From a virus, in IMG/VR virus record IMGVR_UViG_3300044912_000678, positions 1 through 64,000 of that record: 64,000 nucleotides of DNA, one strand, 5' to 3'. Made by a program: the position numbers and the translations under genes. This document shows, piece after piece, positions 1 to 64,000 of the stretch (position 1 is its first letter; every line of letters begins with the position of its first letter). Below the pieces are notes generated by a model. The model was not told the DNA's origin, made no database searches, and saw only the letters and a program-made list of their open reading frames with translations.

Positions 1-2
1 TC

Positions 3-974
3 GGTCAACTTCCACCATTTAAAGCAGAAGCTTTTATGGAAAGATTAAAAGATCAATTTCGTAAAAGAAAAACTGCTGGTAATCGTGCAACAACAGGTGC
101 AAACCTTGTAGAAGAAAGATGGCAACCACCAGCACAAGATGAAGACTATTGGGTTCCAGTTCGTCCAAATGCAAATAGTAGAATTGAAACTCTTCCGGGC
201 GCACAAAACCTTGGAGAAATTGATGATGCTGTTTATTTTAGAAATAAATTATTTGTTTCATTGAACTTTCCAAAAAGTTATTTTTCAAGTGAAGATGTTA
301 ATGCAACTAGAATTACATTATCAGCACAAGATGTTAAGTTCGCAAGAATGATCGAAAGACTTCAATCGAATTTTGAAGATGGAATTTTAGATATATGCGA
401 AAGACATCTTGAACTTCGTGGATTTCCACAAGAAATGTTTAAAGATTTAAAAATTCGTATGACTCCACCATCAGATTGGAGAGAATTATCAAGAGCCGAA
501 GTAAAAACAGCAAGACTTACAAATGCAGGTTCTTTAAAAAGTGGTTTGTTAATGTCAGATTATGACATTTATACAAAAGTTTTAATGTATTCAGAAGAAG
601 ATACATCTATGATGTTGAGCAGACTTAAATTGCAAAAATTAGAAGATCTAAAAATTCAGATTATGTCTCAAAATCCTCAATTGCTAGGTGTTGGTGTTCC
701 TACTCCAGAAGAAGCAGGAAAAGAAATAGGGTCTGAAGCTGGTGGTCCAACTCCAGATCTTGGTGCAGAAGCTCCACCGCCAGCAGAAGGCGAAACTACA
801 CCACCGCCAGCAGAAGGCGAAACTACACCACCGCCAGAAGGCGAACCTCCAACAACAGCAACAGATGAAATTCCAGATGCTGAAGAAAATGATTTGAAAA
901 AGTACAATCTTGAAATTATAAATTATGGAATAGAACAAGATCATGAAGATCGTGATGATAGCACAATGAGTTAA
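3..974 (+). CDS. 20: Portal vertex protein, T4 gp20-like (3' part; open at left edge)
   Basis: The frame is open to the window edge, so this is the C-terminal part of a longer protein; the first ATG at 36 is internal. Visible landmarks of the T4 gp20 family are the run around 'DEDYWVP', then 'ETLPGAQNLGEIDD' and 'YFRNKLFVSLNFPKSYF', followed by the helical wing/clip region. The portal is the dodecameric ring at the head vertex through which DNA is packaged and the neck attaches. The C-terminal ~90 residues are low-complexity Pro/Glu/Gly/Thr-rich with a 27-nt tandem repeat (774-827), unlike T4. It heads the capsid gene block (portal, core, protease, scaffold, capsid). Family assignment is confident; the role of the repetitive tail is unknown. 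Confidence 0.9.
   Translation, partial: GQLPPFKAEAFMERLKDQFRKRKTAGNRATTGANLVEERWQPPAQDEDYWVPVRPNANSRIETLPGAQNLGEIDDAVYFRNKLFVSLNFPKSYFSSEDVNATRITLSAQDVKFARMIERLQSNFEDGILDICERHLELRGFPQEMFKDLKIRMTPPSDWRELSRAEVKTARLTNAGSLKSGLLMSDYDIYTKVLMYSEEDTSMMLSRLKLQKLEDLKIQIMSQNPQLLGVGVPTPEEAGKEIGSEAGGPTPDLGAEAPPPAEGETTPPPAEGETTPPPEGEPPTTATDEIPDAEENDLKKYNLEIINYGIEQDHEDRDDSTMS
774..827 (+). repeat. 27-nt tandem repeat in portal C-terminus
   Basis: Two identical 27-nt units at 774-800 and 801-827 plus a shortened third unit encode the nonapeptide PPPAEGETT twice and then PPPEGEPP. Being a multiple of 3, copy-number change would keep the frame. Confidence 0.9.
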
Positions 975-975
975 T

Positions 976-1224
976 ATGATAACAATTAAACAATTAGCAC
1001 ACTTTGCTTTTAAAAATAAAAATCTACAAAATGTAGCAGTGAATGCTGGATGCTATCATTGCACTAAAATTTTCAAAGCAATTGATGTAAAAGAATATAC
1101 AGATGCAGGGCAGACAGCTTTGTGTCCACTATGCTCTGTAGATTCAGTTGTTTTTGATAATGCAGAATTTGAATTGACTGAAGACAGTCTTAAAAAAGCT
1201 TATCAATACTGGTTCCAGAAATAA
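976..1224 (+). CDS. Small zinc-binding protein (CxxC ... CPLC)
   Basis: An 82-residue protein starting 1 nt after the portal stop, so translationally coupled. It has two cysteine pairs, YHC near residue 27 and CPLC near residue 51, separated by an acidic stretch and 'DAGQTALCPLC', and ends '..YQYWF'. This pattern matches a family of small cytoplasmic zinc-ribbon proteins found in many bacteria and phages whose function is unknown. The four-cysteine site and the conserved 'GQTALCP' core are what is seen; zinc binding is inferred. Confidence 0.75.
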   Translation: MITIKQLAHFAFKNKNLQNVAVNAGCYHCTKIFKAIDVKEYTDAGQTALCPLCSVDSVVFDNAEFELTEDSLKKAYQYWFQK

Positions 1225-1560
1225 TTATGCCATGTCAGAAGCGTTTGGAGCAACTACATCTGGTTCATCTTTAGAAGTTTTCAAACCAGATTTTGCAGCC
1301 GTTCTCAAACCAGACAAAAATGCAGAATCATTAAGATCATCCATATTTGACTTATCTAGTTCTCCTTGAACATCTGGACCTTCGCTTTGCAACAAAGTCA
1401 GTAGTCTTCGAGCAAAAGTTGGGTCGTCAGCAATTGCAATACGAACTGCACGAAGAAGATGAGCTAGTACTGGTCCTTTTGATGCACTTAGACCCCTTCC
1501 AGCTATTTCACGACCAAGATCCATTGCGACATCTTCAATATATTGTTGAAATGTTTTCAT
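1225..1560 (-). CDS. Putative internal capsid protein with CTS-like N-terminus
   Basis: A 111-residue protein of unrecognised family, convergent with and immediately next to the preceding gene. Its first residues, MKTFQQYIED, closely resemble the T4 capsid-targeting sequence (MKTYQEFIAE) carried by internal proteins IPI-IPIII and Alt. The rest is helical and mildly basic, with 'LLRAVRIAIADDPTFARRLLTLL' in the middle. It lies between portal and prohead protease genes on the opposite strand. Packaging into the prohead is an inference from the leader; no enzymatic motif is visible. Confidence 0.7.
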   Translation of the reverse strand: MKTFQQYIEDVAMDLGREIAGRGLSASKGPVLAHLLRAVRIAIADDPTFARRLLTLLQSEGPDVQGELDKSNMDDLNDSAFLSGLRTAAKSGLKTSKDEPDVVAPNASDMA

Positions 1561-1724
1561 TTTTTACCTCAATTTTAATCCCAAAAGCATACTTATATAG
1601 TTGATAGATGCTATTTTTATATTGTCGATCTAATTTTTATAGTGTTAATCTATTTTTTAAAATTGGATTTAAAATATTATGGCGTGAGTAATATATAGCA
1701 TAATGACAGCATTGAAAATCGTGC

Positions 1725-1733
1725 TACATAAAT
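1725..1733 (+). promoter_or_regulatory. Candidate late-promoter box (TACATAAAT)
   Basis: TACATAAAT lies 32 nt upstream of the core protein gene in the only sizeable gap (1561-1764) of the head block. It resembles the T4 late -10 box TATAAATA used by gp55 sigma, and a gp55-like gene occurs at 56.7-57.2 kb. The minus strand of the same gap carries CTATATAAG before the 1225-1560 gene. Assignment is by motif similarity only. Confidence 0.35.
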
Positions 1734-1764
1734 CATAACTTACAGGCACAGGAGTTGATGAGAC

Positions 1765-3603
1765 ATGAAAAGAAAACTTATAAGCTTTGAAGCATTCAAA
1801 AATTTGCAAGAAAATTCTTTAACCCGTATTGAAGAAGAACTTATTCTTGCTGAAGACATTTTAGGTAAAACTCTCGGCATTGATGTTGAGTTGTTTTCTT
1901 TCACCGAAAACGCTGTTACCTACAAAACCGCTGATGATAACTTCATCAATGCAATTTACAAGCTAGAAGATGATCAAGTTATTTTTGAAAACATTCAAGA
2001 ACTTGTTATCGATGAAGAATCCGCTAAGAAAGGTGCAAGACAAACTATTTCTGAAATGGTGGATGCAATTATCGAAAGCAAGGATGAAATCGCTGACAAT
2101 AAATTTGACGAGTACTTCTCGCTACCAAATGTTCGTAAACAAATTAGCGAAGCAGTTGCATTTAAAGTATCGGTTTCCAAACCTACTGGCAAACGCAGCA
2201 AGCTATTCCACAAGAAACAACCACGCAGCTTAGTAGCAAAGCGTGTTCGTATGAGAAAGCTAAGTCAGAGAAAAATTTCGAAGAGCAAAAAGAAAGAATT
2301 AGGTCGTAAGCGAGCTACAGCTGCAAGGAAACTTGGAAAATCTAAAAATCCTCGTTGGAGAACTTATGTTCGTGCAGTAAAAAATATGAAAGAATGGGCT
2401 AATTTAGCCAATAATGTATCTGGTTATGTTGAATACAAAAATTATGGTCATATGTTGACCGAATCTATAATTCAACCTGACAATAAAGGAAATATTGTTG
2501 CTGTAGCTATTCCAAATACACAAAAAAGGAACGAAGGTAAAATCCTTTCCTTCCAATGGAAAACAATCGATACAGATCTCAAAATTCTTCGTGGTAGTGC
2601 CAAGAAGCTTAATGAGAATCAGACATTTGTAAAGGCTATCGCTGAATTAAAGCGATATAACAACACATCTGATAATTCTTCCCTTGAAGAAGCTCTAGAA
2701 AACATGGTTAGCAAATTCCCCGGAGTTCTTTATTTAACTCAGGAAGAATTGACTAATAATATCGCTGAAGCTTTCGAAATAGCAAATATCACAAATTATG
2801 ATGATGATACTTGCAAGTTTATTGCTGAAGCAATTCTTAGAACTGCACACAGTGCATATACAGATCGTGTAAAGAAAATTGGTACTGCTGCTGGTGTTAG
2901 AACTGATATCACCGCAGAATGCAAAGAATGCAAAGATGCTTATGTGGAATTCCAAAATGTAGCCACTAAGTTATTTTCAAAACTTGATGAAAGCGAAAGT
3001 ATTGATATGAGAGTTTTCTCAGATCTTTATAAGGCTCTTCATGAAATGCACAAAACAGCAAGCGAAATCGGTGACGAAGCAACTAAGATTGAAACCGCAA
3101 GTTTCATGTATGATGTTGAAGCTGTATTAAGCAAAACTCAATCTCCGTCCTTAGAAATGGCTGAAGAAATCGCTGATTATATCAATGATTTAGTTGAAGC
3201 CAATATTGATAACTCTGGCGAATGGAAAGATCATGGAGTTCATACTTCCGCTGATGGAGATCATCCAAATACTGCTTGGAATGCAAAACAAACCGATGCA
3301 GTTCCTTCCAAATTCAATGGAAGGGATGAATATGGTGTTAACCATGCACCTGTAAGTGATGGAAAGGATTTGGGCGGAGATGAAGAAATGGCTCATAATG
3401 CTTTGGGTAATGACGGTGGTGACCATACTTGGCCATCCTTAAGTAACCCTTACATTCCTGATCCCTTCACTTTCACTCTAAAGGGCGAAAAAGGTGTTGA
3501 TAAGGATAATGAGGAAATCGGCACATTCCAGTCGAATGATACTTGGCCAAACCTCAATAATCCATTGCATCCAAAGGCTGAAATAGCCCAACCAGTTGAA
3601 TAA
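1765..3603 (+). CDS. Prohead core protein (T4 gp67/gp68 position)
   Basis: A 612-residue protein between portal and prohead protease, where T4 has its small core genes 67 and 68, but far larger. The N-terminus 'LISFEAFKNLQE|N' has the aromatic leader plus an LxE protease-type site (residues 6-16). Residues ~138-200 are extremely basic (Arg/Lys-rich), suggesting DNA or scaffold contact; the middle is helical; the C-terminus is acidic with two copies of a TWPxLxNPxxP motif (around 560 and 595). RBS 'ggag' 10 nt upstream. Core role is inferred from position and composition; it could instead be an ejected internal protein. Confidence 0.6.
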   Translation: MKRKLISFEAFKNLQENSLTRIEEELILAEDILGKTLGIDVELFSFTENAVTYKTADDNFINAIYKLEDDQVIFENIQELVIDEESAKKGARQTISEMVDAIIESKDEIADNKFDEYFSLPNVRKQISEAVAFKVSVSKPTGKRSKLFHKKQPRSLVAKRVRMRKLSQRKISKSKKKELGRKRATAARKLGKSKNPRWRTYVRAVKNMKEWANLANNVSGYVEYKNYGHMLTESIIQPDNKGNIVAVAIPNTQKRNEGKILSFQWKTIDTDLKILRGSAKKLNENQTFVKAIAELKRYNNTSDNSSLEEALENMVSKFPGVLYLTQEELTNNIAEAFEIANITNYDDDTCKFIAEAILRTAHSAYTDRVKKIGTAAGVRTDITAECKECKDAYVEFQNVATKLFSKLDESESIDMRVFSDLYKALHEMHKTASEIGDEATKIETASFMYDVEAVLSKTQSPSLEMAEEIADYINDLVEANIDNSGEWKDHGVHTSADGDHPNTAWNAKQTDAVPSKFNGRDEYGVNHAPVSDGKDLGGDEEMAHNALGNDGGDHTWPSLSNPYIPDPFTFTLKGEKGVDKDNEEIGTFQSNDTWPNLNNPLHPKAEIAQPVE

Positions 3604-3613
3604 AAGGAGATGA

Positions 3614-4291
3614 ATGAGCGACAACAAAATGCTACTTGTTGACTCCTGCAATAATGGAGGACTCTTTCTAAATCTTAATGAATCCACCGATAAAGGACTC
3701 ACTAAGTTTAGAGGAAAATTCCAAGAAGCCGAAGCTGTTAACAAAAATAAGAGGATGTATCCACACGGAGTCCTCGATGAAAATGTAAAGAAACTTTTGC
3801 CAGTAATTGAATCTCGTGGGTTGGTTGGCGAACTTGACCATCCCACTGATTCTATCATTCACTTTGAAAAGGCATCTCATGTCATTACAAAGTTGTGGTG
3901 GGAAGGCAATAACCTCATGGGTGAGGGAGAGATTCTTAATACTCCACATGGAAGAATCCTCAAAGCACTTATCAATGATGGTGTACGAGTCGGAATTAGT
4001 AGCCGTGGCGTAGGCAACGGCAAAGTGGACGAGAACGGCATCCTTGTCATTGGCGAGAGCTATAAACTCTTAACTTTTGATGCGGTTGCAGATCCAAGCA
4101 CACACGCTGCCTTTCAGGAGAAGGTGGTAAATAACAAGCGAGAAAATTACGCTCCAATAAATAATTCTATGGAAATACCTGCTAAAAATGAAAGTAGCAG
4201 CATACATAGAGTTAGCAAAGAAGCGTTAATTGCTTGCTTGGGTGGAATAATCGAGGATCAAACAAAAAGTATTAAATCAAAAATTGTTTGA
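3614..4291 (+). CDS. 21: Prohead maturation protease, T4 gp21-like
   Basis: A 225-residue protein with the T4-type prohead protease signature (peptidase family S80/U9). Visible catalytic motifs are 'GELDHPTDS' with the His at residue 76, 'GISSRGVG' with Ser129/Ser130, and 'FDAVADPS' near 156-162. The enzyme sits in the prohead core and cleaves scaffold, capsid and internal proteins after [L/I]-x-E motifs during head maturation, then destroys itself. Start is supported by 'aaggagatga' just upstream. It directly precedes scaffold and capsid genes as in T4. The C-terminal ~50 residues are less conserved. Confidence 0.95.
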   Translation: MSDNKMLLVDSCNNGGLFLNLNESTDKGLTKFRGKFQEAEAVNKNKRMYPHGVLDENVKKLLPVIESRGLVGELDHPTDSIIHFEKASHVITKLWWEGNNLMGEGEILNTPHGRILKALINDGVRVGISSRGVGNGKVDENGILVIGESYKLLTFDAVADPSTHAAFQEKVVNNKRENYAPINNSMEIPAKNESSSIHRVSKEALIACLGGIIEDQTKSIKSKIV

Positions 4292-4333
4292 TTATTTCTT
4301 AAAACGAAACACTAGCAAAGTGAGGTTAGGCTA

Positions 4334-5236
4334 ATGGAAAAGATAATGGAAGCGATCAAGAAATTGTTGCCTGAGTCCGATGTAAAGGAAGTATCTTCTG
4401 CTATCAGCGAGATGCTAGATCAGGCTAAAGTAAGTCTCGAAAAAGAGTATAATGAAAAGCTTGAAGAAGCATATTCAGATCTCTCTGGCGAACTAAACAA
4501 ATCAGAAAATACTGCGGAAAAAGGCTATGAAGAAGCTTATTCTATCATTGCCGATCTTCGCAATCGTCTTGAAATTCAAGGCGAAGAGTACAAGCAAGCT
4601 ATGGAAGAAGGATATGAAGAAGCCTATCAGATGCTTAAATCTGAAAGAGCTAAAAACAATTCTCTTGAAGTAGAACTGTACGAAGAATACGACAAGAAAC
4701 TTCATGAAATGAAGGAATACATTGTTGATAAGGTAGATCAATTCCTTCAAGTGAAGGGTCAAGAAATCTATGAACAAGCTCGCAAGGACATCGTAACCGA
4801 TCCTCGCTTGGCTGAACATAAGGTCGTTCTCGATAAGATTGTTGACCTCACCAGCAATTATCTTTCCGATGATGAAGTGAACAATGTCTCTTCAGCAAAA
4901 GTTGAAGAAGCAATCAAACAAGCCGATGAACTTAAAGGTCAACTTCGAATTATGGAAGCCCGTAATATCAGGCTTTCTACCGAAAACACTAAACTTAATG
5001 AAAATGTACGCTATGCTAAAAATTTAATTACAGAGCAAACAAGGGCGGTTGAAAGTCGAAAAAAGTCTGAAGTAATTACAGAACAGAATGCAAGGGTTGA
5101 AAAAGCACAGAATGTAACGGGGAGAGGTAATAAGGTTGTTGATCAAGAAGTCGTAATTGCGGAAAATTATGACAACAACAACAGCAGTGAAATAGACCAA
5201 ATCTTGGTTCTTTCAGGTGTGAAAAAACCAAAGTAA
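4334..5236 (+). CDS. 22: Prohead scaffold protein, T4 gp22-like
   Basis: A 300-residue, highly charged, almost entirely helical (coiled-coil) protein between protease and capsid genes. Two internal repeats begin 'GYEEAY' near residues 64 and 93. Likely gp21 cleavage sites are 'LITE|Q', 'VITE|Q' and 'VIAE|N' in the C-terminal third, as expected for a scaffold that is degraded. The C-terminal 'ILVLSGVKKPK' resembles the capsid-binding tail of the T4 scaffold. It acts as the internal mould on which gp23 assembles. Position and composition make the call secure. Confidence 0.9.
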   Translation: MEKIMEAIKKLLPESDVKEVSSAISEMLDQAKVSLEKEYNEKLEEAYSDLSGELNKSENTAEKGYEEAYSIIADLRNRLEIQGEEYKQAMEEGYEEAYQMLKSERAKNNSLEVELYEEYDKKLHEMKEYIVDKVDQFLQVKGQEIYEQARKDIVTDPRLAEHKVVLDKIVDLTSNYLSDDEVNNVSSAKVEEAIKQADELKGQLRIMEARNIRLSTENTKLNENVRYAKNLITEQTRAVESRKKSEVITEQNARVEKAQNVTGRGNKVVDQEVVIAENYDNNNSSEIDQILVLSGVKKPK

Positions 5237-5270
5237 AAGCTAAATTCTAACAGTAAAAGGAAATTTTAAT

Positions 5271-6701
5271 ATGAACGCTAATGCTAGATTTTTAAATGAA
5301 GCTAAAGAGTTAGAAGGACGCTGGGCTAAAACTGGTCTCCTCAATGGAATCGAAGACCGTAATACTCGTGCAGCCACAGCAGTTCTTCTCGAAAACCAAC
5401 GCCTTATCAACGAAGTGTCTACCGACACCGCTGACATCGCACAATTCAAACGAATCTCCATACCATTGGTTCGTAGGATTTACCCACAGTTGATCGCTAA
5501 TAAGATCGTATCCGTCCAGCCTTTGCTTGGACCTACTGGTCTTGTTTATTATCTCCGCTTCCGCTATTCATCCAATAAGGGTGCTACCCGTGGTGCAGAT
5601 AATAATGGCGGCTTCCCCGGTGATGACGCAAACTCCTTGATGCAGAAGGCTGATGGTACTGCAAACCTTGATATCTTCTATTCTCACCAGTTCGTTCAAA
5701 ACGAGAGACTAGTAGATGCAGGTGGCGATACCACTTCCAACTTCACACTTGAACGAGGACCAATTTTGGCTGGTACTATTACTGGTACTATCTATGATGG
5801 TGCTACAGCAGTATATACATTCAATTTTAGTGCTGGTGGCACATTCAATAAAACTGAAATTGGCTCACCTTCACCCGCTGTATCTACTGGCACAATTGAT
5901 TTGACCAGTGGTGCATTGACATTGACTTGGGATAGCGATCCCGGTGCAAATAGCGTAGTAATGAGCTACGAATCTAATCTTGAATGTAATCAAGACCTTC
6001 CAGAAATCAACCTCGTTGTTGAATCTGAAGATATTACCGCCAAGACCCGTAAGTTGAAGGCTGTATGGTCTTATGAAGCTCAACAAGATCTTCGTTCGCA
6101 ACACAACTTGGACGCTGAAGCCGAATTGACCGCAGTTCTTGCTCAAGAAATTAATCTTGAAATTGATCGTGAAGTCCTCACCGACCTCCGTCAAAATGCT
6201 GGTACTGTAACCGCTTGGGACTTCAACACCTCCTTAGGTGATACCATCAAGGAAAAATACGAATCTCTCTATGTGAAGATCGTTGAAATTTCCTCCGTTA
6301 TTCATCGTAAGACCCTTCGTGGTGGTGCTAACTTCATCGTTACATCTCCCGAAGTTGCTTCGATCTTCGAAACCGCAACCGCTGGTTTCGCTCCTGCTCC
6401 TAGCGAAACATTCACTAGCTCCCTTGGCATCCAGTATGTCGGAACTGTGAACAATCGTTGGAGATTATATAAAGATCCATTGTTCCAAAGCAATCAAATC
6501 CTTATGGGCTATAAAGGCGATTCATATCTTGACTCAGGATATTTCTACTGCCCTTATGTTCCTCTTACTCAGACACCTGTTGTTCTCGATCCAGAGAGCT
6601 TTTGCCCCAGAAAAGGTATTTTGACAAGATACGGAAAAAAATTGTTAAGGGAAGGTGCTAAATTCTACGCAAGAATGTCGATTGCTAACTTTATTATTTA
6701 A
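5271..6701 (+). CDS. 23: Major capsid protein, T4 gp23-like
   Basis: A 476-residue HK97-fold capsid protein. T4 gp23 landmarks are 'VRRIYPQLIANKIVSVQPL', 'TGLVYYLRFRYSS', 'TRKLKAVWSYEAQQDL', 'DAEAELTAVLAQEINLEIDREV' and the C-terminal 'GAKFYARMSIANFII'. Possible maturation cleavages are FLNE|A (10/11) and LINE|V (48/49); the latter lies ~18 residues before VRR, comparable to the T4 site. Residues ~165-235 are an inserted beta-rich domain (GTITGTIYDG ... VVMSYES). Codon use is richer in C-ending codons than in neighbouring accessory genes, as expected for the most expressed gene. RBS 'aaaagga' upstream; a strong terminator follows. Confidence 0.97.
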   Translation: MNANARFLNEAKELEGRWAKTGLLNGIEDRNTRAATAVLLENQRLINEVSTDTADIAQFKRISIPLVRRIYPQLIANKIVSVQPLLGPTGLVYYLRFRYSSNKGATRGADNNGGFPGDDANSLMQKADGTANLDIFYSHQFVQNERLVDAGGDTTSNFTLERGPILAGTITGTIYDGATAVYTFNFSAGGTFNKTEIGSPSPAVSTGTIDLTSGALTLTWDSDPGANSVVMSYESNLECNQDLPEINLVVESEDITAKTRKLKAVWSYEAQQDLRSQHNLDAEAELTAVLAQEINLEIDREVLTDLRQNAGTVTAWDFNTSLGDTIKEKYESLYVKIVEISSVIHRKTLRGGANFIVTSPEVASIFETATAGFAPAPSETFTSSLGIQYVGTVNNRWRLYKDPLFQSNQILMGYKGDSYLDSGYFYCPYVPLTQTPVVLDPESFCPRKGILTRYGKKLLREGAKFYARMSIANFII

Positions 6702-6733
6702 TTTTTACTCTCTATAAAAATAGTAAAAATTTA

Positions 6734-6769
6734 AGAACCCAACTAATGATAGTTGGGTTCTTTTTTTTT
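6734..6769 (+). terminator. Rho-independent terminator after the capsid gene
   Basis: A perfect 12-bp stem (AGAACCCAACTA / TAGTTGGGTTCT, 6734-6745 with 6750-6761) with a 4-nt loop is followed by nine T. It closes the head transcript and separates it from the homing endonuclease gene. Confidence 0.95.
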
Positions 6770-6809
6770 GTTAAAAGAAAATTTTTAGAAAAAGATCAAA
6801 ATTTTATGA

Positions 6810-6838
6810 TTGACTAAAAAACAGATTTCGTGTAGAAT
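6810..6838 (+). promoter_or_regulatory. Sigma-70-type promoter for the homing endonuclease gene
   Basis: TTGACT (6810-6815), a 17-nt spacer and TAGAAT (6833-6838) form a near-consensus host-type promoter 20 nt upstream of the ATG at 6859. It lies just after the capsid terminator, so the downstream gene appears to be independently (early) expressed. Confidence 0.7.
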
Positions 6839-6858
6839 GAAATCACAAGGAGTTTAAC

Positions 6859-7998
6859 ATGAATATAGAAGAATTTAAATTTAAGTATATAACATTTAAA
6901 GATATAGAAAAGATTGAGATAAATTGTGATCATCCACAACACGAACCAAAAGATGAAATTATTATCATTGGAAAGCAACCAGCCAAAAGAAACATATTAA
7001 AAAATGATGGCGAAAGTTTTATCTGCAGAAAATGTTATATGCATCACAACAATCCAGTAAACAAAGTTGGAGAAAATCGACAAACAGAAGAAATTGTTAA
7101 TGTTTATTGTCCTCATCCAAAACACGATGGAAATCATTGCCGTCAAATGAAAAAACGCAATTATTATGGTTCATTACAAGAACCGTATTTACAGCTTTGT
7201 AAAAGTTGCATTCAATTAGGAAAAGAAATTAGCGAAGAACAAAAAGAAAAAATTCGCATGAGTCTTACTGGAATCAAGCGTAGCGAAGAGTTTAAGAAAA
7301 AACTAAGTAATTACATGAAAAATAATCCAGAAGGTATAGCCAGAGCAACAAAAAATATTATCGAAAATCATTGCATTAATGGAATGTTAGGAAAAGTTCA
7401 TTCCGAAGAAACAAAACAAAAAATGTCTGAATCCCACATGGGAAAAGAATTTTCTGAAGAGCATTGCCAAAATATTTCAGAAGGCAGAAAGAAAATGCTT
7501 GAAGAAACTGGAGGGTTCACCAGAGAGCATAAAGAGAATATTTCAAAAGCTACTGTCGCACAATACAAAAAAGGTTTTGATCCAAAACTTCATCATTTGA
7601 GTGGCTGGCATGAATCTTCAAAAGCTGGAAGAGTATTTTATAGATCGTCCTATGAGAAGAAAGCATATTTAAAATTAGACGAAGACGATTTTGTAAAAAA
7701 TTATTTTGTAGAAAAAATTGAAGTTGAATATTTTAATCCAATAAAAGAAATAACCTCCTCCTACATCATTGATATCTTAATAGAATATAAAGATGAATCA
7801 AAAAAATTAGTCGAAGTAAAACCAGAGAAATGGTTAAGTGATGAAGTTGTCATATGTAAAATCAATGCTGCTAAAATAAAAGCAAAAGAACTTGGTATAT
7901 CGTTTGAGGTTTGGACAGAAATCAATTTATTTGGTCATGTTTATAATGAAAAAAATATGAGATCTTTTATCGAAAAGATAAGAAAAAAAACTAAATAA
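6859..7998 (+). CDS. Free-standing homing endonuclease-like protein (zinc sites, NUMOD3, PD-(D/E)xK)
   Basis: A 379-residue protein. Residues ~20-120 hold two Cys/His clusters ('CDHPQH..CRKC' and 'CPHPKHDGNHC..CKSC'). Residues ~130-210 contain several NUMOD3-like DNA-binding repeats ('GKVHSEETKQKMSESHMGK', 'GIKRSEEFKKKLS', 'FTREHKENIS'). The C-terminal part looks like a PD-(D/E)xK nuclease: 'SSYEKKAYL', 'YIIDILIEY', 'VEVKPEKW'. Such modular proteins are homing endonucleases that copy themselves into sequences next to conserved phage genes; here it sits directly after the capsid gene with its own promoter and an 'aaggag' RBS. Target and activity are not known. Confidence 0.75.
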   Translation: MNIEEFKFKYITFKDIEKIEINCDHPQHEPKDEIIIIGKQPAKRNILKNDGESFICRKCYMHHNNPVNKVGENRQTEEIVNVYCPHPKHDGNHCRQMKKRNYYGSLQEPYLQLCKSCIQLGKEISEEQKEKIRMSLTGIKRSEEFKKKLSNYMKNNPEGIARATKNIIENHCINGMLGKVHSEETKQKMSESHMGKEFSEEHCQNISEGRKKMLEETGGFTREHKENISKATVAQYKKGFDPKLHHLSGWHESSKAGRVFYRSSYEKKAYLKLDEDDFVKNYFVEKIEVEYFNPIKEITSSYIIDILIEYKDESKKLVEVKPEKWLSDEVVICKINAAKIKAKELGISFEVWTEINLFGHVYNEKNMRSFIEKIRKKTK

Positions 7999-8001
7999 AT
8001 C

Positions 8002-8358
8002 ATGTTGCTATCATATTCAGAATGGAAAATAGTCAGTAATTTCAAACCTTATGAATTTTATAGGGAAGGGATTGCCGACTTTATTTCGCCATCTAAAATC
8101 ATTGAAAAAATCAAAAATCATTATGAGAGACTATCAGTCAAATATGGCAAGAACATGGCTAAAATCATCATAGGAGTGGCATTACTAGGCACTTTATCTC
8201 CGATTCCGGGTTCTAGCATTATTGCTGCATTGCCTTTTGTTGGTTTGGCTGAAATTATCAATTTGATCAAAGGAAAGCCAGAAATCGAAAAAGAAGTTAT
8301 GCAAACTCATGAAAAAGAAACAAAAGAAATTATAAATGATTTACAATTAGAAACATAA
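8002..8358 (+). CDS. Small protein with CTS-like start and glycine-rich hydrophobic segment
   Basis: A 118-residue protein that begins 3 nt after the homing endonuclease stop. The start MLLSYSEWK fits the aromatic leader pattern. A hydrophobic Gly/Pro-rich segment (about residues 52-90, 'IIIGVALLGTLSPIPGSS ... FVGLAEIINLI') could enter a membrane, followed by a charged helical tail. Family not recognised. If packaged, it could be a membrane-active ejected protein; this is speculation from the layout. Confidence 0.6.
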   Translation: MLLSYSEWKIVSNFKPYEFYREGIADFISPSKIIEKIKNHYERLSVKYGKNMAKIIIGVALLGTLSPIPGSSIIAALPFVGLAEIINLIKGKPEIEKEVMQTHEKETKEIINDLQLET

Positions 8359-8401
8359 GTGTTATATTCTTTTAAGTTAAATCTTTCTAAGGAGATACAT
8401 T

Positions 8402-8692
8402 ATGAAAATTGAATATTTAAAGATTTCTACTGGTGAAGATGTTCTTGCACAAACTTTATCTTCTGATAATGATACTTTTGTTTTAAAGAATCCGATGATT
8501 TTTGCCATTTCAAGAGAAGGCGTTGGTATGATGCCATATGCACCTTTTGCCAAAGATCAAAAAATGACCATAAATAAGTCTCATATTGTTGCGTATGGAG
8601 AGCCAGACGATGAGATTAAAAACGCATACAACAGCAAATTTGGCAGTGGGATTGTGGTTGCATCTTCTGGTGGAATTCAAATTCCTCAGTAA
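8402..8692 (+). CDS. Sm-like / small beta-barrel phage protein
   Basis: A 96-residue protein with the pattern 'LKISTGEDVLAQ', 'FVLKNPMIF', 'PYAPFAKDQK' and 'SHIVAYGEPDDEIKNAYNSKFGSGI', which recurs in many T4-like phages and is predicted to be an Sm/SH3-like beta barrel. Function is unknown; RNA binding has been suggested for the fold in general. Strong RBS (aaggagata). A single gene between accessory genes. Confidence 0.7.
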   Translation: MKIEYLKISTGEDVLAQTLSSDNDTFVLKNPMIFAISREGVGMMPYAPFAKDQKMTINKSHIVAYGEPDDEIKNAYNSKFGSGIVVASSGGIQIPQ

Positions 8693-8735
8693 TAAAATAA
8701 CATTTTGAATCATAGATACTTTCATGGAAGGTATT

Positions 8736-9422
8736 ATGAATTTTTCAAAATGGTTTTATGAGCAAGGTTCTACCATTGGCACAGAAAATGTCGATGAGAC
8801 CCAAATTGATTCTGCATATAAAAGTGCAAAATATTCAGTAAAGTTAGTACAACTTTACGATAGATTGACAGGTCAGAAGTTACTTAAAAATATAAGCACC
8901 ATTGCGTTATTGCAATCAGGTGCTTATGGTCTTTATAGTTCAGCAGAAAATAAAAAAATTGTAGGGGCTTCTGTTGCAAACAAGATCAAAATGAAATTTG
9001 GTTCTGACATTATGATGAATCAAAAGTTAAATACAGTTCCTAATGCTGTTATCAAGAAATACATTCCAGATATAGATGTAAATCAATTACAGCCATCAGA
9101 TGTAATTCGTGTAAATGTTCAAAAGCATTTAGCAACTCACGGAGATACTTTGGATGCTATAATTGAAATAGCCAGTACGATTGTTCACGAATGCACTCAT
9201 GAGATTGAGTTGCAAACAACGGGAACAACAAGTGAAGTTGGTCCTGTAAGGGCTGAAAAAATATTCATAGATTGGGTATCCAAACATTGGCAGGTTATTC
9301 GCCAACAAATACCTATACTAGCGTCATATCGAAGCAAAGGTCAATCACAACAGCCTAATACTATGCAGCCAAACAAAGTTCAATCACAACAGCTTAATAC
9401 TATGCAACCAAGGCAAATCTAA
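8736..9422 (+). CDS. HExxH zinc metalloprotease-like protein with CTS-like leader
   Basis: The ATG at 8736 is preferred to 8724 because 'ggaagg' (8725-8730) lies at RBS distance; the product is 228 residues. It starts MNFSKWFYEQ, an aromatic leader like T4 capsid-targeting sequences. A zinc-peptidase motif HECTH occurs at residues 151-155 within 'ASTIVHECTHEIE', with a possible third ligand Glu in 'VRAEK' about 20 residues later. The C-terminus has two copies of a Gln-rich 39-nt repeat. Family not recognised beyond the motif. A packaged protease is an attractive inference but activity is unproven. Confidence 0.65.
   Translation: MNFSKWFYEQGSTIGTENVDETQIDSAYKSAKYSVKLVQLYDRLTGQKLLKNISTIALLQSGAYGLYSSAENKKIVGASVANKIKMKFGSDIMMNQKLNTVPNAVIKKYIPDIDVNQLQPSDVIRVNVQKHLATHGDTLDAIIEIASTIVHECTHEIELQTTGTTSEVGPVRAEKIFIDWVSKHWQVIRQQIPILASYRSKGQSQQPNTMQPNKVQSQQLNTMQPRQI
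9342..9409 (+). repeat. 39-nt period repeat in metalloprotease-like gene
   Basis: Two ~29-nt near-identical copies at 9342-9370 and 9381-9409 (period 39 nt, three mismatches) encode QSQQ[PL]NTMQP twice at the C-terminus. Confidence 0.85.
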
Positions 9423-10037
9423 TTCTATGCGTCCCGGTTTGTTTACATAGTCTAAATTTTTAATAGGATATTTTTGAATATCAATTGGTGGGTTGTCAAA
9501 ATATTTCTTATTTACCAGTGTAATTTCCAATGCAACTGGAACTAGTTCCTTACAATTTCCATAATTATTCCCATGAACATGAGCGACATAATGTGTATCA
9601 AGCATCTTTTCCATAACTGATAATGGTGTTTTTTTAGGATTCATATGGAGATGCAATTCAAAAGCAAAGCAAGAAATTTTTTCTTCAAAATGTTGCATAT
9701 TCATTGTTTCAAAAAAATTCCATTCCGAACCTTCGGTATCTATCTTTAGAACTATTTTATTAGATTGTTGTACTTCTGGTATGTTTGCGAATTCTTCATA
9801 GGTATCAAGTTTCATTTTTCTTGCCCATGCGTGTCGTGTTTTTAATGCAATATCATATCCAATAACTTTTTTATTCCTATTCAATAAATCTTTTTCGTAA
9901 GTAATATTATTTCCCAATCCAAAAGAAATACAAAGATCACCTTCATCGATACATTTTTTAGGAAGAACATATCCTCCATCTTTGTTATTTCCTATTCTTA
10001 TTTTTTCGAATTTTCTTGGTATTATATGTTTATTCAT
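9384..10037 (-). CDS. FkbM-family methyltransferase
   Basis: A SAM-dependent methyltransferase of the FkbM type. Seen: 'KDGGYVLPK', 'ISFGLGNNITYEKDL' (SAM-binding glycine loop), 'VIGYDIALK' and 'VLKIDTEGSEWNFFETM' (the typical IDxEGxE motif). Start MNKHII at 10037 overlaps the upstream stop by 8 nt; a longer form could start at 10091. It overlaps the 3' end of the convergent metalloprotease-like gene by ~39 nt. FkbM enzymes often O-methylate sugars, fitting the many glycan genes in this window; the substrate is unknown. Confidence 0.85.
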   Translation of the reverse strand: MNKHIIPRKFEKIRIGNNKDGGYVLPKKCIDEGDLCISFGLGNNITYEKDLLNRNKKVIGYDIALKTRHAWARKMKLDTYEEFANIPEVQQSNKIVLKIDTEGSEWNFFETMNMQHFEEKISCFAFELHLHMNPKKTPLSVMEKMLDTHYVAHVHGNNYGNCKELVPVALEITLVNKKYFDNPPIDIQKYPIKNLDYVNKPGRIELDLPWLHSIKLL

Positions 10038-10389
10038 CCATTGAAATATTTGCATTTTTTTTAAAAACCTTTGTATAAAAGATATAGACAATAATGCTAG
10101 TGAATATGAACTTTAAAAATCCATTCATCATTGATCCAATTTCAAATTCAAGACCAGCGGTTGGCACAAAAACAAGATTTCTCCAGTTTTCTCCAGCATT
10201 ATCAACAAAGTAATTTATAATTGGCATTAATACATTTTCGCTAATGCTATTTACTATTTTTTCTGTAGCATTAGCCATAGTTAGAGATAGAGCCAATGCA
10301 ATTAGATTATTGGAGAATGCAAACTTTTTATATGATTCTAATTCTTGTTTCAGTTGATTTACATTTATAAAATTTTTCTCATCGTTCAT
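10030..10389 (-). CDS. MscL-like mechanosensitive channel
   Basis: A 119-residue protein with the MscL layout: a short N-terminal helix, TM1 'FAFSNNLIALALSLTMANATEK' style segment with 'KIVNSISENVLMPII', a loop, TM2 'FLKFIFTSIIVYIFYTKVFKK' and a short polar tail. Start at 10389 rather than 10404 is supported by 'gggag' 8 nt upstream. MscL forms a pressure-relief pore in the inner membrane. The gene overlaps the downstream FkbM gene. Key small residues of TM1 are partly replaced, so channel function is inferred from length, topology and the 'KIV..I...V.MP' pattern. Confidence 0.7.
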   Translation of the reverse strand: MNDEKNFINVNQLKQELESYKKFAFSNNLIALALSLTMANATEKIVNSISENVLMPIINYFVDNAGENWRNLVFVPTAGLEFEIGSMMNGFLKFIFTSIIVYIFYTKVFKKNANISMDE

Positions 10390-10449
10390 TTTATATTCTC
10401 CCATACATATATATGATAATCATATAATTTTAATGGACTAGGAGATAAT

Positions 10450-10806
10450 ATGAATAAAATGATTATGTTGTTTTTAGTTGTTGCTATTTTTGTGACTTCG
10501 GGATGCGGCAGAATCAGGCATAGGAATTTCGAAGGTGAATACAGTGGATTTCCAAGAATTATGAAAGATAAGGAACAATTTAAAAATACCAGTTTATGCA
10601 AGACTACTGATGATGTATTATATGCAAAACCTTGTGCGATGACAACACTTATATCAGAGTCATTTTATAGTGGATACACAGATGCTTTGAATGGTAAAAA
10701 ATTTAAGTTGTTTGGAAATAATGATGATTATCAAACTGGACATGAGATGGGAATTAAGGACAAAGAAAAAGGTTCTGTCCGTAAGTTCGAAATAAAAAAG
10801 AAATGA
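10450..10806 (+). CDS. Small lipoprotein
   Basis: A 118-residue protein with a lipoprotein signal: MNK, hydrophobic core 'MIMLFLVVAIFV' and lipobox TSGC with Cys20. The mature part is polar with 'SGYTDALNGKKFKLFG' and a lysine-rich end; two cysteines remain. RBS 'aggag'. It would be lipid-anchored in the cell envelope; a superinfection-exclusion or lysis-related (Rz1-like) role is possible but not shown. Confidence 0.75.
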   Translation: MNKMIMLFLVVAIFVTSGCGRIRHRNFEGEYSGFPRIMKDKEQFKNTSLCKTTDDVLYAKPCAMTTLISESFYSGYTDALNGKKFKLFGNNDDYQTGHEMGIKDKEKGSVRKFEIKKK

Positions 10807-10851
10807 TTGAAACAAATAAAATACTCGTTATTATCAAAAGGACAAATAATC

Positions 10852-11187
10852 ATGATAGACAAAAATAATCCAAATTATAAATTTTACTTAGCTGGCATTA
10901 TAAGTGAGAGTGAATATTTTGACATGTGTGAATCATCGACATCTATACCTTCTCCTACTTTAAGAAATGAAGTTTCAGATGATGGTAATGACATGTTGAT
11001 GCGTAATTTGAAAGATATAATAAATGATGCGAGCATGATGTTACAAATGCTCACTCCCGATGATCAACTTGAAGAATGGATGGAGTACAAGATATCTGTA
11101 TCCCGTGCTTACATTTCTGATATTTTCCATGCGTTCAAACACGACAAGGAAGAGGAAGAAAAGCATTCTGGCGGTTGTGGGATGTAA
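10852..11187 (+). CDS. Conserved phage protein of unknown function
   Basis: The ATG at 10852 with 'aaaagga' upstream is preferred to a TTG at 10807. The 111-residue product has an N-terminal 'NPNYKFYLAGIISESEYFD', then a helical domain '...MRNLKDIINDASMMLQML ... LEEWMEYKISVSRAYISDIFHAF' typical of small phage proteins of unknown role, ending with a Gly/Cys tail. No enzymatic motif. Confidence 0.65.
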   Translation: MIDKNNPNYKFYLAGIISESEYFDMCESSTSIPSPTLRNEVSDDGNDMLMRNLKDIINDASMMLQMLTPDDQLEEWMEYKISVSRAYISDIFHAFKHDKEEEEKHSGGCGM

Positions 11188-11193
11188 TTTTAC

Positions 11194-11490
11194 TTACCAG
11201 CTTCTACCTATTCCTTGTGTTGCCATGTGAAAATATGGATTATTGAATGGCATATATCCACTTGGCGTTACATATCTGTTCCAATTATTGTTGTAATTGT
11301 AATTGTAATTGTAATTGTAATTGTAGTTGTTATATCTATAACCATAATTATAGTTGTTGTAGTTGTATCTATAATTGTTATAATTATAGTTGTTGTAGTG
11401 TCTTACTTGTGGATATACAACGATAAATTGTGCCTCTGAAACACCACTAAAGCCTAAAAAAATAACCAAAGCCAAAATTAAAGATTTCAT
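11194..11490 (-). CDS. Exported Asn/Tyr-rich repeat protein
   Basis: Start at 11490 (MKSLILALV) has 'aggag' 8 nt upstream; a longer ORF start at 11541 lacks support. Residues 1-20 are a signal peptide ending SEA|Q. The mature ~78 residues are dominated by N-Y and Y-N repeats (about residues 31-70) ending in 'PFNNPYFHMATQGIGRSW'. No family recognised. Such low-complexity Asn/Tyr tracts can be sticky or amyloid-like at cell surfaces, but that is inference. Confidence 0.7.
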   Translation of the reverse strand: MKSLILALVIFLGFSGVSEAQFIVVYPQVRHYNNYNYNNYRYNYNNYNYGYRYNNYNYNYNYNYNYNNNWNRYVTPSGYMPFNNPYFHMATQGIGRSW

Positions 11491-11515
11491 CGTATGCTCC
11501 TTTATGAATATATAT

Positions 11516-11860
11516 TCATATTTCTTTTTTAAATTGTTCAATTAATTTCTTTGTAGTTTTCCCAGTTAAAAAAACCTTTTTCAAATCATTGTTCCATGTC
11601 AACATTCCATCTACTTTATAATTGCAATTTGAATATTCATATTCTTGATAGATTGGTTCTGTGAGGAAGTGTTTTTCCTTACGAATTTCATCTTCCAAAT
11701 CAACATTACTTTTCCCACATTTAGTAATACGCATAACGCTTTGAATTTCAATATCAACAATTTTTAATTTTTTTTTGTATTTAACTGAAAACATGATGAA
11801 TACTTTCGACCAATTTAATTCATCGAGGTGCATCCAAATATCTTCTCTTGTTTTAATCAT
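11516..11860 (-). CDS. Hypothetical protein
   Basis: A 114-residue protein, no family recognised. Visible: N-terminal 'MIKTREDIWMHLDELNWSK' helical segment, a beta-rich middle with single cysteines, and a C-terminal 'FLTGKTTKKLIEQF'. 'aaggt' lies upstream. It sits upstream of the Asn/Tyr-rich gene on the same strand. Confidence 0.55.
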   Translation of the reverse strand: MIKTREDIWMHLDELNWSKVFIMFSVKYKKKLKIVDIEIQSVMRITKCGKSNVDLEDEIRKEKHFLTEPIYQEYEYSNCNYKVDGMLTWNNDLKKVFLTGKTTKKLIEQFKKEI

Positions 11861-11868
11861 AAATTACC

Positions 11869-11896
11869 TTGAAAAAAATTTATTTTAGTTTATTAT
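11869..11896 (+). promoter_or_regulatory. Possible sigma-70-type promoter
   Basis: TTGAAA (11869-11874), 16-nt spacer, TATTAT (11891-11896), followed 24 nt later by the ATG of a small two-gene unit (11920). AT-rich context makes chance matches likely. Confidence 0.4.
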
Positions 11897-11919
11897 TAGT
11901 ATGTAGATAAAGGAGTTGT

Positions 11920-12030
11920 ATGTTTTTAAAAGAGTTGTTGATGTGTTGCATAATTTACATAATTATATATAAATTAATGCAACTAATAAATGATATATTT
12001 GATTATTTTAAGGAAGAAGATGATGAATAA
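11920..12030 (+). CDS. 36-residue membrane microprotein
   Basis: A short gene with an excellent RBS (aaaggag, 8 nt before ATG) encoding MFLKELL, a cysteine pair, a hydrophobic stretch of about 12 residues (CCIIYIIIYKLMQLI) and an acidic end EEDDE. Its stop overlaps the start of the next gene (ATGATGAATAA), which indicates translational coupling and supports it as real. Likely an inner-membrane microprotein; function unknown. Confidence 0.6.
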   Translation: MFLKELLMCCIIYIIIYKLMQLINDIFDYFKEEDDE

Positions 12031-12184
12031 TTTTTGTGCAAAGCATGGGAATTATTGTGGAGAAAAATGCAATCAATGCATCAAAATTAAAGAAATCCAC
12101 AAGAATATCGTCAAAGAATATAAAGAAAAGTTTACAGAAAAAGAGAGATCTAAATTTTCACAACTTTGGAATTCTCACAAATAA
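12020..12184 (+). CDS. Small Cys/His protein
   Basis: A 54-residue protein (start ATG at 12020 or 12023; 'aggaag' at 12011). It has a compact metal-binding-like cluster 'CAKHGNYCGEKCNQC' followed by a charged helix. The start overlaps the stop of the upstream microprotein gene, so the two form an operon. Function unknown. Confidence 0.55.
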   Translation: MMNNFCAKHGNYCGEKCNQCIKIKEIHKNIVKEYKEKFTEKERSKFSQLWNSHK

Positions 12185-12608
12185 TATCTTCTAGACCAAA
12201 TGGTATATCGTATGTTTTTTTGTTTTCTATCTGTTCTAGAAGTAATTTTATTGAATTTCTTTTTTCTTCAAAGAAATTAATACCGTTCTCAATTTGGGTT
12301 TCTTTTGGCAATAAAGTTGATCCATATACACCAATACCAAAAAGCGATCCAATTCCATCGGTATCTCTTAATTTTATTACATTTTCAACATAATTTTTTA
12401 TATCTTCATTAGTAATTTCTGATTGTTTTTTCAAAGACTCAAAATTGAAACATGCAGATATTTTGGCGAAATCTTGCAATGAAAATTCAATATTTATTTT
12501 TATTTTTTCATTATTGATTTTTAGATAAATTGATTTTTCATCAAATGATTCACGATAAAGATGAAAATTTTCACAATAATATAGACTACACTTTGTACTC
12601 ATGGTCAT
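12150..12608 (-). CDS. Hypothetical protein
   Basis: A 152-residue protein overlapping the 3' end of the convergent small gene by ~35 nt. Mixed alpha/beta with 'YLKINNEKIKINIEFSL', 'GIGSLFGIGVYG' and a helical end 'RNSIKLLLEQIE'. ATG at 12602 is an alternative start. No family recognised. Confidence 0.5.
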   Translation of the reverse strand: MTMSTKCSLYYCENFHLYRESFDEKSIYLKINNEKIKINIEFSLQDFAKISACFNFESLKKQSEITNEDIKNYVENVIKLRDTDGIGSLFGIGVYGSTLLPKETQIENGINFFEEKRNSIKLLLEQIENKKTYDIPFGLEDIICENSKVVKI

Positions 12609-12699
12609 ATTCCATAATGTATCGTTGTTGTAATATCTAATTGAATCATACGATAATTCAACAATTGAATCAAATTTAAATCATAAAAATTTTAATTTC

Positions 12700-13266
12700 T
12701 TAATCATTTACCATAAAGCTTGGCAATCTATGCGAAAATGTCTTGAGATATTCTTGTGAGCCTTTATTATCAAAAACTATTTCAAATCTTTCTTTTTGTT
12801 TCTTTATTGTGCATGTGCAATCCAAAGAATTGAAATATTCTGCAATAATATTTGAACCTTCTTCTCCGAACTTTTGTGTCCTAAGATACACTTTTCTTTT
12901 ACTTTTCCTACCACTATCGACATACCACACCATCCAAGCAAGATCATTCAGAGACTCTAAAATTTCTTTAGTTACAGTTTTTTTACCATCTTTATAGAAT
13001 GATCGATAAAGTTGATTGAAACAAGGATATGCGACAGAGTAACATCTATATGTGTTTTTATCTTTTTTGATAGTGGTGCTATCTAACTTAAAAAAATCTT
13101 TCAATTCATTGATTTTATATGAAAGCCAATTAAGGTTATTGTCTCTCATTGCAAGATAACAATTTCTACCATGTGTTGGATTGACAATAGATGATCCACC
13201 AAGTATGGTTCCATACAAAATTTGTTGTTGAAATGATTTAGTTTCTGGGCTTGCTTCATATGTCAT
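12700..13266 (-). CDS. LAGLIDADG-family homing endonuclease-like protein
   Basis: A 188-residue protein from ATG 13266 (a TTG at 13290 is in frame). The first LAGLIDADG-like helix is 'QQILYGTILGGSSI' (usual Y/L-G-T-L-L-G-D-G) and the second is 'LAWMVWYVDSG' (usual WYMDDG), separated by ~90 residues including 'RNCYLAMRDNNLNWL' and followed by 'SQEYLKTFSHRLP'. The first motif has Gly where the catalytic Asp is expected, while the second keeps it, so activity is doubtful. Not inside any obvious intron; probably free-standing. Confidence 0.75.
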   Translation of the reverse strand: MTYEASPETKSFQQQILYGTILGGSSIVNPTHGRNCYLAMRDNNLNWLSYKINELKDFFKLDSTTIKKDKNTYRCYSVAYPCFNQLYRSFYKDGKKTVTKEILESLNDLAWMVWYVDSGRKSKRKVYLRTQKFGEEGSNIIAEYFNSLDCTCTIKKQKERFEIVFDNKGSQEYLKTFSHRLPSFMVND

Positions 13267-13340
13267 ATAAGTATATATCTGTTTTCGCAAAATTTATTCC
13301 ATGCTCTAATCACAATTACGATGCAAATGATAGATATTAT

Positions 13341-13350
13341 TAGATAAATA
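13341..13350 (+). promoter_or_regulatory. Candidate late-promoter box (TAGATAAATA)
   Basis: TAGATAAATA lies 25 nt upstream of the first MGATS gene (ATG 13375), resembling the T4 late box TATAAATA. Similar boxes occur before other virion genes in the window. Motif-based only. Confidence 0.4.
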
Positions 13351-13374
13351 CACCTAAATTTCAAGGAGATTATT

Positions 13375-14142
13375 ATGGGTGCAACAAGTCGAGAAGGTGT
13401 AGGAATAGGCTCTGTAAATAAAATTAAACCACTTATAATAAATGGCGTAGTAAAAGCTGAAAACCTCGGTGTCGATATTCTACACAACTGGAAATACGAC
13501 ATCAACGCAACTGGCGATATGACAACCGAATCAAATATCAGTGCAGATGGCGACATTTCGTCTGGTGGCGATATATCCGCTGATGGTGATATTTTATCTG
13601 GTAATAATATATCCGCTGATGGTGACATTTCGTCTGGCAACAATGTAACCGCAGATGGCGATATATCCGCTGATGGTGACATTTCGTCTGGCAACAATAT
13701 AACCGCTGAAGGTTACATCAGAGGTGACGCAATTGGACAACACTTGAATACGAGTTTCTATACATTCACCGCTGGCGAATTGACCAACAACAGTAATGAC
13801 TATACTGATTTTGCATCAGTTTCATACACGCCAGTATCCAACAGCAGTTCCTTGTACATTGAGTATAATGCAACTTATGCTGTTGGTGGAGGCTTGGCAG
13901 ATAATTTCAGATCTAGAATAACGGTAAATGATGTTGAGATAACATGGAGAAACCAAGCATGGACAAATAGTGCAGGTGGTGGCACTAGAAGTGCAGTACT
14001 GTTTCCCATTGCCATGGTTTTTTCAAATTCTGTCACAACTGCGTTGACCATTAAAATCCAAGCAAAGAGGGATGGAGCAGATGACATCCTCACCTTGAAC
14101 ACCAACAGTGCGGTGTTGAAAGTTTCTGAGTACGCAAGGTAA
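13375..14142 (+). CDS. MGATS-module virion decoration/fibre protein with ISADGD repeats
   Basis: A 255-residue protein. Residues 1-30 (MGATSREGVGIGSV.. then 'IINGVVKAENLG') form a module shared with the next two genes and, in part, the fourth. Residues ~55-115 are a run of 6/12-residue repeats (ISADGDISSGNN and variants), likely a beta-helix or fibre shaft. The C-terminal ~135 residues are a compact beta domain like a fibre tip (SSSLYIEYNATYAVGGG ... NTNSAVLKVSEYAR). RBS 'aaggaga'. Virion surface location is inferred. Confidence 0.65.
   Translation: MGATSREGVGIGSVNKIKPLIINGVVKAENLGVDILHNWKYDINATGDMTTESNISADGDISSGGDISADGDILSGNNISADGDISSGNNVTADGDISADGDISSGNNITAEGYIRGDAIGQHLNTSFYTFTAGELTNNSNDYTDFASVSYTPVSNSSSLYIEYNATYAVGGGLADNFRSRITVNDVEITWRNQAWTNSAGGGTRSAVLFPIAMVFSNSVTTALTIKIQAKRDGADDILTLNTNSAVLKVSEYAR
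13537..13716 (+). repeat. ISADGDISSGNN-encoding tandem repeat
   Basis: Imperfect 36-nt units (with 18-nt half-units) encode ISADGD followed by ISSGGD, ILSGNN or ISSGNN. Copy variation keeps the reading frame, so shaft length could vary. Confidence 0.85.
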
Positions 14143-14170
14143 CTTGGTTTTTTTAAAACTAAGTTTTTTA
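14141..14170 (+). terminator. Terminator after first MGATS gene
   Basis: An 11-bp stem with one G.U pair (AACTTGGTTTT / AAAACTAAGTT) ending in a run of six T; it overlaps the end of the gene region and precedes the second MGATS gene. Confidence 0.7.
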
Positions 14171-14198
14171 ATTTCTACTTATTACAAAGGAGATCATT

Positions 14199-15170
14199 AT
14201 GGGAGCTACAAGTAATGAAGGTGTCGGAATAGGATCGGTAGAGAAATATTTACCGAAAATCGTAAACGGTGTCGTGAAAAAAGAAAACATACAACAAGGT
14301 AAAATTTTCGAAAACTTTACATCGGATATTTTGATTTCCACGGCAGATGGAACTGCTGGCAATAATGATGCAAGCAGCATTACCATTAAAGCAGGTGATG
14401 GATATCCGTTAGCGGTCGATCCTCCCGAGGCTGATGGAGTCGGAGATGATGCTGATGGTGGCAGTGTTTTCATCTACGCTGGTAAAGCTAATGGTAATGG
14501 CGAAGGCGGAAACATTGAAATATTCGCTGGTGATACCGGCAATGGTCCAGATGCAAACGCTGGAAATGTAACGATTAGAGGTGGTGATGCCGATAGTGTC
14601 GAAAACAGCGATGCTGGCGATGTAAACATCTATGGTGGCGATGGATCAAGTGGTACTACTGACAGCGAGGGTGGCGATATTAATATTGAAGCTGGCGATG
14701 CTGGTGGCGATGGTGAGGCTGGTCATGTCCATATTCATGCTGGCGATAGTGGAACTGGAGATGGCATCAATGAGGGTGAGGATTATCCAGAAGCAGGCGA
14801 CATAGAAATCACTGCTGGCAATTCACTAGCCACTACAGATGTAGATGGCGGAGACATCCGTATCGAAGCTGGTGATGGCACAGTTGATGGTCGTGGTGGC
14901 GATATCGAGATTACTACTGGTAATAGCGTTGGCACAGATCGTGCTGGCGATATGTTTCTTACTTGTGGCACTAATTCTGGTTCTGGTAGAAATGGTCACA
15001 TTTATATTCAAAGTATGCCAATCATGCCAGTATATGCAAATAATACTGCAAGAGATGCTGCTGCTGGTACTGCAACCAACGGCATGTTTTGTTACAACAC
15101 AGCGACAAGCAACATAGAAGTCTATGTTGGCGGTGCATGGAAGAGTGTGGATGTAACTGCGATTGTTTAA
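14199..15170 (+). CDS. MGATS-module glycine-rich beta-helix fibre protein
   Basis: A 323-residue protein. N-terminal module MGATSNEGVGIGSVEKYLPKIVNG as in the neighbouring genes. Residues ~55-265 hold about ten repeats of the form GG-[DNS]-[IV]-x-[IV]-x-[AG]-GD-G, e.g. 'GGDINIEAGDAG', a pattern expected of a parallel beta-helix or glycine-rich sandwich. The C-terminal ~55 residues ('NTARDAAAGTATNGMFCYN ... YVGGAWKSV') resemble tail-fibre end domains. RBS 'aaaggaga'. Possible receptor-contact or decoration protein. Confidence 0.7.
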   Translation: MGATSNEGVGIGSVEKYLPKIVNGVVKKENIQQGKIFENFTSDILISTADGTAGNNDASSITIKAGDGYPLAVDPPEADGVGDDADGGSVFIYAGKANGNGEGGNIEIFAGDTGNGPDANAGNVTIRGGDADSVENSDAGDVNIYGGDGSSGTTDSEGGDINIEAGDAGGDGEAGHVHIHAGDSGTGDGINEGEDYPEAGDIEITAGNSLATTDVDGGDIRIEAGDGTVDGRGGDIEITTGNSVGTDRAGDMFLTCGTNSGSGRNGHIYIQSMPIMPVYANNTARDAAAGTATNGMFCYNTATSNIEVYVGGAWKSVDVTAIV

Positions 15171-15177
15171 TGTAATA

Positions 15178-15260
15178 TTTGAACGGTTTTAAATTTCTTG
15201 AAGCCGTTCAAATAAACTTAGTCTTTATGTTAAGCTAAGTTTATTGTGTTTGATTTTTTT
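15178..15260 (+). terminator. Double-hairpin terminator
   Basis: Two successive stems, TTTGAACGG/CCGTTCAAA (15178-15212) and AATAAACTTAG/CTAAGTTTATT (15211-15245), followed by a T-rich stretch. They share two bases at the junction. Confidence 0.7.
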
Positions 15261-15281
15261 TATATATAAAAGGAGATTATT

Positions 15282-15845
15282 ATGGGAGCTACATCAACAG
15301 AAGGAACAGGACAAGGTTCTGCATCAAAAATCAAGCCATTGGTTTTCAATGGTTCTGTAAAAACAGTAAACATCGAGCCAAATGCTGTGACCGCAGCTAA
15401 TCTCGACAACAACGCATTGTCAAAAGCACCATTCGTGCTTAATGTTGCGACAATAACTCTTGATTCAAGCAAAGCTGGAATTCCTTTGGTTTTCACTAGG
15501 GCAGCAGGTGTTGTTGCTACTCTTCCAGCAGCTACTGGAACTGGTGATATTTATAAGTTTTATGTTAATACCACTGTAACTAGCAACAGCTACAAAATTC
15601 AAGTAGCTAATGCAACGGACATTATTTCTGGCTTGGCTCTTGCCGATGACGGAGAGGGTGAGCCAGCAAATGGTTGGCCAACTACTTCGACTACTGATAC
15701 CATTACAATGGATGGATCTACTCAGGGTGGCATCAAAGGCGACAGTCTTGAGATAATAGATATCGCTTCTGGTCAGTTCTGCGTAAGGGCATTCCTTACA
15801 AATAGCGGTACTGAAGCGACTCCTTTCAGTGCAGCAGTTTCTTAA
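15282..15845 (+). CDS. MGATS-module virion protein
   Basis: A 187-residue protein with the module MGATSTEGTGQGSASKIKPLVFNGSVK. The rest is beta-rich: 'VATITLDSSKAGIPLVFTRAAGVVATLPAATGTGD' and 'SLEIIDIASGQFCVRAFLTN', a style seen in phage head-decoration and fibre proteins. RBS 'aaggaga'. Followed by two terminators. Role inferred from composition and family. Confidence 0.65.
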   Translation: MGATSTEGTGQGSASKIKPLVFNGSVKTVNIEPNAVTAANLDNNALSKAPFVLNVATITLDSSKAGIPLVFTRAAGVVATLPAATGTGDIYKFYVNTTVTSNSYKIQVANATDIISGLALADDGEGEPANGWPTTSTTDTITMDGSTQGGIKGDSLEIIDIASGQFCVRAFLTNSGTEATPFSAAVS

Positions 15846-15854
15846 GTTCAATTG

Positions 15855-15897
15855 GGTATGCGTCTTGGTTTTCTCCAAGACGCATACCTTTTGCTTT
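15855..15897 (+). terminator. Strong terminator after third MGATS gene
   Basis: A perfect 14-bp stem GGTATGCGTCTTGG/CCAAGACGCATACC (15855-15888) followed by TTTTGCTTTT. Confidence 0.9.
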
Positions 15898-15905
15898 TAT
15901 AATTT

Positions 15906-15947
15906 AAAAAAAAGACAATGCAGTTTTAAATGCATTGTCTTTTTTTG
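15906..15947. terminator. Second, A/T-flanked hairpin terminator
   Basis: A 16-bp stem AAAAAAAGACAATGCA/TGCATTGTCTTTTTTT; the A and T flanks would allow termination in both directions. Confidence 0.8.
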
Positions 15948-15979
15948 TTCATAAAGCTTACATATTATAGAGGTGAAAA

Positions 15980-16336
15980 ATGGGTGCTTCAAGCGTTACT
16001 GGAATAGGTTGTGGATCGGTTGGAAAATCATCACTTACTGCTACTTCTTCTAATTCAAATGATTCTTGTGTTCCTTTATCTATAAGTAGTTTGATGGGTC
16101 CAAGAATTATAGCTGCTGGTGTCATGAATTTGAAAGAAGAGAATGCAGAAATTGTATTTACGGCTCCATCAGGATCTGTAAATGAATATACTGTATTTTT
16201 ACAAGATAACAATAAAGTGGCAATTGTTAGTTCAAATTTAAAGGCAGATGCCCATAATAGCAACTGGAGTTTTTATATTACGGGCAAGCCAAAAACAACA
16301 ATTTCTTGGATGGTTATAAAATTAGGTATCTTTTAA
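15980..16336 (+). CDS. Fourth MGASS-module protein
   Basis: A 118-residue protein starting MGASSVTGIGCGSVGKSS, a diverged copy of the MGATS module. The remainder is beta-rich ('AEIVFTAPSGSVNEYTVFLQDNNKVAIVSS'). RBS 'gaggtg'. It ends the tandem family and overlaps the end of a convergent gene by 4 nt. Probably a small virion surface protein. Confidence 0.6.
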   Translation: MGASSVTGIGCGSVGKSSLTATSSNSNDSCVPLSISSLMGPRIIAAGVMNLKEENAEIVFTAPSGSVNEYTVFLQDNNKVAIVSSNLKADAHNSNWSFYITGKPKTTISWMVIKLGIF

Positions 16337-16890
16337 TTATCATCCTTATCCTGTTTGTTGAATTTCAAGTATCTATCGGACCATTCAATTGCCATGTGCA
16401 GTCCTCTGGCTAATAATCCAACAAGATGTGTTGGATTTCCATTTCCTTCAATTGCAATATTGTCTTTAATGTTTTCTTCCATCCAAACCATGGCAAAAGT
16501 CAAATTTTTGCGATTTTTTAGCTCTTTGGCTATTTGTTTGATTGTGACTAGAGATAAATCTGGAACTCCGTATTCGTCATAGGCTACAACTTTATTTTTT
16601 TCAACGAACATTTTAATTCGAGATGAAAACAACTTCAGTAATCGATCTACATCTTGATGAAAAACAAGTTGATATGCAGGTTTATCTTCATTAATTGGAT
16701 GAGTTAAATTCATCATTTTGCAGATTTTATCATCTGCTATTTCTTCGACCAAAGCCGTTAAAAGGGCGATAGAATGATCTGATTCACAAGAAAAGAAGAC
16801 CCAAGTTGTAGGTTCCATTTCTTTCTGGAAGATATCGATACCTTCTAAAGAATTCAAATTATCTATAAAAGATTTGTATTCATAATCCAT
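16333..16890 (-). CDS. Hypothetical phage protein
   Basis: A 185-residue protein of unrecognised family. N-terminal half contains 'TTWVFFSCESDHSIALLTALVEEIADDK'; C-terminal half is helical with 'LARGLHMAIEWSDRYL'. Its ATG overlaps the stop of the upstream SWIM gene (TAATG), showing coupled translation. Confidence 0.55.
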   Translation of the reverse strand: MDYEYKSFIDNLNSLEGIDIFQKEMEPTTWVFFSCESDHSIALLTALVEEIADDKICKMMNLTHPINEDKPAYQLVFHQDVDRLLKLFSSRIKMFVEKNKVVAYDEYGVPDLSLVTIKQIAKELKNRKNLTFAMVWMEENIKDNIAIEGNGNPTHLVGLLARGLHMAIEWSDRYLKFNKQDKDDN

Positions 16891-17426
16891 TAGTCCTCCA
16901 TGATTTTAGAGTCATTTAACGATTTGATCAATTTGATCAAATGCTTGCACATTCCGGGTGATTCATTCACATTTGCAATTCTTTCGTTGCTTTTTGACTC
17001 ATACTTACTTCTTTTTCTTCCATAAAGGCTTTTATCAATTGAGTTGTAGTAATTGAATCTCCAATAAAAATCAGGGCAAGTACATCTTACGACAACCTCA
17101 TTAACATCTGACTTTATAGTTTCAAGAATATATTTCTTTTCATCGCTTGCAATCAACTTAATGGAATTTTTAGATTCCTTAGTTAGATATTTTATTCCTT
17201 TAAACAAAGCAACTGTTGTATATTCCTTTTGATTACCAATATTTTTTGCTAGACCTTTTACGAAAAGTGTCCTCATTCCAAGATAAGGCAAAAAATTCAT
17301 CTCAATAATTTTTATCATATCGATGGAATTTTGTCTTTTCGTAGTTTTAGGAAACGCATCCACAGTACTATTATAAAGATCGATAACAGTGGACTCATTA
17401 AGTCTAACAAACTCATTGAAATTCAT
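16890..17426 (-). CDS. SWIM-type zinc-finger protein with CTS-like leader
   Basis: A 178-residue protein. The start MNFNEFVRLNE|S matches the leader pattern with an LNE protease-type site at residues 9-11. The C-terminal half has a SWIM-like zinc motif: 'VRCTCPDFYWRF' and, ~40 residues later, 'GMCKHLIK' (CxC...CxH). SWIM domains bind DNA or proteins and occur widely in T4-like phages. Upstream partner of the 16333 gene in one operon. Packaging is inferred. Confidence 0.7.
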   Translation of the reverse strand: MNFNEFVRLNESTVIDLYNSTVDAFPKTTKRQNSIDMIKIIEMNFLPYLGMRTLFVKGLAKNIGNQKEYTTVALFKGIKYLTKESKNSIKLIASDEKKYILETIKSDVNEVVVRCTCPDFYWRFNYYNSIDKSLYGRKRSKYESKSNERIANVNESPGMCKHLIKLIKSLNDSKIMED

Positions 17427-17455
17427 AATATATTTAAGCCGATAGGATTTTTAAA

Positions 17456-17761
17456 ATGAATAAAAAAAACCAACAAATGGAAACAAATAATCCAATTCCA
17501 GAAGGAAAGAGCAAATTTGAAGTAAGAATGTATATGGCTGAAAAGGGAAATCTTAAGCAAGGGATTTTTATTGATGATCAATTGCTAGATTGGTCTGTAG
17601 ATGTACATGATCTTTTGGAAGCTAAAAAAATGGGTACACAATATATAAAAGATTTAGAAATTGATGTTATTAGACATTTTCTTCAATCTATTTCGGATTT
17701 TATTGGAAGAAAAGTTTCGGTTGAAGAAATGAATCAAGCTAAAAAAAATGGATACATTTAA
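17456..17761 (+). CDS. Hypothetical protein
   Basis: A 101-residue acidic protein divergent from the SWIM gene, whose start is 29 nt away. Contains 'SKFEVRMYMAEKGNLKQGIFIDDQLLDWSVD' and a helical end 'IRHFLQSISDFIGRKVS', a pattern recurring in phage genomes without known function. Confidence 0.55.
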   Translation: MNKKNQQMETNNPIPEGKSKFEVRMYMAEKGNLKQGIFIDDQLLDWSVDVHDLLEAKKMGTQYIKDLEIDVIRHFLQSISDFIGRKVSVEEMNQAKKNGYI

Positions 17762-17843
17762 GTGGAAAGACAATACTTTAATTGTTTCGTGTTCAAGGGG
17801 GTGAATTTCACTATTTGCGAAACATCTGATTGTCTTTCCGCTT
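17760..17843. ncRNA. Long branched hairpin, possible structured RNA or bidirectional terminator
   Basis: A 15-bp outer stem (17760-17774 with 17829-17843, one G.U pair), a 7-bp inner stem (TGTTTCG 17783-17789 / CGAAACA 17818-17824) and an innermost hairpin presenting an AGGGGG loop. It lies between convergent genes and overlaps the stop codon of the first. There is no clear T-run after it, so it is not an ordinary terminator; a processed small RNA is possible. Confidence 0.4.
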
Positions 17844-17866
17844 AATGCTTATTTTTGTATAATTAC

Positions 17867-19204
17867 CTAAGGACTTGGCGGAACCATAGTTTTGATAATT
17901 TTAGATAAATTTTGAATTCTACTTAGAGCATTCGGATTTTCCATAACCATCTGAAACTCTTTAGTTTTCATAATTTTTTCTTGAATGTCTTTAGGTAATT
18001 TTCTGATTGATCCAACCACACTAAGTTTTCCTTTAGTTGTTTTTTCTGGATAATTTTTCAAAAACTCTTCTGGTGTTGGTTTCGCTGTTGGTTCTGGTGG
18101 TGGCGTTTCTTCCGCTTCTGCTGGTGGTGCTTCTCCTGCTGGTTTAGATCCAGATTCTGCTGGTGCTTTAGATGTGGCTACATTTCTTAAATTTGCATTC
18201 AGATCTGCAATTTGTTTTGAAAGTTCTTTATAATTTGCAGCATCAAGTTTACCAGAAAAATCAGTTAGATGTTTTATAGCATCTTCAATTGATTTTATAT
18301 CATATTGATCGTATTTTTCATCTCTACTGCCTTTGTAGCCTTTTGTGAAAGCATCCCAAACACTTCCTTCTCCGCCACCCATAAAGCGATCAAAGCCTCC
18401 AGCCAAACCACCTTTTAATCCAGCCCATGCTCCGCCAAGCCAATTTGCCTCATCTAGAACATATTCGTTAGCAATCCATTGTGCGAACAATTTTGAATTA
18501 AAGCCTCTTCCTTCTACAAGAAAACAAAGATTTTTAATCCTAGTTTCCATTAATTTTATATCTATGGGATTAATTTTTCCATGATGAGAAGATTCATAAT
18601 TAAACTGGTCTGGACTTGATGCTCTATCGGTGGCAGCACCAGCAGCACGAGCTTTAGAAGCAGCGTCAACAGTTGGTGGTCCGCCAGCCATTGGCTTCAT
18701 TGGCTTTGCACCAGCTTGTGGTGGTATTGGTGGTGGTTGAGTTGCCACTGGTGTATTTTTCAAGGTTTTTAATATGCCGTACAATGAGTCTTGAATATCT
18801 TTTTGAGCAAGTCGAGAATTTTGCCTATTACTTTTCTTTATAAGGTCATTTATTTTTTCTACTGCTTGATTGCTTGCCACAACCAAAGGGTCTTGATTAG
18901 ATCCAGATCCTGCCATCATTTTATTGCCAGCATTTTGCATAAAATTGCCAACAGCACCTTGAACTTTATTTGCAGCACCTTGCATAAAATTGCCAACATT
19001 TTGAAAAAATCCTTGTTCATTAACCTTAAGTTCGGTAACGACCCATTTTTCGGCTTTATCTGCTATATGATCGGTTTCTGAATGAATATCGAGCCATTCA
19101 ACAAATGATTCTGGACTAATACCTCTGATGATCATTTCTCGAAAACATTCTAATGCCAATTTTTCAGTTTTTTTTAATTCCAAAGATTCTTTAAAGCTGA
19201 TCAT
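17867..19204 (-). CDS. Large putative internal virion protein with duplicated domain
   Basis: A 445-residue protein starting MISFKESLEL (aromatic leader). Two diverged copies of a unit are seen: 'ISPESFVEWLDIHSE ... NEQGFFQNVGNFMQG' (~residues 29-75) and 'GFNSKLFAQWIANEYVLDEANWLGGAWAGLKGG' (~235-270), each followed by Gly/Ala-rich amphipathic sequence (GNFMQGAANK / GGFDRFMGGG). Pro/Ala-rich linkers follow each. The ATG overlaps the stop of the upstream protease gene by 4 nt. Pore-like or ejected internal protein is an inference. Confidence 0.6.
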   Translation of the reverse strand: MISFKESLELKKTEKLALECFREMIIRGISPESFVEWLDIHSETDHIADKAEKWVVTELKVNEQGFFQNVGNFMQGAANKVQGAVGNFMQNAGNKMMAGSGSNQDPLVVASNQAVEKINDLIKKSNRQNSRLAQKDIQDSLYGILKTLKNTPVATQPPPIPPQAGAKPMKPMAGGPPTVDAASKARAAGAATDRASSPDQFNYESSHHGKINPIDIKLMETRIKNLCFLVEGRGFNSKLFAQWIANEYVLDEANWLGGAWAGLKGGLAGGFDRFMGGGEGSVWDAFTKGYKGSRDEKYDQYDIKSIEDAIKHLTDFSGKLDAANYKELSKQIADLNANLRNVATSKAPAESGSKPAGEAPPAEAEETPPPEPTAKPTPEEFLKNYPEKTTKGKLSVVGSIRKLPKDIQEKIMKTKEFQMVMENPNALSRIQNLSKIIKTMVPPSP

Positions 19205-20028
19205 TTTCTTGTGCCTTTCACTTCAAAATCCCTCATCCATATCTGATAAATAAGTGTTTGAGGTTGTTTTTTATTTTCCTTATATATGAATGACAAAGCC
19301 CCTTCTGATTCATCATCCCAAGTTTTTATCCAATAAATTGGAGAAAAATAAGCTTGGTTATTTAAAAACAAAGAATCAGAGCCACGAATGGAACTTGTAA
19401 CTCCAATAACTTTATATCCATCCTTATAAAATAAAGGTCCGCCAGAATCTCCGAATATTGTATAACAATTCGATCTTAGAAATCCTTTAAGATTTTCTGG
19501 CTTTTTTGTATCGACAGATGTTATTGCTCCGAAATCAATGCGTATATCATCTCCAAGACCATATCCTATTTTAAATACATCTGTTCCAAAATATGGCTTA
19601 GAATTAAAGTCCATATCTGCACAAGGCATTTTTTTATCTGATTTAAATATCAAAATTGCCAAATCCATTTTCTTATTGATGTTGTAGATTAATGCCTGAT
19701 ATGTATCAAATTTCGTAAGGTTTGACCAATTGTCATAAACTCCGCAATGAACATCGATAGCCGATGCTACATTTTCGACATTATGTGCAGCTGTGACTAT
19801 AACATTTAGGTATTTTTTATCAATAAGTTGAGATTGAATTAATTCTGATTTGACGATAAATCCACTGGCTACTGCTTGTGGTGGTTTTTTCTTACAATCA
19901 TCGCAATCGCAATTGTTTTTACTATAACTTATCTTTATTGTAGGATATAAACTTTTCTCATGTAGTTTTTTATCTGGTTCTACACTAAATAACCATAAGG
20001 GAAATATCAAAAATATTAGATGTTTCAT
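19201..20028 (-). CDS. Exported trypsin-like serine protease
   Basis: A 275-residue protein with an N-terminal signal peptide (~residues 1-16) and the chymotrypsin/trypsin triad: 'TAAHN' with His82, 'KMDLAIL' with Asp122, and 'GDSGGPLF' with Ser195. A Cys-rich segment 'NCDCDDCKKK' precedes the catalytic domain. It would act outside the cytoplasm. Operon with the 17867 gene (4-nt overlap). Possible roles are degrading host surface or periplasmic proteins; phage-encoded trypsin-like proteases with a signal peptide are uncommon. Confidence 0.85.
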   Translation of the reverse strand: MKHLIFLIFPLWLFSVEPDKKLHEKSLYPTIKISYSKNNCDCDDCKKKPPQAVASGFIVKSELIQSQLIDKKYLNVIVTAAHNVENVASAIDVHCGVYDNWSNLTKFDTYQALIYNINKKMDLAILIFKSDKKMPCADMDFNSKPYFGTDVFKIGYGLGDDIRIDFGAITSVDTKKPENLKGFLRSNCYTIFGDSGGPLFYKDGYKVIGVTSSIRGSDSLFLNNQAYFSPIYWIKTWDDESEGALSFIYKENKKQPQTLIYQIWMRDFEVKGTRK

Positions 20029-20048
20029 TTTAAATCCTTGGAGGTATT

Positions 20049-20330
20049 ATGGATAGAAGCTTCCTATATGGCATAATAGTTCTGCTTTCTTTGACAGATA
20101 CTGTTATCTATATACAGAAAACAAACCCTAATCTTATAGAAAAATTTATGCCGTCTTCTGAAGATGGTAGTTGGCAATCAAAAGATCCGGGTTGGAATGT
20201 AAAGCCTGATATTGATAAAAAAGAAGAAAAAAAAGATGGTGCGAATGAAAAAAATAATTCAGTACCAGAAAGCGAAGATGAGCCTAAAGCAGACACAAAA
20301 AAAAGACATCACTTTAGATTCTTTAGGTGA
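20049..20330 (+). CDS. Small single-span membrane protein
   Basis: A 93-residue protein with one N-terminal membrane segment ('FLYGIIVLLSLTDTVIYI') and a long, highly charged Lys/Glu/Asp tail ending in basic 'KKRHHFRFFR'. Divergent from the protease gene. Function unknown; spanin-like or envelope-associated roles cannot be distinguished. Confidence 0.55.
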   Translation: MDRSFLYGIIVLLSLTDTVIYIQKTNPNLIEKFMPSSEDGSWQSKDPGWNVKPDIDKKEEKKDGANEKNNSVPESEDEPKADTKKRHHFRFFR

Positions 20331-20355
20331 GGAAGTAATTCAAATTGCTAATAGC

Positions 20356-20387
20356 AAAAAGCCTCTCAGTTTGAGAGGCTTTTTTTG
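20356..20387 (+). terminator. Terminator
   Basis: Stem AAAAAGCCTCTCA / TGAGAGGCTTTTT with a 3-nt loop and a T-run. Confidence 0.9.
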
Positions 20388-20419
20388 TTTTCTTTCTCTA
20401 TTAACTGGAGGACAAAAAT

Positions 20420-20677
20420 ATGGATGAAGTTAAAGGTTGTTATTTTTTCATTGAGGGAGAAAATGAGGACGACAAAATAATTCGCTGTATGTGCATGGAA
20501 TGTCACGACACGAATTTCAAAAAAGTTGGCTGGTTTTATAACGCCAAGCATGGATATGGTCCGTTTGATTATATTTGTGTCAAATGCAAAAAAGCAATTT
20601 ACAAACATACAGGAAATACCGATGAAAAAAATGAAACAGACAATAAAAAAAATGAAACCGATAGTGAAAAAAAGTGA
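20420..20677 (+). CDS. Zinc-ribbon protein
   Basis: An 85-residue protein with two cysteine pairs, 'CMCMECHD' and 'CVKCKK', separated by 'NFKKVGWFYNAKHGYGPFDYI', then a low-complexity Asn/Glu/Lys tail. It overlaps the next gene by 56 nt in another frame. RBS 'ggagg'. Function unknown. Confidence 0.6.
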   Translation: MDEVKGCYFFIEGENEDDKIIRCMCMECHDTNFKKVGWFYNAKHGYGPFDYICVKCKKAIYKHTGNTDEKNETDNKKNETDSEKK

Positions 20678-21356
20678 TGATCAAAATATAACGGAATGGA
20701 TTATTGGTGAATTTCCAGAATCATATCAAAACATGATTTATATTGATGTAATGTGTAGAGATTTGAATATTATGTTGGCAAAGGAAAGATCAAAACTAGA
20801 AATATTGAATGATACTCACGAAGGAATTATTCAAGTTTATAGGGCAATTAGAGACGAAAATAAAGATTTTTCTAAGAAAATTTCAAATGTAAGATGTACA
20901 GAAACCACATTTCAAAAATACCTAGAAAATCAAAATTTAAAATTTGATGATTATTTAGACAAAGCCGTAAATGAATTTGTTTTGCGTAAATTAAGCAAAA
21001 GCGAAAACAAAGAGGTTTTTTCAAATAAAAAGGTTGAATGGAAAAAAGTTTTGCAAGAAGTTAATGAGCTTCATAAAAGATTGCAAGAAACCTTTATCAT
21101 GAATAAAGAAGCAATAGAAGTTGTACAGAAATTCAATCACAATGATAGCGTTCTTTATTATGCTTTGCCTACTGGTCATAAGGATCAATTTTACACTAAA
21201 TTAGCCAACACATTTAAAAACTTCAGCGGACATGCAATCATTTCTTGCTCGGATCATAAAATTTTTAAATTATTTTTTCCAGATTGGAAATTAAAAAGAA
21301 AAATGTTTCAGAAACTAAATAAGAAAAGAATTCAATACATTTGGAAGAACTATTGA
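20622..21356 (+). CDS. D12-class DNA adenine methylase-like protein lacking catalytic motifs
   Basis: Start ATG 20622 has 'aggaaa' upstream; the frame is open further up. The 244-residue product has the Dam (D12) layout: 'FPESYQNMIYIDV' and 'LEILNDTHEGIIQVYRAIRD' near residues 31-77, 'DKAVNEFVLRKLS', 'VNELHKRLQETFIM', then 'DSVLYYALPTGHKDQFYTKL' and 'GHAIISCSD'. However the SAM-binding FxGxG region reads VMCRDL (43-48) and the catalytic DPPY reads LPTG (182-185). It is therefore probably an inactive relative that may bind DNA or protect sites. Confidence 0.65.
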   Translation: MKKMKQTIKKMKPIVKKSDDQNITEWIIGEFPESYQNMIYIDVMCRDLNIMLAKERSKLEILNDTHEGIIQVYRAIRDENKDFSKKISNVRCTETTFQKYLENQNLKFDDYLDKAVNEFVLRKLSKSENKEVFSNKKVEWKKVLQEVNELHKRLQETFIMNKEAIEVVQKFNHNDSVLYYALPTGHKDQFYTKLANTFKNFSGHAIISCSDHKIFKLFFPDWKLKRKMFQKLNKKRIQYIWKNY

Positions 21357-21362
21357 GGTCAA

Positions 21363-21590
21363 ATGAGAAAATGTCAAATACATGAATGTAAAAATATAGC
21401 AAAAAAGTGCGTAAAAAAAGGCACAATTCGTAATGGGATGGCAAGCAGCAAAGATTTCTGGCATTGTGACGAACATGATTGTCACAATGTCGAAAAAGAA
21501 TTTAAAGATAAAAATATATCAATACAAATGAAAAACCCATTCTGTGATGTCAAATCGGCTATTAAAATCAGATCAAAGACGAATAAATAG
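21363..21590 (+). CDS. Small Cys/His-rich protein
   Basis: A 75-residue protein with cysteines and histidines arranged as 'CQIHECKNIAKKC' and 'HCDEHDCHNVEK', probably metal-binding. It follows the Dam-like gene by 6 nt. Function unknown. Confidence 0.55.
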   Translation: MRKCQIHECKNIAKKCVKKGTIRNGMASSKDFWHCDEHDCHNVEKEFKDKNISIQMKNPFCDVKSAIKIRSKTNK

Positions 21591-21593
21591 AAT

Positions 21594-21809
21594 ATGAGTC
21601 TTATTTCTTTCAGAGAATGGCTAGATAAAGAACAAATTGATTTGCCTCTTTTGGGTCAACCAAATAGCAATGCCGATGAAGTATTTGGTTTAACTGGCGT
21701 TAAAAGTAAATATGCCATGACAAACACGAAAAGTGGTCAAACTGATTTTAATCCAGATGAGAAGTTTTTTTGTGGTAAGAAAAAAAATAGAGGAAGGAAA
21801 AAAACTTGA
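21594..21809 (+). CDS. Small basic protein with CTS-like leader
   Basis: A 71-residue protein starting MSLISFREWLDKEQ, an aromatic leader, with a basic Lys/Arg-rich C-terminus (KKKNRGRKKT) suited to contact DNA. It overlaps or abuts genes on both sides. No family recognised; candidate packaged protein. Confidence 0.55.
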   Translation: MSLISFREWLDKEQIDLPLLGQPNSNADEVFGLTGVKSKYAMTNTKSGQTDFNPDEKFFCGKKKNRGRKKT

Positions 21810-21841
21810 TTTTAGTTTCTTTTTGTTCATTGTTGGAAAAT

Positions 21842-22087
21842 ATGAGAAGAGAGCCATTAGGTTTGAACAACAAATCTATTGCGGTTATAGAAAAAGGCAT
21901 GGAACTAGATGAAAAGTTTTGGGATAATTTTCTTCAAATTTTAAACAATACAGATGGATTGGCTCAACTGTTAGATATATCAAGTTCCAAAATCTCAACA
22001 TGGCATGAAAAAATTAAAGATGCCATAAAAGAAAGAGATGAACTTAACAAGAATAAACCAGTTGGAAAAAACAACAAACTTATATAG
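21842..22087 (+). CDS. Conserved small phage protein
   Basis: An 81-residue protein from ATG 21842; a TTG at 21806 overlapping the previous stop, with 'aggaagg' upstream, would add a 12-residue leader containing SFCSLLE. The core 'MELDEKFWDNFLQILNNTDGLAQLLD' and 'KISTWHEKIKDAI' recurs in phages with no known function. Confidence 0.55.
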   Translation: MRREPLGLNNKSIAVIEKGMELDEKFWDNFLQILNNTDGLAQLLDISSSKISTWHEKIKDAIKERDELNKNKPVGKNNKLI

Positions 22088-22096
22088 GGGTGTATC

Positions 22097-22543
22097 ATGT
22101 CCTTGAAAAAATTTACTGAGTGGTGCGAGTTTAAAGAAATGGATGCAAATCAAATGACTATGGGTGGAACTACGCCAATGGCATCCGCACAAGCTCCTGC
22201 TCAACCCGCTGGCAACAAGCCGTTGGGAAATGTATCATCCACCCAATCCAATGCTTCTGAACAAGAATTGTCTAAATTAGCTTCAAATGTTGAAAGTAAA
22301 TATCAAAACTTTATTGGCGTTTTGCCTAAAAGCATGCCAAAAGCAGTGTGGGTGAACTTGTTGCATAATTTCGCAACAATTGCCAAGGAAAAAGCAGGAC
22401 TAAAAGATGACGAATTAAAAAGAATTATTCTTGGGCAACACGCCGTGACTCAAAAAATGATGAAGAATCATTCTGAACCACAAGTTGGAGGCGTTCCAGC
22501 TAATCAACCACAAGTTGGAAATCAACCGCAAATGGGTCAATAA
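22097..22543 (+). CDS. Putative internal virion protein with CTS-like leader
   Basis: A 148-residue protein starting MSLKKFTEWCEFKE (aromatic leader). A Pro/Ala/Gln-rich linker (~25-55) precedes a helical domain '...QNFIGVLPKSMPKAVWVNLLHNFATIAKEKAGL', followed by a Gln/Pro-rich repeat tail (PQVG[GN]xP). Same architecture as the C-terminal part of other tagged proteins here. Function unknown. Confidence 0.55.
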   Translation: MSLKKFTEWCEFKEMDANQMTMGGTTPMASAQAPAQPAGNKPLGNVSSTQSNASEQELSKLASNVESKYQNFIGVLPKSMPKAVWVNLLHNFATIAKEKAGLKDDELKRIILGQHAVTQKMMKNHSEPQVGGVPANQPQVGNQPQMGQ

Positions 22544-22550
22544 TTTTTAA

Positions 22551-24254
22551 ATGATTTACAAAAAATATCAAAATGCAACAAAAGATGTAGTTGAAAAAAA
22601 AGGAATTATCAAAATAAATTACATGGAGGTAAAAACTCCATCATGGTTTAATTCATCTGAATTAAAAGATATAGATATTTCTATCATAGTTCCATGCTAT
22701 AAAAGCAAAGATTATATAATTGAACACATAAAATCTTGGGATTTAACAAATCATAATTTAAAAATAGAAATCATTTATGTTGATGACCATTGCCCTCAAA
22801 AAACACATCTTCAATGTGTCAAATCTTGGGAAGAAAGAAAATCAGAATTAAACAATCCTATTGGCAAATGTTTCCTAATATTGGGAAACAATTCTGGCTT
22901 TTCAAATGCTTGTAATACTGGAGCTAAAGAAGCTAGAGGTAAATATTTACTATTTTTAAATGCAGACACCATATTGACTAAAAATTGGCTACAGCCAATT
23001 TACAATTCTTTCAAAATTGATGAAAAAATAGGCATTGTTGGCAACATGCAATTATCAAAAAATGACTTTATTGACTCTTGTGGTTCTGAATGGAGTTGGA
23101 AAGATCATCTGTTTTTTCATATTGGAAGAAACATATATCAAAGCCAAGGAATTGAGCCATTTGAATTATCTTCTGCTCCTGCAGAAGTAATAAAGAGCAA
23201 AGAAGTGAAAATGATAAATGGTTCTTGTTTGATGATATCAAAAGAATTATTTGATAAAGTCTGTGGATTTGATAATGCATATAAAATCGGATATTGGGAA
23301 GATTCTGATTTATGCATGAAGGTCGTCATGGAAGGTTATAAAATTTGGTTTTGTGGAGAATCAAAAATTTATCATTTTGGAGGTCATAGTGGGCAAAGTA
23401 ACCACAAATACTCTTCGGAAAATAAAACTTTGTTTTATAATAAATGGATAAAAACAAAATTGTTGAATTGTCACCTTCAAGATTCTAATAAATTGAATGT
23501 TAATTCAAACAATTCGGTTGTATACACATCGATAACAAATAAATACGATTCTCTTAAAAACCACAAACAAAAAGACATTCCATATGTTGCGTTTCTTGAT
23601 GAATATATAAATAGTAAATATTGGAATATAAGATCAGCACATAAAGAATTTTCTGATCCGAATAGAAATGCAAAAATACACAAGATTCTTTCGCATGTTT
23701 ATTTTCCAGATAAAGAATTTAGTTTATGGGTTGATGGAAGCATAAAAATCAAGTTTCCTTGGAGTATGAAATCTTTATTTGAAACATATTTAAGTGATTG
23801 CGACATGGTTGTTTTTAAACACGGAGAAAGAGATTGTATTTATGAAGAAGCAAAAATTTGTTGTGAAAGAAATTTAGATGATATAAATACAATCACAAAA
23901 CAAATGGAAAGATATAAACGCTTTAAGGTAAATAAAAACAAAGGTCTTTCTGAGTGTTCGGTGATTTTAAGAAAACATAATGAAAAAGTAAAGTTATTCA
24001 ATGAAATTTGGTGGGAAGAAATCTGCCAAGGATCAAGGAGAGATCAACTTAGTTTTGATTACTCAGTCAAAAAAAGTGGTGTTAATTTAAAATACTTTCC
24101 GGGAAATCTTCCCAATAACAATTACTTTTTCAACAGAGAAATTCATGGCATACATACCGAAGATTCAAATTTCTGCGAAATAAAAGAAGTAATTACAGAA
24201 AGTATTTTCAGTAAGTTTAAAAAATCTATTAAAAGAATAACAAATGTTTTTTAA
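22551..24254 (+). CDS. Bifunctional glycosyltransferase: GT2 domain + DUF616 (TOD1/MUCI70-like)
   Basis: A 567-residue protein. Residues ~40-290 form a GT-A family 2 domain ('ISIIVPCYKSKDY', 'YVDDHCP', 'FLNADT', 'GYWEDSDLCMKV'). Residues ~325-540 match the DUF616 glycosyltransferase-like domain: 'VVYTSITNKYDSL', 'FSLWVDGSIKIK', 'VVFKHGERDCIYEEAKIC', 'WWEEICQGSRRDQLSFDY'. Two sugar-transfer domains in one chain suggest successive additions to a glycan. The 3' end overlaps the next GT gene by 11 nt. Confidence 0.85.
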   Translation: MIYKKYQNATKDVVEKKGIIKINYMEVKTPSWFNSSELKDIDISIIVPCYKSKDYIIEHIKSWDLTNHNLKIEIIYVDDHCPQKTHLQCVKSWEERKSELNNPIGKCFLILGNNSGFSNACNTGAKEARGKYLLFLNADTILTKNWLQPIYNSFKIDEKIGIVGNMQLSKNDFIDSCGSEWSWKDHLFFHIGRNIYQSQGIEPFELSSAPAEVIKSKEVKMINGSCLMISKELFDKVCGFDNAYKIGYWEDSDLCMKVVMEGYKIWFCGESKIYHFGGHSGQSNHKYSSENKTLFYNKWIKTKLLNCHLQDSNKLNVNSNNSVVYTSITNKYDSLKNHKQKDIPYVAFLDEYINSKYWNIRSAHKEFSDPNRNAKIHKILSHVYFPDKEFSLWVDGSIKIKFPWSMKSLFETYLSDCDMVVFKHGERDCIYEEAKICCERNLDDINTITKQMERYKRFKVNKNKGLSECSVILRKHNEKVKLFNEIWWEEICQGSRRDQLSFDYSVKKSGVNLKYFPGNLPNNNYFFNREIHGIHTEDSNFCEIKEVITESIFSKFKKSIKRITNVF

Positions 24255-24963
24255 AAAATCAAATGTATCAATAATAATTCCAACCTGCAACAGATATGAT
24301 GTTGCCATGGAATCAATAACAGAAATTAAAAAACAAAAATATAAAAATTATGAGATAATTATTTGTGATGATAGCGATAAAGACTACTACATTAAAAACT
24401 TTTCATGTTATGAGAAAAAATTAAATTCATATAAAGTAAAGCACATATATGGTGCGAGATATGATATAAATGGAAAAAAAGATTATGGATTAGCAAGAAG
24501 TAGAAATCTTGGAATTATTGAATCTATAGGAGAATTTTTAATTTTTATAGATGATAGGTTTACATTCGCAGATGAATTTGTAATTGAAAAATTCGTCAAA
24601 GAGTTATCGAAAGACAAAGAAAAAGTTTGGATATTTGGAAACAAGGGTTGTTATAACATCATTGATGAAAATGGAAATTTAAAACAAATAGAACAACCAA
24701 AGACAACATTTGTTGAAAACTTTTCAGCAATTAGAAGAGAACACATTATAAATGCTGGTATGTTTTGCGAAAGAATAGACCAATATGGAGGCATGACAGA
24801 AGAGATAACACTTAGACTTAGCAAGCAAGGATTTAGATTTTTCTTTCATTCTGACATACAAGCAAAACAAATTTGTAAGAGTTCTGGTTGGGATAAAAAG
24901 CCAAAACAAATCACGGCAATGTCAAAAGTTATATATAAAATGCATAAATATAAAGCAACATAA
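24244..24963 (+). CDS. Family 2 glycosyltransferase
   Basis: A 239-residue GT-A enzyme with 'VSIIIPTCNRYDVAMESI', 'IIICDDSD', 'GLARSRNLGI' and 'FLIFIDDRF' (DxD-like IDDR). C-terminal half contains 'GGMTEEITLRL', a likely acceptor or catalytic loop. Overlaps the GT2/DUF616 gene, so co-translated with it. Confidence 0.85.
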   Translation: MFFKKSNVSIIIPTCNRYDVAMESITEIKKQKYKNYEIIICDDSDKDYYIKNFSCYEKKLNSYKVKHIYGARYDINGKKDYGLARSRNLGIIESIGEFLIFIDDRFTFADEFVIEKFVKELSKDKEKVWIFGNKGCYNIIDENGNLKQIEQPKTTFVENFSAIRREHIINAGMFCERIDQYGGMTEEITLRLSKQGFRFFFHSDIQAKQICKSSGWDKKPKQITAMSKVIYKMHKYKAT

Positions 24964-24979
24964 CAATATATATTTTATT

Positions 24980-26080
24980 ATGAATAACAATAACGCTACA
25001 TTTTTCGGATTCTCCTCTTTCATGCGATTAGATGAAATTGACTGGGAAAATACATTTAGTGATGTTGGCAAGGTATGTCCAGACGCAAAAGAAGTTGTAA
25101 AATACTTAAATGATGTCAAAGGAAATGCAAATGCTGCCTATGGAGAAAGAAAAAAGTTCCCTATAAAATCACCATTTATACATTCAAAATCTAGTTTTTT
25201 TCAAAAAGGCGAATCAGAAGTAGATGTTGATGAATTTATTCAAAGAATAACAAAGCAGCCAAACAATATCATTAATACAAATGAAAAGATTTTAAAAAGT
25301 GGTGGTCCTCATGAATTTGTCTATAAGACAGGCATTCCAGCATTTAGAGGCATAGTTTACGATTTAGAAAATAAGAAGTTTTTTTTCGTAAATACTTGTC
25401 CCGGAGCAGGAGATTGTGTAGTTAAGTGTTATGCCAGAAAAGGCAATTATATTAGATATCCAAATTCATATGATAGCATGACACGAAGAATCAATTATTT
25501 ATTGAATTCTCCAGATAAATATGAAGAACAACTATATCAAGAATTAAAAGCAAAGTGCGAAGAACACGGAGCTAAACAAGGTTATAAACCAACAGTAGTT
25601 ATTCGATGGAATGACTCTGGTGATTTTTTTGGTGTGAAGTATGAAAATATTGCCACTGATGTTAAAAACAAGTTAACTAAAGAAGGCTATAAGATAAAAG
25701 CATATGCTTATACTAAAGTTGCTGAGACTGCGAAAAAAGGTAAAGTTGGTCTTGTGACTTTTTCGCAAGGAGCAAAAAGTTCAGAAACAGAAAAAGCCAA
25801 AAACATTGAGAGAAATTCTTATATCATACCAAAATCAATTTTTTCTAATTTAGATTTGATGAAAATAGAAGACGAAGATAAACTTAAATTGAATGTAATT
25901 TCTTATATGAAAAGTAAATTAAAAATAGATATTCCTTTTATGAATTTACTTAGTTACGATGAATTAAAGCAAATGCCAGAACAAGGAATTCCTAGATGGT
26001 ATGTCATAGTCACATCTGAAGACGGAGATGATGCAGCATTTCGTAAAGATGTAAAAGGCGTTTTACTTTTAGAACATTAG
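24980..26080 (+). CDS. Gp88-family protein (cysteine cluster) with CTS-like leader
   Basis: A 366-residue protein. The core matches the phage Gp88 family: 'NTCPGAGDCVVKCYARKGNYIR' with Cys140, Cys146 and Cys150, 'RRINYLLNSPDKYEEQL', 'VVIRWNDSGDFF' and 'KAYAYTK'. The cysteine arrangement suggests a metal or Fe-S centre, perhaps radical-SAM-like. The N-terminal 'FFGFSSFMRLDE' fits the leader pattern and is outside the family core. No good RBS is visible. The biochemical role of this family is unknown. Confidence 0.75.
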   Translation: MNNNNATFFGFSSFMRLDEIDWENTFSDVGKVCPDAKEVVKYLNDVKGNANAAYGERKKFPIKSPFIHSKSSFFQKGESEVDVDEFIQRITKQPNNIINTNEKILKSGGPHEFVYKTGIPAFRGIVYDLENKKFFFVNTCPGAGDCVVKCYARKGNYIRYPNSYDSMTRRINYLLNSPDKYEEQLYQELKAKCEEHGAKQGYKPTVVIRWNDSGDFFGVKYENIATDVKNKLTKEGYKIKAYAYTKVAETAKKGKVGLVTFSQGAKSSETEKAKNIERNSYIIPKSIFSNLDLMKIEDEDKLKLNVISYMKSKLKIDIPFMNLLSYDELKQMPEQGIPRWYVIVTSEDGDDAAFRKDVKGVLLLEH

Positions 26081-26937
26081 AGATTATGTAAAAACATTTC
26101 AATATAATCTGGTAAATCAAATTTTGGTTTCCAATTTAATTCTTTTTCTGAGAAAGAAGTATCTGCTAATGTTTCGTAAGCCTCTCCAATTCTTGATGGA
26201 ATATATTCAATCTTTGAAGGTTTAAACATATGTGCCACTTCATTTATTGAATAATTTTTACCTCTTCCTAAATTAAAAATTTTTCCATTCCAATTTTTTT
26301 CATGCATTTTTAATAGTCCGGAACAAACATCTCCAACATAAGTAAAATCTCTTCTTTGTTCGCCATTTCCAGTTATTGTTAAAGGTTTGTTTTTTATAAT
26401 TTGATTTTCAAATATGCCAATAACATTTGCAAATTCGCCATTTAAAATTTGTCTATTTCCATACACATTGAAGAATCTTGCAATTGCTATTGAAAGACTA
26501 TAAATACGATTGTACATAATGCAATTTTGTTCTGCGATATATTTAGAATGGGAATAAGGATTTGCATATATGTCATGCTCAACAGATGAAGAGCCAGCAA
26601 AAATAACTTTGCTTTTTCTCAATCTTGCATACTCCAACATATTGACAGTTCCAAGACAATTTACAAATAAAACTTCACTTGGATTTTTAAAACTTGGTGC
26701 AATTCTTGGCAGGGCAGCTAAATGATAAATAACTTGAGGATCATAACTCTTCAAAGCATTATTTGACTCCCAATTATCTTTAACATTAAAATTTACAAAA
26801 GAAGCTCTATGATTTATATTTTTTTTAATTCCAGTTGTCAAATTATCAACTACCAAAACATCATTATCTTGTTCGATTAAATAATCTATAAGATTACTTC
26901 CAATAAATCCTGCTCCTCCAGTAACTAAAATTTTCAC
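26077..26937 (-). CDS. NAD-dependent sugar epimerase (GalE-like SDR)
   Basis: A 286-residue extended short-chain dehydrogenase. NAD-binding 'TGGAGFIGSN' at residue 6, 'YHLAALPRI', catalytic 'AGSSSVE' and 'NPYSHSKYIAEQ' (YxxxK), 'IARFFNVYGNRQ', and C-terminal 'RRDFTYVGDVCSG'. It converts an NDP-sugar, probably a UDP-hexose, for glycan synthesis. Overlaps the end of the Gp88-like gene by 4 nt. Exact substrate not determinable. Confidence 0.88.
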   Translation of the reverse strand: MKILVTGGAGFIGSNLIDYLIEQDNDVLVVDNLTTGIKKNINHRASFVNFNVKDNWESNNALKSYDPQVIYHLAALPRIAPSFKNPSEVLFVNCLGTVNMLEYARLRKSKVIFAGSSSVEHDIYANPYSHSKYIAEQNCIMYNRIYSLSIAIARFFNVYGNRQILNGEFANVIGIFENQIIKNKPLTITGNGEQRRDFTYVGDVCSGLLKMHEKNWNGKIFNLGRGKNYSINEVAHMFKPSKIEYIPSRIGEAYETLADTSFSEKELNWKPKFDLPDYIEMFLHNL

Positions 26938-26973
26938 AGTTAAACCTCATTTGTAAATTGCCATTTAGACAAC

Positions 26974-26983
26974 TATATAAATG
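26974..26983 (+). promoter_or_regulatory. Candidate late-promoter box (TATATAAATG)
   Basis: TATATAAATG lies 18 nt before the ATG at 27002 and resembles the T4 late -10 element. Confidence 0.35.
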
Positions 26984-27001
26984 ATATGAAAGGGAAATAT
27001 T

Positions 27002-27424
27002 ATGATTAAAAAACAACTCACAACAGATGAAGTGCAAGAAGTAATTGAAGTAATAAAAAATTATATCATTGATTTAAAAAATCGTTGGGATTTAGAAAAA
27101 CCACCACATGCTAGTAAATTCGGCATATGTCGTGAATATCTGACAAAAGGAACATTGTTCATTTTGAAAGTAACAGATGAGATGATCCAATTCGTTGAAG
27201 GCATTATACCAAATGGAAAAGATAAAAAAGAAACTGTATTGTTGGTTGCTGGAAGTTTGTTTGATTACATCATTATATCTTCTTTGCCAATATGGTTGAA
27301 ACCTATGTCTGGATTGATTAGGAAGATTGCAATTGAGGTGTTATTTAGCGAAATGATTGAATTTATAGTGGAGAAATATAGCACTGGTTATTGGAAAGTA
27401 GAAAATGAAGAAAAAAAATCATAA
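27002..27424 (+). CDS. Conserved phage protein
   Basis: A 140-residue protein. N-terminal helical part and a hydrophobic C-terminal half ('ETVLLVAGSLFDYIIISSLPIWLKPMSGLIRKIAIEVLF') with the 'LPIWLKP' motif that recurs in large phages. The 3' end overlaps the subtilisin gene by 20 nt, so co-translated. Possibly membrane-associated. Confidence 0.6.
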   Translation: MIKKQLTTDEVQEVIEVIKNYIIDLKNRWDLEKPPHASKFGICREYLTKGTLFILKVTDEMIQFVEGIIPNGKDKKETVLLVAGSLFDYIIISSLPIWLKPMSGLIRKIAIEVLFSEMIEFIVEKYSTGYWKVENEEKKS

Positions 27425-28346
27425 ATGCAAATTACTTCCATTCGAAAGAATGGAAGTAATTTCTGTTCAAGAGGCGAAACAAAGATGCAATTGGGGAGTT
27501 ACCGCTTTCAATTTGCCAAAAATGTGGAAATCATCACAAGGCGAAGGCGTTAAAGTTGCCGTAATTGATACTGGTTGCGATTTGCAGCATCCAGATCTTA
27601 TAGATAATTTGCTTCCCGGCAAGAACATGATAAATGAAAAAAAAGATCCCATAGATGGTAACGGTCATGGAACCCATGTTGCTGGAATAATTTGTGCATC
27701 TAATAACGAATTTGGTGTTGTTGGTGTGGCTCCAAAATGCAAAGTAATTCCAATCAAAGTATTAGATGACAACGGAAATGGCGATCTCATCACTGTTGCC
27801 AATGGAATTAAATGGGCTATAGAACAAAATGTCGATTTTATAACTTTAAGCTTAGGTAGTCCAAGTCCTGTACAGCAGGTAAGAAAGGCAATTCAAGCAG
27901 CCGAGGAAAAAGGTATAGTTACCTTTTGTGCTGCTGGAAACGCTGGTAAAACGCATGAGATTTTCTATCCAGCAAATTATCCAGAAACAATTGGAATAGG
28001 CTCAATAGATCAAAATTTAGAACGATCTAAATTTAGTTGTACTGGTCAAGATTTAGATTTTTTAGCTCCGGGAAATAAAATATTAAGCACAGTTCCAGAA
28101 TCTTGGTATGCCATTTTATCTGGCACTAGTATGAGCAATCCTTTTGCTGTTGGAATTGCCTCATTGTTATTATCTTGGAATAGAAGTAATGGAAATAAAA
28201 TAAAATTAAATTGTTCTGAGGATTATAGAACGATTTTTAAAAAGCATACTTTTTCCGTGAAAGATAAAAATTTTGCGAAGAATAAGTTTTTTGAAGGGTT
28301 TGGAATTATTGATCCAAAAGATCTAGAGTCTTGGCTTTCCGAATAA
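27405..28346 (+). CDS. Subtilisin-like serine protease (S8 family)
   Basis: A 313-residue protease with all S8 catalytic motifs: 'VAVIDTGCD' with Asp55, 'GHGTHVAG' with His88, oxyanion Asn179 in 'CAAGNAG', and 'SGTSMSNP' with Ser242. No signal peptide is visible, so it probably acts in the infected cell or is packaged. A ~35-residue N-terminal extension may be a pro-segment. A second serine protease (trypsin-like) lies at 19-20 kb. Substrates unknown. Confidence 0.92.
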   Translation: MKKKNHKCKLLPFERMEVISVQEAKQRCNWGVTAFNLPKMWKSSQGEGVKVAVIDTGCDLQHPDLIDNLLPGKNMINEKKDPIDGNGHGTHVAGIICASNNEFGVVGVAPKCKVIPIKVLDDNGNGDLITVANGIKWAIEQNVDFITLSLGSPSPVQQVRKAIQAAEEKGIVTFCAAGNAGKTHEIFYPANYPETIGIGSIDQNLERSKFSCTGQDLDFLAPGNKILSTVPESWYAILSGTSMSNPFAVGIASLLLSWNRSNGNKIKLNCSEDYRTIFKKHTFSVKDKNFAKNKFFEGFGIIDPKDLESWLSE

Positions 28347-28737
28347 TTGCATCTTTGCATTTTTTAGCAAGTTCGTAGTTTTCAACTACAATTGCAGACA
28401 TCATAATTTTTTCAATTTTTTCAATTGTAATGTTATCAAAACATAATGGTCTTTTGCCACAATGAGTTAATGATTGTTGACATTTTCTTAATATTTTATC
28501 GATAAATAATTTGAACTGTACATAACAATTGCCACATCCCATTTTCCCATTGTTTTGCAAATCCATCAATAATAGACCACAATTTGAACAAGATATAAAA
28601 AAAATGTCTTTAATGTCAATGAATCCACTGCAATTTTGACATATATCGCAATCTTTTATATTATCGCCATCATTGATGTGATAATGAATATTTTTCATGT
28701 TAGAGCAAGGATTGTTTGATATTGGGCAATTATCCAT
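28306..28737 (-). CDS. McsA-like zinc protein with UVR-type motif
   Basis: A 143-residue protein resembling McsA, the activator of the McsB arginine kinase: several CxxC pairs, then 'CSNCGLLLMDLQNNGKMGCGNCYVQF' and 'CQQSLTHCGKRP', and a C-terminal UvrB/C-like helical motif 'IMMSAIVVENYELAKKCKDAI'. It overlaps the subtilisin gene end by 41 nt on the other strand. In bacteria McsA tags proteins for Clp proteolysis; no kinase gene is seen here, so it may modulate a host partner. Confidence 0.65.
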   Translation of the reverse strand: MDNCPISNNPCSNMKNIHYHINDGDNIKDCDICQNCSGFIDIKDIFFISCSNCGLLLMDLQNNGKMGCGNCYVQFKLFIDKILRKCQQSLTHCGKRPLCFDNITIEKIEKIMMSAIVVENYELAKKCKDAIIRKAKTLDLLDQ

Positions 28738-29258
28738 TATTTCGAGTCCTTAATTTTTTTCATATAACTCGATATCTCTTCAGTTGTAAGTTCGCTTTTA
28801 TATTTTTCAAAAAAAACATCATTATATTTTTCTAATTCTGCGACAAATTTTTTCCTTGAAATTTCTAATTTATCTAAATATGCCAATACTTCTTTTTTTG
28901 TAGCAGGTCTAGATTCTGAAGATGTAATCAATTTATGATTTGGATTATCGAATCTTTTAATTTCTTCTTGCCAATATTCTTCTATTTTTAGAATTGAGCT
29001 TAATGTTCTATTTCCAACGACAAACATAAACATATCTTTTTGATATTCACTTAATTCATTCCATAATAATTCTTTTTCCGAATATTTGTTCTTTAAAATA
29101 ATTTCTGTCCATGTGTTTTTTTCAAAAACTCCTTTTGCCATTTTTGCCACATGATCAATTTTATTTTCATATTCAGCCACTGTTGGAGAATATTGTTTAT
29201 GTGTTTGAGAAAATGCAAATCCTACTATAAACAAAAAAAATATAAGTAATAATCTCAA
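28737..29258 (-). CDS. Exported helical protein
   Basis: A 173-residue protein with a signal peptide (MRLLLIFFLFIVGFAFSQ) and an acidic, strongly helical mature part. Its ATG overlaps the stop of the upstream structural gene (ATGA), and its stop touches the start of the McsA-like gene. No family recognised. Confidence 0.6.
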   Translation of the reverse strand: MRLLLIFFLFIVGFAFSQTHKQYSPTVAEYENKIDHVAKMAKGVFEKNTWTEIILKNKYSEKELLWNELSEYQKDMFMFVVGNRTLSSILKIEEYWQEEIKRFDNPNHKLITSSESRPATKKEVLAYLDKLEISRKKFVAELEKYNDVFFEKYKSELTTEEISSYMKKIKDSK

Positions 29259-30094
29259 ATTATCTCCCCTTTAATCCTTAAAGAGAATCCGTCATTTTCC
29301 ATTGAGTTTATACCAGCAACAACGGTTCTTTTTATCCAAACTGGTAAATATTCAGTTGGCTTAAGATTACCTATAAGTAAAGGAGATGATGACGATGTTT
29401 CGACAAAAGTAATATTATTTGGAGCATTAATTTCTGATGCTATTTCAGTGGCTGTTTTTAATTTTGGTCCTCCATCAAAAACTTTTTGTAAAGTGAATGT
29501 TGCATTTACATCTACAAATGATTGCGACAAATTAACAACTTCTAATGATTCAAAATATCTCTTTGAACTTGTGCCAATAAAATTCACAGAGAAATAAGCG
29601 GTAGTTCCAAGATAAGACCCACTTATTGTAACTTGTTCTAATCCAGAAATAGATCTAATTGAGGTTTGAAAATTACTAGCCCAAACATTAATGTTTAAAT
29701 CGTGTGCGAATGAAAATTGAATATTTGCGTCTGTAAAGAAATCATACAATTGCAATGTTACAGTTCCAGATGATACATTGCCAGCATTTGTAATATAAAT
29801 GTCTTGTCTCTCATTATTTACTTCAATTCCAATTGTAATTGATGCACCACCAGAAACTTGACTATCCACATAAATTGCAGCATTGAGCAATGTATCTGTA
29901 ATATTAATATTGTTGAAATACACACATCGATAGTCTGTATGTCCAGCAGAATTTTGTACTGCAGAAACATTATCAAATATTCTATTAGATGATAAAACAT
30001 AATTGGAGATCGCCCCTCCAATGCTAGAGTCCGGATCATTATTTGATCCACCACCAGAATAAAACAATTTTATATCATCATTTTGCAGAGTCAT
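29255..30094 (-). CDS. Virion structural protein (tail/fibre type)
   Basis: A 279-residue beta-rich protein. 'DIKLFYSGGGSNNDPDSSIGG' at the N-terminus, 'AGHTDYRCVYFNN', 'LNAAIYVDSQVSGGASITIGIE' and the C-terminal 'YLPVWIKRTVVAGINSMENDGFSLRIKGE' are typical of a tail-associated protein family in many phages. RBS 'gaggga'. Overlaps the upstream HTH gene by 17 nt. Precise place in the particle unknown. Confidence 0.65.
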   Translation of the reverse strand: MTLQNDDIKLFYSGGGSNNDPDSSIGGAISNYVLSSNRIFDNVSAVQNSAGHTDYRCVYFNNINITDTLLNAAIYVDSQVSGGASITIGIEVNNERQDIYITNAGNVSSGTVTLQLYDFFTDANIQFSFAHDLNINVWASNFQTSIRSISGLEQVTISGSYLGTTAYFSVNFIGTSSKRYFESLEVVNLSQSFVDVNATFTLQKVFDGGPKLKTATEIASEINAPNNITFVETSSSSPLLIGNLKPTEYLPVWIKRTVVAGINSMENDGFSLRIKGEII

Positions 30095-30389
30095 GTTCCC
30101 TCAAAGGATTTTTCAATATGTACCTTACATTCCTTGCTGAATATCCTGTAAAATTTGCGATTTCTTTAATTCCCCATCCCAAACCATGCAAGTGCTGAAC
30201 CTTTTCTTTGTGTAGGTTCTTTCTATTGGGATTTATTTGGCTTACATGAAGTATCCGATAAACCTCTCTTTCTGATAAACCAAACATATTTCCAATTTTA
30301 GATACAGAAAGATCGGGTCTAGCCAAGTAAATATTTATTACTTGGCTTTCGTTTTGATTGTTTTCAAAAAATTCAATAAAGCCTTGCAT
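30078..30389 (-). CDS. Two-helix-turn-helix DNA-binding protein with CTS-like leader
   Basis: A 103-residue protein with two HTH motifs, 'VSKIGNMFGLSEREVYRIL' and 'IKEIANFTGYSARNVRYIL'. It begins MQGFIEFFENNQNE, matching the aromatic leader. First gene of the minus-strand set 30389-28306. A regulator, possibly packaged with the genome, but promoters bound are unknown. Confidence 0.65.
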   Translation of the reverse strand: MQGFIEFFENNQNESQVINIYLARPDLSVSKIGNMFGLSEREVYRILHVSQINPNRKNLHKEKVQHLHGLGWGIKEIANFTGYSARNVRYILKNPLREHDSAK

Positions 30390-30446
30390 AAATTATATAT
30401 TGAATAACCTTTTCGAAAAAACTTATAATTAATCATTGGAGTCATT

Positions 30447-31193
30447 GTGTTTAAAAGATCTATTAGTATTAAGTGGTATGATGACGATAAAAGGAACAAT
30501 AATATTTTACAAATATATAAAAAGGGTCTCGAATTTTCCTTTGTATCTGAAAATAACGAGCAATGTCATCCTTTTGTGTTTTGTAAGGATTTCTTGCAAA
30601 TAGTTATATTTGCAAATATTTACAATAGAATCATAAGCATATTCAATTTTCATTATAATCCAAGAAAAAATCCAATTTGTTTAGAAGAAATTCGTATCTT
30701 ATTGAAAAACAAATCAGATAAAGAATTTATAGACAAAATCAACAATTCAATTAATTTTATCAATCAATTTGAAAAAAAATTAAAAATAAAAAAAACTAAG
30801 TTCAAAATATGTGAAGATAATACCGCACTTTTAATTGCAAGCAAAAGATGGCTTAAATCTCCTCCTCTAATATCAATGTATATGTTGCTAATTCGCATAG
30901 GAATGGTCCACAAAATAGACAAAAAAACTGATTTCACAATAAATGGGATTTTAGAAAGCAAAATAAAACCGTATCAAGTAAAAGATTGCTCATTATTGAA
31001 AAATTCTATGTATGGAATAAAAAAAATAATGAGTATTGGTGATCGAAAATGCTTTTGCCAAGATATCCGTAAAAATTATCCAGATATAAATCTTATTACA
31101 ATTCATAGAGATGGAATACTATCTTATAGCACAGACCTATTTCAATCAGATAATCAGAATTTGCAAACAATTACTCGATGGCAATCACTATAG
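30447..31193 (+). CDS. Hypothetical protein (GTG start)
   Basis: A 248-residue protein starting at GTG 30447 with 'ttggag' upstream. Basic, helical middle; 'ASKRWLKSPPLISMYMLLIRIG' and 'NSMYGIKKIMSIGDRKCF'. It precedes the COOH-NH2 ligase gene by 9 nt and may be functionally linked; no family recognised. Confidence 0.55.
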   Translation: MFKRSISIKWYDDDKRNNNILQIYKKGLEFSFVSENNEQCHPFVFCKDFLQIVIFANIYNRIISIFNFHYNPRKNPICLEEIRILLKNKSDKEFIDKINNSINFINQFEKKLKIKKTKFKICEDNTALLIASKRWLKSPPLISMYMLLIRIGMVHKIDKKTDFTINGILESKIKPYQVKDCSLLKNSMYGIKKIMSIGDRKCFCQDIRKNYPDINLITIHRDGILSYSTDLFQSDNQNLQTITRWQSL

Positions 31194-31202
31194 GAGGCAA
31201 TT

Positions 31203-32123
31203 ATGTTTTCATTTGGCTCTGATCCAGAAGTATTTATTTCCAGCAATGGCAAAATAATAAATGCCATTAATGTACTTCCAAACAAAGAAAACAAAATTAG
31301 CCGAGGTTACACATCCATCTATTATGATAATGTTTTGGCGGAAATGCAAATTACTCCTGCATATTCAGCATCTGAAGCTATTCATAATATTCGCACGGCA
31401 TTTCAGATGTTGCAAGAAAATATAAAAGATCATGAAATAAAAATCGAATCTGCTCATTGGCTTGATAATCAAGATCTTCTTGATAAGGAATCTAGAATTG
31501 TTGGGTGTAATTCTGAATTTTGTGCATATACACTTGAACAAATTCAGCCACCAGAAGATGTGATTAAAAGCACTGGATTTCGTACTGCTGGTGGTCATAT
31601 TCATTTGGGAAATAGTGATCTATTTCAAGATAGCAAAGGAATATTGAACACAGTTCGAATGTTAGATTTATTTGTCGCAATACCATCAGTGTTGCTTGAT
31701 CAAGATATAACGCAAAAATACAGAAGAAAAATCTATGGTCATGCTGGAAGTCATAGAATTCCAGATCATGGTTTAGAATATCGTTGTCTTGGTAATTTTT
31801 GGTTAAAAAGCCCAAGACTTGTAGAGTTAATTTATGACTTGACTGCGTATACAATTAATTTTGTGGAAAAAGAGAAAAACAAACTTTTTTGGATTACAGA
31901 CGAAGAGTTTGATGAAAATGTTGATCAGACAACCTTTTGTTTTGGTTATGATGCCAACCTACTTCAAACTTGTATAAATACATGCGACAGAAGAAAAGCC
32001 GAAAAGTTTATGCATATTGTAAACTGTCATCTACCAAAAGACTTGGCTTATAAAATAGAAGATTTCTCTGAAACTAACTTTGATTTTTATCATGAATGGG
32101 GAATAGATTGTTTGGATTCATAA
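31203..32123 (+). CDS. Phage COOH-NH2 ligase (amidoligase)
   Basis: A 306-residue protein matching the phage COOH.NH2 ligase family (glutamine-synthetase-like amidoligases): 'SFGSDPEVFISSNGKII', 'YYDNVLAEMQITPAYSASEAIHNI', 'VGCNSEFCAY', 'TAGGHIHLGN' and 'GLEYRCLGNFWL'. These enzymes use ATP to join carboxyl and amino groups, thought to modify peptides or proteins. Strong RBS 'aggagg'. Immediately followed (28-nt overlap) by an alpha/beta hydrolase gene. Substrate unknown. Confidence 0.85.
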   Translation: MFSFGSDPEVFISSNGKIINAINVLPNKENKISRGYTSIYYDNVLAEMQITPAYSASEAIHNIRTAFQMLQENIKDHEIKIESAHWLDNQDLLDKESRIVGCNSEFCAYTLEQIQPPEDVIKSTGFRTAGGHIHLGNSDLFQDSKGILNTVRMLDLFVAIPSVLLDQDITQKYRRKIYGHAGSHRIPDHGLEYRCLGNFWLKSPRLVELIYDLTAYTINFVEKEKNKLFWITDEEFDENVDQTTFCFGYDANLLQTCINTCDRRKAEKFMHIVNCHLPKDLAYKIEDFSETNFDFYHEWGIDCLDS

Positions 32124-32713
32124 AAAAAAACTCAAACAAAAAGATAGAAAAAAATATATTTCTTTTGGTTGGAAGAAACCAAGAGCCAGAAGCCCTATTA
32201 TCTTTGTATGAAAATAATTCGGAGATAATGAAGAATTGTAAAATTAATATTATAACACCAGAAGTTGAATGGTATCCAAAACCTTCTGGAATTACAAATC
32301 AAAACAAATCAATCAAAGGCTTGGTGAAAACATCATTGAGTTTGCGTCATGTTATAAATGACATCATGAATCTTGAAAAAATAGATCCAGAGAACACAGT
32401 CATTGGCGGTTATTCTGCTGGTGCTGTTGTAGCCTTTCAAATTTGGATGACAAGCAAAATCAAAACATGCATAAGCCATAGCGGGTGCATATTAAATGTT
32501 GATAATATTATTTTAAATGAAACTCAAAAAAAATGTTTATTGATTCATAATCGTGATGACGAAATTTTCACTTGGGAAGAAAGATACTTGCCCACAAGAA
32601 ATTCACTAGTAGCGTTAAATTACGATGTTACAGCCATTGAAGGAACATATGGTGGTCATAGCATTTCGGACAAACACATAAGATATGTAAGTAATTATCT
32701 TGATTTGTTTTGA
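32096..32713 (+). CDS. Alpha/beta hydrolase (phospholipase/carboxylesterase type)
   Basis: A 205-residue esterase-like protein with the nucleophile elbow 'GGYSAGAV' (Ser107), Asp in 'NRDDEIFTW' (154/155) and His in 'GGHSIS' (188). It overlaps the ligase gene by 28 nt, so they are co-expressed; the pair could make and break ester or amide links on the same target. Overlaps the convergent primase gene end by 19 nt. Confidence 0.8.
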   Translation: MGNRLFGFIKKNSNKKIEKNIFLLVGRNQEPEALLSLYENNSEIMKNCKINIITPEVEWYPKPSGITNQNKSIKGLVKTSLSLRHVINDIMNLEKIDPENTVIGGYSAGAVVAFQIWMTSKIKTCISHSGCILNVDNIILNETQKKCLLIHNRDDEIFTWEERYLPTRNSLVALNYDVTAIEGTYGGHSISDKHIRYVSNYLDLF

Positions 32714-33417
32714 TTTCTTATATTCCTGCAGTTTGAATTTATATTTATTTCTCTGCACTTTCTACAAGACCAAACTTTATCCATAGATAAAAATGCTTGG
32801 ACTTCAAGCTTTAATCTTTTTTTGTGAATAATGAAATGATTTTTACAATTATGACAAAGACTTTTTTTGAAATTTTCTCGTAAGGTTTTTACCTTTGGTG
32901 TTTTTCTTGTTTTAACTTCGCTTTTTCTTTGATTTTTTCTATTCTCCCAATAAAACTTTAACAATTCCTCTGGCATTGGTGGTATTGGAAATGTGCTTTC
33001 TTTCAAAAATCTGTAGCGACTACCATTGACATGTATAGAAGGAGGAAATACTGATTGAACATTATTGCCCCTAAATTCAATACCACGAAATTTTGTTGCA
33101 GTTAATGTCACATCTGGATTTAAAAATATGTGATGAATAGATCTGCTGCTTTCAAAACAAGGATGTTTGTAATTTCCTATTAAAGAATAAAGTAATTCAT
33201 TTGATTCTTCTGTATCTGCTTCTACATCAATAATATCGCCAAGTAAAATTCCAATATTAAGATTATCATGTTCCTGCAATAACATTTTCCATTTGTTTTG
33301 ATCGTATTTAGAATTCCACTTAGATAATAGTGGCTTTTTAGATGTCGGATGAAGTAATATTGGCTTAAGCCCAATGCTTAAGTATTTTTCAAAATATGTT
33401 TTTATTTCATTGGACAT
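32695..33417 (-). CDS. Bifunctional primase/polymerase-type (Prim-Pol) protein with zinc ribbon
   Basis: A 240-residue protein (ATG 33417; 33426 also possible). N-terminal ~165 residues resemble the Prim-Pol archaeo-eukaryotic primase domain: 'YLSIGLKPILLHPTSKKPL..W', 'NIGILLGDIIDVEADTEE' (acidic catalytic motif), 'SSRSIHHIF' and 'GIEFRGNNVQSVFPPS'. After a basic linker the C-terminus has a four-cysteine ribbon 'CHNCKNH...CRKCRE'. It may prime DNA synthesis. No helicase domain is attached. Confidence 0.75.
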   Translation of the reverse strand: MSNEIKTYFEKYLSIGLKPILLHPTSKKPLLSKWNSKYDQNKWKMLLQEHDNLNIGILLGDIIDVEADTEESNELLYSLIGNYKHPCFESSRSIHHIFLNPDVTLTATKFRGIEFRGNNVQSVFPPSIHVNGSRYRFLKESTFPIPPMPEELLKFYWENRKNQRKSEVKTRKTPKVKTLRENFKKSLCHNCKNHFIIHKKRLKLEVQAFLSMDKVWSCRKCREININSNCRNIRNQNKSR

Positions 33418-33471
33418 AATTGACAAAAAACCTCAAAATGATCCTATCTTAATGATAAAGGAGATTTAAAC

Positions 33472-34371
33472 ATGGCAAGAATATTAGTTACTGGTGCTTC
33501 TGGATTCATTGGCTCCGCATTAGCAAATAAACTTCATGATCTTGGTCATGAGATCATTGTATCTGGAAGTAGGAGTGAAAGGAAGTGCAAGCATGATTAC
33601 TTTTTACCTCCGAACTGTTCCGGACTAAGTAAATTAAAAAATTTAGATTATTGCTTTCATCAAGCAGCACACAATGATACTACGGACACCGATGAAGAGT
33701 ATATGTACTCTATAAACTGCGATTTCTCTTTAGAAGTTTTTAATCAAGTTGCTGATATGGGTTGCAAAAAAATTATTTACGCAAGTAGTGCATCTGTCTA
33801 TGGTTTGTTGCCTCCTCCACATCGAGAAGATGGCGAAACATGCCCCGCCAATATTTATTCGCAATCGAAAAATAGACTAGAAAATATCGCAAATAAATTT
33901 TCAGAAGATAAAAAAATACCAGTCATTGGTTTGAGATATTTTAATGTTTATGGGATTGGAGAACAGCACAAAAAAAACCGAGCAAGCATGATTTATAAAT
34001 TGTGCAAACAAGCAATACAAAATGGAAAAGTCAGTGTATTTAAATCTGGCGAGCAAACAAGAGATTGGGTTGCAGTTGAGGATATTGTTGATTTAAATAT
34101 TTCCTGTTTAGAATATAACAAATCTGATGTTTTCAATGCTGGTACAGGTGTTGGAACTTCTATAAATGATATCATATCCACTATTAAGGAAAATTTAGGG
34201 AAGCCACTTGAAGTGGAATACCTAGATAATCCATTTACTTTATTCTTTCAAAATCACACTAAAGCTCATATCAGAAAATCTCAAGAACTATTAAATTATA
34301 ATCCAAAAGTCGATATTAAAACTGGTGTAAAGAATTTACTTGAAAAAATGAAAAAAGCCTCAAGTCTTTAG
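33472..34371 (+). CDS. NAD-dependent epimerase, HldD-like
   Basis: A 299-residue extended SDR: 'VTGASGFIGSALANKL', 'CFHQAAHNDTTDTDEEYMY', 'IYASSASVYG', 'IYSQSKNRLEN' (YxxxK), 'LRYFNVYGIGE' and 'YLDNPFTLFFQNHTKAHI'. The middle and C-terminal motifs are those of ADP-heptose 6-epimerase (HldD/RfaD). RBS 'aaggag'. It could act with the nucleotidyltransferase at 42 kb and the heptosyltransferase-like protein at 36.5 kb. Substrate assignment by similarity. Confidence 0.85.
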   Translation: MARILVTGASGFIGSALANKLHDLGHEIIVSGSRSERKCKHDYFLPPNCSGLSKLKNLDYCFHQAAHNDTTDTDEEYMYSINCDFSLEVFNQVADMGCKKIIYASSASVYGLLPPPHREDGETCPANIYSQSKNRLENIANKFSEDKKIPVIGLRYFNVYGIGEQHKKNRASMIYKLCKQAIQNGKVSVFKSGEQTRDWVAVEDIVDLNISCLEYNKSDVFNAGTGVGTSINDIISTIKENLGKPLEVEYLDNPFTLFFQNHTKAHIRKSQELLNYNPKVDIKTGVKNLLEKMKKASSL

Positions 34372-34388
34372 ACATGAGGCTTTAATTT
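34354..34388. terminator. Bidirectional terminator
   Basis: Interrupted stem AAAGCCTC-GTC/GAC-GAGGCTTT, with A-run before and T-rich after, at the end of convergent genes; it overlaps the last codons of the epimerase gene. Confidence 0.75.
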
Positions 34389-34403
34389 TATATTGAAAAA
34401 ATG

Positions 34404-35237
34404 TTAGCTAATACCATCATAGAATTTTCGAGTTGGATTTGCACCAAAAACTCCTTCCATCCAAGAAGATTCATTTTTAATCTTCTTCATTTTCTTTTTT
34501 GCAACTGCAATTGCAAGTTTTTCTGGTAATCCTTTTTTCACAAGTTTGCTGATTATAGCTGCTTCTGAATCTTCGCTTGCTTCAACATCTGAGTCAGTAT
34601 CTGAATCAACATCTTTTTTTGGCACACTTTTCTTAGATTTCTTTTTGTGCGTTGATTTCTTAGATTCATTATAAGAAGATTCTTTCATGCACTTCATACA
34701 CTTCATGTGTTTCATATGCTTTTTATGCTTTTTAGATTCTTCAAATTCATCTCCATCACTTTCATCATGATCTTCATCACCTTCATGATCCTCATCACCT
34801 TCATGATCCTCATCACCTTCATGATCTTCATCACCTTCATGATCTTCATCACCTTCATGATCTTCATCACCTTCATGATCTTCATCACCTTTATCTTCAT
34901 GATCCTCATGATCCTCATCACCTTTATCTTCATGATCCTCATGATCCTCATGATCCATATCTTCATGATCCATATCTTCTTTTTTCATATTTTTGGAATA
35001 TTTTCCACAATATTTACACTTGCTCATCTTTGGCTCATCTTTTTCTGATGCTGCTGGTACTGTTTCTCCATCACCACTTTCATCTTCGATAACTTCTTTT
35101 TTTGCTTTAGCTTCACTATGAACTGGATCAAAAAGACTAGAAGGACTAACTAATCCCAAATTTTGGTGATTTGAAAGACCTAAAGTTTGATTAAAAAAGC
35201 TTTCGTTTAAAGATTTCCAATTTTTATAAGACAACAT
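34404..35237 (-). CDS. Acidic DEDHEG-repeat protein with CTS-like leader
   Basis: Start ATG 35237 has 'ggag' upstream; a TTG at 35249 is less likely. The 277-residue protein starts MLSYKNWKSLNE|S, a leader with an LNE protease-type site. Residues ~75-170 are Asp/Glu/His repeats, including 7 or so DEDHEG units, after a 'CKYCGKYSK' cysteine pair; then Lys/His/Met/Cys-rich 'KHMKHMKCMKCMK' and a helical end. Composition suggests metal binding. A packaged metal or DNA-counterion protein is an inference. Confidence 0.65.
   Translation of the reverse strand: MLSYKNWKSLNESFFNQTLGLSNHQNLGLVSPSSLFDPVHSEAKAKKEVIEDESGDGETVPAASEKDEPKMSKCKYCGKYSKNMKKEDMDHEDMDHEDHEDHEDKGDEDHEDHEDKGDEDHEGDEDHEGDEDHEGDEDHEGDEDHEGDEDHEGDEDHDESDGDEFEESKKHKKHMKHMKCMKCMKESSYNESKKSTHKKKSKKSVPKKDVDSDTDSDVEASEDSEAAIISKLVKKGLPEKLAIAVAKKKMKKIKNESSWMEGVFGANPTRKFYDGIS
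34767..34895 (-). repeat. 18-nt tandem repeat encoding DEDHEG
   Basis: About seven near-identical 18-nt units, with related degenerate units on both sides up to ~34980. Unit length keeps frame, so copy number can vary freely. Confidence 0.9.
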
Positions 35238-35266
35238 ATTATTCTCCAATTCTTTACATAACTAGG

Positions 35267-36028
35267 ATGATGAAAAAATTCTACTTAGCATTGTTATTTA
35301 TCTTATTTTTTTTGTTTTTTTACAACAAAAGACAAACAGATGTCGTTTTTTTTAAAAAAAATGGCAATTCGCAAAATAAAACAGAATATAAATCTATAAA
35401 ATCATTAGCTTCATATAATCTATCCATACATCTAATACAAAAATTTCCAATAACTTTGAGTGGCAATCTTTTCTATGATGATAAAAAGTTTAGATTGTCT
35501 GCATCAAGTTTTTTTGGAAAAGAACTTGATATTGGCATAAATGATAATTTTTTATGGTATTGGTCAAAAAGATCTAAACCAAAAGCGATTTATTATTCTG
35601 ATGTCAAAAACTTGAGTAAGACTGGATTAAAATCAGCATTAAATCCAGAATGGATAATACTTAGCCTTAATATTAACAACAATGTTGAAAATTCAAAAGA
35701 GATTATAAAACTTCCACAAGGAAATTTACATCTTAAAGATCATAATAATGCTTTGGCGAATGGCATGACTGTTGGAACTTTGATTGACAACGATACCGTT
35801 AAAGGTAATTATTTATTTTCCAATAATGGCAAAATGATCGCCAGCAGTGAGATCATCGAAAATCAAACTATTGCTGGCGTTTTACTTCCAAAGAAATTGC
35901 ATATCATTTGGTATGATGAAAACATTATTATGGATTGGCATATATCTGATGTTCGATTAAATCAGAATATCCATAATAATGTGTGGGTAATGCCAAACAT
36001 TTATCCAAAAATAGACATTGGAAAATAA
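35267..36028 (+). CDS. Membrane-anchored LolA/LolB-like protein (tentative)
   Basis: A 253-residue protein with an N-terminal membrane anchor (~residues 5-19) and no lipobox. The rest looks like a lipoprotein-carrier-type beta fold: 'LSGNLFYDDKKFRLSASSFFGKELDIGINDNFLWYW', then a long polar region with 'MTVGTLIDNDTV' and 'KLHIIWYDENIIMDWHISDV'. It would face the periplasm. Similarity is weak and judged by eye; it could be another envelope protein. Confidence 0.5.
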   Translation: MMKKFYLALLFILFFLFFYNKRQTDVVFFKKNGNSQNKTEYKSIKSLASYNLSIHLIQKFPITLSGNLFYDDKKFRLSASSFFGKELDIGINDNFLWYWSKRSKPKAIYYSDVKNLSKTGLKSALNPEWIILSLNINNNVENSKEIIKLPQGNLHLKDHNNALANGMTVGTLIDNDTVKGNYLFSNNGKMIASSEIIENQTIAGVLLPKKLHIIWYDENIIMDWHISDVRLNQNIHNNVWVMPNIYPKIDIGK

Positions 36029-36029
36029 T

Positions 36030-36281
36030 TTACTTTCCAAATGCTTTCCGTATGGCATCTCTTCTTACTTGTTGTATTTTTCTTTTTTCGTTGTATGCTC
36101 CAGAAGCACTGCGAGGTGCAGGTGGAGTTTGCGAAGTCGTTTGTGCCATTGTCTGCATGTTTTTAGGGGGCATGACAATATTTTTTGTTGAATTTGCAAC
36201 AGGCTTCAATGCAGCCTGTTGTCTTGGACCCGAACTAGATCTATTTGCTCCAAAGCTATTTTTTCTGCATCCGCAAGCCAT
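36030..36281 (-). CDS. Small basic CGC-motif protein
   Basis: An 83-residue basic protein starting MACGCRKNS, with a Pro/Gln/Thr-rich middle and a basic helical end. A good RBS (agaggtg) supports it over an overlapping plus-strand ORF. Small proteins with N-terminal 'CGC' occur in other phages without known function. Its partner gene 36291-36482 has a similar motif. Confidence 0.55.
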   Translation of the reverse strand: MACGCRKNSFGANRSSSGPRQQAALKPVANSTKNIVMPPKNMQTMAQTTSQTPPAPRSASGAYNEKRKIQQVRRDAIRKAFGK

Positions 36282-36290
36282 AAATCACCT

Positions 36291-36482
36291 CTATAGATAT
36301 TTGATTTTTTTCATTTTATCGTGCAGATCCTGCAATTTTCGCTCCTTACTAACTGTTGGGCGTTTATTCTTGCAGCCACATCCCTTTTTAACTCCTTGTT
36401 TTGCCACTTTCAAATCTTCTTGCAAAGGTTGTTGTGGAATTGCCTCCTGCAATTTATTTTGATCTGGGTTCTCTTTTAACAT
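36291..36482 (-). CDS. Small CGC-motif protein
   Basis: A 63-residue protein with 'GCGCKNKRP' in the middle, Gln-rich start and a basic helical end. It sits 9 nt upstream of the other CGC protein gene on the same strand and its start overlaps a CATAAATATATTATG box. RBS is weak. Function unknown. Confidence 0.5.
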   Translation of the reverse strand: MLKENPDQNKLQEAIPQQPLQEDLKVAKQGVKKGCGCKNKRPTVSKERKLQDLHDKMKKIKYL

Positions 36483-36505
36483 AATATATTTATGGAGAAT
36501 AAAAA

Positions 36506-38032
36506 ATGTTTAACGAAGAAGAAATAAAAAACATCAAAGAAAAAGCAGAAACCTTGCTTATTGATAGGTTTTCTTGTGGAAAAGATAGAGATGCAGAACT
36601 TCTTGCGACTCAAATCTTAAAAATAGATCCAAATAATGCAAAAATAATTCAACTTCTTGGATTGTTGAAACACAAACAACAAGATTATGACGCAGCTTTA
36701 GATTACTTTAAAAAATCAACATTAATTGAGCCAAATAATTTTGAAAATTACAACAACATTGGATTATGCCTCTCTGGTCTTGGTAAATACACCGAAGCGA
36801 TTAAGGTTTTAGAAAAAGCAAAAACCCTAAGACCAGATTTAGATTACATTTATTCTAATCTTGGCTTGCAATATAGAAGCAACAAACAAATAGACAAAGC
36901 AATTGCGTGTTTTGAAACTGCTTTAGAAATAAAAGAATCGGCAGAATCTTGGAGTATGCTTGGTGGTTGTTATGGAGAAATTAGAGATTTGTATAAAGCG
37001 GAAAGTTGTTTTATTGCTGCGATAAAGTTAAATAAAGATTCTGCTGCTGCTCATGTTGATTTAGCATCAATATATCAATTTAGAGGTCAATGGAAAGAAG
37101 CTTGGTCTGAATATGAATGGAGGTTCAAACTTTACGAACAGTCTAAGTTTTGGGATTTTATATTCGATCCAGAAAAAAGGCTTAAATGTGGACAAAACAT
37201 AAATGATAAAAGAATACTAATCCATTCCGAACAAGGAACTGGCGATATGATTCATTTCTTTCGTTATGTTAAATTTATGAAACAAAAGGGTGCTTATATA
37301 ATCTTACATTGTTGGGAAAGTTTAAAGCCGTTGTTCGAATCGGAAGTTGATGAAATTTATACAAAAGAACCAGCAGAAATTCCGGGATATAAGCATAGGG
37401 ATGCTGATTTCGACATGCCAATTCATGATTATCATTGCTCTATTATAAGCCTACCATACATTCTTGATATGAATTTTATTCCCAATGATCCATATTTAAA
37501 ATCAACAAAAAAGTTCAATACAGAAGATTATAAAGATAATTTCAAAATTGGAATTGTTTGGGCTGGAAATCCTCAGCATCCAAATGACAAATACAGATCT
37601 TGTAAATTAAAAGATTTTAAGAAAATACACGACATTCCTCATGTCAAATTATTTAACTTACAAAAAGATATGCGTCCTAGAATGTATCGTTTTGAAGATG
37701 AGCCTGTAGATTTAACAGATGGTGCAGATAATTTTAAAATTGTAGATGCATCTGAATTTCAAAAAGATTATGATTATACGGCTTCGATTATTGAGGCGAT
37801 GGATTTGATTATTACTGTCGATACTTCAATATTGCATTTGGCTGGTTCATTGGGAAAGCCAACATTTGCCTTGATTTCTTGGAATGGTGATTGGAGATGG
37901 AAGTTAGATGGTACAAAAACTGAATGGTATCCATCCGTAAAGTTATTTAGGCAGAAAAATCTCAATGATTGGGATTATGTTTTTGAAGAAATTTACGAAG
38001 AAATCATGAGGTCACATGAAAACAGTTTATAG
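36506..38032 (+). CDS. TPR protein fused to a GT-B glycosyltransferase (heptosyltransferase-like)
   Basis: A 508-residue protein. About five TPR units occupy residues ~35-205 (e.g. 'AKIIQLLGLLKHKQQDYDAALDYF'), followed by a GT-B half related to GT9/GT41: 'RILIHSEQGTGDMIHFFRYVKFM', 'IGIVWAGNPQHPNDKYRSC', and 'MDLIITVDTSILHLAGSLGKPTFALIS' (nucleotide-sugar site). The TPR may bind a protein acceptor. The 3' end overlaps the next GT by 17 nt. Confidence 0.82.
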   Translation: MFNEEEIKNIKEKAETLLIDRFSCGKDRDAELLATQILKIDPNNAKIIQLLGLLKHKQQDYDAALDYFKKSTLIEPNNFENYNNIGLCLSGLGKYTEAIKVLEKAKTLRPDLDYIYSNLGLQYRSNKQIDKAIACFETALEIKESAESWSMLGGCYGEIRDLYKAESCFIAAIKLNKDSAAAHVDLASIYQFRGQWKEAWSEYEWRFKLYEQSKFWDFIFDPEKRLKCGQNINDKRILIHSEQGTGDMIHFFRYVKFMKQKGAYIILHCWESLKPLFESEVDEIYTKEPAEIPGYKHRDADFDMPIHDYHCSIISLPYILDMNFIPNDPYLKSTKKFNTEDYKDNFKIGIVWAGNPQHPNDKYRSCKLKDFKKIHDIPHVKLFNLQKDMRPRMYRFEDEPVDLTDGADNFKIVDASEFQKDYDYTASIIEAMDLIITVDTSILHLAGSLGKPTFALISWNGDWRWKLDGTKTEWYPSVKLFRQKNLNDWDYVFEEIYEEIMRSHENSL

Positions 38033-38867
38033 AATTAGCGATAATGGATATGTGAAGCCAAAACTTCCCGGAGCAACCAAATTGCTTTGTCTTGAAAACT
38101 TTTTAGAAACATTTGGAAAAATTGATTATTTAATAGCTGACAATTGCTCGAATGAAACAATTGAAAAAATTTCTACTGTGGCGGAGCAATTCCATGTAAC
38201 CAAACTTGGTAATGCACCTTCATTTATTTATTCTGTCGATATTCTTGCTAAAGAAGGTATAGAAAATGATGAACTAATTTATTTTGTTGAAGATGATTAT
38301 CTCCATCATCCAAACAGTAAAAGTACTTTAGAAAATGCACTCAATCTAGCTGATTATTTGACTCTTTTTGATCATCCTGACAAATATTCTAGAATGTATA
38401 GTTGTGGAGAAACAAGCAAGGTACAACGAGTTAAAAATCAACATTGGAAAACCTCTGTCAGTACCACCATGACATTTGCCTGTAAGTATAAAACTATTAA
38501 AGATGATTTTTTTAGGGTTTTCAAAAAGTTTTGTGTCAATTTTCATCCAAATGATCACGAGATTTTTGAGCGTTTGCAAAAAACATATAAAAGAAAATTA
38601 ATGGTTTGCATACCGGGACTTTCATTCCATACAGATGTTACCACATATATTATGAATGTTGATTCTCTTTCCGAAAGCATGGATAGTTGGGCAGTTGATT
38701 ATATAATAGAAAAAATGAAGGTTCTTATTTTTAAAACAAATGATGGCGACTTAGTAGAAGAGCTTGAAGTATTGATAAGAACAAAAAATCGTGATTACTC
38801 AGTCTCAAATAATTTGGCATATTTAGAAAATTTATCTACGATATATGAAAAAAGAAAATTAAAATAA
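38016..38867 (+). CDS. GT-A-type glycosyltransferase-like protein
   Basis: A 283-residue protein with 'IDYLIADNCSNETI', 'ELIYFVEDDYLHHPNS' (DxD-like EDDY) and 'TLFDHPDKYSRM', 'NDHEIFERL'. This combination occurs in phage-borne glycosyltransferase relatives. It is co-translated with the TPR glycosyltransferase (17-nt overlap). Confidence 0.65.
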   Translation: MKTVYRISDNGYVKPKLPGATKLLCLENFLETFGKIDYLIADNCSNETIEKISTVAEQFHVTKLGNAPSFIYSVDILAKEGIENDELIYFVEDDYLHHPNSKSTLENALNLADYLTLFDHPDKYSRMYSCGETSKVQRVKNQHWKTSVSTTMTFACKYKTIKDDFFRVFKKFCVNFHPNDHEIFERLQKTYKRKLMVCIPGLSFHTDVTTYIMNVDSLSESMDSWAVDYIIEKMKVLIFKTNDGDLVEELEVLIRTKNRDYSVSNNLAYLENLSTIYEKRKLK

Positions 38868-39497
38868 AAAATTATTAGAGAATAATTTTAGCTTATCTAA
38901 TGATTGCTTTTGATTTATCAAAGGCAATATAATGATTGGATTTTTTATGGTGTTTATATTTTCAATGGCAGATTCAATTGCTTGTTTTATGGAACAATAC
39001 ATAAAATGAGAATCTATTTTTAAATAAGATGGATTGAAGCAGACCAATATCTCAATTATTGTTTTTTCTAATTCTCTAAACAATATTTGATTACCTTCAT
39101 TGCCAATAAGATCGATGTTCAAAAACCAATTAAATGACTCATCGTCATAATCCAAAGCCAAATGTTTAAGTCCTGATTTTTTATGAATTTCTATATAATC
39201 TTCTATTTGGCTTAGAAACAATGGGTTTTCTGAGTTTTTTGATTTATAAATTTCATAAAGATAAGCAATGATTGATTTGAATGAAAAGATGACAATTTTT
39301 TTTGATTTCATATCTTTGCGAAAACAAAAGCTGCAAAAAAATTCATCATCAACAATACTTTTGGGAATTTTTTGTACCATATCATGATTTATTAGCACTT
39401 GTTTTGAGCAAACTGTGCAATTTTTATAGAATTCATCAGATAATTCTTCTTTCATTTTTTGTTCGACTGGAAAAATTTCGATTTTATACTCATACAT
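38859..39497 (-). CDS. Hypothetical zinc-containing protein
   Basis: A 212-residue protein with two cysteine pairs 'CTVC' and 'CSFC' near residues 27 and 55, then a long helical region. RBS 'aagggg' is visible upstream. Overlaps the convergent GT gene end by 9 nt. No family recognised. Confidence 0.55.
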   Translation of the reverse strand: MYEYKIEIFPVEQKMKEELSDEFYKNCTVCSKQVLINHDMVQKIPKSIVDDEFFCSFCFRKDMKSKKIVIFSFKSIIAYLYEIYKSKNSENPLFLSQIEDYIEIHKKSGLKHLALDYDDESFNWFLNIDLIGNEGNQILFRELEKTIIEILVCFNPSYLKIDSHFMYCSIKQAIESAIENINTIKNPIIILPLINQKQSLDKLKLFSNNFLF

Positions 39498-39679
39498 AAT
39501 AAAACCCCTTCTTCTTAGCTTGCTAAGTTTTGAAGATAAATGGTTTATGGTCAGATGTCAACGATTATAGACCAAGATGGCTGATATATTTTAAAAATTT
39601 TTGAGATCAGAACCCTAAATAGAGCATATGATCTTAGGCTGGCTAATGTCAGTTAAAATGAAATTTAAAGAGGTTAACT
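39498..39679. other. Intergenic region between divergent genes
   Basis: No protein gene is visible. It holds the palindrome CTTAGC-TT-GCTAAG near 39516-39530, 'gataaatgg' and 'cctaaatag' AT-boxes, and 'agaggt' as RBS for the gene at 39680. It probably carries promoters for both flanking genes. Confidence 0.4.
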
Positions 39680-39928
39680 ATGAAGTCTTTTATTGAATTT
39701 TGTCAGGAAACGAAAAAAGAATTGCCCGTTTACGATTTGTCAGAAAAGACAACTAGGGGCGGGATTATGAGTTGGGCTTATCCAGATGCATATATCAGAA
39801 GCCACTATCCAGCAGCTTATTTTATGCCAACATCCGCTGATGCGGTTCAAAAAATGGGTAAAAAAGTTGACGATAGTAAAGTTGATCATGGACAGTTCAA
39901 GTATAAAAATCATGACAATCTTGACTAA
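39680..39928 (+). CDS. Small protein with CTS-like leader
   Basis: An 82-residue protein starting MKSFIEFCQETKKE, very like the T4 capsid-targeting sequence. The rest is polar with aromatic 'SWAYPDAYIRSHYPAAYFMPTS'. RBS 'agaggt'. Followed by a bidirectional terminator. Family not recognised; probable packaged protein. Confidence 0.65.
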   Translation: MKSFIEFCQETKKELPVYDLSEKTTRGGIMSWAYPDAYIRSHYPAAYFMPTSADAVQKMGKKVDDSKVDHGQFKYKNHDNLD

Positions 39929-39943
39929 GATACATCTGATCAA

Positions 39944-39982
39944 CAAAAAAACCTCTCTTGAATTAACTTGAGAGGTTTTTTT
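39944..39982. terminator. Bidirectional terminator
   Basis: Stem AAAAAAACCTCTC / GAGAGGTTTTTTT (39945-39957 with 39970-39982), with additional TTGA/ pairing inside the loop, between convergent genes. Confidence 0.9.
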
Positions 39983-39986
39983 GTTT

Positions 39987-40313
39987 TTAGTTTTTTGCAT
40001 TTTTCAGTCTGTGTTTATGATCTTCTTCGGTTGTTGTATGTTTTTTCTTGGGAATTAAATCTAGATGATTTTCCCAATAACCCCACATTTCTTCATTTTG
40101 AGGGCATTGAAAAATCATACCTCTGTTAAAATATTTTTGAATAATTTCTTCAACCCTTTGTTTTGATAGATTTGCTTCTTTAGATAATTGTGCGACACTT
40201 CTCCATTTCCACTTCGAATGTCTAGATATAGCAATGAAAAAACCTTGTTCTTCATCACCTTCTTTTGTTCCTTGAGGATAAACCTGTGTCCAATTTTTAA
40301 TTTTATGAGCCAT
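39987..40313 (-). CDS. Winged-helix DNA-binding protein
   Basis: A 108-residue protein with 'WTQVYPQGTKEGDEEQGFFIAISRH', 'WRSVAQLSKEANLSKQRVEEIIQKYFNRGMIFQ' (helix-turn-helix plus wing) and 'MWGYWEN'. This is a widespread small phage family. Probable transcription regulator; targets unknown. Confidence 0.7.
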   Translation of the reverse strand: MAHKIKNWTQVYPQGTKEGDEEQGFFIAISRHSKWKWRSVAQLSKEANLSKQRVEEIIQKYFNRGMIFQCPQNEEMWGYWENHLDLIPKKKHTTTEEDHKHRLKNAKN

Positions 40314-40427
40314 AATTAAACCTTTTAAATAAAAAACAAATACAAAATATTATAGTTGATTTCTTTTTATAAAAAACAATTTTCTTAAAGATACTAGATT
40401 AATTGACACCAACCAAAAGGAAAAGTC

Positions 40428-40859
40428 ATGCCAAAACCAAGAAGACTCACAAAAGAAGAAAAAATTCAGAAAAGAGAAAATAGTTTTAAAGGTACTGGAC
40501 TCTATATTTATGAGAACAATACTGATGGCTATTTAACTTTACCAAAACCAGCAAGTGATGGTCGAAAAGTAATTCCGCCTCGTGGCAAATTCAATGGTGA
40601 TAGTTATTTTATGCAGCTTGTAAAACCTCCATCAAACTTATTGCGTTTTATGGAAGAAATAAAAGAGGAGAAAAAAATGACAGAACAGAAACTTATTCTT
40701 GATCAACCTGATACCGTAACTGCAAAGGGAACTATCGAACATGTTGTCGATAACAATGTTCCTTCGCAACGAATCAATGATTCTGTAGATAATACTAAAA
40801 AACCAGATGTTCTTTTGAACGAAAGTCCAATTGATGGTCTAGAAATCATTAAGGCTTAA
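40428..40859 (+). CDS. Conserved phage protein of unknown function
   Basis: A 143-residue protein with 'GTGLYIYENNTDGYLTLPKPASDGRKVIPPRGKFNGDSYFMQLVK' (beta-rich) and a charged C-terminal half 'KLILDQPDTVTAKGTIEHVV'. RBS 'aaagga'. The layout resembles small proteins near tail genes in other myophages. Followed by a 20-bp perfect hairpin. Confidence 0.55.
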   Translation: MPKPRRLTKEEKIQKRENSFKGTGLYIYENNTDGYLTLPKPASDGRKVIPPRGKFNGDSYFMQLVKPPSNLLRFMEEIKEEKKMTEQKLILDQPDTVTAKGTIEHVVDNNVPSQRINDSVDNTKKPDVLLNESPIDGLEIIKA

Positions 40860-40870
40860 TTGCAAAACAG

Positions 40871-40920
40871 TTGTTCAAAATTGTCTAAAACTCAAATATA
40901 TTTTAGACAATTTTGAACAA
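40871..40920. other. Perfect 20-bp inverted repeat
   Basis: 40871-40890 and 40901-40920 are exact reverse complements, with a 10-nt AT-rich loop. There is no T-run on the plus strand, so it is unusual for a terminator; a transcript processing site, RNA stabiliser or small-RNA precursor is possible. Confidence 0.6.
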
Positions 40921-40942
40921 TATAGCGTTTGATGAACAAATG

Positions 40943-40953
40943 TATACATAAAT
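40943..40953 (+). promoter_or_regulatory. Candidate late-promoter box (TATACATAAAT)
   Basis: In the 180-nt gap upstream of the C39-like/GNA1-like operon. Motif similarity only; the ATG is 86 nt away. Confidence 0.25.
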
Positions 40954-41039
40954 TTCTCTAAAAAATTACATTTTAAATAACATTATCTTGTCGATATTTG
41001 TAAATAACTTCATAGAAGATTTTTCTTTAGTGAGGTTAT

Positions 41040-41552
41040 ATGGCAGAAAATATACGCTGGATAGCCCAAAAGAATCTTTACTCTTGTGGTCCTATTGCCA
41101 TTTTAAACACATTAAAATGGATTGGATTTCCCATAAGCTATAAGCAAAATTATAAATTTTGGAAGAAAAAATGTCGTTGCACAGAAGGTGGAACACATCA
41201 ACACTACTTTCAAATATGCCTAAACAATATTAAAAACGCAACAATCATTTCGAAAAATCTTCCAACCATAGCATTAATCGAACAAGCTTTGGCATCTGAG
41301 CAAATTATAATTATGAAGTCTTCTTATGTTCTTGATAAAAGAAAAATAGAAGGACATTTCTTTATAATATCAAATATGACAGATGAACAGTTTTTCTGCG
41401 TAAATGTAGAAGGCAAACATATGTGGTACAATAAAAAATTATTTGCTCAGTATTATTTGCAATACCACAGGGCTTATTGTGACTTTTGTGGAACTTCAAA
41501 TTTTTGTGGAGTTTCGCCATATGCTTGGTTTGTAAAAAAACAATATGTTTAA
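41040..41552 (+). CDS. C39-like papain-fold cysteine protein
   Basis: A 170-residue protein with the C39-type nucleophile context 'QKNLYSCGPIAILNTLKWIG' (Cys16), His106 in 'EGHFFIIS' and Asn122 in 'FCVNV'. Additional cysteine clusters 'KKCRCTEGGTHQH' and 'CDFCGTSNFCG' may bind metal. It is first in a three-gene operon (8-nt overlap with the next gene). Peptidase or transferase activity is possible. Confidence 0.65.
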   Translation: MAENIRWIAQKNLYSCGPIAILNTLKWIGFPISYKQNYKFWKKKCRCTEGGTHQHYFQICLNNIKNATIISKNLPTIALIEQALASEQIIIMKSSYVLDKRKIEGHFFIISNMTDEQFFCVNVEGKHMWYNKKLFAQYYLQYHRAYCDFCGTSNFCGVSPYAWFVKKQYV

Positions 41553-41976
41553 GGGAACGATGATAATTTCAAAATTAAATGAAGAATCAATAGATCAGAA
41601 TTTTATTGATACCATTTCAACCTTTCGCCCCTGCATAATTTCAGTGTCTGAGGCAAAAGAAATATATCGCTCACTTCCAATCAATATTGAGATATATATT
41701 GCTAAAGATTTAAACAAAACAATAGCTTCTGGAACACTCATGATAGAACAGAAGTTTATTCACAATGGCGGAAAAGTTGCTCACATAGAAGATATTATTG
41801 TTCATCCAAACTATCGTGGTCGTGGAATTGGAAAATTACTCATAGAACACCTGCTATTTGAAGCCGATAAAAAAAATTGCTACAAAACTATCTTAGATTG
41901 CGATGAAAGTGTAAGTGTATTTTACGAAAAATTTGGCTTTAAAAAATCTTCTTTACAAATGCGTAAAGATTCATGA
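41545..41976 (+). CDS. GNA1-like glucosamine-6-phosphate N-acetyltransferase
   Basis: A 143-residue GNAT protein. Acetyl-CoA loop 'HPNYRGRGIGKLLIEHL', 'IEQKFIHNGGKVAHIEDIIV' and 'CYKTILDCDESVSVFYEKFGFKKSSLQM' match the GNA1 family (mostly eukaryotic and viral) rather than a generic GNAT. It would acetylate glucosamine-6-phosphate. It lies 10 nt before the sugar nucleotidyltransferase gene, which fits a route to an activated N-acetylated sugar. Confidence 0.82.
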   Translation: MFKGTMIISKLNEESIDQNFIDTISTFRPCIISVSEAKEIYRSLPINIEIYIAKDLNKTIASGTLMIEQKFIHNGGKVAHIEDIIVHPNYRGRGIGKLLIEHLLFEADKKNCYKTILDCDESVSVFYEKFGFKKSSLQMRKDS

Positions 41977-41986
41977 GGAATAAAAT

Positions 41987-42736
41987 ATGAAGGGCGTTAT
42001 TCTAGCTGGTGGTCTTGGAACCCGTCTCATGCCTCTTACTAAAGTTACAAACAAATGCTTATTGCCAGTTTACAATAAGCCAATGATTTATTATCCAATA
42101 GAAACATTTGTAAACAGTGGCATTACAGACATTCTTATTGTTTGTGGTGGGAATGCTGCTGGTGAATTTCTTAGAATTCTTGGGAATGGCGAAGCATTTG
42201 GTCTAAAGCATCTACACTATACATATCAGGCAGAACCAAAAGGCATTGCCGATGCTCTTGGTTTGGCAGAAGAATGGGCGAATAACGAACCTATTGCGGT
42301 AATTTTGGCTGATAACATCTTTGAAAATGATGTTGAAAAATCAGTTCTAGATTTTGAAGAAAATCCAAGTGGTGCAAAAATATTTCTTACGCAGGTAAAT
42401 AATCCAGAACATTATGGTGTTGTGCAAATAAATTCAAAAGGCGAAGTCGAAAACATTGAAGAAAAGCCAAAAAATCCAAAGTCAAATTGGATTGCCACTG
42501 GTCTTTACATGTACGATTCTTCAGTTTGGAAAATAATCAAAGGATTATCGCCATCTGCAAGAAATGAACTTGAAATTACAGATATAAATAAAATGTATTT
42601 AAAATTAAAAATGCTAAAAGCAATTGAAGTCGATGGTTGGTGGATGGATGCTGGAGAAAATATTGATGGGTATATGGAAGCATGTGTAAAAGCTCAAGCA
42701 ATTACTCAAAAACAAAAACCCAAGTGCCACAAGTAA
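41987..42736 (+). CDS. Sugar-1-phosphate nucleotidyltransferase (RmlA-like)
   Basis: A 249-residue enzyme with 'GVILAGGLGTRLMPLTKVTNKCLLPVYNKPMI' (nucleotide-binding signature), 'AVILADNIFE' (metal Asp), 'VENIEEKPKNPKSNW' and 'GWWMDAGENIDGY', as in the short glucose-1-phosphate thymidylyltransferases. It makes an NDP-sugar for the glycosyltransferases and epimerases in the window. Confidence 0.9.
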   Translation: MKGVILAGGLGTRLMPLTKVTNKCLLPVYNKPMIYYPIETFVNSGITDILIVCGGNAAGEFLRILGNGEAFGLKHLHYTYQAEPKGIADALGLAEEWANNEPIAVILADNIFENDVEKSVLDFEENPSGAKIFLTQVNNPEHYGVVQINSKGEVENIEEKPKNPKSNWIATGLYMYDSSVWKIIKGLSPSARNELEITDINKMYLKLKMLKAIEVDGWWMDAGENIDGYMEACVKAQAITQKQKPKCHK

Positions 42737-42778
42737 AACAGATTTCACAATTTGTATAATTTTTACAACAACTACAAA

Positions 42779-43324
42779 TCATTTTGGACCTCTTTTTAAA
42801 TTAACTGGCTTTAATTTATCTTGATGTCTGTCTGGCTGATCTTTCAGATGGTGCATCATATTTTTAACTTCTTTTGCAATCTCTGATGCATTATCAGCAC
42901 ATTTTTTAGTTGATTGTACAGATATTGTTTTTCTTTCTTTGTTGTAAAATCCTTTAGAAATAAGAAAACATTTTTCTTTGTCACTCCAGCTTATAACACC
43001 AGTCCATTCTCCGTCATCCCAATTTCTTGAACTAACAAGTAATCGCAATGGCTTCTCTTCAAATACATGCTTTGTGTGCAATCCCATCTTTTTAAGACCA
43101 GCACTGACATAGCCAAGAACTAATTTTGCAAATGCTTCCATTACATCTTCTTTGTTTGTTCTATAGTCAACATTAATGCTATAGCGAGATGTTTGAGATG
43201 ATTCGACAAATATTTTTTTAGTTAATTCTTTAGCAGCAATTGAAAAAACTTCACTTTGAACTTTTTCAAGTTGTGAATGTAATTCTTCGTGATTTTTAAC
43301 AAGCCATGTTTTGTAATCTACCAT
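42779..43324 (-). CDS. Hypothetical protein with CTS-like leader
   Basis: Start ATG 43324 lies just after the gp13-like stop with 'ggggt' as RBS. The 181-residue product starts MVDYKTWLVKN (aromatic leader) and has 'FAKLVLGYVSAGLKKMGLHTKHVFEEKPLRLLVSSRNWDDGEWTG', a pattern seen in other phages. Function unknown. Confidence 0.55.
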   Translation of the reverse strand: MVDYKTWLVKNHEELHSQLEKVQSEVFSIAAKELTKKIFVESSQTSRYSINVDYRTNKEDVMEAFAKLVLGYVSAGLKKMGLHTKHVFEEKPLRLLVSSRNWDDGEWTGVISWSDKEKCFLISKGFYNKERKTISVQSTKKCADNASEIAKEVKNMMHHLKDQPDRHQDKLKPVNLKRGPK

Positions 43325-43325
43325 T

Positions 43326-44198
43326 TTAACCCCAACTTGGACCAAGGATATCGCCAAACTTATTGAGTAACTTTTCTTCCCATTCTTTCTTCTCTTGCAA
43401 TCCTTCTTGCAAAATAGCCTGACCATCTAATTGAACACCGCCATTTGGACCGGGAGGATTTGAAATTTTACTTCGGATTCTACCAAGAATAATTTTTGTA
43501 AATGCCAATGCGCCTTCCTGCATTACTTGTGTAACTTGAGCAAAGTCAGGCTTCTTCTGTAAATAGCGAACAATTACAGGATAAACTCTATATGGAGTTG
43601 GATAAATCTTAACATTTTGATATCCGCCCAACCATTCCCAACCACCTTGTTGTCCAGAAGCTCGGTTATACATATCTTCATATTGCTTGTAAAGTACCCA
43701 CTCATTCATTTTTCCCCATACTGGAGTTTGTGGGTTTACACCACCAGCAATACTACCATACGCACCAGCACCCATATATTCTAATGGTATAACGCCACCT
43801 AAATCGGCAGCAGAAAAAGCATATTGTGCTGTTTCTTTATAAGAAACGCTTCTAACATATCCAATTTCATAAGGCATTTCATAGACTGATTGTCCCGGAA
43901 CTGTCATGAATGTATAGTACTGAAAATATTCCATTGGTGCATATTCTTCGAATACTTGTAGTGCGAAGTCAATTGCGTTACTAATTTGCTGATCATCTAA
44001 TTCTAATGAAATTACTGGTGCGCCAAGCATCGTGAGAACATATTCTCTGATTTGTTCTCTAACTTTTAATCTATTTCTTCTTGGTGATATTTTCTTAAGG
44101 GGGTCGGTTGGACCAATATCGCTGCAGCCACCACACTCTGATAAACAGTTGTATTGGTCTGATGTCGGTCTTGGAATATACAATTTATTAGTGTCCAT
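43326..44198 (-). CDS. 13: Neck protein, T4 gp13-like
   Basis: A 290-residue protein with 'REQIREYVLTMLGAPVISLELDDQQISNAIDFALQVFEEY', 'YQNVKIYPTPYRVYPVIVRYLQKK', and a Gly-rich C-terminal region 'GGVQLDGQAILQEGLQEKKEWEEKLL', the layout of T4 gp13. It forms part of the collar that closes the filled head for tail joining. On the minus strand, away from the other neck/tail genes. Confidence 0.7.
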   Translation of the reverse strand: MDTNKLYIPRPTSDQYNCLSECGGCSDIGPTDPLKKISPRRNRLKVREQIREYVLTMLGAPVISLELDDQQISNAIDFALQVFEEYAPMEYFQYYTFMTVPGQSVYEMPYEIGYVRSVSYKETAQYAFSAADLGGVIPLEYMGAGAYGSIAGGVNPQTPVWGKMNEWVLYKQYEDMYNRASGQQGGWEWLGGYQNVKIYPTPYRVYPVIVRYLQKKPDFAQVTQVMQEGALAFTKIILGRIRSKISNPPGPNGGVQLDGQAILQEGLQEKKEWEEKLLNKFGDILGPSWG

Positions 44199-44244
44199 AT
44201 TACTATATAGATAAAATAATTAGAATCTAAAAGCAGGTAATAAA

Positions 44245-46521
44245 ATGAAATTTTTAAATTTTATAAAACGAAAAATTTTTAACGAAATGGCAATTATGGG
44301 AGATGTTATTCGTCAACCAATTCGCCTAGATAAAGACGATATTGAGTTTTTATATCAATTTCCTCCAGAACTTTGGGTTCAAGCAATTAAAAAAAGATAT
44401 CATGATGATCTTGCAGAAGCTTTAGACGCAAGAGGTAAGGCAAGACTAAGTGACAAAAATAAGATTAAAGAATTGGCAATTAAATCTATTAGATCTAGAA
44501 ATTTCAAACAACTCAATGATGATTATCCACAATATTTTGATGAAAAAACTGTTGACAAATTGCGTAAAGAATACAACAAAATAGAAAAAAAACATTATCA
44601 AGATCAAGGTTCAGAAGAATATGAAAAAGCATTGGAAAATGCTGGGAATGCCATTGCTTATTATGCTGTAGAAAAAATTCATCCTCACGCAGAATTAAAG
44701 AATGCTCCTAAAATATATGATTTTAAATTTGGACAAAAAAAAGTTACAATTACGGCAAAACCATTCATTAATCGGCTTATTCATAAATTAGAAAAAACAA
44801 AAGGCGAAGCACATGATAAAGTAGTTGGTCTACATCCAGATGAACATAGTCACGGACAATATGGTTATGATTTACAAAAGACTTTTTCTGGACATGGTTT
44901 ACTTCCCGGTGCAACTGAAGGTATGCAATTGATAACCAAAGATATGGCAGAAGAAGCAATTAAAGAATTATTGAAAGACAATTATCAGCATTATTACGGC
45001 AAACTTCCAGATGTTGGCGAAGAGGTAAAATTGCCAGATGGAAGCACTAGAAATATAGAAAAAGAAGCTCATGTTGTAAAAAAGTTAGGATCAAAAACAC
45101 ATCGAGAAGACAATACAATCGAAGGCGAAGACAAAAGAATAAAACTTCCAACATTCAAACAAAAAATTACTATGAATGGCGAAACTATTGAAATTGACAT
45201 GCCATTCATTATGTCAACAAAATATACCAAATATGTTGGTCCAAACAAAGGCAATATTGGAAAAAGAAAAGATAGAATTGAAATTGATCCTGATGATTAC
45301 ATGAATATGGCTTCTGAAGCCGGTGTAAGTAGTGGTGGATCTTTTACATCTAATAAAAATAGAGCCGCAGAAAGAAAAAAAGCATTTGGAGTTGCTGGAT
45401 CTAAAGAAGAAAGAGAAAAAGTTATTGGAGTAATGGAAAAGTATGGTCCAGAAAACAAAGATTATCCAGATCTTTATAAAGATATTGTTGCTGGTATTAT
45501 GCAAGCGATAACGCAAAAAAAATCATATACAGGTATTAGAGATTGGGAATTTACCATTGCGAAAAATAACATTAAAGAAATTCATGATATGATTTTAAGT
45601 AAACTTGAAAATAATATAAGTAACAAAAAATATCATGGAAAAAATTATAAAGCAAATCAGGCAAGAAGAGATTTTGCAAAAAATGCAACCATTTCAATTC
45701 TTGGTCAAAATATACATGGAGGAGAAACAAGAAGATTACGAACTTCTCAAATGGATGCTCCAGAAATAATTCCAACATCTTTAAGAACACCAAACCAAGA
45801 AGAATTAATTTTAAATCTTGATAAAATGTCAAATGAATTATCTGCGACTGGCAGAAAAAGAATTGCTGGTGAATTAGCATTTCCTTACACATACCTCAAA
45901 AAAATTGTTAAAAACATTGAGGATGAAAGTGCCGAAGCAGAAAAAGCAGATAGAATCATAGGACAATCGGCAGACATAGCTCCAGAAGTATTAAAAAAAA
46001 TATTTGGAGAAAATCATCGTAGAAAAGCACTTTTGATTTCTGCTATGAAAGAAGTTTTGGAAAAGCTTATTTTTACAAATTCTGCCGGTACATTAAGTAC
46101 GCCTAAGTCCGAAGAAGAAGCCAACAAAGTTATTACAAATCAAATACTTCCTAAAAAAACAATTTCTGCTATGGTGGCTTCTTTCGCTCATTTGACAATG
46201 GTTCAAAACGCAATGCGAGAAGAACCAGTTGCTACTATTCCAACTAGAGATTTTGAAAATAAACAAAAATATTCTAAATTACCAAAAGACATGCTTGATC
46301 CTCGTCAAAGAGCCAAATCAAAAAATTTGCTAGTCTTGCAATCCGATAAAGATTGGTTGGCACTTACATTTAAGTATAATTTCATGGTTAATGCTGAAAT
46401 GGGAACTCTATTATCTATAGAGAAATGGATTAATGATCAATACACAGCTGGTAAGATTCCTAATCAATATTATGCTCCAGCAATGGCAGAAATAAAGCAT
46501 TATAAAAATATCAAGAAATAA
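44245..46521 (+). CDS. Large putative internal virion protein with CTS-like leader
   Basis: A 758-residue, Lys-rich protein starting MKFLNFIKRKIFNE|M. No enzymatic domain was recognised. Visible: 'EFLYQFPPELWVQAIKKRYHDDL' near the start, a His-rich stretch 'GLHPDEHSHGQYGYDLQ', and helical repeats to the end. Size, leader and location in the virion block suggest a packaged protein; this is inference. No RBS stronger than 'caggt' is seen. Confidence 0.55.
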   Translation: MKFLNFIKRKIFNEMAIMGDVIRQPIRLDKDDIEFLYQFPPELWVQAIKKRYHDDLAEALDARGKARLSDKNKIKELAIKSIRSRNFKQLNDDYPQYFDEKTVDKLRKEYNKIEKKHYQDQGSEEYEKALENAGNAIAYYAVEKIHPHAELKNAPKIYDFKFGQKKVTITAKPFINRLIHKLEKTKGEAHDKVVGLHPDEHSHGQYGYDLQKTFSGHGLLPGATEGMQLITKDMAEEAIKELLKDNYQHYYGKLPDVGEEVKLPDGSTRNIEKEAHVVKKLGSKTHREDNTIEGEDKRIKLPTFKQKITMNGETIEIDMPFIMSTKYTKYVGPNKGNIGKRKDRIEIDPDDYMNMASEAGVSSGGSFTSNKNRAAERKKAFGVAGSKEEREKVIGVMEKYGPENKDYPDLYKDIVAGIMQAITQKKSYTGIRDWEFTIAKNNIKEIHDMILSKLENNISNKKYHGKNYKANQARRDFAKNATISILGQNIHGGETRRLRTSQMDAPEIIPTSLRTPNQEELILNLDKMSNELSATGRKRIAGELAFPYTYLKKIVKNIEDESAEAEKADRIIGQSADIAPEVLKKIFGENHRRKALLISAMKEVLEKLIFTNSAGTLSTPKSEEEANKVITNQILPKKTISAMVASFAHLTMVQNAMREEPVATIPTRDFENKQKYSKLPKDMLDPRQRAKSKNLLVLQSDKDWLALTFKYNFMVNAEMGTLLSIEKWINDQYTAGKIPNQYYAPAMAEIKHYKNIKK

Positions 46522-46547
46522 ACAGCTACAAAAAATTTGGAGAAAAT

Positions 46548-46814
46548 ATGTCGAATGGAAATTGGTTTAATTTCATGTCCAACCCGATGGCTCATTACAT
46601 TAAAAAATCAATGTTTGAACTATTAAAAGAGCGATATGGAAAACACGAACAAATAATTGATAGAATTGGAAATTCTCTTACCACCGAAAAAGATATGAAA
46701 GATTTTATCGCTATGATGATTGACACCTATGAAGTTGGGTTCATCAGAGCTATTGACGAACAAAGAGATAAATTAGAAAAACTTGGTTTGGGAGTAAGAA
46801 TTACAGGAAAATAG
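46548..46814 (+). CDS. Small hypothetical protein
   Basis: An 88-residue protein with aromatic start MSNGNWFNFMSNP and a helical rest ('LLKERYGKHEQIIDRIGNSLTTEKDMKDFIAMMIDTYEVGFIRAI'). RBS 'ggagaa'. Convergent with the next gene. Function unknown. Confidence 0.5.
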   Translation: MSNGNWFNFMSNPMAHYIKKSMFELLKERYGKHEQIIDRIGNSLTTEKDMKDFIAMMIDTYEVGFIRAIDEQRDKLEKLGLGVRITGK

Positions 46815-46816
46815 AA

Positions 46817-47407
46817 TTAAACATTTTCAAAATGTGGCTGATAAGAAGATGGGTAGCAAGAATATACATAACCACCCGTCTTCTGTTCTCTATCAACTAT
46901 CTTCCACCATCTTTTATGATTGGTTTTAGGAAATATAACGCTTTCTTTATCCATTTCTGTTGTTGTCCAAAAATTCAAAAATAAATCATGTTCTTCTGTA
47001 ATAACCGCCTCAAAAGAAAAAGGATTTCCGTAAGTAACTGTTACAAATTCTTCATCATACAAATTATCAATCTTTTTTTGAAGTATTGATGGCAAACAAT
47101 AAATAAATGATTTTTTCAAACCATCATCTTCTTTTTCTTTTATTTTTTCTTTTTCTTTTATTACAACAGGTTTTCTTTCAATTATTGGCTCTTCTTTTGG
47201 TGGTTGAGTCATGTTTAATTCATCTATAAATTTGTCTTTTATAGAAAAATCAGTGTTTAAAGGCTCTATTTTTATAGTGTCTTCTTGAACAACTGGATTC
47301 CATTTCATGTTGTGAATTGTATACTTAGTCCAAACATTTTGCTCTTTTAAAAGCAAATTAGGACCACGAAGCCTATAGACAGAACCATCTTTATTTTTTA
47401 GTACCAT
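46817..47407 (-). CDS. Putative virion protein with LKNxDG N-terminus
   Basis: A 196-residue protein starting MVLKNKDGSVYRLRGPN, an N-terminus shared with the plus-strand gene at 49558 (MALKNTDGTCYK..). Middle is Lys/Glu/Pro-rich; C-terminal 'CLPSILQKKIDNLYDEEFVTVTYGNPFSFEAVI' and 'KRWWKIVDREQKTGGYVYSC'. Possibly a neck or tail-associated structural protein. Confidence 0.5.
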   Translation of the reverse strand: MVLKNKDGSVYRLRGPNLLLKEQNVWTKYTIHNMKWNPVVQEDTIKIEPLNTDFSIKDKFIDELNMTQPPKEEPIIERKPVVIKEKEKIKEKEDDGLKKSFIYCLPSILQKKIDNLYDEEFVTVTYGNPFSFEAVITEEHDLFLNFWTTTEMDKESVIFPKTNHKRWWKIVDREQKTGGYVYSCYPSSYQPHFENV

Positions 47408-47483
47408 ACTATTCTATTTAAGGAAAATTAGAAAAAAAATTATCATTATCTTCTAAATAAGACACAGTCAAAGGAGAATTAAC

Positions 47484-47912
47484 ATGAGTTTACTTGTACC
47501 TGATGTTGGCGAAATTTTAATGTTGCAGTATCTTGTAAATATGATTTCTACAGATGGAACTGCTGCTCCAGCTAATGGCGAAAGACTTTTACGATTATTT
47601 ACGAACAATCTTACACCAGTAGAAGGAACTACTCTTTCAACCGTTACGGAAGCAGTTGGCTCTACTGGATATGCACCAGTAACATTAGTTGGATCAAGCT
47701 GGACGACCACTCAATCTGTTGGCGTTACCACTGCAGTTTATAGCGAACAAACATTCACATTTACAACTGCGGTAACTGTTTATGGTTACTATGTAACGAC
47801 CATTTATGGATCTCCAGCCTTATTATGGCTCGAAAGATTCTCTGGTGCGCCTTTCATTTTGCCAAGTGGTGGCGGTCAAATTGCAATTAGTCCAAGAATA
47901 AGTTTAGACTAA
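47484..47912 (+). CDS. Virion structural protein (beta-rich)
   Basis: A 142-residue protein of a widespread phage family: 'LVPDVGEILMLQYLVNMIS', 'ERLLRLFTNNLTPVEGTT', 'TVYGYYVTTIYGSPALLWLERF' and 'LPSGGGQIAISPRISL'. Such proteins are found as head or tail decoration. RBS 'aaaggag'. A terminator follows. Confidence 0.7.
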   Translation: MSLLVPDVGEILMLQYLVNMISTDGTAAPANGERLLRLFTNNLTPVEGTTLSTVTEAVGSTGYAPVTLVGSSWTTTQSVGVTTAVYSEQTFTFTTAVTVYGYYVTTIYGSPALLWLERFSGAPFILPSGGGQIAISPRISLD

Positions 47913-47930
47913 TAAATATAAAAATTATGT

Positions 47931-47961
47931 AGAGACTAATTGAAAAATTAGTCTCTTTTTT
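47931..47961 (+). terminator. Terminator
   Basis: Stem AGAGACTAATT / AATTAGTCTCT (47931-47941 with 47946-47956 approx.) with a T-run. Confidence 0.9.
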
Positions 47962-47970
47962 TATTTATTG

Positions 47971-47980
47971 TACATAAATA
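47971..47980 (+). promoter_or_regulatory. Candidate late-promoter box (TACATAAATA)
   Basis: TACATAAATA follows the terminator and precedes the ATG at 47999 by 18 nt, a close match to the T4 late -10 box. Confidence 0.4.
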
Positions 47981-47998
47981 AGCCTGAGAGGTAAATAT

Positions 47999-49555
47999 AT
48001 GATTAATATTTTATTTAGAAAATGGTTCTTAGAGAACGACACATTCACAATTTCTTTATTCAATAATTCAATTAACGAAGCGAAAAAAATGGGAGGAGAA
48101 GGTTTTTTAGATGAATTATCCTTAGAGTATTATGAAAAAGAAATTAAATATAGAATCAAACAATTCGCAGATAGGTTGAAAGATAAAGAAAAAATAAAAC
48201 AAATTGTTCCTTTTAGCATATTAGAAGATTTAGCTAAACAAAAAAAAATTACAATTAATGTACTTATAGACGATATACATAAGGCTGCAAATAAATATAA
48301 CAAAGATGAAGATGAAATAAAATATACTTCTTTTTTGCAAAATTTGCACATTCATAAAATGCATCCAAGTGGATCAGATGCTTTAGCGACTTCTCTTTTT
48401 CAAAAAATAAAATCTAAAACCAAACCAAATTACATTTATCGTAGTCTTAAGACAGTGGATAAAATTATTGATAATGATAAATCAGAACTTAAAAATCCTC
48501 CAGAAAATCCAAAAATTGGAGATAGGCACCAAGCCCAAGGTTACACATGGAAATTCATGAGTGACAGAACATGGATAAAAATTAGAAAAGACACAGACGA
48601 GTATGAAGGAACAGAATTGTTAAATATGTTTAATAGAAGCAAATTAGATCGTCCTATGTTGAAAGCAATTTTGCATTATTATGATAATGATTATTTTAAT
48701 GAAAAAGAAGTCATGAAAGACTTTGAAGGTTCATGTAAATATATTGGAAGAAATCAATTGAAAAAAGATATTGGAAAAGATGCAATGGTGAAAGCCGATC
48801 CATACAAAGGAGATAAAACCAAAATATTTGAAAGAGCAAAAATTAAATTTCCTAATCCAGAAATAGATAGTATCTATAAAGACGAAGAAACTAACACTAC
48901 TTGGAATTGGATTTATTCAAAGAAAACAAAAGGCATGGGATGGAAAGAAATTCTAAAACAAAAACCAATTTCACATATTAGCTTACACGGTGAAGACGGA
49001 GATGACCTTGAAGTAGAAGGAAGAGAAAAAGAAGAAAATCCATTAGATCCAGAGAGTGAATATAGTTCTAAAGAATATGATGCTGAAATTAAAAAGTATG
49101 GTGATTACGAAGTCACAAAACCATTTGGCATTAAAAGTCCTCAAAAAAAACCAACAACAGATCAAAAAAACACAATAAGAGATATTGTTTCAGGTCTAGA
49201 ATCATTTAAAAGCTATTTAGAAACCACCACAACATTGGCGAATGATATACCAAAATCTAAAACCAGATATGGTTATATTAAAAAAGATAATACCGAAAAA
49301 GATAATTTTTCTGTGTACGAATTTTACCGTAAAATTTTTATTGAACTTACTGATGATTTTATCTCACAAATCAAAGGTGGAAAAAATTCATCTGATGTAC
49401 AAAAGACTTTTCCAAAGTGGTTTGCAAATAAAGAAATTTTATTGCCTAGCAATGCTAAAAAAATAGCACTCTGGTCGAGATTTACAAAAGAAAAATATAA
49501 CTATGAGCTTGAATCATATGCATATAAAAATAATTTTAAAATAAAAGATAAATAA
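47999..49555 (+). CDS. Large putative internal virion protein with CTS-like leader
   Basis: A 518-residue Lys/Asp/Glu-rich protein starting MINILFRKWFLEND, with an I-N-E|A site near residue 26. No domain recognised; 'GDRHQAQGYTWKFMSDRTWIKI' near residue 178 and 'TTWNWIYSKKTKGMGWKEIL' near 300 look like related short beta-type motifs. Next gene starts 2 nt after the stop. Packaged or morphogenesis protein by inference. Confidence 0.55.
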   Translation: MINILFRKWFLENDTFTISLFNNSINEAKKMGGEGFLDELSLEYYEKEIKYRIKQFADRLKDKEKIKQIVPFSILEDLAKQKKITINVLIDDIHKAANKYNKDEDEIKYTSFLQNLHIHKMHPSGSDALATSLFQKIKSKTKPNYIYRSLKTVDKIIDNDKSELKNPPENPKIGDRHQAQGYTWKFMSDRTWIKIRKDTDEYEGTELLNMFNRSKLDRPMLKAILHYYDNDYFNEKEVMKDFEGSCKYIGRNQLKKDIGKDAMVKADPYKGDKTKIFERAKIKFPNPEIDSIYKDEETNTTWNWIYSKKTKGMGWKEILKQKPISHISLHGEDGDDLEVEGREKEENPLDPESEYSSKEYDAEIKKYGDYEVTKPFGIKSPQKKPTTDQKNTIRDIVSGLESFKSYLETTTTLANDIPKSKTRYGYIKKDNTEKDNFSVYEFYRKIFIELTDDFISQIKGGKNSSDVQKTFPKWFANKEILLPSNAKKIALWSRFTKEKYNYELESYAYKNNFKIKDK

Positions 49556-49557
49556 AA

Positions 49558-50100
49558 ATGGCATTAAAAAATACAGATGGAACTTGTTATAAGCCTTTAG
49601 GAAGTGTGCAACAGTACAATCCCAATGCACCAGAACATGATCTTTTCAATCAATGGGATCAAGAATCTATCAGGCGTGGTGGATCTCCTTTGTATTACTA
49701 TGAAGTTTTTATTCAACAACAAACTGTAGATCCACTTTATTTGGAAGATCGTGGTAAAATATTTTCAAACAATCCAATTCAATTGTGGTGTAGTTACGAA
49801 CCAATACCATCTCAAAATGCATTAAGTCAATTTGGTATAGATTCACCAGACGAAATGGTATTTGAAGTAAATTACAAGGCTGTTCTTCAATCTATAGGAC
49901 ATCCTCCAAAGATTGGATCAAGAATTTTTAGTCCTCACTTAAGAGAAAATTGGGTAATTATCCAACGAAACTTAGGTGAGTTTAAATTGTGGGGAGCATT
50001 AAGAATGGAACTCATTTGTCAGAGATTCCAAGAATCTGTTACGACTGGCGAAGGCGAAGTTACACAGAAACAACCAGACCTTAAAATTAAAATTGTATAG
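49558..50100 (+). CDS. Putative connector/neck structural protein
   Basis: A 180-residue protein starting MALKNTDGTCYK. Contains 'RRGGSPLYYYEVFIQQQTVDPLYLEDRGKIF', 'MVFEVNYKAVLQSIGHPPKIGSRIFSPHLRENWVIIQRNLGEFKLWGALRMELICQRFQES', a beta-rich arrangement expected for head-completion proteins of the T4 gp14 type, though no direct similarity can be proven here. Between internal-protein genes. Confidence 0.5.
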   Translation: MALKNTDGTCYKPLGSVQQYNPNAPEHDLFNQWDQESIRRGGSPLYYYEVFIQQQTVDPLYLEDRGKIFSNNPIQLWCSYEPIPSQNALSQFGIDSPDEMVFEVNYKAVLQSIGHPPKIGSRIFSPHLRENWVIIQRNLGEFKLWGALRMELICQRFQESVTTGEGEVTQKQPDLKIKIV

Positions 50101-50108
50101 GAGATTTC

Positions 50109-50558
50109 ATGGGTATATTTTTTGAATTCTTAGAAAAAATTCGTATTGAAAAAATGTTATTAGAACAAGATGCACCACAAGGATCGCCACAAGGTGGTAA
50201 TCCTCAAGATCAAGGAAATATGACAGCACCAGACGCTCCTCCAGAACAGCAAGATTCAAGTTCTGGTCAAGGCGAAGAAAGTGGTCTATCTCCAACTGCT
50301 CATGACGATAATTTTTCAAAATTAATTGATATTATGAAACAAGCTTTGCCAGATTTGAAACCAGAAAATAGAAAAATTATTGATGCATTTTTAAAAACAA
50401 ATAATTTATCTGGCGGAGATGAACCTAAAAAAGATTCCCAAGACCAAGACCAAAGTCAGGGTCAAGACCAAAGTCAGGGTCAAGCACCGCCAACAGGAAT
50501 GGGCGATCAATCAGGAATGCCAGCACAACCTAACCAGATGGCTGCTCCACAAATGTAG
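50109..50558 (+). CDS. Gln/Pro-rich protein with CTS-like leader
   Basis: A 149-residue protein starting MGIFFEFLEKIRIEKMLLEQDA, an aromatic leader with candidate IRIE|K and LLE|Q sites. The rest is Gln/Pro/Gly-rich with an 18-nt repeat (QDQSQG, 50445-50480) around a short helical core 'FSKLIDIMKQALPDLKPENRKIIDAFL'. RBS 'aggag'. Candidate packaged or core protein. Confidence 0.55.
   Translation: MGIFFEFLEKIRIEKMLLEQDAPQGSPQGGNPQDQGNMTAPDAPPEQQDSSSGQGEESGLSPTAHDDNFSKLIDIMKQALPDLKPENRKIIDAFLKTNNLSGGDEPKKDSQDQDQSQGQDQSQGQAPPTGMGDQSGMPAQPNQMAAPQM
50445..50480 (+). repeat. 18-nt direct repeat
   Basis: Two identical copies (50445-50462 and 50463-50480) encode QDQSQG-type repeats. Confidence 0.85.
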
Positions 50559-50585
50559 TGAAGTTTTGTTTTTCATATAGATTAG

Positions 50586-50682
50586 GCTTATGTACATTTG
50601 TTATAAGCGACAAAGGTATTTTTGGCTGTATCAGTCTTTCGCTTTGAAAGATCAAGGGTTTATAACTCTTGGTCTTTTTTTT
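50586..50682 (+). terminator. Structured region ending in a terminator
   Basis: GCTTAT/ATAAGC hairpin (50586-50608), a weaker AAAG...CTTT structure, then a 13-bp stem AAGATCAAGGGTT/AACTCTTGGTCTT (50648-50676, with G.U/A.C imperfections) and a T-run. The terminator overlaps the convergent gene's stop. Confidence 0.65.
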
Positions 50683-51532
50683 CAGTTTGAATGGTGGGAT
50701 TTTCATTTTTTCCTTTTACTAATTTTCTAGCTATACGACCCCTTGGTTTTGCTTTTATTTCTTCTAAATGTTTTTGAACATGAGGACATCCATGTTTCGC
50801 AGCAACAGATGCAAGTTTTTTATATTTATCGTCAAACTGGTGACCGCCTTCAGATGTCCATGTTAAGCCAGCAATACTTCTTGCGTTATCTGCAATTATT
50901 CCGTCTTGCGATCCTCTTTTAAAAATTTCTTGTTCTGTCATAGGCTCTACTTCATAAGAGACTTTTTTTGGCAAAATTAAAATTTGTGCATATGGCTCGT
51001 CTTTTCTAAATATATATTTTTGTCCTTCAACTGGATTTTTGAAAACAACAAAAAATATTTTTGACCACCAACTAGTTTGCAAATGCCCCGGAACTACACA
51101 TGGAACAGTATTTGTTGTGTCGGTATAAAATCTTGGATGAGACTCCATTCTTAGTACATATCCATCTGGAACTTGTATGTCTAAGCATGATGTCATTCCA
51201 AAATGACCATCAGCAAAACAAGCAAATGGAGGGAGATGAACTCCTTGTGATTTTGTAATTTCATTTTCTGCTGCGAAATCACCTTCAAAATGCATCTTGC
51301 CATCACGCATTGTAGCGTGAAATTCCGTTTCAAACGGAAATGTTAATTCCATCCCATAAGTTGAACCATCGATAAATGGCTGGCAGTGCCATGGTTGTGC
51401 CTTACTTCCATTTGTGTGTGTGTGATCACAACCACTCCAGCCGGGAATTTGAAGTTTTATAGATTTTGGTGGTTTTCCCAAATGCCATGTTCGACACTTA
51501 ACTCTAATAGTTTCAGACATTTTTGGTGTCAC
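50660..51532 (-). CDS. DUF6065-like protein of unknown function
   Basis: A 290-residue protein with 'PGWSGCDHTHTNGSKAQPWHCQPFIDGSTYGMELTFPFE', 'GHFGMTSCLDIQVPDGYVLRMESHPRFYTD', 'VFKNPVEGQKYIFRKDEPYAQILILPKKVSYEVEPMTEQE', a pattern I associate with the DUF6065 family. Beta-rich; clusters of His and Cys suggest a metal site. It is convergent with the internal-protein gene and divergent from the gp15-like gene. Function unknown. Confidence 0.5.
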   Translation of the reverse strand: MTPKMSETIRVKCRTWHLGKPPKSIKLQIPGWSGCDHTHTNGSKAQPWHCQPFIDGSTYGMELTFPFETEFHATMRDGKMHFEGDFAAENEITKSQGVHLPPFACFADGHFGMTSCLDIQVPDGYVLRMESHPRFYTDTTNTVPCVVPGHLQTSWWSKIFFVVFKNPVEGQKYIFRKDEPYAQILILPKKVSYEVEPMTEQEIFKRGSQDGIIADNARSIAGLTWTSEGGHQFDDKYKKLASVAAKHGCPHVQKHLEEIKAKPRGRIARKLVKGKNENPTIQTEKKDQEL

Positions 51533-51561
51533 ACTCCATAACTAGGTATAAAGGAAAAAAA

Positions 51562-52554
51562 ATGAACGATATTAATCATCCATCAAAAGGTCTCAATGAA
51601 TGCAATGATAAAAGCCCTTTGAATTATAATGAAAATCTTGATTCATTTCCATCAAATTGCAAACCCGGAGAAAATAATTCCAATTTTCGCCAAGTCAATG
51701 ACGAATCATTGAATTGGCTTAAAGATACGACAAATAAAAAAGTTGGTTTGGGTGCTGCTGCAAATTGTGATCCTATGCAGACTGGATCTATTTTAAATGA
51801 TCCTAGTAAAACTAGTCGTGACACCATTTATCGTTATTCAAAAGCGAAGCGTGGTTGCGATGATGCGATGAGAGACCTTTTTACAGATATTGTTGTTATT
51901 GATGAAAATGCAAAAGCTCATCCAATTCCAATTATTTGGGGTACACAAGAAAAAGCAGTTGCAGCAATTCTTTTAGACAATGTAAGAAAAGATGAAACAT
52001 TAGTTGTTGATAGAATTAAATTACCGATGTTAGCAATTCATGATTCGGACATTCAGTTCAATACAAGCAGATATACATATCACAAGGCTTTAGATTATAG
52101 AAGATATCTAAGAGAAGATAATAAGCCGGGATTTACAATTGATGAAAAATACAATAGAGACACAGTGCTTGGATTTGCTCGTGGAATACCAGTAGATATT
52201 ACATATACTCTTTATGCTTGGACATTATATGTCGAAGATATGAATCAAATTTTAGAACAAATTTTGTTAAAATTTAGTCAAACAGCATATATAAGCGTAA
52301 CTGGCGTTCCGTATGAGATAATAGTAAAGCTTGATTCGATTGCTAATAATTTGGATTATGAACCCGGAGATCAAGCAATCAGAGTTATAAAATATCAGTT
52401 TAATATGACAACTGAAACATATATACCTCAACCGATCACCAGACAAAAAGCCGTACTAAAAACAAAAATTGATTTTGTTGATGGCTTAGAAGAAAACGAA
52501 ATTCAGCAGGTTATGGCGAGATTGGAAGAAAGTGTAAAGGAACTTAAATGTTAG
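51562..52554 (+). CDS. 15: Tail sheath terminator/completion protein, T4 gp15-like
   Basis: Start MNDINHP at 51562 with 'aaagga' upstream (an in-frame start at 51523 overlaps the divergent gene). The 330-residue protein matches gp15 landmarks: 'DAMRDLFTDIVVIDENAKAHPIPIIWGTQEKAVAAIL', 'LPMLAIHDSDIQFNTSRYTYHKALDYRR', 'IPVDITYTLYAWTLYVEDMNQILEQILLKF'. It caps the sheath/tube at the neck. It is immediately upstream of the sheath gene. Confidence 0.8.
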   Translation: MNDINHPSKGLNECNDKSPLNYNENLDSFPSNCKPGENNSNFRQVNDESLNWLKDTTNKKVGLGAAANCDPMQTGSILNDPSKTSRDTIYRYSKAKRGCDDAMRDLFTDIVVIDENAKAHPIPIIWGTQEKAVAAILLDNVRKDETLVVDRIKLPMLAIHDSDIQFNTSRYTYHKALDYRRYLREDNKPGFTIDEKYNRDTVLGFARGIPVDITYTLYAWTLYVEDMNQILEQILLKFSQTAYISVTGVPYEIIVKLDSIANNLDYEPGDQAIRVIKYQFNMTTETYIPQPITRQKAVLKTKIDFVDGLEENEIQQVMARLEESVKELKC

Positions 52555-52775
52555 AAATTAAGAACAAGCATAGATTTCCAGTTCAATTAATCATAAGGTC
52601 AAGGAAGGCTCCTCGTGCTTTCACAACTTTGAATATTCCGGGAATAGGTTGTGGAAAAAATATTTTTTATTTAGAAGATGAACGAGCAACTGAATATATA
52701 GACAGAGCAGTAACTGACGGATTTATCTCTGTCAAGCATGTACCGAACAATATTTTGTTAAAAAAGGGAGAATAG
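52548..52775 (+). CDS. Small conserved tail-region protein
   Basis: A 75-residue protein with 'FPVQLIIRSRKAPRAFTTLNIPGIGCGKNIFYLEDERATEYIDRAV'. It overlaps the gp15-like gene by 7 nt and ends 3 nt before the sheath gene, so one operon. Function unknown; probably tail assembly. Confidence 0.6.
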   Translation: MLEIKNKHRFPVQLIIRSRKAPRAFTTLNIPGIGCGKNIFYLEDERATEYIDRAVTDGFISVKHVPNNILLKKGE

Positions 52776-52778
52776 ACT

Positions 52779-55130
52779 ATGGCGATACTTAGAGGTTTTC
52801 CACCATCAAACACAATCAGTCCAAGTGTTCGCATTGCCGAAAAGGACTTGAGTTTTGTCGCACCAGAGCAATCTTTGCACAGGGCGGCTTTAATTGGATT
52901 CGCAAGCAAAGGTCCAATTAATATTCCTACTATAATTGCAAGCCAAAGACAGCTTCGTAGAACCTTTGGTAATCCTCATCCAGAAAATGGAGATCCATAT
53001 CTTATCTACGCTGCAGAAAGTTATTTGCTTATTGCAAATGAATTGTATGTTGTTCGTGTTGCAGATACCGATCCAGTTAGCGATGAATCTGCGACTATGG
53101 CAGAAGTAGAAGTTCCTTCTGCTGGTACAATTATCGAAATTGTTTCTGATACTCCTTCACCATATGTTTTCGATCAAACTAGCTTTTTCCGTTGGAGACT
53201 TAATGGTGTACTCAGCGAAAGAACTTTGATAGTTGAAGAAAATGGCACAGGTTACGATACAGATGAACTTGTAGAATTACTGAACGATCAAATTGATTTT
53301 CAGAATGATGGCATTCAATTTTTTGGTGGAGCAGATGATAATATAGGAATAAGAACTCTTTGGGCTTATGGTCCTTCTGCAGAACTTGAATTTGTTGCTG
53401 TACAGAACTCCATTTGTGGTTCCGAAGGATCTACTGGTCTTGGAACAGATATGTTAGTTGCTGAAATCCAAGGCACTGCGTCTCATTATCCCGATGTTAC
53501 TTATACAACATCAGGGTATTATAACTTTGATGGATTAACTGGCATTACTCTCAATATCGTTGTTGATGGAACAGATAATGTTCTTATCGACAATGTAGTT
53601 CAAGTTATTGATCTTTCAGCCTTTGACGGCATGGGCGATGTAGATATTGATGATATCGTTACTGAAATCAATAGCCAAGTAGAAAGTGGAAGTCTTCCCG
53701 GTGGTTGGATAGCTTCTGTATTTGGAGGAACATCTTTGAAGTTTGAAACGCTTCATAGTGGTCGTGATGCTAGATTGCGTATTAAACCAGATAGCACTGG
53801 CGAACTTATATTCGGATTGCCGACAACAACCGCAAGTGGTGACACTCCTCCCGGCGATATGAGTGAGGCATCCCTTTGGACATTTGGTAGAGTGGCTGGC
53901 GATACCAATAACGATGGATCTATTTCTTTCTTGGTTACTGCAGACTCAGTTGGTATTGAAGGAAACTTCACTCAAGTTGTTGTTAAAAACAACACTCGTG
54001 ACAGCAATTGGATTCTAGAAGTTTACAACAATGGAAATCAAGTAGAATCTTGGGGTCAACTCACAAAAGATTCTGCAAGTACATTCTATATTGGAAGCTA
54101 CTTATCTTTAGTATCTGATTATATTCGATCAGTAGACAACACAGATGTTCTTGCTGGACCCGCAGACGGAACATATACATTGTCTGGTGGTTCTGATGGT
54201 ATTCCTTCAGATCCAGATTTACAAGATTCTTTATTGATCGGTAGTTCTGTTGGATACAGTGGTATTTATGCTGTATCTGAATCTGAACAATATGACATCG
54301 ATTTAATTGCGGTTCCCGGACATAGCAGCACGACTGTAGTGACAGAATTGCTTTACATGTGTCAAAATTTCCGCCAAGACTGCATGGCAATTATTGATGC
54401 TCCATTCGGCTTGACCGTAAATGAAATCATTGCATGGCAAAATGGAACTCATCCTTTAAACACCACTAGATTCGATAGTGACTTTGGTGCGCTTTACTGG
54501 CCATGGGTTCGTATTCGTGACAACTTCAACAGAGTAGACATTTGGGCGCCACCTAGCGGATCTATAATGGCAGTTTATGCACAGAGTGATCGCTTGGCTC
54601 GTCCTTGGTTTGCTCCTGCAGGTATCACCCGTGGTGTTGTTCCCGGTATTAATGATGTTTATTCTCGCCCTTCGCAAGAAGAAAGAGACTTGATGTATGG
54701 CTATAGGAACTGCATTAATCCTATCGTACAGTTTGTAGATACTGAAGGTTTCGTGGTTTGGGGTCAGAAAACTATGCAGAGAAGACCCACTGCTCTTGAT
54801 CGTGTAAATGTAAGACGCTTAATGTTTTATATTGAAAAGCAAATCAAGGCTAAGTCACGAATTCTATTGTTTGAACCACATGATGAACAATTTAGAGCAG
54901 AGTTCATAAGAATTGCAACTTTAGTTCTTCAAGAGGTTCAGACTGACCGAGGTATTACAGCCTTTAAAATTAAGGCTGATGCCGAACTCAATACTTCCGA
55001 TGTGATCGATAGGAATGAGTTTAGAGCAAGAATTGGTGTACAGCCAACAAGAGCAGTTGAATTCATGTTCCTTGAGTTCAGTATTCATCGAACCGGCAGT
55101 GACTTCACCGAAAGCACAGATGCATTCTAA
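52779..55130 (+). CDS. 18: Tail sheath protein, T4 gp18-like
   Basis: A 783-residue protein, longer than T4 gp18 (659). N-terminal 'FPPSNTISPSVRIAEKDLSFVAPEQSLHRAALIGFASKGPIN' and C-terminal 'VVWGQKTMQRRPTALDRVNVRRLMFYIEKQIK', 'FEPHDEQFRAEFIRIATLVLQEVQTDRGI' are diagnostic of contractile sheath. A long beta-rich insertion (~residues 110-470) includes 'SGGSDGIPSDPDLQ'. It contracts around the tube during injection. RBS 'gggaga'. Confidence 0.95.
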   Translation: MAILRGFPPSNTISPSVRIAEKDLSFVAPEQSLHRAALIGFASKGPINIPTIIASQRQLRRTFGNPHPENGDPYLIYAAESYLLIANELYVVRVADTDPVSDESATMAEVEVPSAGTIIEIVSDTPSPYVFDQTSFFRWRLNGVLSERTLIVEENGTGYDTDELVELLNDQIDFQNDGIQFFGGADDNIGIRTLWAYGPSAELEFVAVQNSICGSEGSTGLGTDMLVAEIQGTASHYPDVTYTTSGYYNFDGLTGITLNIVVDGTDNVLIDNVVQVIDLSAFDGMGDVDIDDIVTEINSQVESGSLPGGWIASVFGGTSLKFETLHSGRDARLRIKPDSTGELIFGLPTTTASGDTPPGDMSEASLWTFGRVAGDTNNDGSISFLVTADSVGIEGNFTQVVVKNNTRDSNWILEVYNNGNQVESWGQLTKDSASTFYIGSYLSLVSDYIRSVDNTDVLAGPADGTYTLSGGSDGIPSDPDLQDSLLIGSSVGYSGIYAVSESEQYDIDLIAVPGHSSTTVVTELLYMCQNFRQDCMAIIDAPFGLTVNEIIAWQNGTHPLNTTRFDSDFGALYWPWVRIRDNFNRVDIWAPPSGSIMAVYAQSDRLARPWFAPAGITRGVVPGINDVYSRPSQEERDLMYGYRNCINPIVQFVDTEGFVVWGQKTMQRRPTALDRVNVRRLMFYIEKQIKAKSRILLFEPHDEQFRAEFIRIATLVLQEVQTDRGITAFKIKADAELNTSDVIDRNEFRARIGVQPTRAVEFMFLEFSIHRTGSDFTESTDAF

Positions 55131-55152
55131 TTTTTGAAAGGGGAATTAAAAA

Positions 55153-55737
55153 ATGGCACAGTTAATGCACTTAAATGAGTTGGCTACAAACACCAACTTG
55201 GTATTCAAAAGAAAATATAGATGGACATTCGAAGTTCAGTGGAACGGCAAAAAGGTCGGCAAAAACTTTGTAAAGTTGGCTAGTCGTCCTAATTTAACAA
55301 TCGAAGAAACTGAAATCAACTACTTGCACGGAAAAATGTGGATTCCGGGCAAGGCAAGTTGGGAAACCATCACTGTAACCTATTATGATGTTGCTCGCTC
55401 AACAGGCAACGGCATGACAGATCTTTACAGCTGGTTAGCTTCGATCTATAATTTTCAAGATCAAGGCGAAAAGATGATGCAGCAGACCACCGTCCAAGGT
55501 GATGGTAATAATGGTGGTTGGGCTGGCAAAGGTACTTTGCTTATGTATGATGGTTGCGGAACAGAACTCGAATCTTGGGAACTTCGAGGCGTTTGGCCAT
55601 CAGCCGTAAACTTTGGCGATCTCGACTATAGTTCTTCTGAAGAAGCAACTATCGAGTTGACCCTTAGATATTACCAAGCTATATACAACAATCTTTGTGG
55701 AACGAATCCTCAACCACAATGCATAGGTTGTTCATAA
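55153..55737 (+). CDS. 19: Tail tube protein, T4 gp19-like
   Basis: A 194-residue tube protein with 'NLVFKRKYRWTFEVQWNGKKVGKNFVKLASRPNLTIEETEINYLHGKMWIPGKASWETITVTYYDV', 'LLMYDGCGTELESWELRGVWPSAVNFGDLDYSSSEEATIELTLRYYQA'. It forms the inner tail conduit. It follows the sheath gene, as in T4, and a related second copy follows. Confidence 0.92.
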   Translation: MAQLMHLNELATNTNLVFKRKYRWTFEVQWNGKKVGKNFVKLASRPNLTIEETEINYLHGKMWIPGKASWETITVTYYDVARSTGNGMTDLYSWLASIYNFQDQGEKMMQQTTVQGDGNNGGWAGKGTLLMYDGCGTELESWELRGVWPSAVNFGDLDYSSSEEATIELTLRYYQAIYNNLCGTNPQPQCIGCS

Positions 55738-55758
55738 TAATAATCCTTTCAAAAATTG

Positions 55759-55797
55759 TAAAGCTCCGAATCTTATAAAGATACGGAGCTTTATTTT
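55759..55797 (+). terminator. Terminator between the tube genes
   Basis: Stem AAAGCTCCG ... CGGAGCTTT with inner ATCTT/AAGAT pairing, followed by a T-rich stretch. Confidence 0.85.
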
Positions 55798-55811
55798 CAT
55801 AAGAGGCGATA

Positions 55812-56324
55812 ATGGCACAAAGAATGAGTTTTGATTTCGGATTGGACAAAACAACCGCTTGCTTCAAACGCAAGTATAGATGGCTTTTAAAAATTGATGG
55901 TGTTTCGGCAGAAGGAATTGATGCTTTGCCTCCAACCAAATCTGGTCGTCCAAGCTTAACATTTAAAAGCATGGAAGCACAACATTTTCATGAAACCATT
56001 TATTTTCCCGGCAAACCAGATTGGAAACCTATAAATTTAACTTTATTTGATTTAAAAAAAAACAAACATCCAGTAATAGAATGGATCAATGAATATTACG
56101 AAGTAAATTCTTCTGGTGTCAAACTTAAAACTGCGACCAATGGATTTAAAAAACAAGGAAAATTAGAACTATATGATGGCTGTGGCGAAATAATAGAAAA
56201 GTGGATATTTGAAAACATGTATCCAGAAACAGTAGAATTCGGTGAATTAGATCACAGCGATTCAAATATAATTTATGTAGATCTTAGCTTAAGATACGAC
56301 AGAGCTTATTATGAGCCAGTTTAA
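55812..56324 (+). CDS. Second tail-tube-like protein
   Basis: A 170-residue paralogue of the tube protein: 'CFKRKYRWLLKIDG', 'RPSLTFKSMEAQHFHETIYFPGKPDWKPINLTLFDL', 'GKLELYDGCGEIIEKWIFENMYPETVEFGELDHSDSNIIYVDLSLRYDRAY'. It is separated from the first copy by a terminator, so it may be expressed at another level and act as a tube initiator, terminator or minor tube subunit. Confidence 0.85.
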   Translation: MAQRMSFDFGLDKTTACFKRKYRWLLKIDGVSAEGIDALPPTKSGRPSLTFKSMEAQHFHETIYFPGKPDWKPINLTLFDLKKNKHPVIEWINEYYEVNSSGVKLKTATNGFKKQGKLELYDGCGEIIEKWIFENMYPETVEFGELDHSDSNIIYVDLSLRYDRAYYEPV

Positions 56325-56578
56325 TCTTCTTCTGGATCTGTTGAGCTACTAAAATAAAGATCATTCTTTAAAATTTCTCTACACTCTTCAAGTGCCTGTT
56401 CGAGTTCTTTTGGTTTCCATCCCAAAACTCGACACGCACCACTCTTGTTGAGTCTTCCCTTTTTAGTGTACACATCTTTTTCATTTTCAAGAAGTGCATC
56501 TATAAGTGGTGCATATCCCTTTTCCATTAATTTTTGTATAAGTTCTTGTTTTTCTAATTGCTCAATAAGATTGCTCAT
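56321..56578 (-). CDS. Small conserved phage protein
   Basis: An 85-residue helical protein with 'LMEKGYAPLIDALLENEKDVYTKKGRLNKSGACRVLGWKPKELEQALEECREIL', a recurrent phage pattern that looks helix-turn-helix-like. Overlaps the end of the tube gene by 4 nt. Function unknown. Confidence 0.6.
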   Translation of the reverse strand: MSNLIEQLEKQELIQKLMEKGYAPLIDALLENEKDVYTKKGRLNKSGACRVLGWKPKELEQALEECREILKNDLYFSSSTDPEED

Positions 56579-56663
56579 ATGTTACCTAAATTAAGTGGCG
56601 TACAATATCCACTATTAAAATTATAAGTATGCTGGAAATATTTTTCAAGCAATCAAATAAAAG

Positions 56664-57200
56664 TTACCTATCATTTGATTGATAATTTTTATATGTTCCT
56701 TTAATCTGTCTCTGGCTCTGTTCCATGCTCACGCTTAAGTGATCTTGATATTTTTTTTTAAGTTCATTGTAATTTCTTGCTGTTCTATACAATTGTCTGA
56801 AGTGATTGATAATGCAAGTTGTCATATAGTTGAATGCTTTTCCTTTACTTGGATCAAATCTATCAACTTTTTCAAAGCATATGAGAACACCTTCTTGAAC
56901 TGCATCATCTGGATCAATAAGGTTAAATTTTCTATATCTAACAATATTTTCCGACAATAAATAAAAAGCAGTGGTCAATTTATCTTTTAATTTGTTGTAT
57001 TCTGCAAAATAAAATTGGAATTCTCTTTCATAAGAATCCCAAGATTCTGGTCTTACAAAATTATCTCTTTTAGATGTTCTTTCTTCTGTAGCTTTTATTT
57101 CTTCTATAAGTGTTTCGAATTTTACTTTATTTCTTTTAATTTTTATAAATTCAGAAATAATGACTTCAAAATTTTTGTTATTTAGATATTCATTAGCCAT
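56664..57200 (-). CDS. 55: Late-transcription sigma factor, T4 gp55-like
   Basis: A 178-residue protein with only the sigma region 2-like core: 'DDAVQEGVLICFEKVDRFDPSKGKAFNYMTTCIINHFRQLYR', which matches gp55 and sigma-70 region 2 (core binding and -10 recognition). As in gp55 there is no region 4 for a -35 element. It would direct host RNA polymerase to TATAAATA-type boxes. The end is charged 'GTYKNYQSNDR'. Confidence 0.85.
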   Translation of the reverse strand: MANEYLNNKNFEVIISEFIKIKRNKVKFETLIEEIKATEERTSKRDNFVRPESWDSYEREFQFYFAEYNKLKDKLTTAFYLLSENIVRYRKFNLIDPDDAVQEGVLICFEKVDRFDPSKGKAFNYMTTCIINHFRQLYRTARNYNELKKKYQDHLSVSMEQSQRQIKGTYKNYQSNDR

Positions 57201-58098
57201 TAAGTTCCTTAGATTTTAAATGAATGTTCATGTTATTTTCTTTCTTCCATTCTTCAATTCGTTCAAGAGCTTCTTTTTTGGCATCTTCATACCATTTGTC
57301 GCATATCTTATAGTAGGAACGACTATACAATTTTCCTGATGTAAAACTTCTAAAGTGATCAATATTATCATCTAATGTTCTTTTGAAATTTTCTTCTTTG
57401 CCAATTAAGTGTGGTTCAATTTTGTGTGATCTTAAAATATAATTACCCAACAACTCCGTATCTGGCCAACAAGGTCGTCTTGGATCTGGTATTGGATCTT
57501 TGATATTAAATATGTTGCAAAGTCTGCGTAAACTCCATCCAAAGCCGATTATATCCATTGTTGGAATGTGGTACATGGTAGCGGTATGAGAAACCATTCC
57601 CTTCCAATCTTCGTGCGCTCTAGGCGATATTTCATATCCAACAACTGGAGAATTTGTTTTGCACAAATCGATCATCTCATTTAAAAGTGTTTTTTTTCTT
57701 AAAAAAACATCAGAATGAGTGGCAAATAAATATTCAGTTCGACAGCATGAAAATGCTAAATCCATGGCAATAGCTGGAAAGTCACTTGGATGGAGAACGC
57801 CATTAAATTTCAAACTGTGAACCTCAACATCATCATTCCTTAAGCCACATATCTTTTTGTATTCTTCTTCATTGCTACCAGTATCTACAATTACAACAAA
57901 TGGCTTTGATGATTGTTCTTTCAACAGTTGAATACATATGTTAAGTTGTTCGAATGTATCCATGACTGGAATAACCGCTGTAACTTTGTGATGCCAAGGT
58001 TTTTTTTCGATACTTCCTTCCCATGGTTTCTTTAGCGTAAGGACATTACGAGTAGGAGCGAATTTGTTGAAAATATCTGATATAATGTTAGGAATCAT
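57193..58098 (-). CDS. GT-A glycosyltransferase
   Basis: A 301-residue protein with 'VTAVIPVMDTFEQLNICIQLLKEQ', 'FVVIVDTGSNEEEY', 'TEYLFATHSDVFLRK' (DxD-like HSDVF) and 'DPRRPCWPDTELLGNYILRSH'. Overlaps the sigma gene by 8 nt. Sugar specificity unknown. Confidence 0.8.
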   Translation of the reverse strand: MIPNIISDIFNKFAPTRNVLTLKKPWEGSIEKKPWHHKVTAVIPVMDTFEQLNICIQLLKEQSSKPFVVIVDTGSNEEEYKKICGLRNDDVEVHSLKFNGVLHPSDFPAIAMDLAFSCCRTEYLFATHSDVFLRKKTLLNEMIDLCKTNSPVVGYEISPRAHEDWKGMVSHTATMYHIPTMDIIGFGWSLRRLCNIFNIKDPIPDPRRPCWPDTELLGNYILRSHKIEPHLIGKEENFKRTLDDNIDHFRSFTSGKLYSRSYYKICDKWYEDAKKEALERIEEWKKENNMNIHLKSKELNG

Positions 58099-58246
58099 TG
58101 AAAATCCTCATTCGCCAAAGTATTACAAAGAATTATGTCTGTATTATAATCATATTGGAAGGTACAACGAAGCCGAAGCCATTATACATTTAATTGAAAC
58201 GAAATTTAATGAAAAATTTCACATTCGTAATAACATGCAGAAATAA
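58085..58246 (+). CDS. Small TPR-like protein
   Basis: A 53-residue ORF encoding one TPR-like unit ('SPKYYKELCLYYNHIGRYNEAEAIIHLIETKF'). It overlaps the divergent GT gene start by 14 nt and the following GT gene by 38 nt in another frame. It could be a stand-alone gene or the remnant of a longer TPR region detached from the next gene. Confidence 0.4.
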   Translation: MLGIIENPHSPKYYKELCLYYNHIGRYNEAEAIIHLIETKFNEKFHIRNNMQK

Positions 58247-59165
58247 TGAATCTACACTTGCCGAGTGTATTGATTCATGTAAGAAATTAGATTCCGAAAT
58301 ACTTATTGCTGACATAAACAGTTCGGATAAATCTTCTGATATCATCGAAAAGATTGGATGCAAGACTATATTCTTTGGATTTCACAACGATTACGCAAAA
58401 ATAAAAAACAAAATTATAAATCAATGCGAAACAGAATGGATGATGTTTTTAAATGCCAATGAAATTATATTAAAAGGTTTAGATAAAATACAAGAATATA
58501 TTGAAGGTAAAGATTGCAGAAGAATAAGTGTCATACAAGAACAGGTTATTACAAAACCAATTCGTTTGATAAATAAATCAAATAATTGTATTTTTTCAAA
58601 TCCAGTATTCGAACACATATCTCATTCTTCTAAACATAGTGATATATTCGTGAAATCTCAAACAATTGATCGTTATGAAGAGAACATGGAGATCATAAAA
58701 AATTGGATGAGAGAAAAGCCACTAGTGGCACAAACTCACTATTACTTGAGTTGTATTTATCTTGGAAAAAATAAATGGAATGATTTCATTAGAACTGCCA
58801 ATCATTATTTGTTTTTAGAAAAGAACAAACCTATGTCATATTTTATGACAAAATATTATCTTGCAATGATTTATGCATATGTTGAAAAGAATTACAAATT
58901 AGCATCACAAATCTTGTTTGAAATTATTATAGAAAAGCCTCTGATGGCTGAATATTGGTGTTTGCTAGGAGACATATATTATTCCTTAGATAAATTTGAA
59001 AAAGCATTTCATTTTTATGAAAATGCAATGCTTTTAGGTTCACGAAGACTTAAGGATGATGAATTTCCATTCCATATTGAAAAATATAAAAAGCATCCAG
59101 AAGAAATGATGTTAAATTGTAAAAATGTTATAAATTCCTCTAAATTGTATAAGTCTAATAAATAA
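58209..59165 (+). CDS. Glycosyltransferase family 2-like protein with TPR tail
   Basis: Start MKNFTF at 58209 (frame open upstream to a TTG). The 318-residue protein has a GT2-like N-terminus 'TFVITCRNNESTLAECIDSCKKLDSEILIADINSSDKS', 'MMFLNANEIILKG', then a C-terminal helical part with TPR-like repeats ('YYLSCIYLGKNKWNDFIRTANHYL', 'YWCLLGDIYYSLDKFEKAFHFYENAM'). Probably a glycan-modifying enzyme; catalytic motifs are partial. Confidence 0.65.
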   Translation: MKNFTFVITCRNNESTLAECIDSCKKLDSEILIADINSSDKSSDIIEKIGCKTIFFGFHNDYAKIKNKIINQCETEWMMFLNANEIILKGLDKIQEYIEGKDCRRISVIQEQVITKPIRLINKSNNCIFSNPVFEHISHSSKHSDIFVKSQTIDRYEENMEIIKNWMREKPLVAQTHYYLSCIYLGKNKWNDFIRTANHYLFLEKNKPMSYFMTKYYLAMIYAYVEKNYKLASQILFEIIIEKPLMAEYWCLLGDIYYSLDKFEKAFHFYENAMLLGSRRLKDDEFPFHIEKYKKHPEEMMLNCKNVINSSKLYKSNK

Positions 59166-59541
59166 CATCTAAATCATTCACAATAACAGTAACTTGGTCT
59201 TCGTATCTTGATATCGCAATTTGTTTTCTTCCAACTCCAAGTTTTCTCAAATGACCTTCAAGATCATCTACAGAACAATTTATAACTGAAAATTTATTCT
59301 GTGCGAGTCTTTTTACTTCTTCTTGAATATTACTAATTTCACGATTTGGAAAATACTGTTTTATTTGATCGGAACAATCAGATAAAATTTTTCGATACAA
59401 TGGCATGTTGCATGCACATCCGGGGTTTTTTAAAAATTTATGTACTTCTTCCATCATGTCTGGTGGTAAAGTATCTCTAAATCTTGAATCCTTAAGTGCT
59501 TGCTTAATATCCAGAAGAGTTATCGTCTTGTTTTGGCTCAT
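59155..59541 (-). CDS. Conserved phage protein
   Basis: A 128-residue protein with 'LLDIKQALKDSRFRDTLPPDMMEEVHKFLKNPGCACNMPLYRKIL' and 'RKLGVGRKQIAISRYEDQVTVIVNDLDVIY', a pattern shared with other large phages. Overlaps the upstream ribbon-protein gene by 38 nt. Function unknown. Confidence 0.65.
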   Translation of the reverse strand: MSQNKTITLLDIKQALKDSRFRDTLPPDMMEEVHKFLKNPGCACNMPLYRKILSDCSDQIKQYFPNREISNIQEEVKRLAQNKFSVINCSVDDLEGHLRKLGVGRKQIAISRYEDQVTVIVNDLDVIY

Positions 59542-59767
59542 TGTACCTCATTATAAATGTAATGTGACCACATTTTGGACATTTGATTTTTGATTTTCCT
59601 TTTTTTTGCTTAGGTGTTTCTATTTTCTTTGTAAAAGGATTCAATATTGGTATTCCAGATTGTATATCAACACTTTTTTGGAGAGAAAGATCTTTCACAT
59701 CTTCATCTCCAAATATTTTTTTATAGTGACATGTCTGACAATAGATTTGATACTTATATATTTTCAT
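59504..59767 (-). CDS. Zinc-ribbon protein
   Basis: An 87-residue protein with two cysteine pairs, 'CQTCHYKK' and 'CPKCGH', and a basic middle. It is in one minus-strand operon (60472-59155) with overlapping ends. Function unknown. Confidence 0.6.
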   Translation of the reverse strand: MKIYKYQIYCQTCHYKKIFGDEDVKDLSLQKSVDIQSGIPILNPFTKKIETPKQKKGKSKIKCPKCGHITFIMRYNEPKQDDNSSGY

Positions 59768-60107
59768 TTTTTTGTTCTGGTAAATTAATTATGGTTGCTG
59801 ATTCGATATAATTCAAAATCATTGCAGCCAAATTTGAAAGAAATCCGCCAGCACAACCACAGGCGAATGTTGTCAAGATGCTAAGAGTTATATTGTTTAT
59901 AAAATATCCATAAACAATATATCCCATAAAAAATCCAGCCCATGTTCCAGAACACATGTAGCATTCGACAATTTCGCCAAGTTTTGGCAAATTAATCTTT
60001 TTCGTAAATGACTTCACAAAATCTCTAAATGATTCGAGAATTGATCCATCCACAATAATATGAGCCATTCCAATAGATCCAAAAGCAAACAAAAGAAAAT
60101 TTTCCAT
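59754..60107 (-). CDS. DUF1360-type membrane protein
   Basis: Start at 60107 (MENFLLFAFG) has 'ggag' 8 nt upstream. The 117-residue protein has three hydrophobic segments and the characteristic 'KLGEIVECYMCSGTWAGFFMG' core, then 'TFACGCAGGFLSNLAAMIL'. The 'CxxCxGxWxG' pattern is typical of DUF1360 phage membrane proteins. Function unknown. Confidence 0.7.
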   Translation of the reverse strand: MENFLLFAFGSIGMAHIIVDGSILESFRDFVKSFTKKINLPKLGEIVECYMCSGTWAGFFMGYIVYGYFINNITLSILTTFACGCAGGFLSNLAAMILNYIESATIINLPEQKNENI

Positions 60108-60109
60108 TA

Positions 60110-60472
60110 TCATCTCCAAGTGGTTATAAAAACTGTGTTTCCACGCCTTGTCAAACAAAAATCATTAAAGCTATCAAACTTACAAATTTTTTCTTCCAAT
60201 TCATCAATATTAAATGAAAAGCTTTCAGTCAACTTGTCACTCATCTTGTCAATAAAAATAGGTTCTCCAAAAAAAGATGCTAATTTCTCAACAGACTCTT
60301 CTTTAATGTTATTTAAGAAATCTAGTATAGCCCTTTTTCCTAAATCTCTCAACCCCGGAACTCTTATTGATAGCAACCAATTATTATAACATTGACTTAA
60401 TTCTGGTATATGTTGCCATACTTTTGAATTATAAAAAATTATTTCTTCGATATTTTGAAAATTTATTTTCAT
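60110..60472 (-). CDS. Conserved phage protein
   Basis: Start MKINFQN at 60472; the longer ORF overlaps the divergent gene. The 120-residue product has 'LLSIRVPGLRDLGKRAILDFLNNIKEESVEKLASFFGEPIFI', 'EEKICKFDSFNDFCLTRRGNTVFITTWR', a family seen in many large phages without known role. Confidence 0.6.
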   Translation of the reverse strand: MKINFQNIEEIIFYNSKVWQHIPELSQCYNNWLLSIRVPGLRDLGKRAILDFLNNIKEESVEKLASFFGEPIFIDKMSDKLTESFSFNIDELEEKICKFDSFNDFCLTRRGNTVFITTWR

Positions 60473-60525
60473 ACACACTATTTTAAAGGCAAAGGTGAAT
60501 TTTAGCAACAACATAGGAGTCAATA

Positions 60526-61563
60526 ATGGCAGATAGTAATTTGAACAAAGAAGGAAGCCCAATCAACATTCAAGGGAATGTACCACAAGAATTTTTGCAA
60601 GTTTTAAAAAATCAAGGAAGTCAAGGCAATCAAGATGCTCCACAATCTACCTTGCAAAAACCCAATCAATCTTTTGCAAATTTGCGAGATAGGGATAATG
60701 GCAATACAAATGCTCCTAGTGTGGCTAAAGCACCATCGTCATATCCGCAAAACAATCAAAGTGGAAGACTTAAAGAAATTCTTGAATCCCTCAAGGGATC
60801 ACTTGCACAATATGAAGAATTGCAATTACCATCAAAAGGAAGATTCTATGATGGTACAAATGGACCTGCAGATGGCATTATTCATATTCGTCCAATGACA
60901 GGCGAAGAAGAGCAAATTTTAGCGACTCCTAGATTTGTCCGTAAAGGACAAGCAATCAACATGATCTTTCAAAAATGCATTAAAGAAGATTTTAAGGCAG
61001 AAAATTTACTCACTGTAGATCGAACCTATCTATTACTTTATCTTCGTGGCATCTCTTATTCTCATAGCTACGATGTCGAAGTAAAGTGTCCCGAATGCGG
61101 TGCCAAATTCAGCACAAATGTTGATTTAAGTGCTTTGTTTGTAAATCAATGTCCTCATGATTTTGGACCAATTCTTGAAGATGTTTTGCCAAATTCAAAA
61201 TATCGATTCAAGTATCGCCTTTCAACTGGTCGTGATGAGCAAGAAATCAATGAATATCGTGAACGCAGAATGAAGATGTTTGGCGATAATGCTACTGATG
61301 ATACATTGACTTATAGAACTGCTCAACTATTAGAAGAAATTGATGGAATCACCGATAAGATGGAACTTCAAATTTTATTGAAGAACCTTCCAATCAATGA
61401 TGTTTCTTATATTCGTGGCATCATCAACGAGCCTCCATTTGGTGTAGATACAAATGTAGAAATTAATTGCCCAAGTTGTTCTGCAGAATTTTCAATCGAT
61501 TTGCCTCTTGAAGCAAATTTTTTCTTCCCCCGGAGGAAGAAGGAAAAGAACACCCAAGCATAA
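60526..61563 (+). CDS. 26: Baseplate protein, T4 gp26 / T4_baseplate family (frame-0 product)
   Basis: A 345-residue protein. After a Gln/Asn-rich start (~residues 1-75), 'LPSKGRFYDG', 'IHIRPMTGEEEQILATPRF', 'VDRTYLLLYLRGISYSHSYDVEVKCPECGAKFS' and a second 'EINCPSCSAEFSIDL' zinc-like pair match the T4 baseplate hub family. The last codons include the slippery site T TTT TTC (61518-61524); a -1 shift would replace the end (FFPRRKKEKNTQA) with a conserved-looking extension. RBS 'aggag'. Confidence 0.82.
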   Translation: MADSNLNKEGSPINIQGNVPQEFLQVLKNQGSQGNQDAPQSTLQKPNQSFANLRDRDNGNTNAPSVAKAPSSYPQNNQSGRLKEILESLKGSLAQYEELQLPSKGRFYDGTNGPADGIIHIRPMTGEEEQILATPRFVRKGQAINMIFQKCIKEDFKAENLLTVDRTYLLLYLRGISYSHSYDVEVKCPECGAKFSTNVDLSALFVNQCPHDFGPILEDVLPNSKYRFKYRLSTGRDEQEINEYRERRMKMFGDNATDDTLTYRTAQLLEEIDGITDKMELQILLKNLPINDVSYIRGIINEPPFGVDTNVEINCPSCSAEFSIDLPLEANFFFPRRKKEKNTQA

Positions 61564-61751
61564 CCCTTGGAAAAAACCTCCTAGAAGAAATATTTTTCTT
61601 TTCATATCATCTGCACCAAGACATGCAGAAGACATTGTTCATGCCAATCAATATCAGGCAATGGATGGTGCAGAGATTTATAGAGCAAAAAGAAAAAGAA
61701 AATCAAGCAATGGAAGCAGAGCGAAGAAAATCTAGTAGTAAAAGAAGGTAA
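61512..61751 (+). CDS. Frameshift (-1) extension of the gp26-like protein
   Basis: Reading the -1 frame from 61512, directly after an in-frame TGA at 61509, gives a strongly protein-like sequence: '..PEEEGKEHP', 'GKNLLEEIFFFSYHLHQDM', 'PINIRQWMVQRFIEQKEKEN'. No ATG, GTG or TTG occurs before ATG 61623, and this frame starts just where the slippery heptamer lies, so translation most simply comes from a -1 shift, yielding a 408-residue fusion. Downstream 'ggagg' (61532-61536) may aid it. Another frame-shifted product or an internal start cannot be excluded. Confidence 0.65.
   Translation, partial: SKFFLPPEEEGKEHPSITLGKNLLEEIFFFSYHLHQDMQKTLFMPINIRQWMVQRFIEQKEKENQAMEAERRKSSSKRR
61518..61524 (+). 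promoter_or_regulatory. Predicted -1 ribosomal slippery site (T TTT TTC)
   Basis: The heptamer is in the X XXY YYZ register relative to the gp26-like frame. It is 7 nt after the stop of the -1 frame and 37 nt before the stop of frame 0, the arrangement of lambda-type tail chaperone frameshifts. Confidence 0.6.
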
Positions 61752-61753
61752 AT

Positions 61754-62497
61754 ATGCCACTAAAAGAAAGATTGCAAAATCCAACTTGTAACGACACGAT
61801 TAGATTGCGTCTATTCTCTTACAATAGCAACAATCGAGCCAATTTACAAGACATTCAAAAAGTGGACATTTACACACTTGATCCTAACGAAATATCACAA
61901 GCCAATCCTGATGGTCGAAGGTTAGTTGTAACAATAGATGGTGCCGATGTGATTTCTGAATCCGCTGGATCTTATTATGTCGATATATCTGCAGATTCTC
62001 CACTTTACACAATTGGAGATTATGTTGATGTGTGGGCAGTAAGCTTTGAAAGCGACCATTGTTCTTTGGCGGAAATTCAAAATAGATTTAGAATTTATCC
62101 CAACTTGTGGTTCACAAGTCCTGTTCCGCCTGTTTATGATTTTTCATTTGGATTTAGACCCAACAGAATTGTAAAAGGGTCTAAAAGATATTTGGTGATC
62201 CAAATTTCACCAAATGTTCCACGAGGAGCCGATTTACTACCATATTACGAAAATCTCGCCATAGTCTCAGATTTGCGTATTTCAATCGAAAAAAACTGCG
62301 GGGATTGTGTCCCACAGGAAAAAGATCTCCGATTGGTAGTAGATCGGCAACTTGTGGATTATCGTGAAAAAATGTATGGGTATTACTTTATTGACACATC
62401 AGATTACGATTCTGGAATATACAATGTGTGGTTTGAATTACAATATGCAGAAAACACATTCATCTCTGAGAAAAATCAAATCCAAATTTTCGAATGA
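61754..62497 (+). CDS. Putative virion structural protein
   Basis: A 247-residue beta-rich protein with 'DTIRLRLFSYNSNNRANLQDIQKVDIYTLDP', 'GSYYVDISADSPLYTIGDYVDVWAVSFES', and 'IYNVWFELQYAENTFISEKNQIQIFE', suggesting Ig-like or tail-associated domains. Starts 3 nt after the frameshift product's stop. Place in the particle unknown. Confidence 0.6.
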   Translation: MPLKERLQNPTCNDTIRLRLFSYNSNNRANLQDIQKVDIYTLDPNEISQANPDGRRLVVTIDGADVISESAGSYYVDISADSPLYTIGDYVDVWAVSFESDHCSLAEIQNRFRIYPNLWFTSPVPPVYDFSFGFRPNRIVKGSKRYLVIQISPNVPRGADLLPYYENLAIVSDLRISIEKNCGDCVPQEKDLRLVVDRQLVDYREKMYGYYFIDTSDYDSGIYNVWFELQYAENTFISEKNQIQIFE

Positions 62498-62558
62498 TTG
62501 TATTTAAAAACTAAACAATTCGTGATATCATGCCTTTTTCAATTTTGGAGAAGGCTTT

Positions 62559-63605
62559 ATGAACTTAGATTACAAGTTAGACAATTGGATAAAATACAAT
62601 CAAAATGTTTTGATGATTGGAAAGCATGGTGTTGGGAAAACCGCACTCATAAAAAAAGCATTTGAAAGAAATGGTTTGAAGTGGAGATACTTTAGTGCAG
62701 CCACTATGGACCCTTGGACTGATTTTGTTGGTATTCCAAAAGAAGCAACAAAAGTTATAGGCGATCAATCTGTAAGTTACATAAAGATGATTCGTCCTTT
62801 GGACTTTGTTCTTGGTGAAGTAGAAGCAATTTTCATGGATGAATTCAACAGGTCTCCAAAGAAAGTTAGAAATGCAGTTCTCGAATTGATTCAATTCAAA
62901 AGCATAAATGGAGAAAAATTTCCAAATTTAAGGATGGTTTGGGCTGCGATAAATCCAGAAGATGATCCAGAGTCTTACGATGTTGAAAAACTTGATATGG
63001 CTCAAATGGATCGTTTTGAAGTTCATAGAAAAATTGATTACAAGCCAGATGTTGAGTTCTTTAGAGTTAAGTTTGGAAAGACCATTGCGGACAGTGCAAT
63101 TGCTTGGTGGTCAGAATTGGATGATTCCACCAAAAATTTAGTATCTCCTAGAAGATTAGAATACGCTTTAAACTCATTTTCTAGACAAGGAGATCTAAGA
63201 GATCATTTGCCACAAGAAAGTGGTGTTTCGAAGCTTTTACAGGCTTTAAAAGACGGTCCTACAAGTGATAAATTAGCAAGATTTATGTCAGAAGAAGATT
63301 CTGGTGGTGCTAAAATTTGGCTAAAAAATGAGAACAATTTTTCTTCAGCATCAAAATATATCATAGAAAGCAAAACTCTTTGCGATTGGTTTTTGCCATT
63401 AGTTCCTAAAGAGAAAATCATATCATTAATGACTTCTAATGAAAAATTAGCAAAACATGTTATGTCTAATGTCAATTCTGAAAAAACATATATGGAAATT
63501 TGTAAAGAAATATTAAATGCAAAAACTGACTACAAGATGTCAAATAAAATTAAACGATTTATGACTCAAAATCCCGACATGGCAAAATTTTTATCTGAAG
63601 ATTAA
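62559..63605 (+). CDS. MoxR-type AAA+ ATPase
   Basis: A 348-residue ATPase with Walker A 'GKHGVGKTALIKKAF', 'SAATMDPWTDFVGIPK', Walker B 'AIFMDEFNRSPKKVRNAVLELIQF', 'MVWAAINPEDDPESYDVEKLDMAQMDRFEVH' (sensor 1 and arginine finger region), then a helical lid. MoxR ATPases act with VWA or metallopeptidase-like partners to remodel proteins; the next gene is such a partner. RBS 'ggagaa'. Confidence 0.88.
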   Translation: MNLDYKLDNWIKYNQNVLMIGKHGVGKTALIKKAFERNGLKWRYFSAATMDPWTDFVGIPKEATKVIGDQSVSYIKMIRPLDFVLGEVEAIFMDEFNRSPKKVRNAVLELIQFKSINGEKFPNLRMVWAAINPEDDPESYDVEKLDMAQMDRFEVHRKIDYKPDVEFFRVKFGKTIADSAIAWWSELDDSTKNLVSPRRLEYALNSFSRQGDLRDHLPQESGVSKLLQALKDGPTSDKLARFMSEEDSGGAKIWLKNENNFSSASKYIIESKTLCDWFLPLVPKEKIISLMTSNEKLAKHVMSNVNSEKTYMEICKEILNAKTDYKMSNKIKRFMTQNPDMAKFLSED

Positions 63606-63606
63606 T

Positions 63607-64000
63607 ATGCATAAGATAAATCCCGATGAATGGTTGGAAATATCCAACAAATTAGAACAACATCATGCAATCTTTTATAAGTTGTGGGCTGTTGGCAAAC
63701 CAATTTTTAAAGATGAGATTGAAACGGCAGCTATTGAATTTGATCGTAATGGAAATTATATACAATTTTCTTTCAATCCCATCTTCTGGTCTAACCTATC
63801 ATTAGATTCAAAGCTATTCGTAATATGTCACGAAATGTTACATGTAATACTAAATCATGGCAAAAGATCAAAAAATCTCAACATACAAAAAAAAGTAACA
63901 GCAAACATATGTCTTGATATTGTCGTAAATCATAGCTTGATAAATAATTTTGGATTTGAAAAAAATAATATAGAAGTAGGAATTCGTAATGCTATAAATT
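63607..64000 (+). CDS. Metallopeptidase-like (VWA-linked, DUF2201-type) protein, partial
   Basis: An ORF starting 1 nt after the ATPase stop and open at the right edge (131 codons seen). The zinc motif 'VICHEMLHVILNHGKRS' is followed by 'VTANICLDIVVNH', as in the putative metallopeptidase domain found next to MoxR ATPases. The rest, possibly a VWA domain, is outside the window. Confidence 0.75.
   Translation, partial: MHKINPDEWLEISNKLEQHHAIFYKLWAVGKPIFKDEIETAAIEFDRNGNYIQFSFNPIFWSNLSLDSKLFVICHEMLHVILNHGKRSKNLNIQKKVTANICLDIVVNHSLINNFGFEKNNIEVGIRNAIN

Follow-up and report, generated by a model that had tools for sequence, protein, structure and literature searches.

A conserved in-phase slippery site and a −1 extension in a gp26-family phage gene, and their reading as a tail assembly chaperone in two forms

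Frameshifting in the genes of tail assembly chaperones (TACs) is classical. The locus described here raises the question of whether a gp26-like gene, whose product carries the label of a baseplate protein, likewise gives rise to a short and a long protein that share an N-terminus, and if so by what route. The gene lies in a stretch of 64,000 nucleotides of viral DNA (positions 1 to 64,000 of IMG/VR record IMGVR_UViG_3300044912_000678), referred to below as the window. A preliminary description of this DNA had placed a slippery site of the type X XXY YYZ, T TTT TTC, at 61518-61524 in the gp26-like frame, followed by a −1 frame of 61512-61751 that opens after a TGA, fills a gap of about 190 nt and would yield a fusion of 408 residues. 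Sequence, phase and coordinates agree with that account, and both figures are right.

The slip site and the two reading frames

The features of the window to which the text refers are as follows.

55153-55737 and 55812-56324: neighbouring tail tube genes, each matching phrog_4542 (E 5.2e-26 and 2.9e-23)
60526..61563, + strand: gp26-like gene, short form (TAC-N-like), PF12322 T4_baseplate, 345 aa
61518..61524, + strand: slippery heptamer T TTT TTC, in phase, read from the sequence
61524..61751, + strand: −1 extension, a TAC-C-like domain adding 75 aa beyond the slip
61525..61563, + strand: two-frame overlap, zero-frame tail FPRRKKEKNTQA
61754..62497, + strand: next gene, a conserved neighbour, 247 aa, starting 2 nt after the extension stop

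The gp26-like frame ends with the TAA at 61561-61563, and the heptamer, the first T of which is codon position 3 of that frame, lies near the end of the gene with 12 codons from T TTT TTC to the stop. From 61512, directly behind the TGA at 61509-61511, the −1 frame is open and reaches 62 codons beyond the zero-frame stop to its own TAA at 61749-61751; the fusion length of 408 aa was computed on an identical locus (L001), and the first ATG after the extension is found at 61754. The gp26-like protein belongs to the T4 gp26 family, matching PF12322 with an E-value of 1.8e-19 and 70.7 bits (cut-off 24.5), and it also matches phrog_150 (baseplate hub) at 2.5e-24. When all stop-to-stop frames of at least 100 codons in the window were considered, 266 in-phase X XXY YYZ heptamers were counted, the place at 61518-61524 being counted twice (as AAATTTT and as TTTTTTC), and a −1 frame reaching at least 40 codons past the stop was seen only here and at 46787. 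The rarity of this arrangement among the heptamers of the window and its conservation among homologues, detailed below, argue that slip site and −1 frame do not stand together by chance, and the observation of an in-phase slip site with a −1 extension is confirmed.

Other observations in the window concern its remaining genes and frames. At 46787 (+ strand), an in-phase TTTGGGA is accompanied by a −1 frame extending 56 codons past the zero-frame stop, which may be chance. At 41 of the 44 loci of the first homologue scan, the extension is succeeded by an ORF of 238-249 aa; the remaining three are truncated there by the end of the contig. Further downstream, 62559-63605 holds an AAA+ ATPase gene that matches PF07726 at its cut-off, and the ORF that follows it from 63607 (3607-4902 in locus L259) contains the motifs HEMLHVILNH and DTSGS; these two genes look like what we take to be a MoxR/VWA-type pair. 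The latter ORF also matches phrog_1314 (HNH endonuclease) with an E-value of 9.5e-26, a label that seems doubtful.

It is very probable, in our judgement, that this locus encodes a gp26-family tail assembly chaperone in two forms by means of −1 slippage on T TTT TTC, as in lambda G/GT. Under such a scheme, most ribosomes would halt at 61563 and release the 345-residue short form, and a minority would slip one base back on T TTT TTC, with both Phe tRNAs re-pairing, and would continue in the −1 frame to 61751, giving a 408-residue long form to which a helical C-terminal domain has been added. In keeping with the roles of lambda gpG and gpGT, coating of the tape measure protein would fall to the short form and recruitment of tail tube subunits to the C-terminal domain that the long form adds. 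The slippage itself, its frequency and the roles of both forms are what we infer here.

Conservation and coding signal of the extension

Homologues were collected with the gp26-like protein and with patterns placed away from the slip site, which gave 126 loci, 124 of them with the 3' end of the gene. Specifically, a first scan of IMG/VR with the gp26-like protein as query gave 45 loci, 44 with the whole 3' end; a second scan, which started from a varied alignment and searched by a pattern well ahead of the slip site, contributed the best 80 of 414 confirmed relatives, 79 of them intact-ended; and the named huge phage LR756511 completes the 124. One locus of each scan (L042 and L122, respectively) was left out, its gene end being outside the contig, and no locus was dropped from the 124 for want of a slip site. 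Some contigs are shared by both scans, and the 124 loci comprise 87 distinct 500-nt sequences, from which analyses of individual positions were reduced to 73 representatives that share less than 90% identity in the 157 nt leading to the slip.

The comparison of homologous loci called for by the preliminary description has borne it out, as slip site and −1 frame are kept throughout. T TTT TTC in phase with a −1 extension is present at 124/124 loci, the best 80 of 414 included, and at each of them the heptamer ends in C and has the same codon phase. In the first scan, TTTTTTC in phase is joined to a −1 extension of 72-91 residues at all 44 loci (28 distinct sequences), and most of these extensions carry the motif L-x-E-E-I-F-F-F-x-Y-H ... 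P-x-x-x-R-x-W ... R-F-I-x-Q-K-E-x-E-N; in the second, heptamer and −1 extension occur at 79/79 loci (from the best 80 of 414). The E-values of the extension in the second scan are partly circular, since some of the loci behind the extension HMM were also among its targets; this does not touch the open frame or the heptamer. Among the 73 representatives, at least 45 codons are open past the stop in the −1 frame in every case, as against 21/73 in the +1 frame and 1/73 for read-through of the stop. Additionally, the codon preceding TTT TTC ends in T in 73/73 representatives, being AAT in 58 and AAC in none, with AAT making up a share of 0.52 of the Asn codons in the gp26-like gene. As a control, 625 Phe-Phe pairs were counted in the remaining open frames of at least 120 codons at the same loci, and just 38 of them are written as T TTT TTC.

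Two of the alternatives to ribosomal slippage turn on the T run itself. One is that a sequencing or assembly error, or decay, has split a single gene, as a T homopolymer at the break might suggest. The same break, however, recurs in the 87 distinct 500-nt sequences (124 loci, including the best 80 of 414) with both sides conserved, and in named isolates as well; this recurrence already refutes error or decay, to which we attach virtually no probability. The other is transcriptional slippage, in which RNA polymerase would add a base in the T run and the fusion would be translated from altered mRNA. The site is a six-T run, often AAATTTTTT, and T runs are found at many junctions of the +1 type described below, both of which favour such a process; polymerase slippage would nevertheless be expected to favour longer runs and to ignore phase, whereas codon phase and final C are fixed at all 124 loci (again with the best 80 of 414), and several of the +1 junctions have broken runs, such as TTT CTT TGG and TTT CGT. 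Fixed phase and an invariant C are needed for simultaneous tRNA slippage, and the ribosome is therefore favoured over the polymerase, with transcriptional slippage appearing unlikely.

Substitution patterns indicate that what lies behind the slip site is protein. Past the stop, 24 of the 378 pairs had a synonymous divergence within the usable range, and each of these 24 has a dN lower than its dS, with a median dN/dS of 0.18. Mismatches by −1-frame codon position amount to 0.33/0.20/0.55 when only the part past the stop is counted and to.34/.20/.51 for the extension with part of the overlap, and zero-frame third positions mismatch at 0.37 in the overlap vs 0.58 in the single-frame region upstream. 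As far as sequence comparison can tell, the extension is evolving as a protein under purifying selection, and the earlier judgement that the −1 frame is protein-like thus gains dN/dS and codon-position support. AlphaFold2 predicts the extension to be helical (residues 15-33, 38-42 and 46-78), with a mean pLDDT of 85.2.

A protein-coding extension could also be a separate small protein, translated from a non-ATG start or by coupled re-initiation within or shortly behind the gp26-like gene. ORFs of this kind have been annotated in phages Mel-JY01, PBECO4, BF and Sharanji (in Sharanji with an ATG overlapping the stop), start codons are commoner in the +1 clades, and an ATG, GTG or TTG stands in frame ahead of the extension core at 12/44 loci of the first scan. 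These twelve consist of nine loci with only TTG or GTG and three with an ATG one codon before E-E-x-F-F-F, a position too late for those three ATGs to give the part between slip and core. At the other 32 of the 44 loci of the window's clade, no ATG, GTG or TTG precedes the core, which upholds the earlier remark that the extension has no normal start codon upstream, and a separate protein leaves unexplained both the invariance of T TTT TTC and the suppression of third-position changes in the overlap. We regard this explanation as very unlikely, and −1 slippage by the ribosome as the reading that best accommodates the locus.

Some −1 frameshift sites function without a stimulator. A conserved stimulatory RNA stem was not found downstream of this one: the fold of the window has a z of −0.63, only 1/24 predicted pairs covaries, and the 73 representatives (from the best 80 of 414 and the other loci) have a mean z of −0.30 with 7/73 below −2, compared with a mean z of 0.04 and 3/73 below −2 in control stretches (p 0.07 for the difference from the slip region). 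A fold pairing GGAGG with CCTCC and CCAAG with CTTGG, good-looking in the window, was rejected, having that same z of −0.63 and not being kept in all eight sequences compared.

A probable tail assembly chaperone rather than a baseplate protein

Several observations bear on the function of the two putative products. Firstly, at the level of sequence, the locus specifies a short and a long form with a common N-terminus. Secondly, the gene lies between the tail tube and tape measure genes in SP-15, LIS04 and immuto, all of them +1 phages. In the window, a tail sheath gene (52779-55130) precedes both tail tube genes, and the start of the gp26-like gene lies 4.2 kb behind the second of these; a tape measure gene was not recognised in the 76-kb record, possibly a fragment, by inspection of ORF lists by eye and a PHROGs scan of eight ORFs. 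Thirdly, in the AlphaFold2 model of the gp26-like protein (mean pLDDT 79.1), the segment of residues 214-302 finds its top-ranking partners among 799 chains in two TAC structures, first YqbN 3klu (Z 6.8, rmsd 2.9, 79 residues aligned) and then HK97 2ob9 (Z 5.6, rmsd 4.0, 81 aligned), where a Z below 8 may reflect a common arrangement; third comes a protein from a PICI-like element of Vibrio, 5ir0 (Z 5.0), and the next row scores 2.6. PMC9603447 refers to 3KLU as a TAC.

Other searches with the two parts gave less. Plain Foldseek of the gp26-like model against the PDB returned nothing at an E-value of 0.001 or below, with 2ob9 at 5.6, and among predicted viral structures it came closest to the baseplate hub subunit of SP-15 (E 5.7e-20). 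Solved relatives were not found by sequence for the extension, and for the gp26-like protein only a zinc-finger match at 0.22 was obtained; the extension model gave one PDB row, a vesicle-tethering complex with a Z of 2.8. Among families proposed for the extension, Tma16 (Pfam; 15/24 members, best 5.8e-7) is probably a charged-helix match and was set aside, the window's own extension scoring 18.9 bits, below the cut-off of 22.7. Matches to DUF525 (11/24 members, best 0.0046), DUF6760 (4/24, best 0.0087) and phrog_20255, of unknown function (17/24, best 2.4e-5), are leads only.

Judged from modelled structure and sequence, a tail assembly chaperone would be a better function for this protein than that of a baseplate protein, a label which the preliminary description had inherited and which fits less well. 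Its likening of the locus to lambda G/GT has fared better, gaining from gp51 of T4 as a putative fused long form (see below), from a predicted partial fold that may resemble the HK97 TAC and from the gene order of three +1 relatives. As in lambda gpG/gpGT, the second part is without an independent gene here, and part of the short form may, on its predicted structure, have a TAC-like fold; unlike in lambda, the N-terminal part is of the large PF12322 type known from T4-type phages, with 345 aa, and the heptamer for slippage is T TTT TTC. According to a statement in PMC5009743, the −1 frameshift scheme of lambda G/GT is conserved in long-tailed phages "except T4".

T4, named phages and a possible change of direction between clades

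The T4 proteins themselves appear to tell a related story. In single hhalign comparisons, the profile of the window's gp26-like protein matches T4 gp26 (E 2.9e-10) and gp51 (E 2.6e-4), gp26 and gp51 match each other as paralogues (E 1.8e-20), and the C-terminus of gp51 beyond its gp26 part matches the extension profile weakly (E 4.9e-4, probability 31.8). Given the paralogy of gp26 and gp51 and the likeness of the gp51 C-terminus to the extension, the T4 pair looks, on these profile comparisons, like a short and a long form, each with a gene of its own. Thus T4 resembles the window in having a gp26 homologous to the window protein, with a paralogue whose C-terminus matches the extension, and differs from it in having two separate genes where one gene with a conserved slip site is found here. 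A two-gene reading of T4 is in line with the work of Vladimirov et al. (2022), to judge by its title and by the account in PMC10885494; that study reportedly identified the TACs of T4-type phages and suggests for them a route other than frameshifting. Citing Vladimirov et al., PMC12846349 speaks of similar poly-T −1 signals as known in TAC-N genes of T4-like phages, and it describes a TAC of Pseudomonas phage Adele and the Vandenendeviridae with a −1 frameshift at GTTTTT. As portrayed there, the Adele protein is, like the one proposed here, a myovirus TAC with a poly-T slip site and a −1 frame open in all alleles compared; it differs in its slip sequence, GTTTTT rather than T TTT TTC, and the likeness is one of description. 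A paper on the slip site reported here was not found in a literature search conducted mostly below full-text level, and priority is not claimed.

Nine further named phages were picked by choice (PBECO4, RaK2, PA5oct, XaC1, BF, Sharanji, RAS14, Slickus01 and RM378). TTTTTTC in phase with a −1 extension is present in PBECO4, RaK2, PA5oct, XaC1, BF and Sharanji, as well as in Atu_ph07, and RAS14 has TTTTTTT at the slip position, again with a −1 extension; no confident extension could be assigned in RM378 (E 0.22) or Slickus01 (E 0.07), the best match lying in +1 in either case. For the named phages with an extension, Sharanji being outside this scoring, E-values lie between 3e-11 for Atu_ph07, a member of the training set, and 0.005 for XaC1; the HMM used here and in the +1 scans was iterative, with its own hits at E<0.001 added, among them Atu_ph07 and six +1 phages. 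In PBECO4 and Sharanji (Asteriusvirus) and in BF, an ATG overlaps the zero-frame stop, and re-initiation is for that reason possible in these three. The preliminary description had held that homologues encoding the extension as a normal ATG-started gene would refute the frameshift: at the 44 loci of the window's clade compared for start codons, such genes are absent, and its expectation stands there. Outside that clade, T4 seems to have the long form as a separate gene, and Asteriusvirus has the overlapping ATG.

In two sister clades, the extension domain lies mostly in the +1 frame. A scan of the clade of Mel-JY01, immuto and LR756508 (best 80 of 600) places it in +1 at 78/79 loci and in 71/72 representatives, the three named phages included. 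The junction TTT TTT TGG CCT stands ahead of the zero-frame stop in 52/71 of the +1 representatives from these best 80 of 600 (within L143-L222, for example L143 and L157), and another type of +1 junction is near TTT TTT CGT CCN. A lone −1 locus inside this clade, L177, has the junction AAT TTC TTC TGG CCT and lacks a canonical heptamer. Among the 32 loci of the SP-15 set, the extension is in +1 in 26, in −1 in 4 and absent in 2, corresponding to 23/29, 4/29 and 2/29 of the representatives (SP-15, LIS04 and GXN1 included); one of the four −1 loci, L236, is a short downstream piece and doubtful. Four loci of the +1-clade scans (L217, L229, L235 and L253) were left out, with the gene end outside the contig. 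Start codons are commoner in the +1 clades than in the window's clade: up to 30 nt past the stop, none is present in 28/71 (best 80 of 600) and 7/23 of the +1 representatives, respectively, and an ATG is lacking in 47/71 (best 80 of 600) and 17/23. Bacterial genomes yielded a single relative, an Erysipelotrichaceae contig with the extension in +1.

These comparisons allow for a single chaperone family with the same C-terminal domain, reached by a route that varies between a −1 slip in the window's clade and several jumbo phages, a +1 shift in the sister clades and, in T4, two genes, a proposal that we put forward tentatively and hold at somewhat less than even. Since the F-F-x-P peptide and the T run are shared, a few base changes after the T run may have reversed the direction of recoding, and such a change of direction between clades is a possible new twist. 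Annotation can drop or mislabel a conserved domain of this kind: the annotations of LIS04 and RaK2 leave a gap where the extension lies, and that of PBECO4 lists it as a hypothetical ORF of its own. For the gp26 family as a whole, a conserved slip site in the gp26-family genes of large phages supports the view of gp26 and gp51 as short and long forms of a TAC, and provides an experimental handle on that chaperone view.
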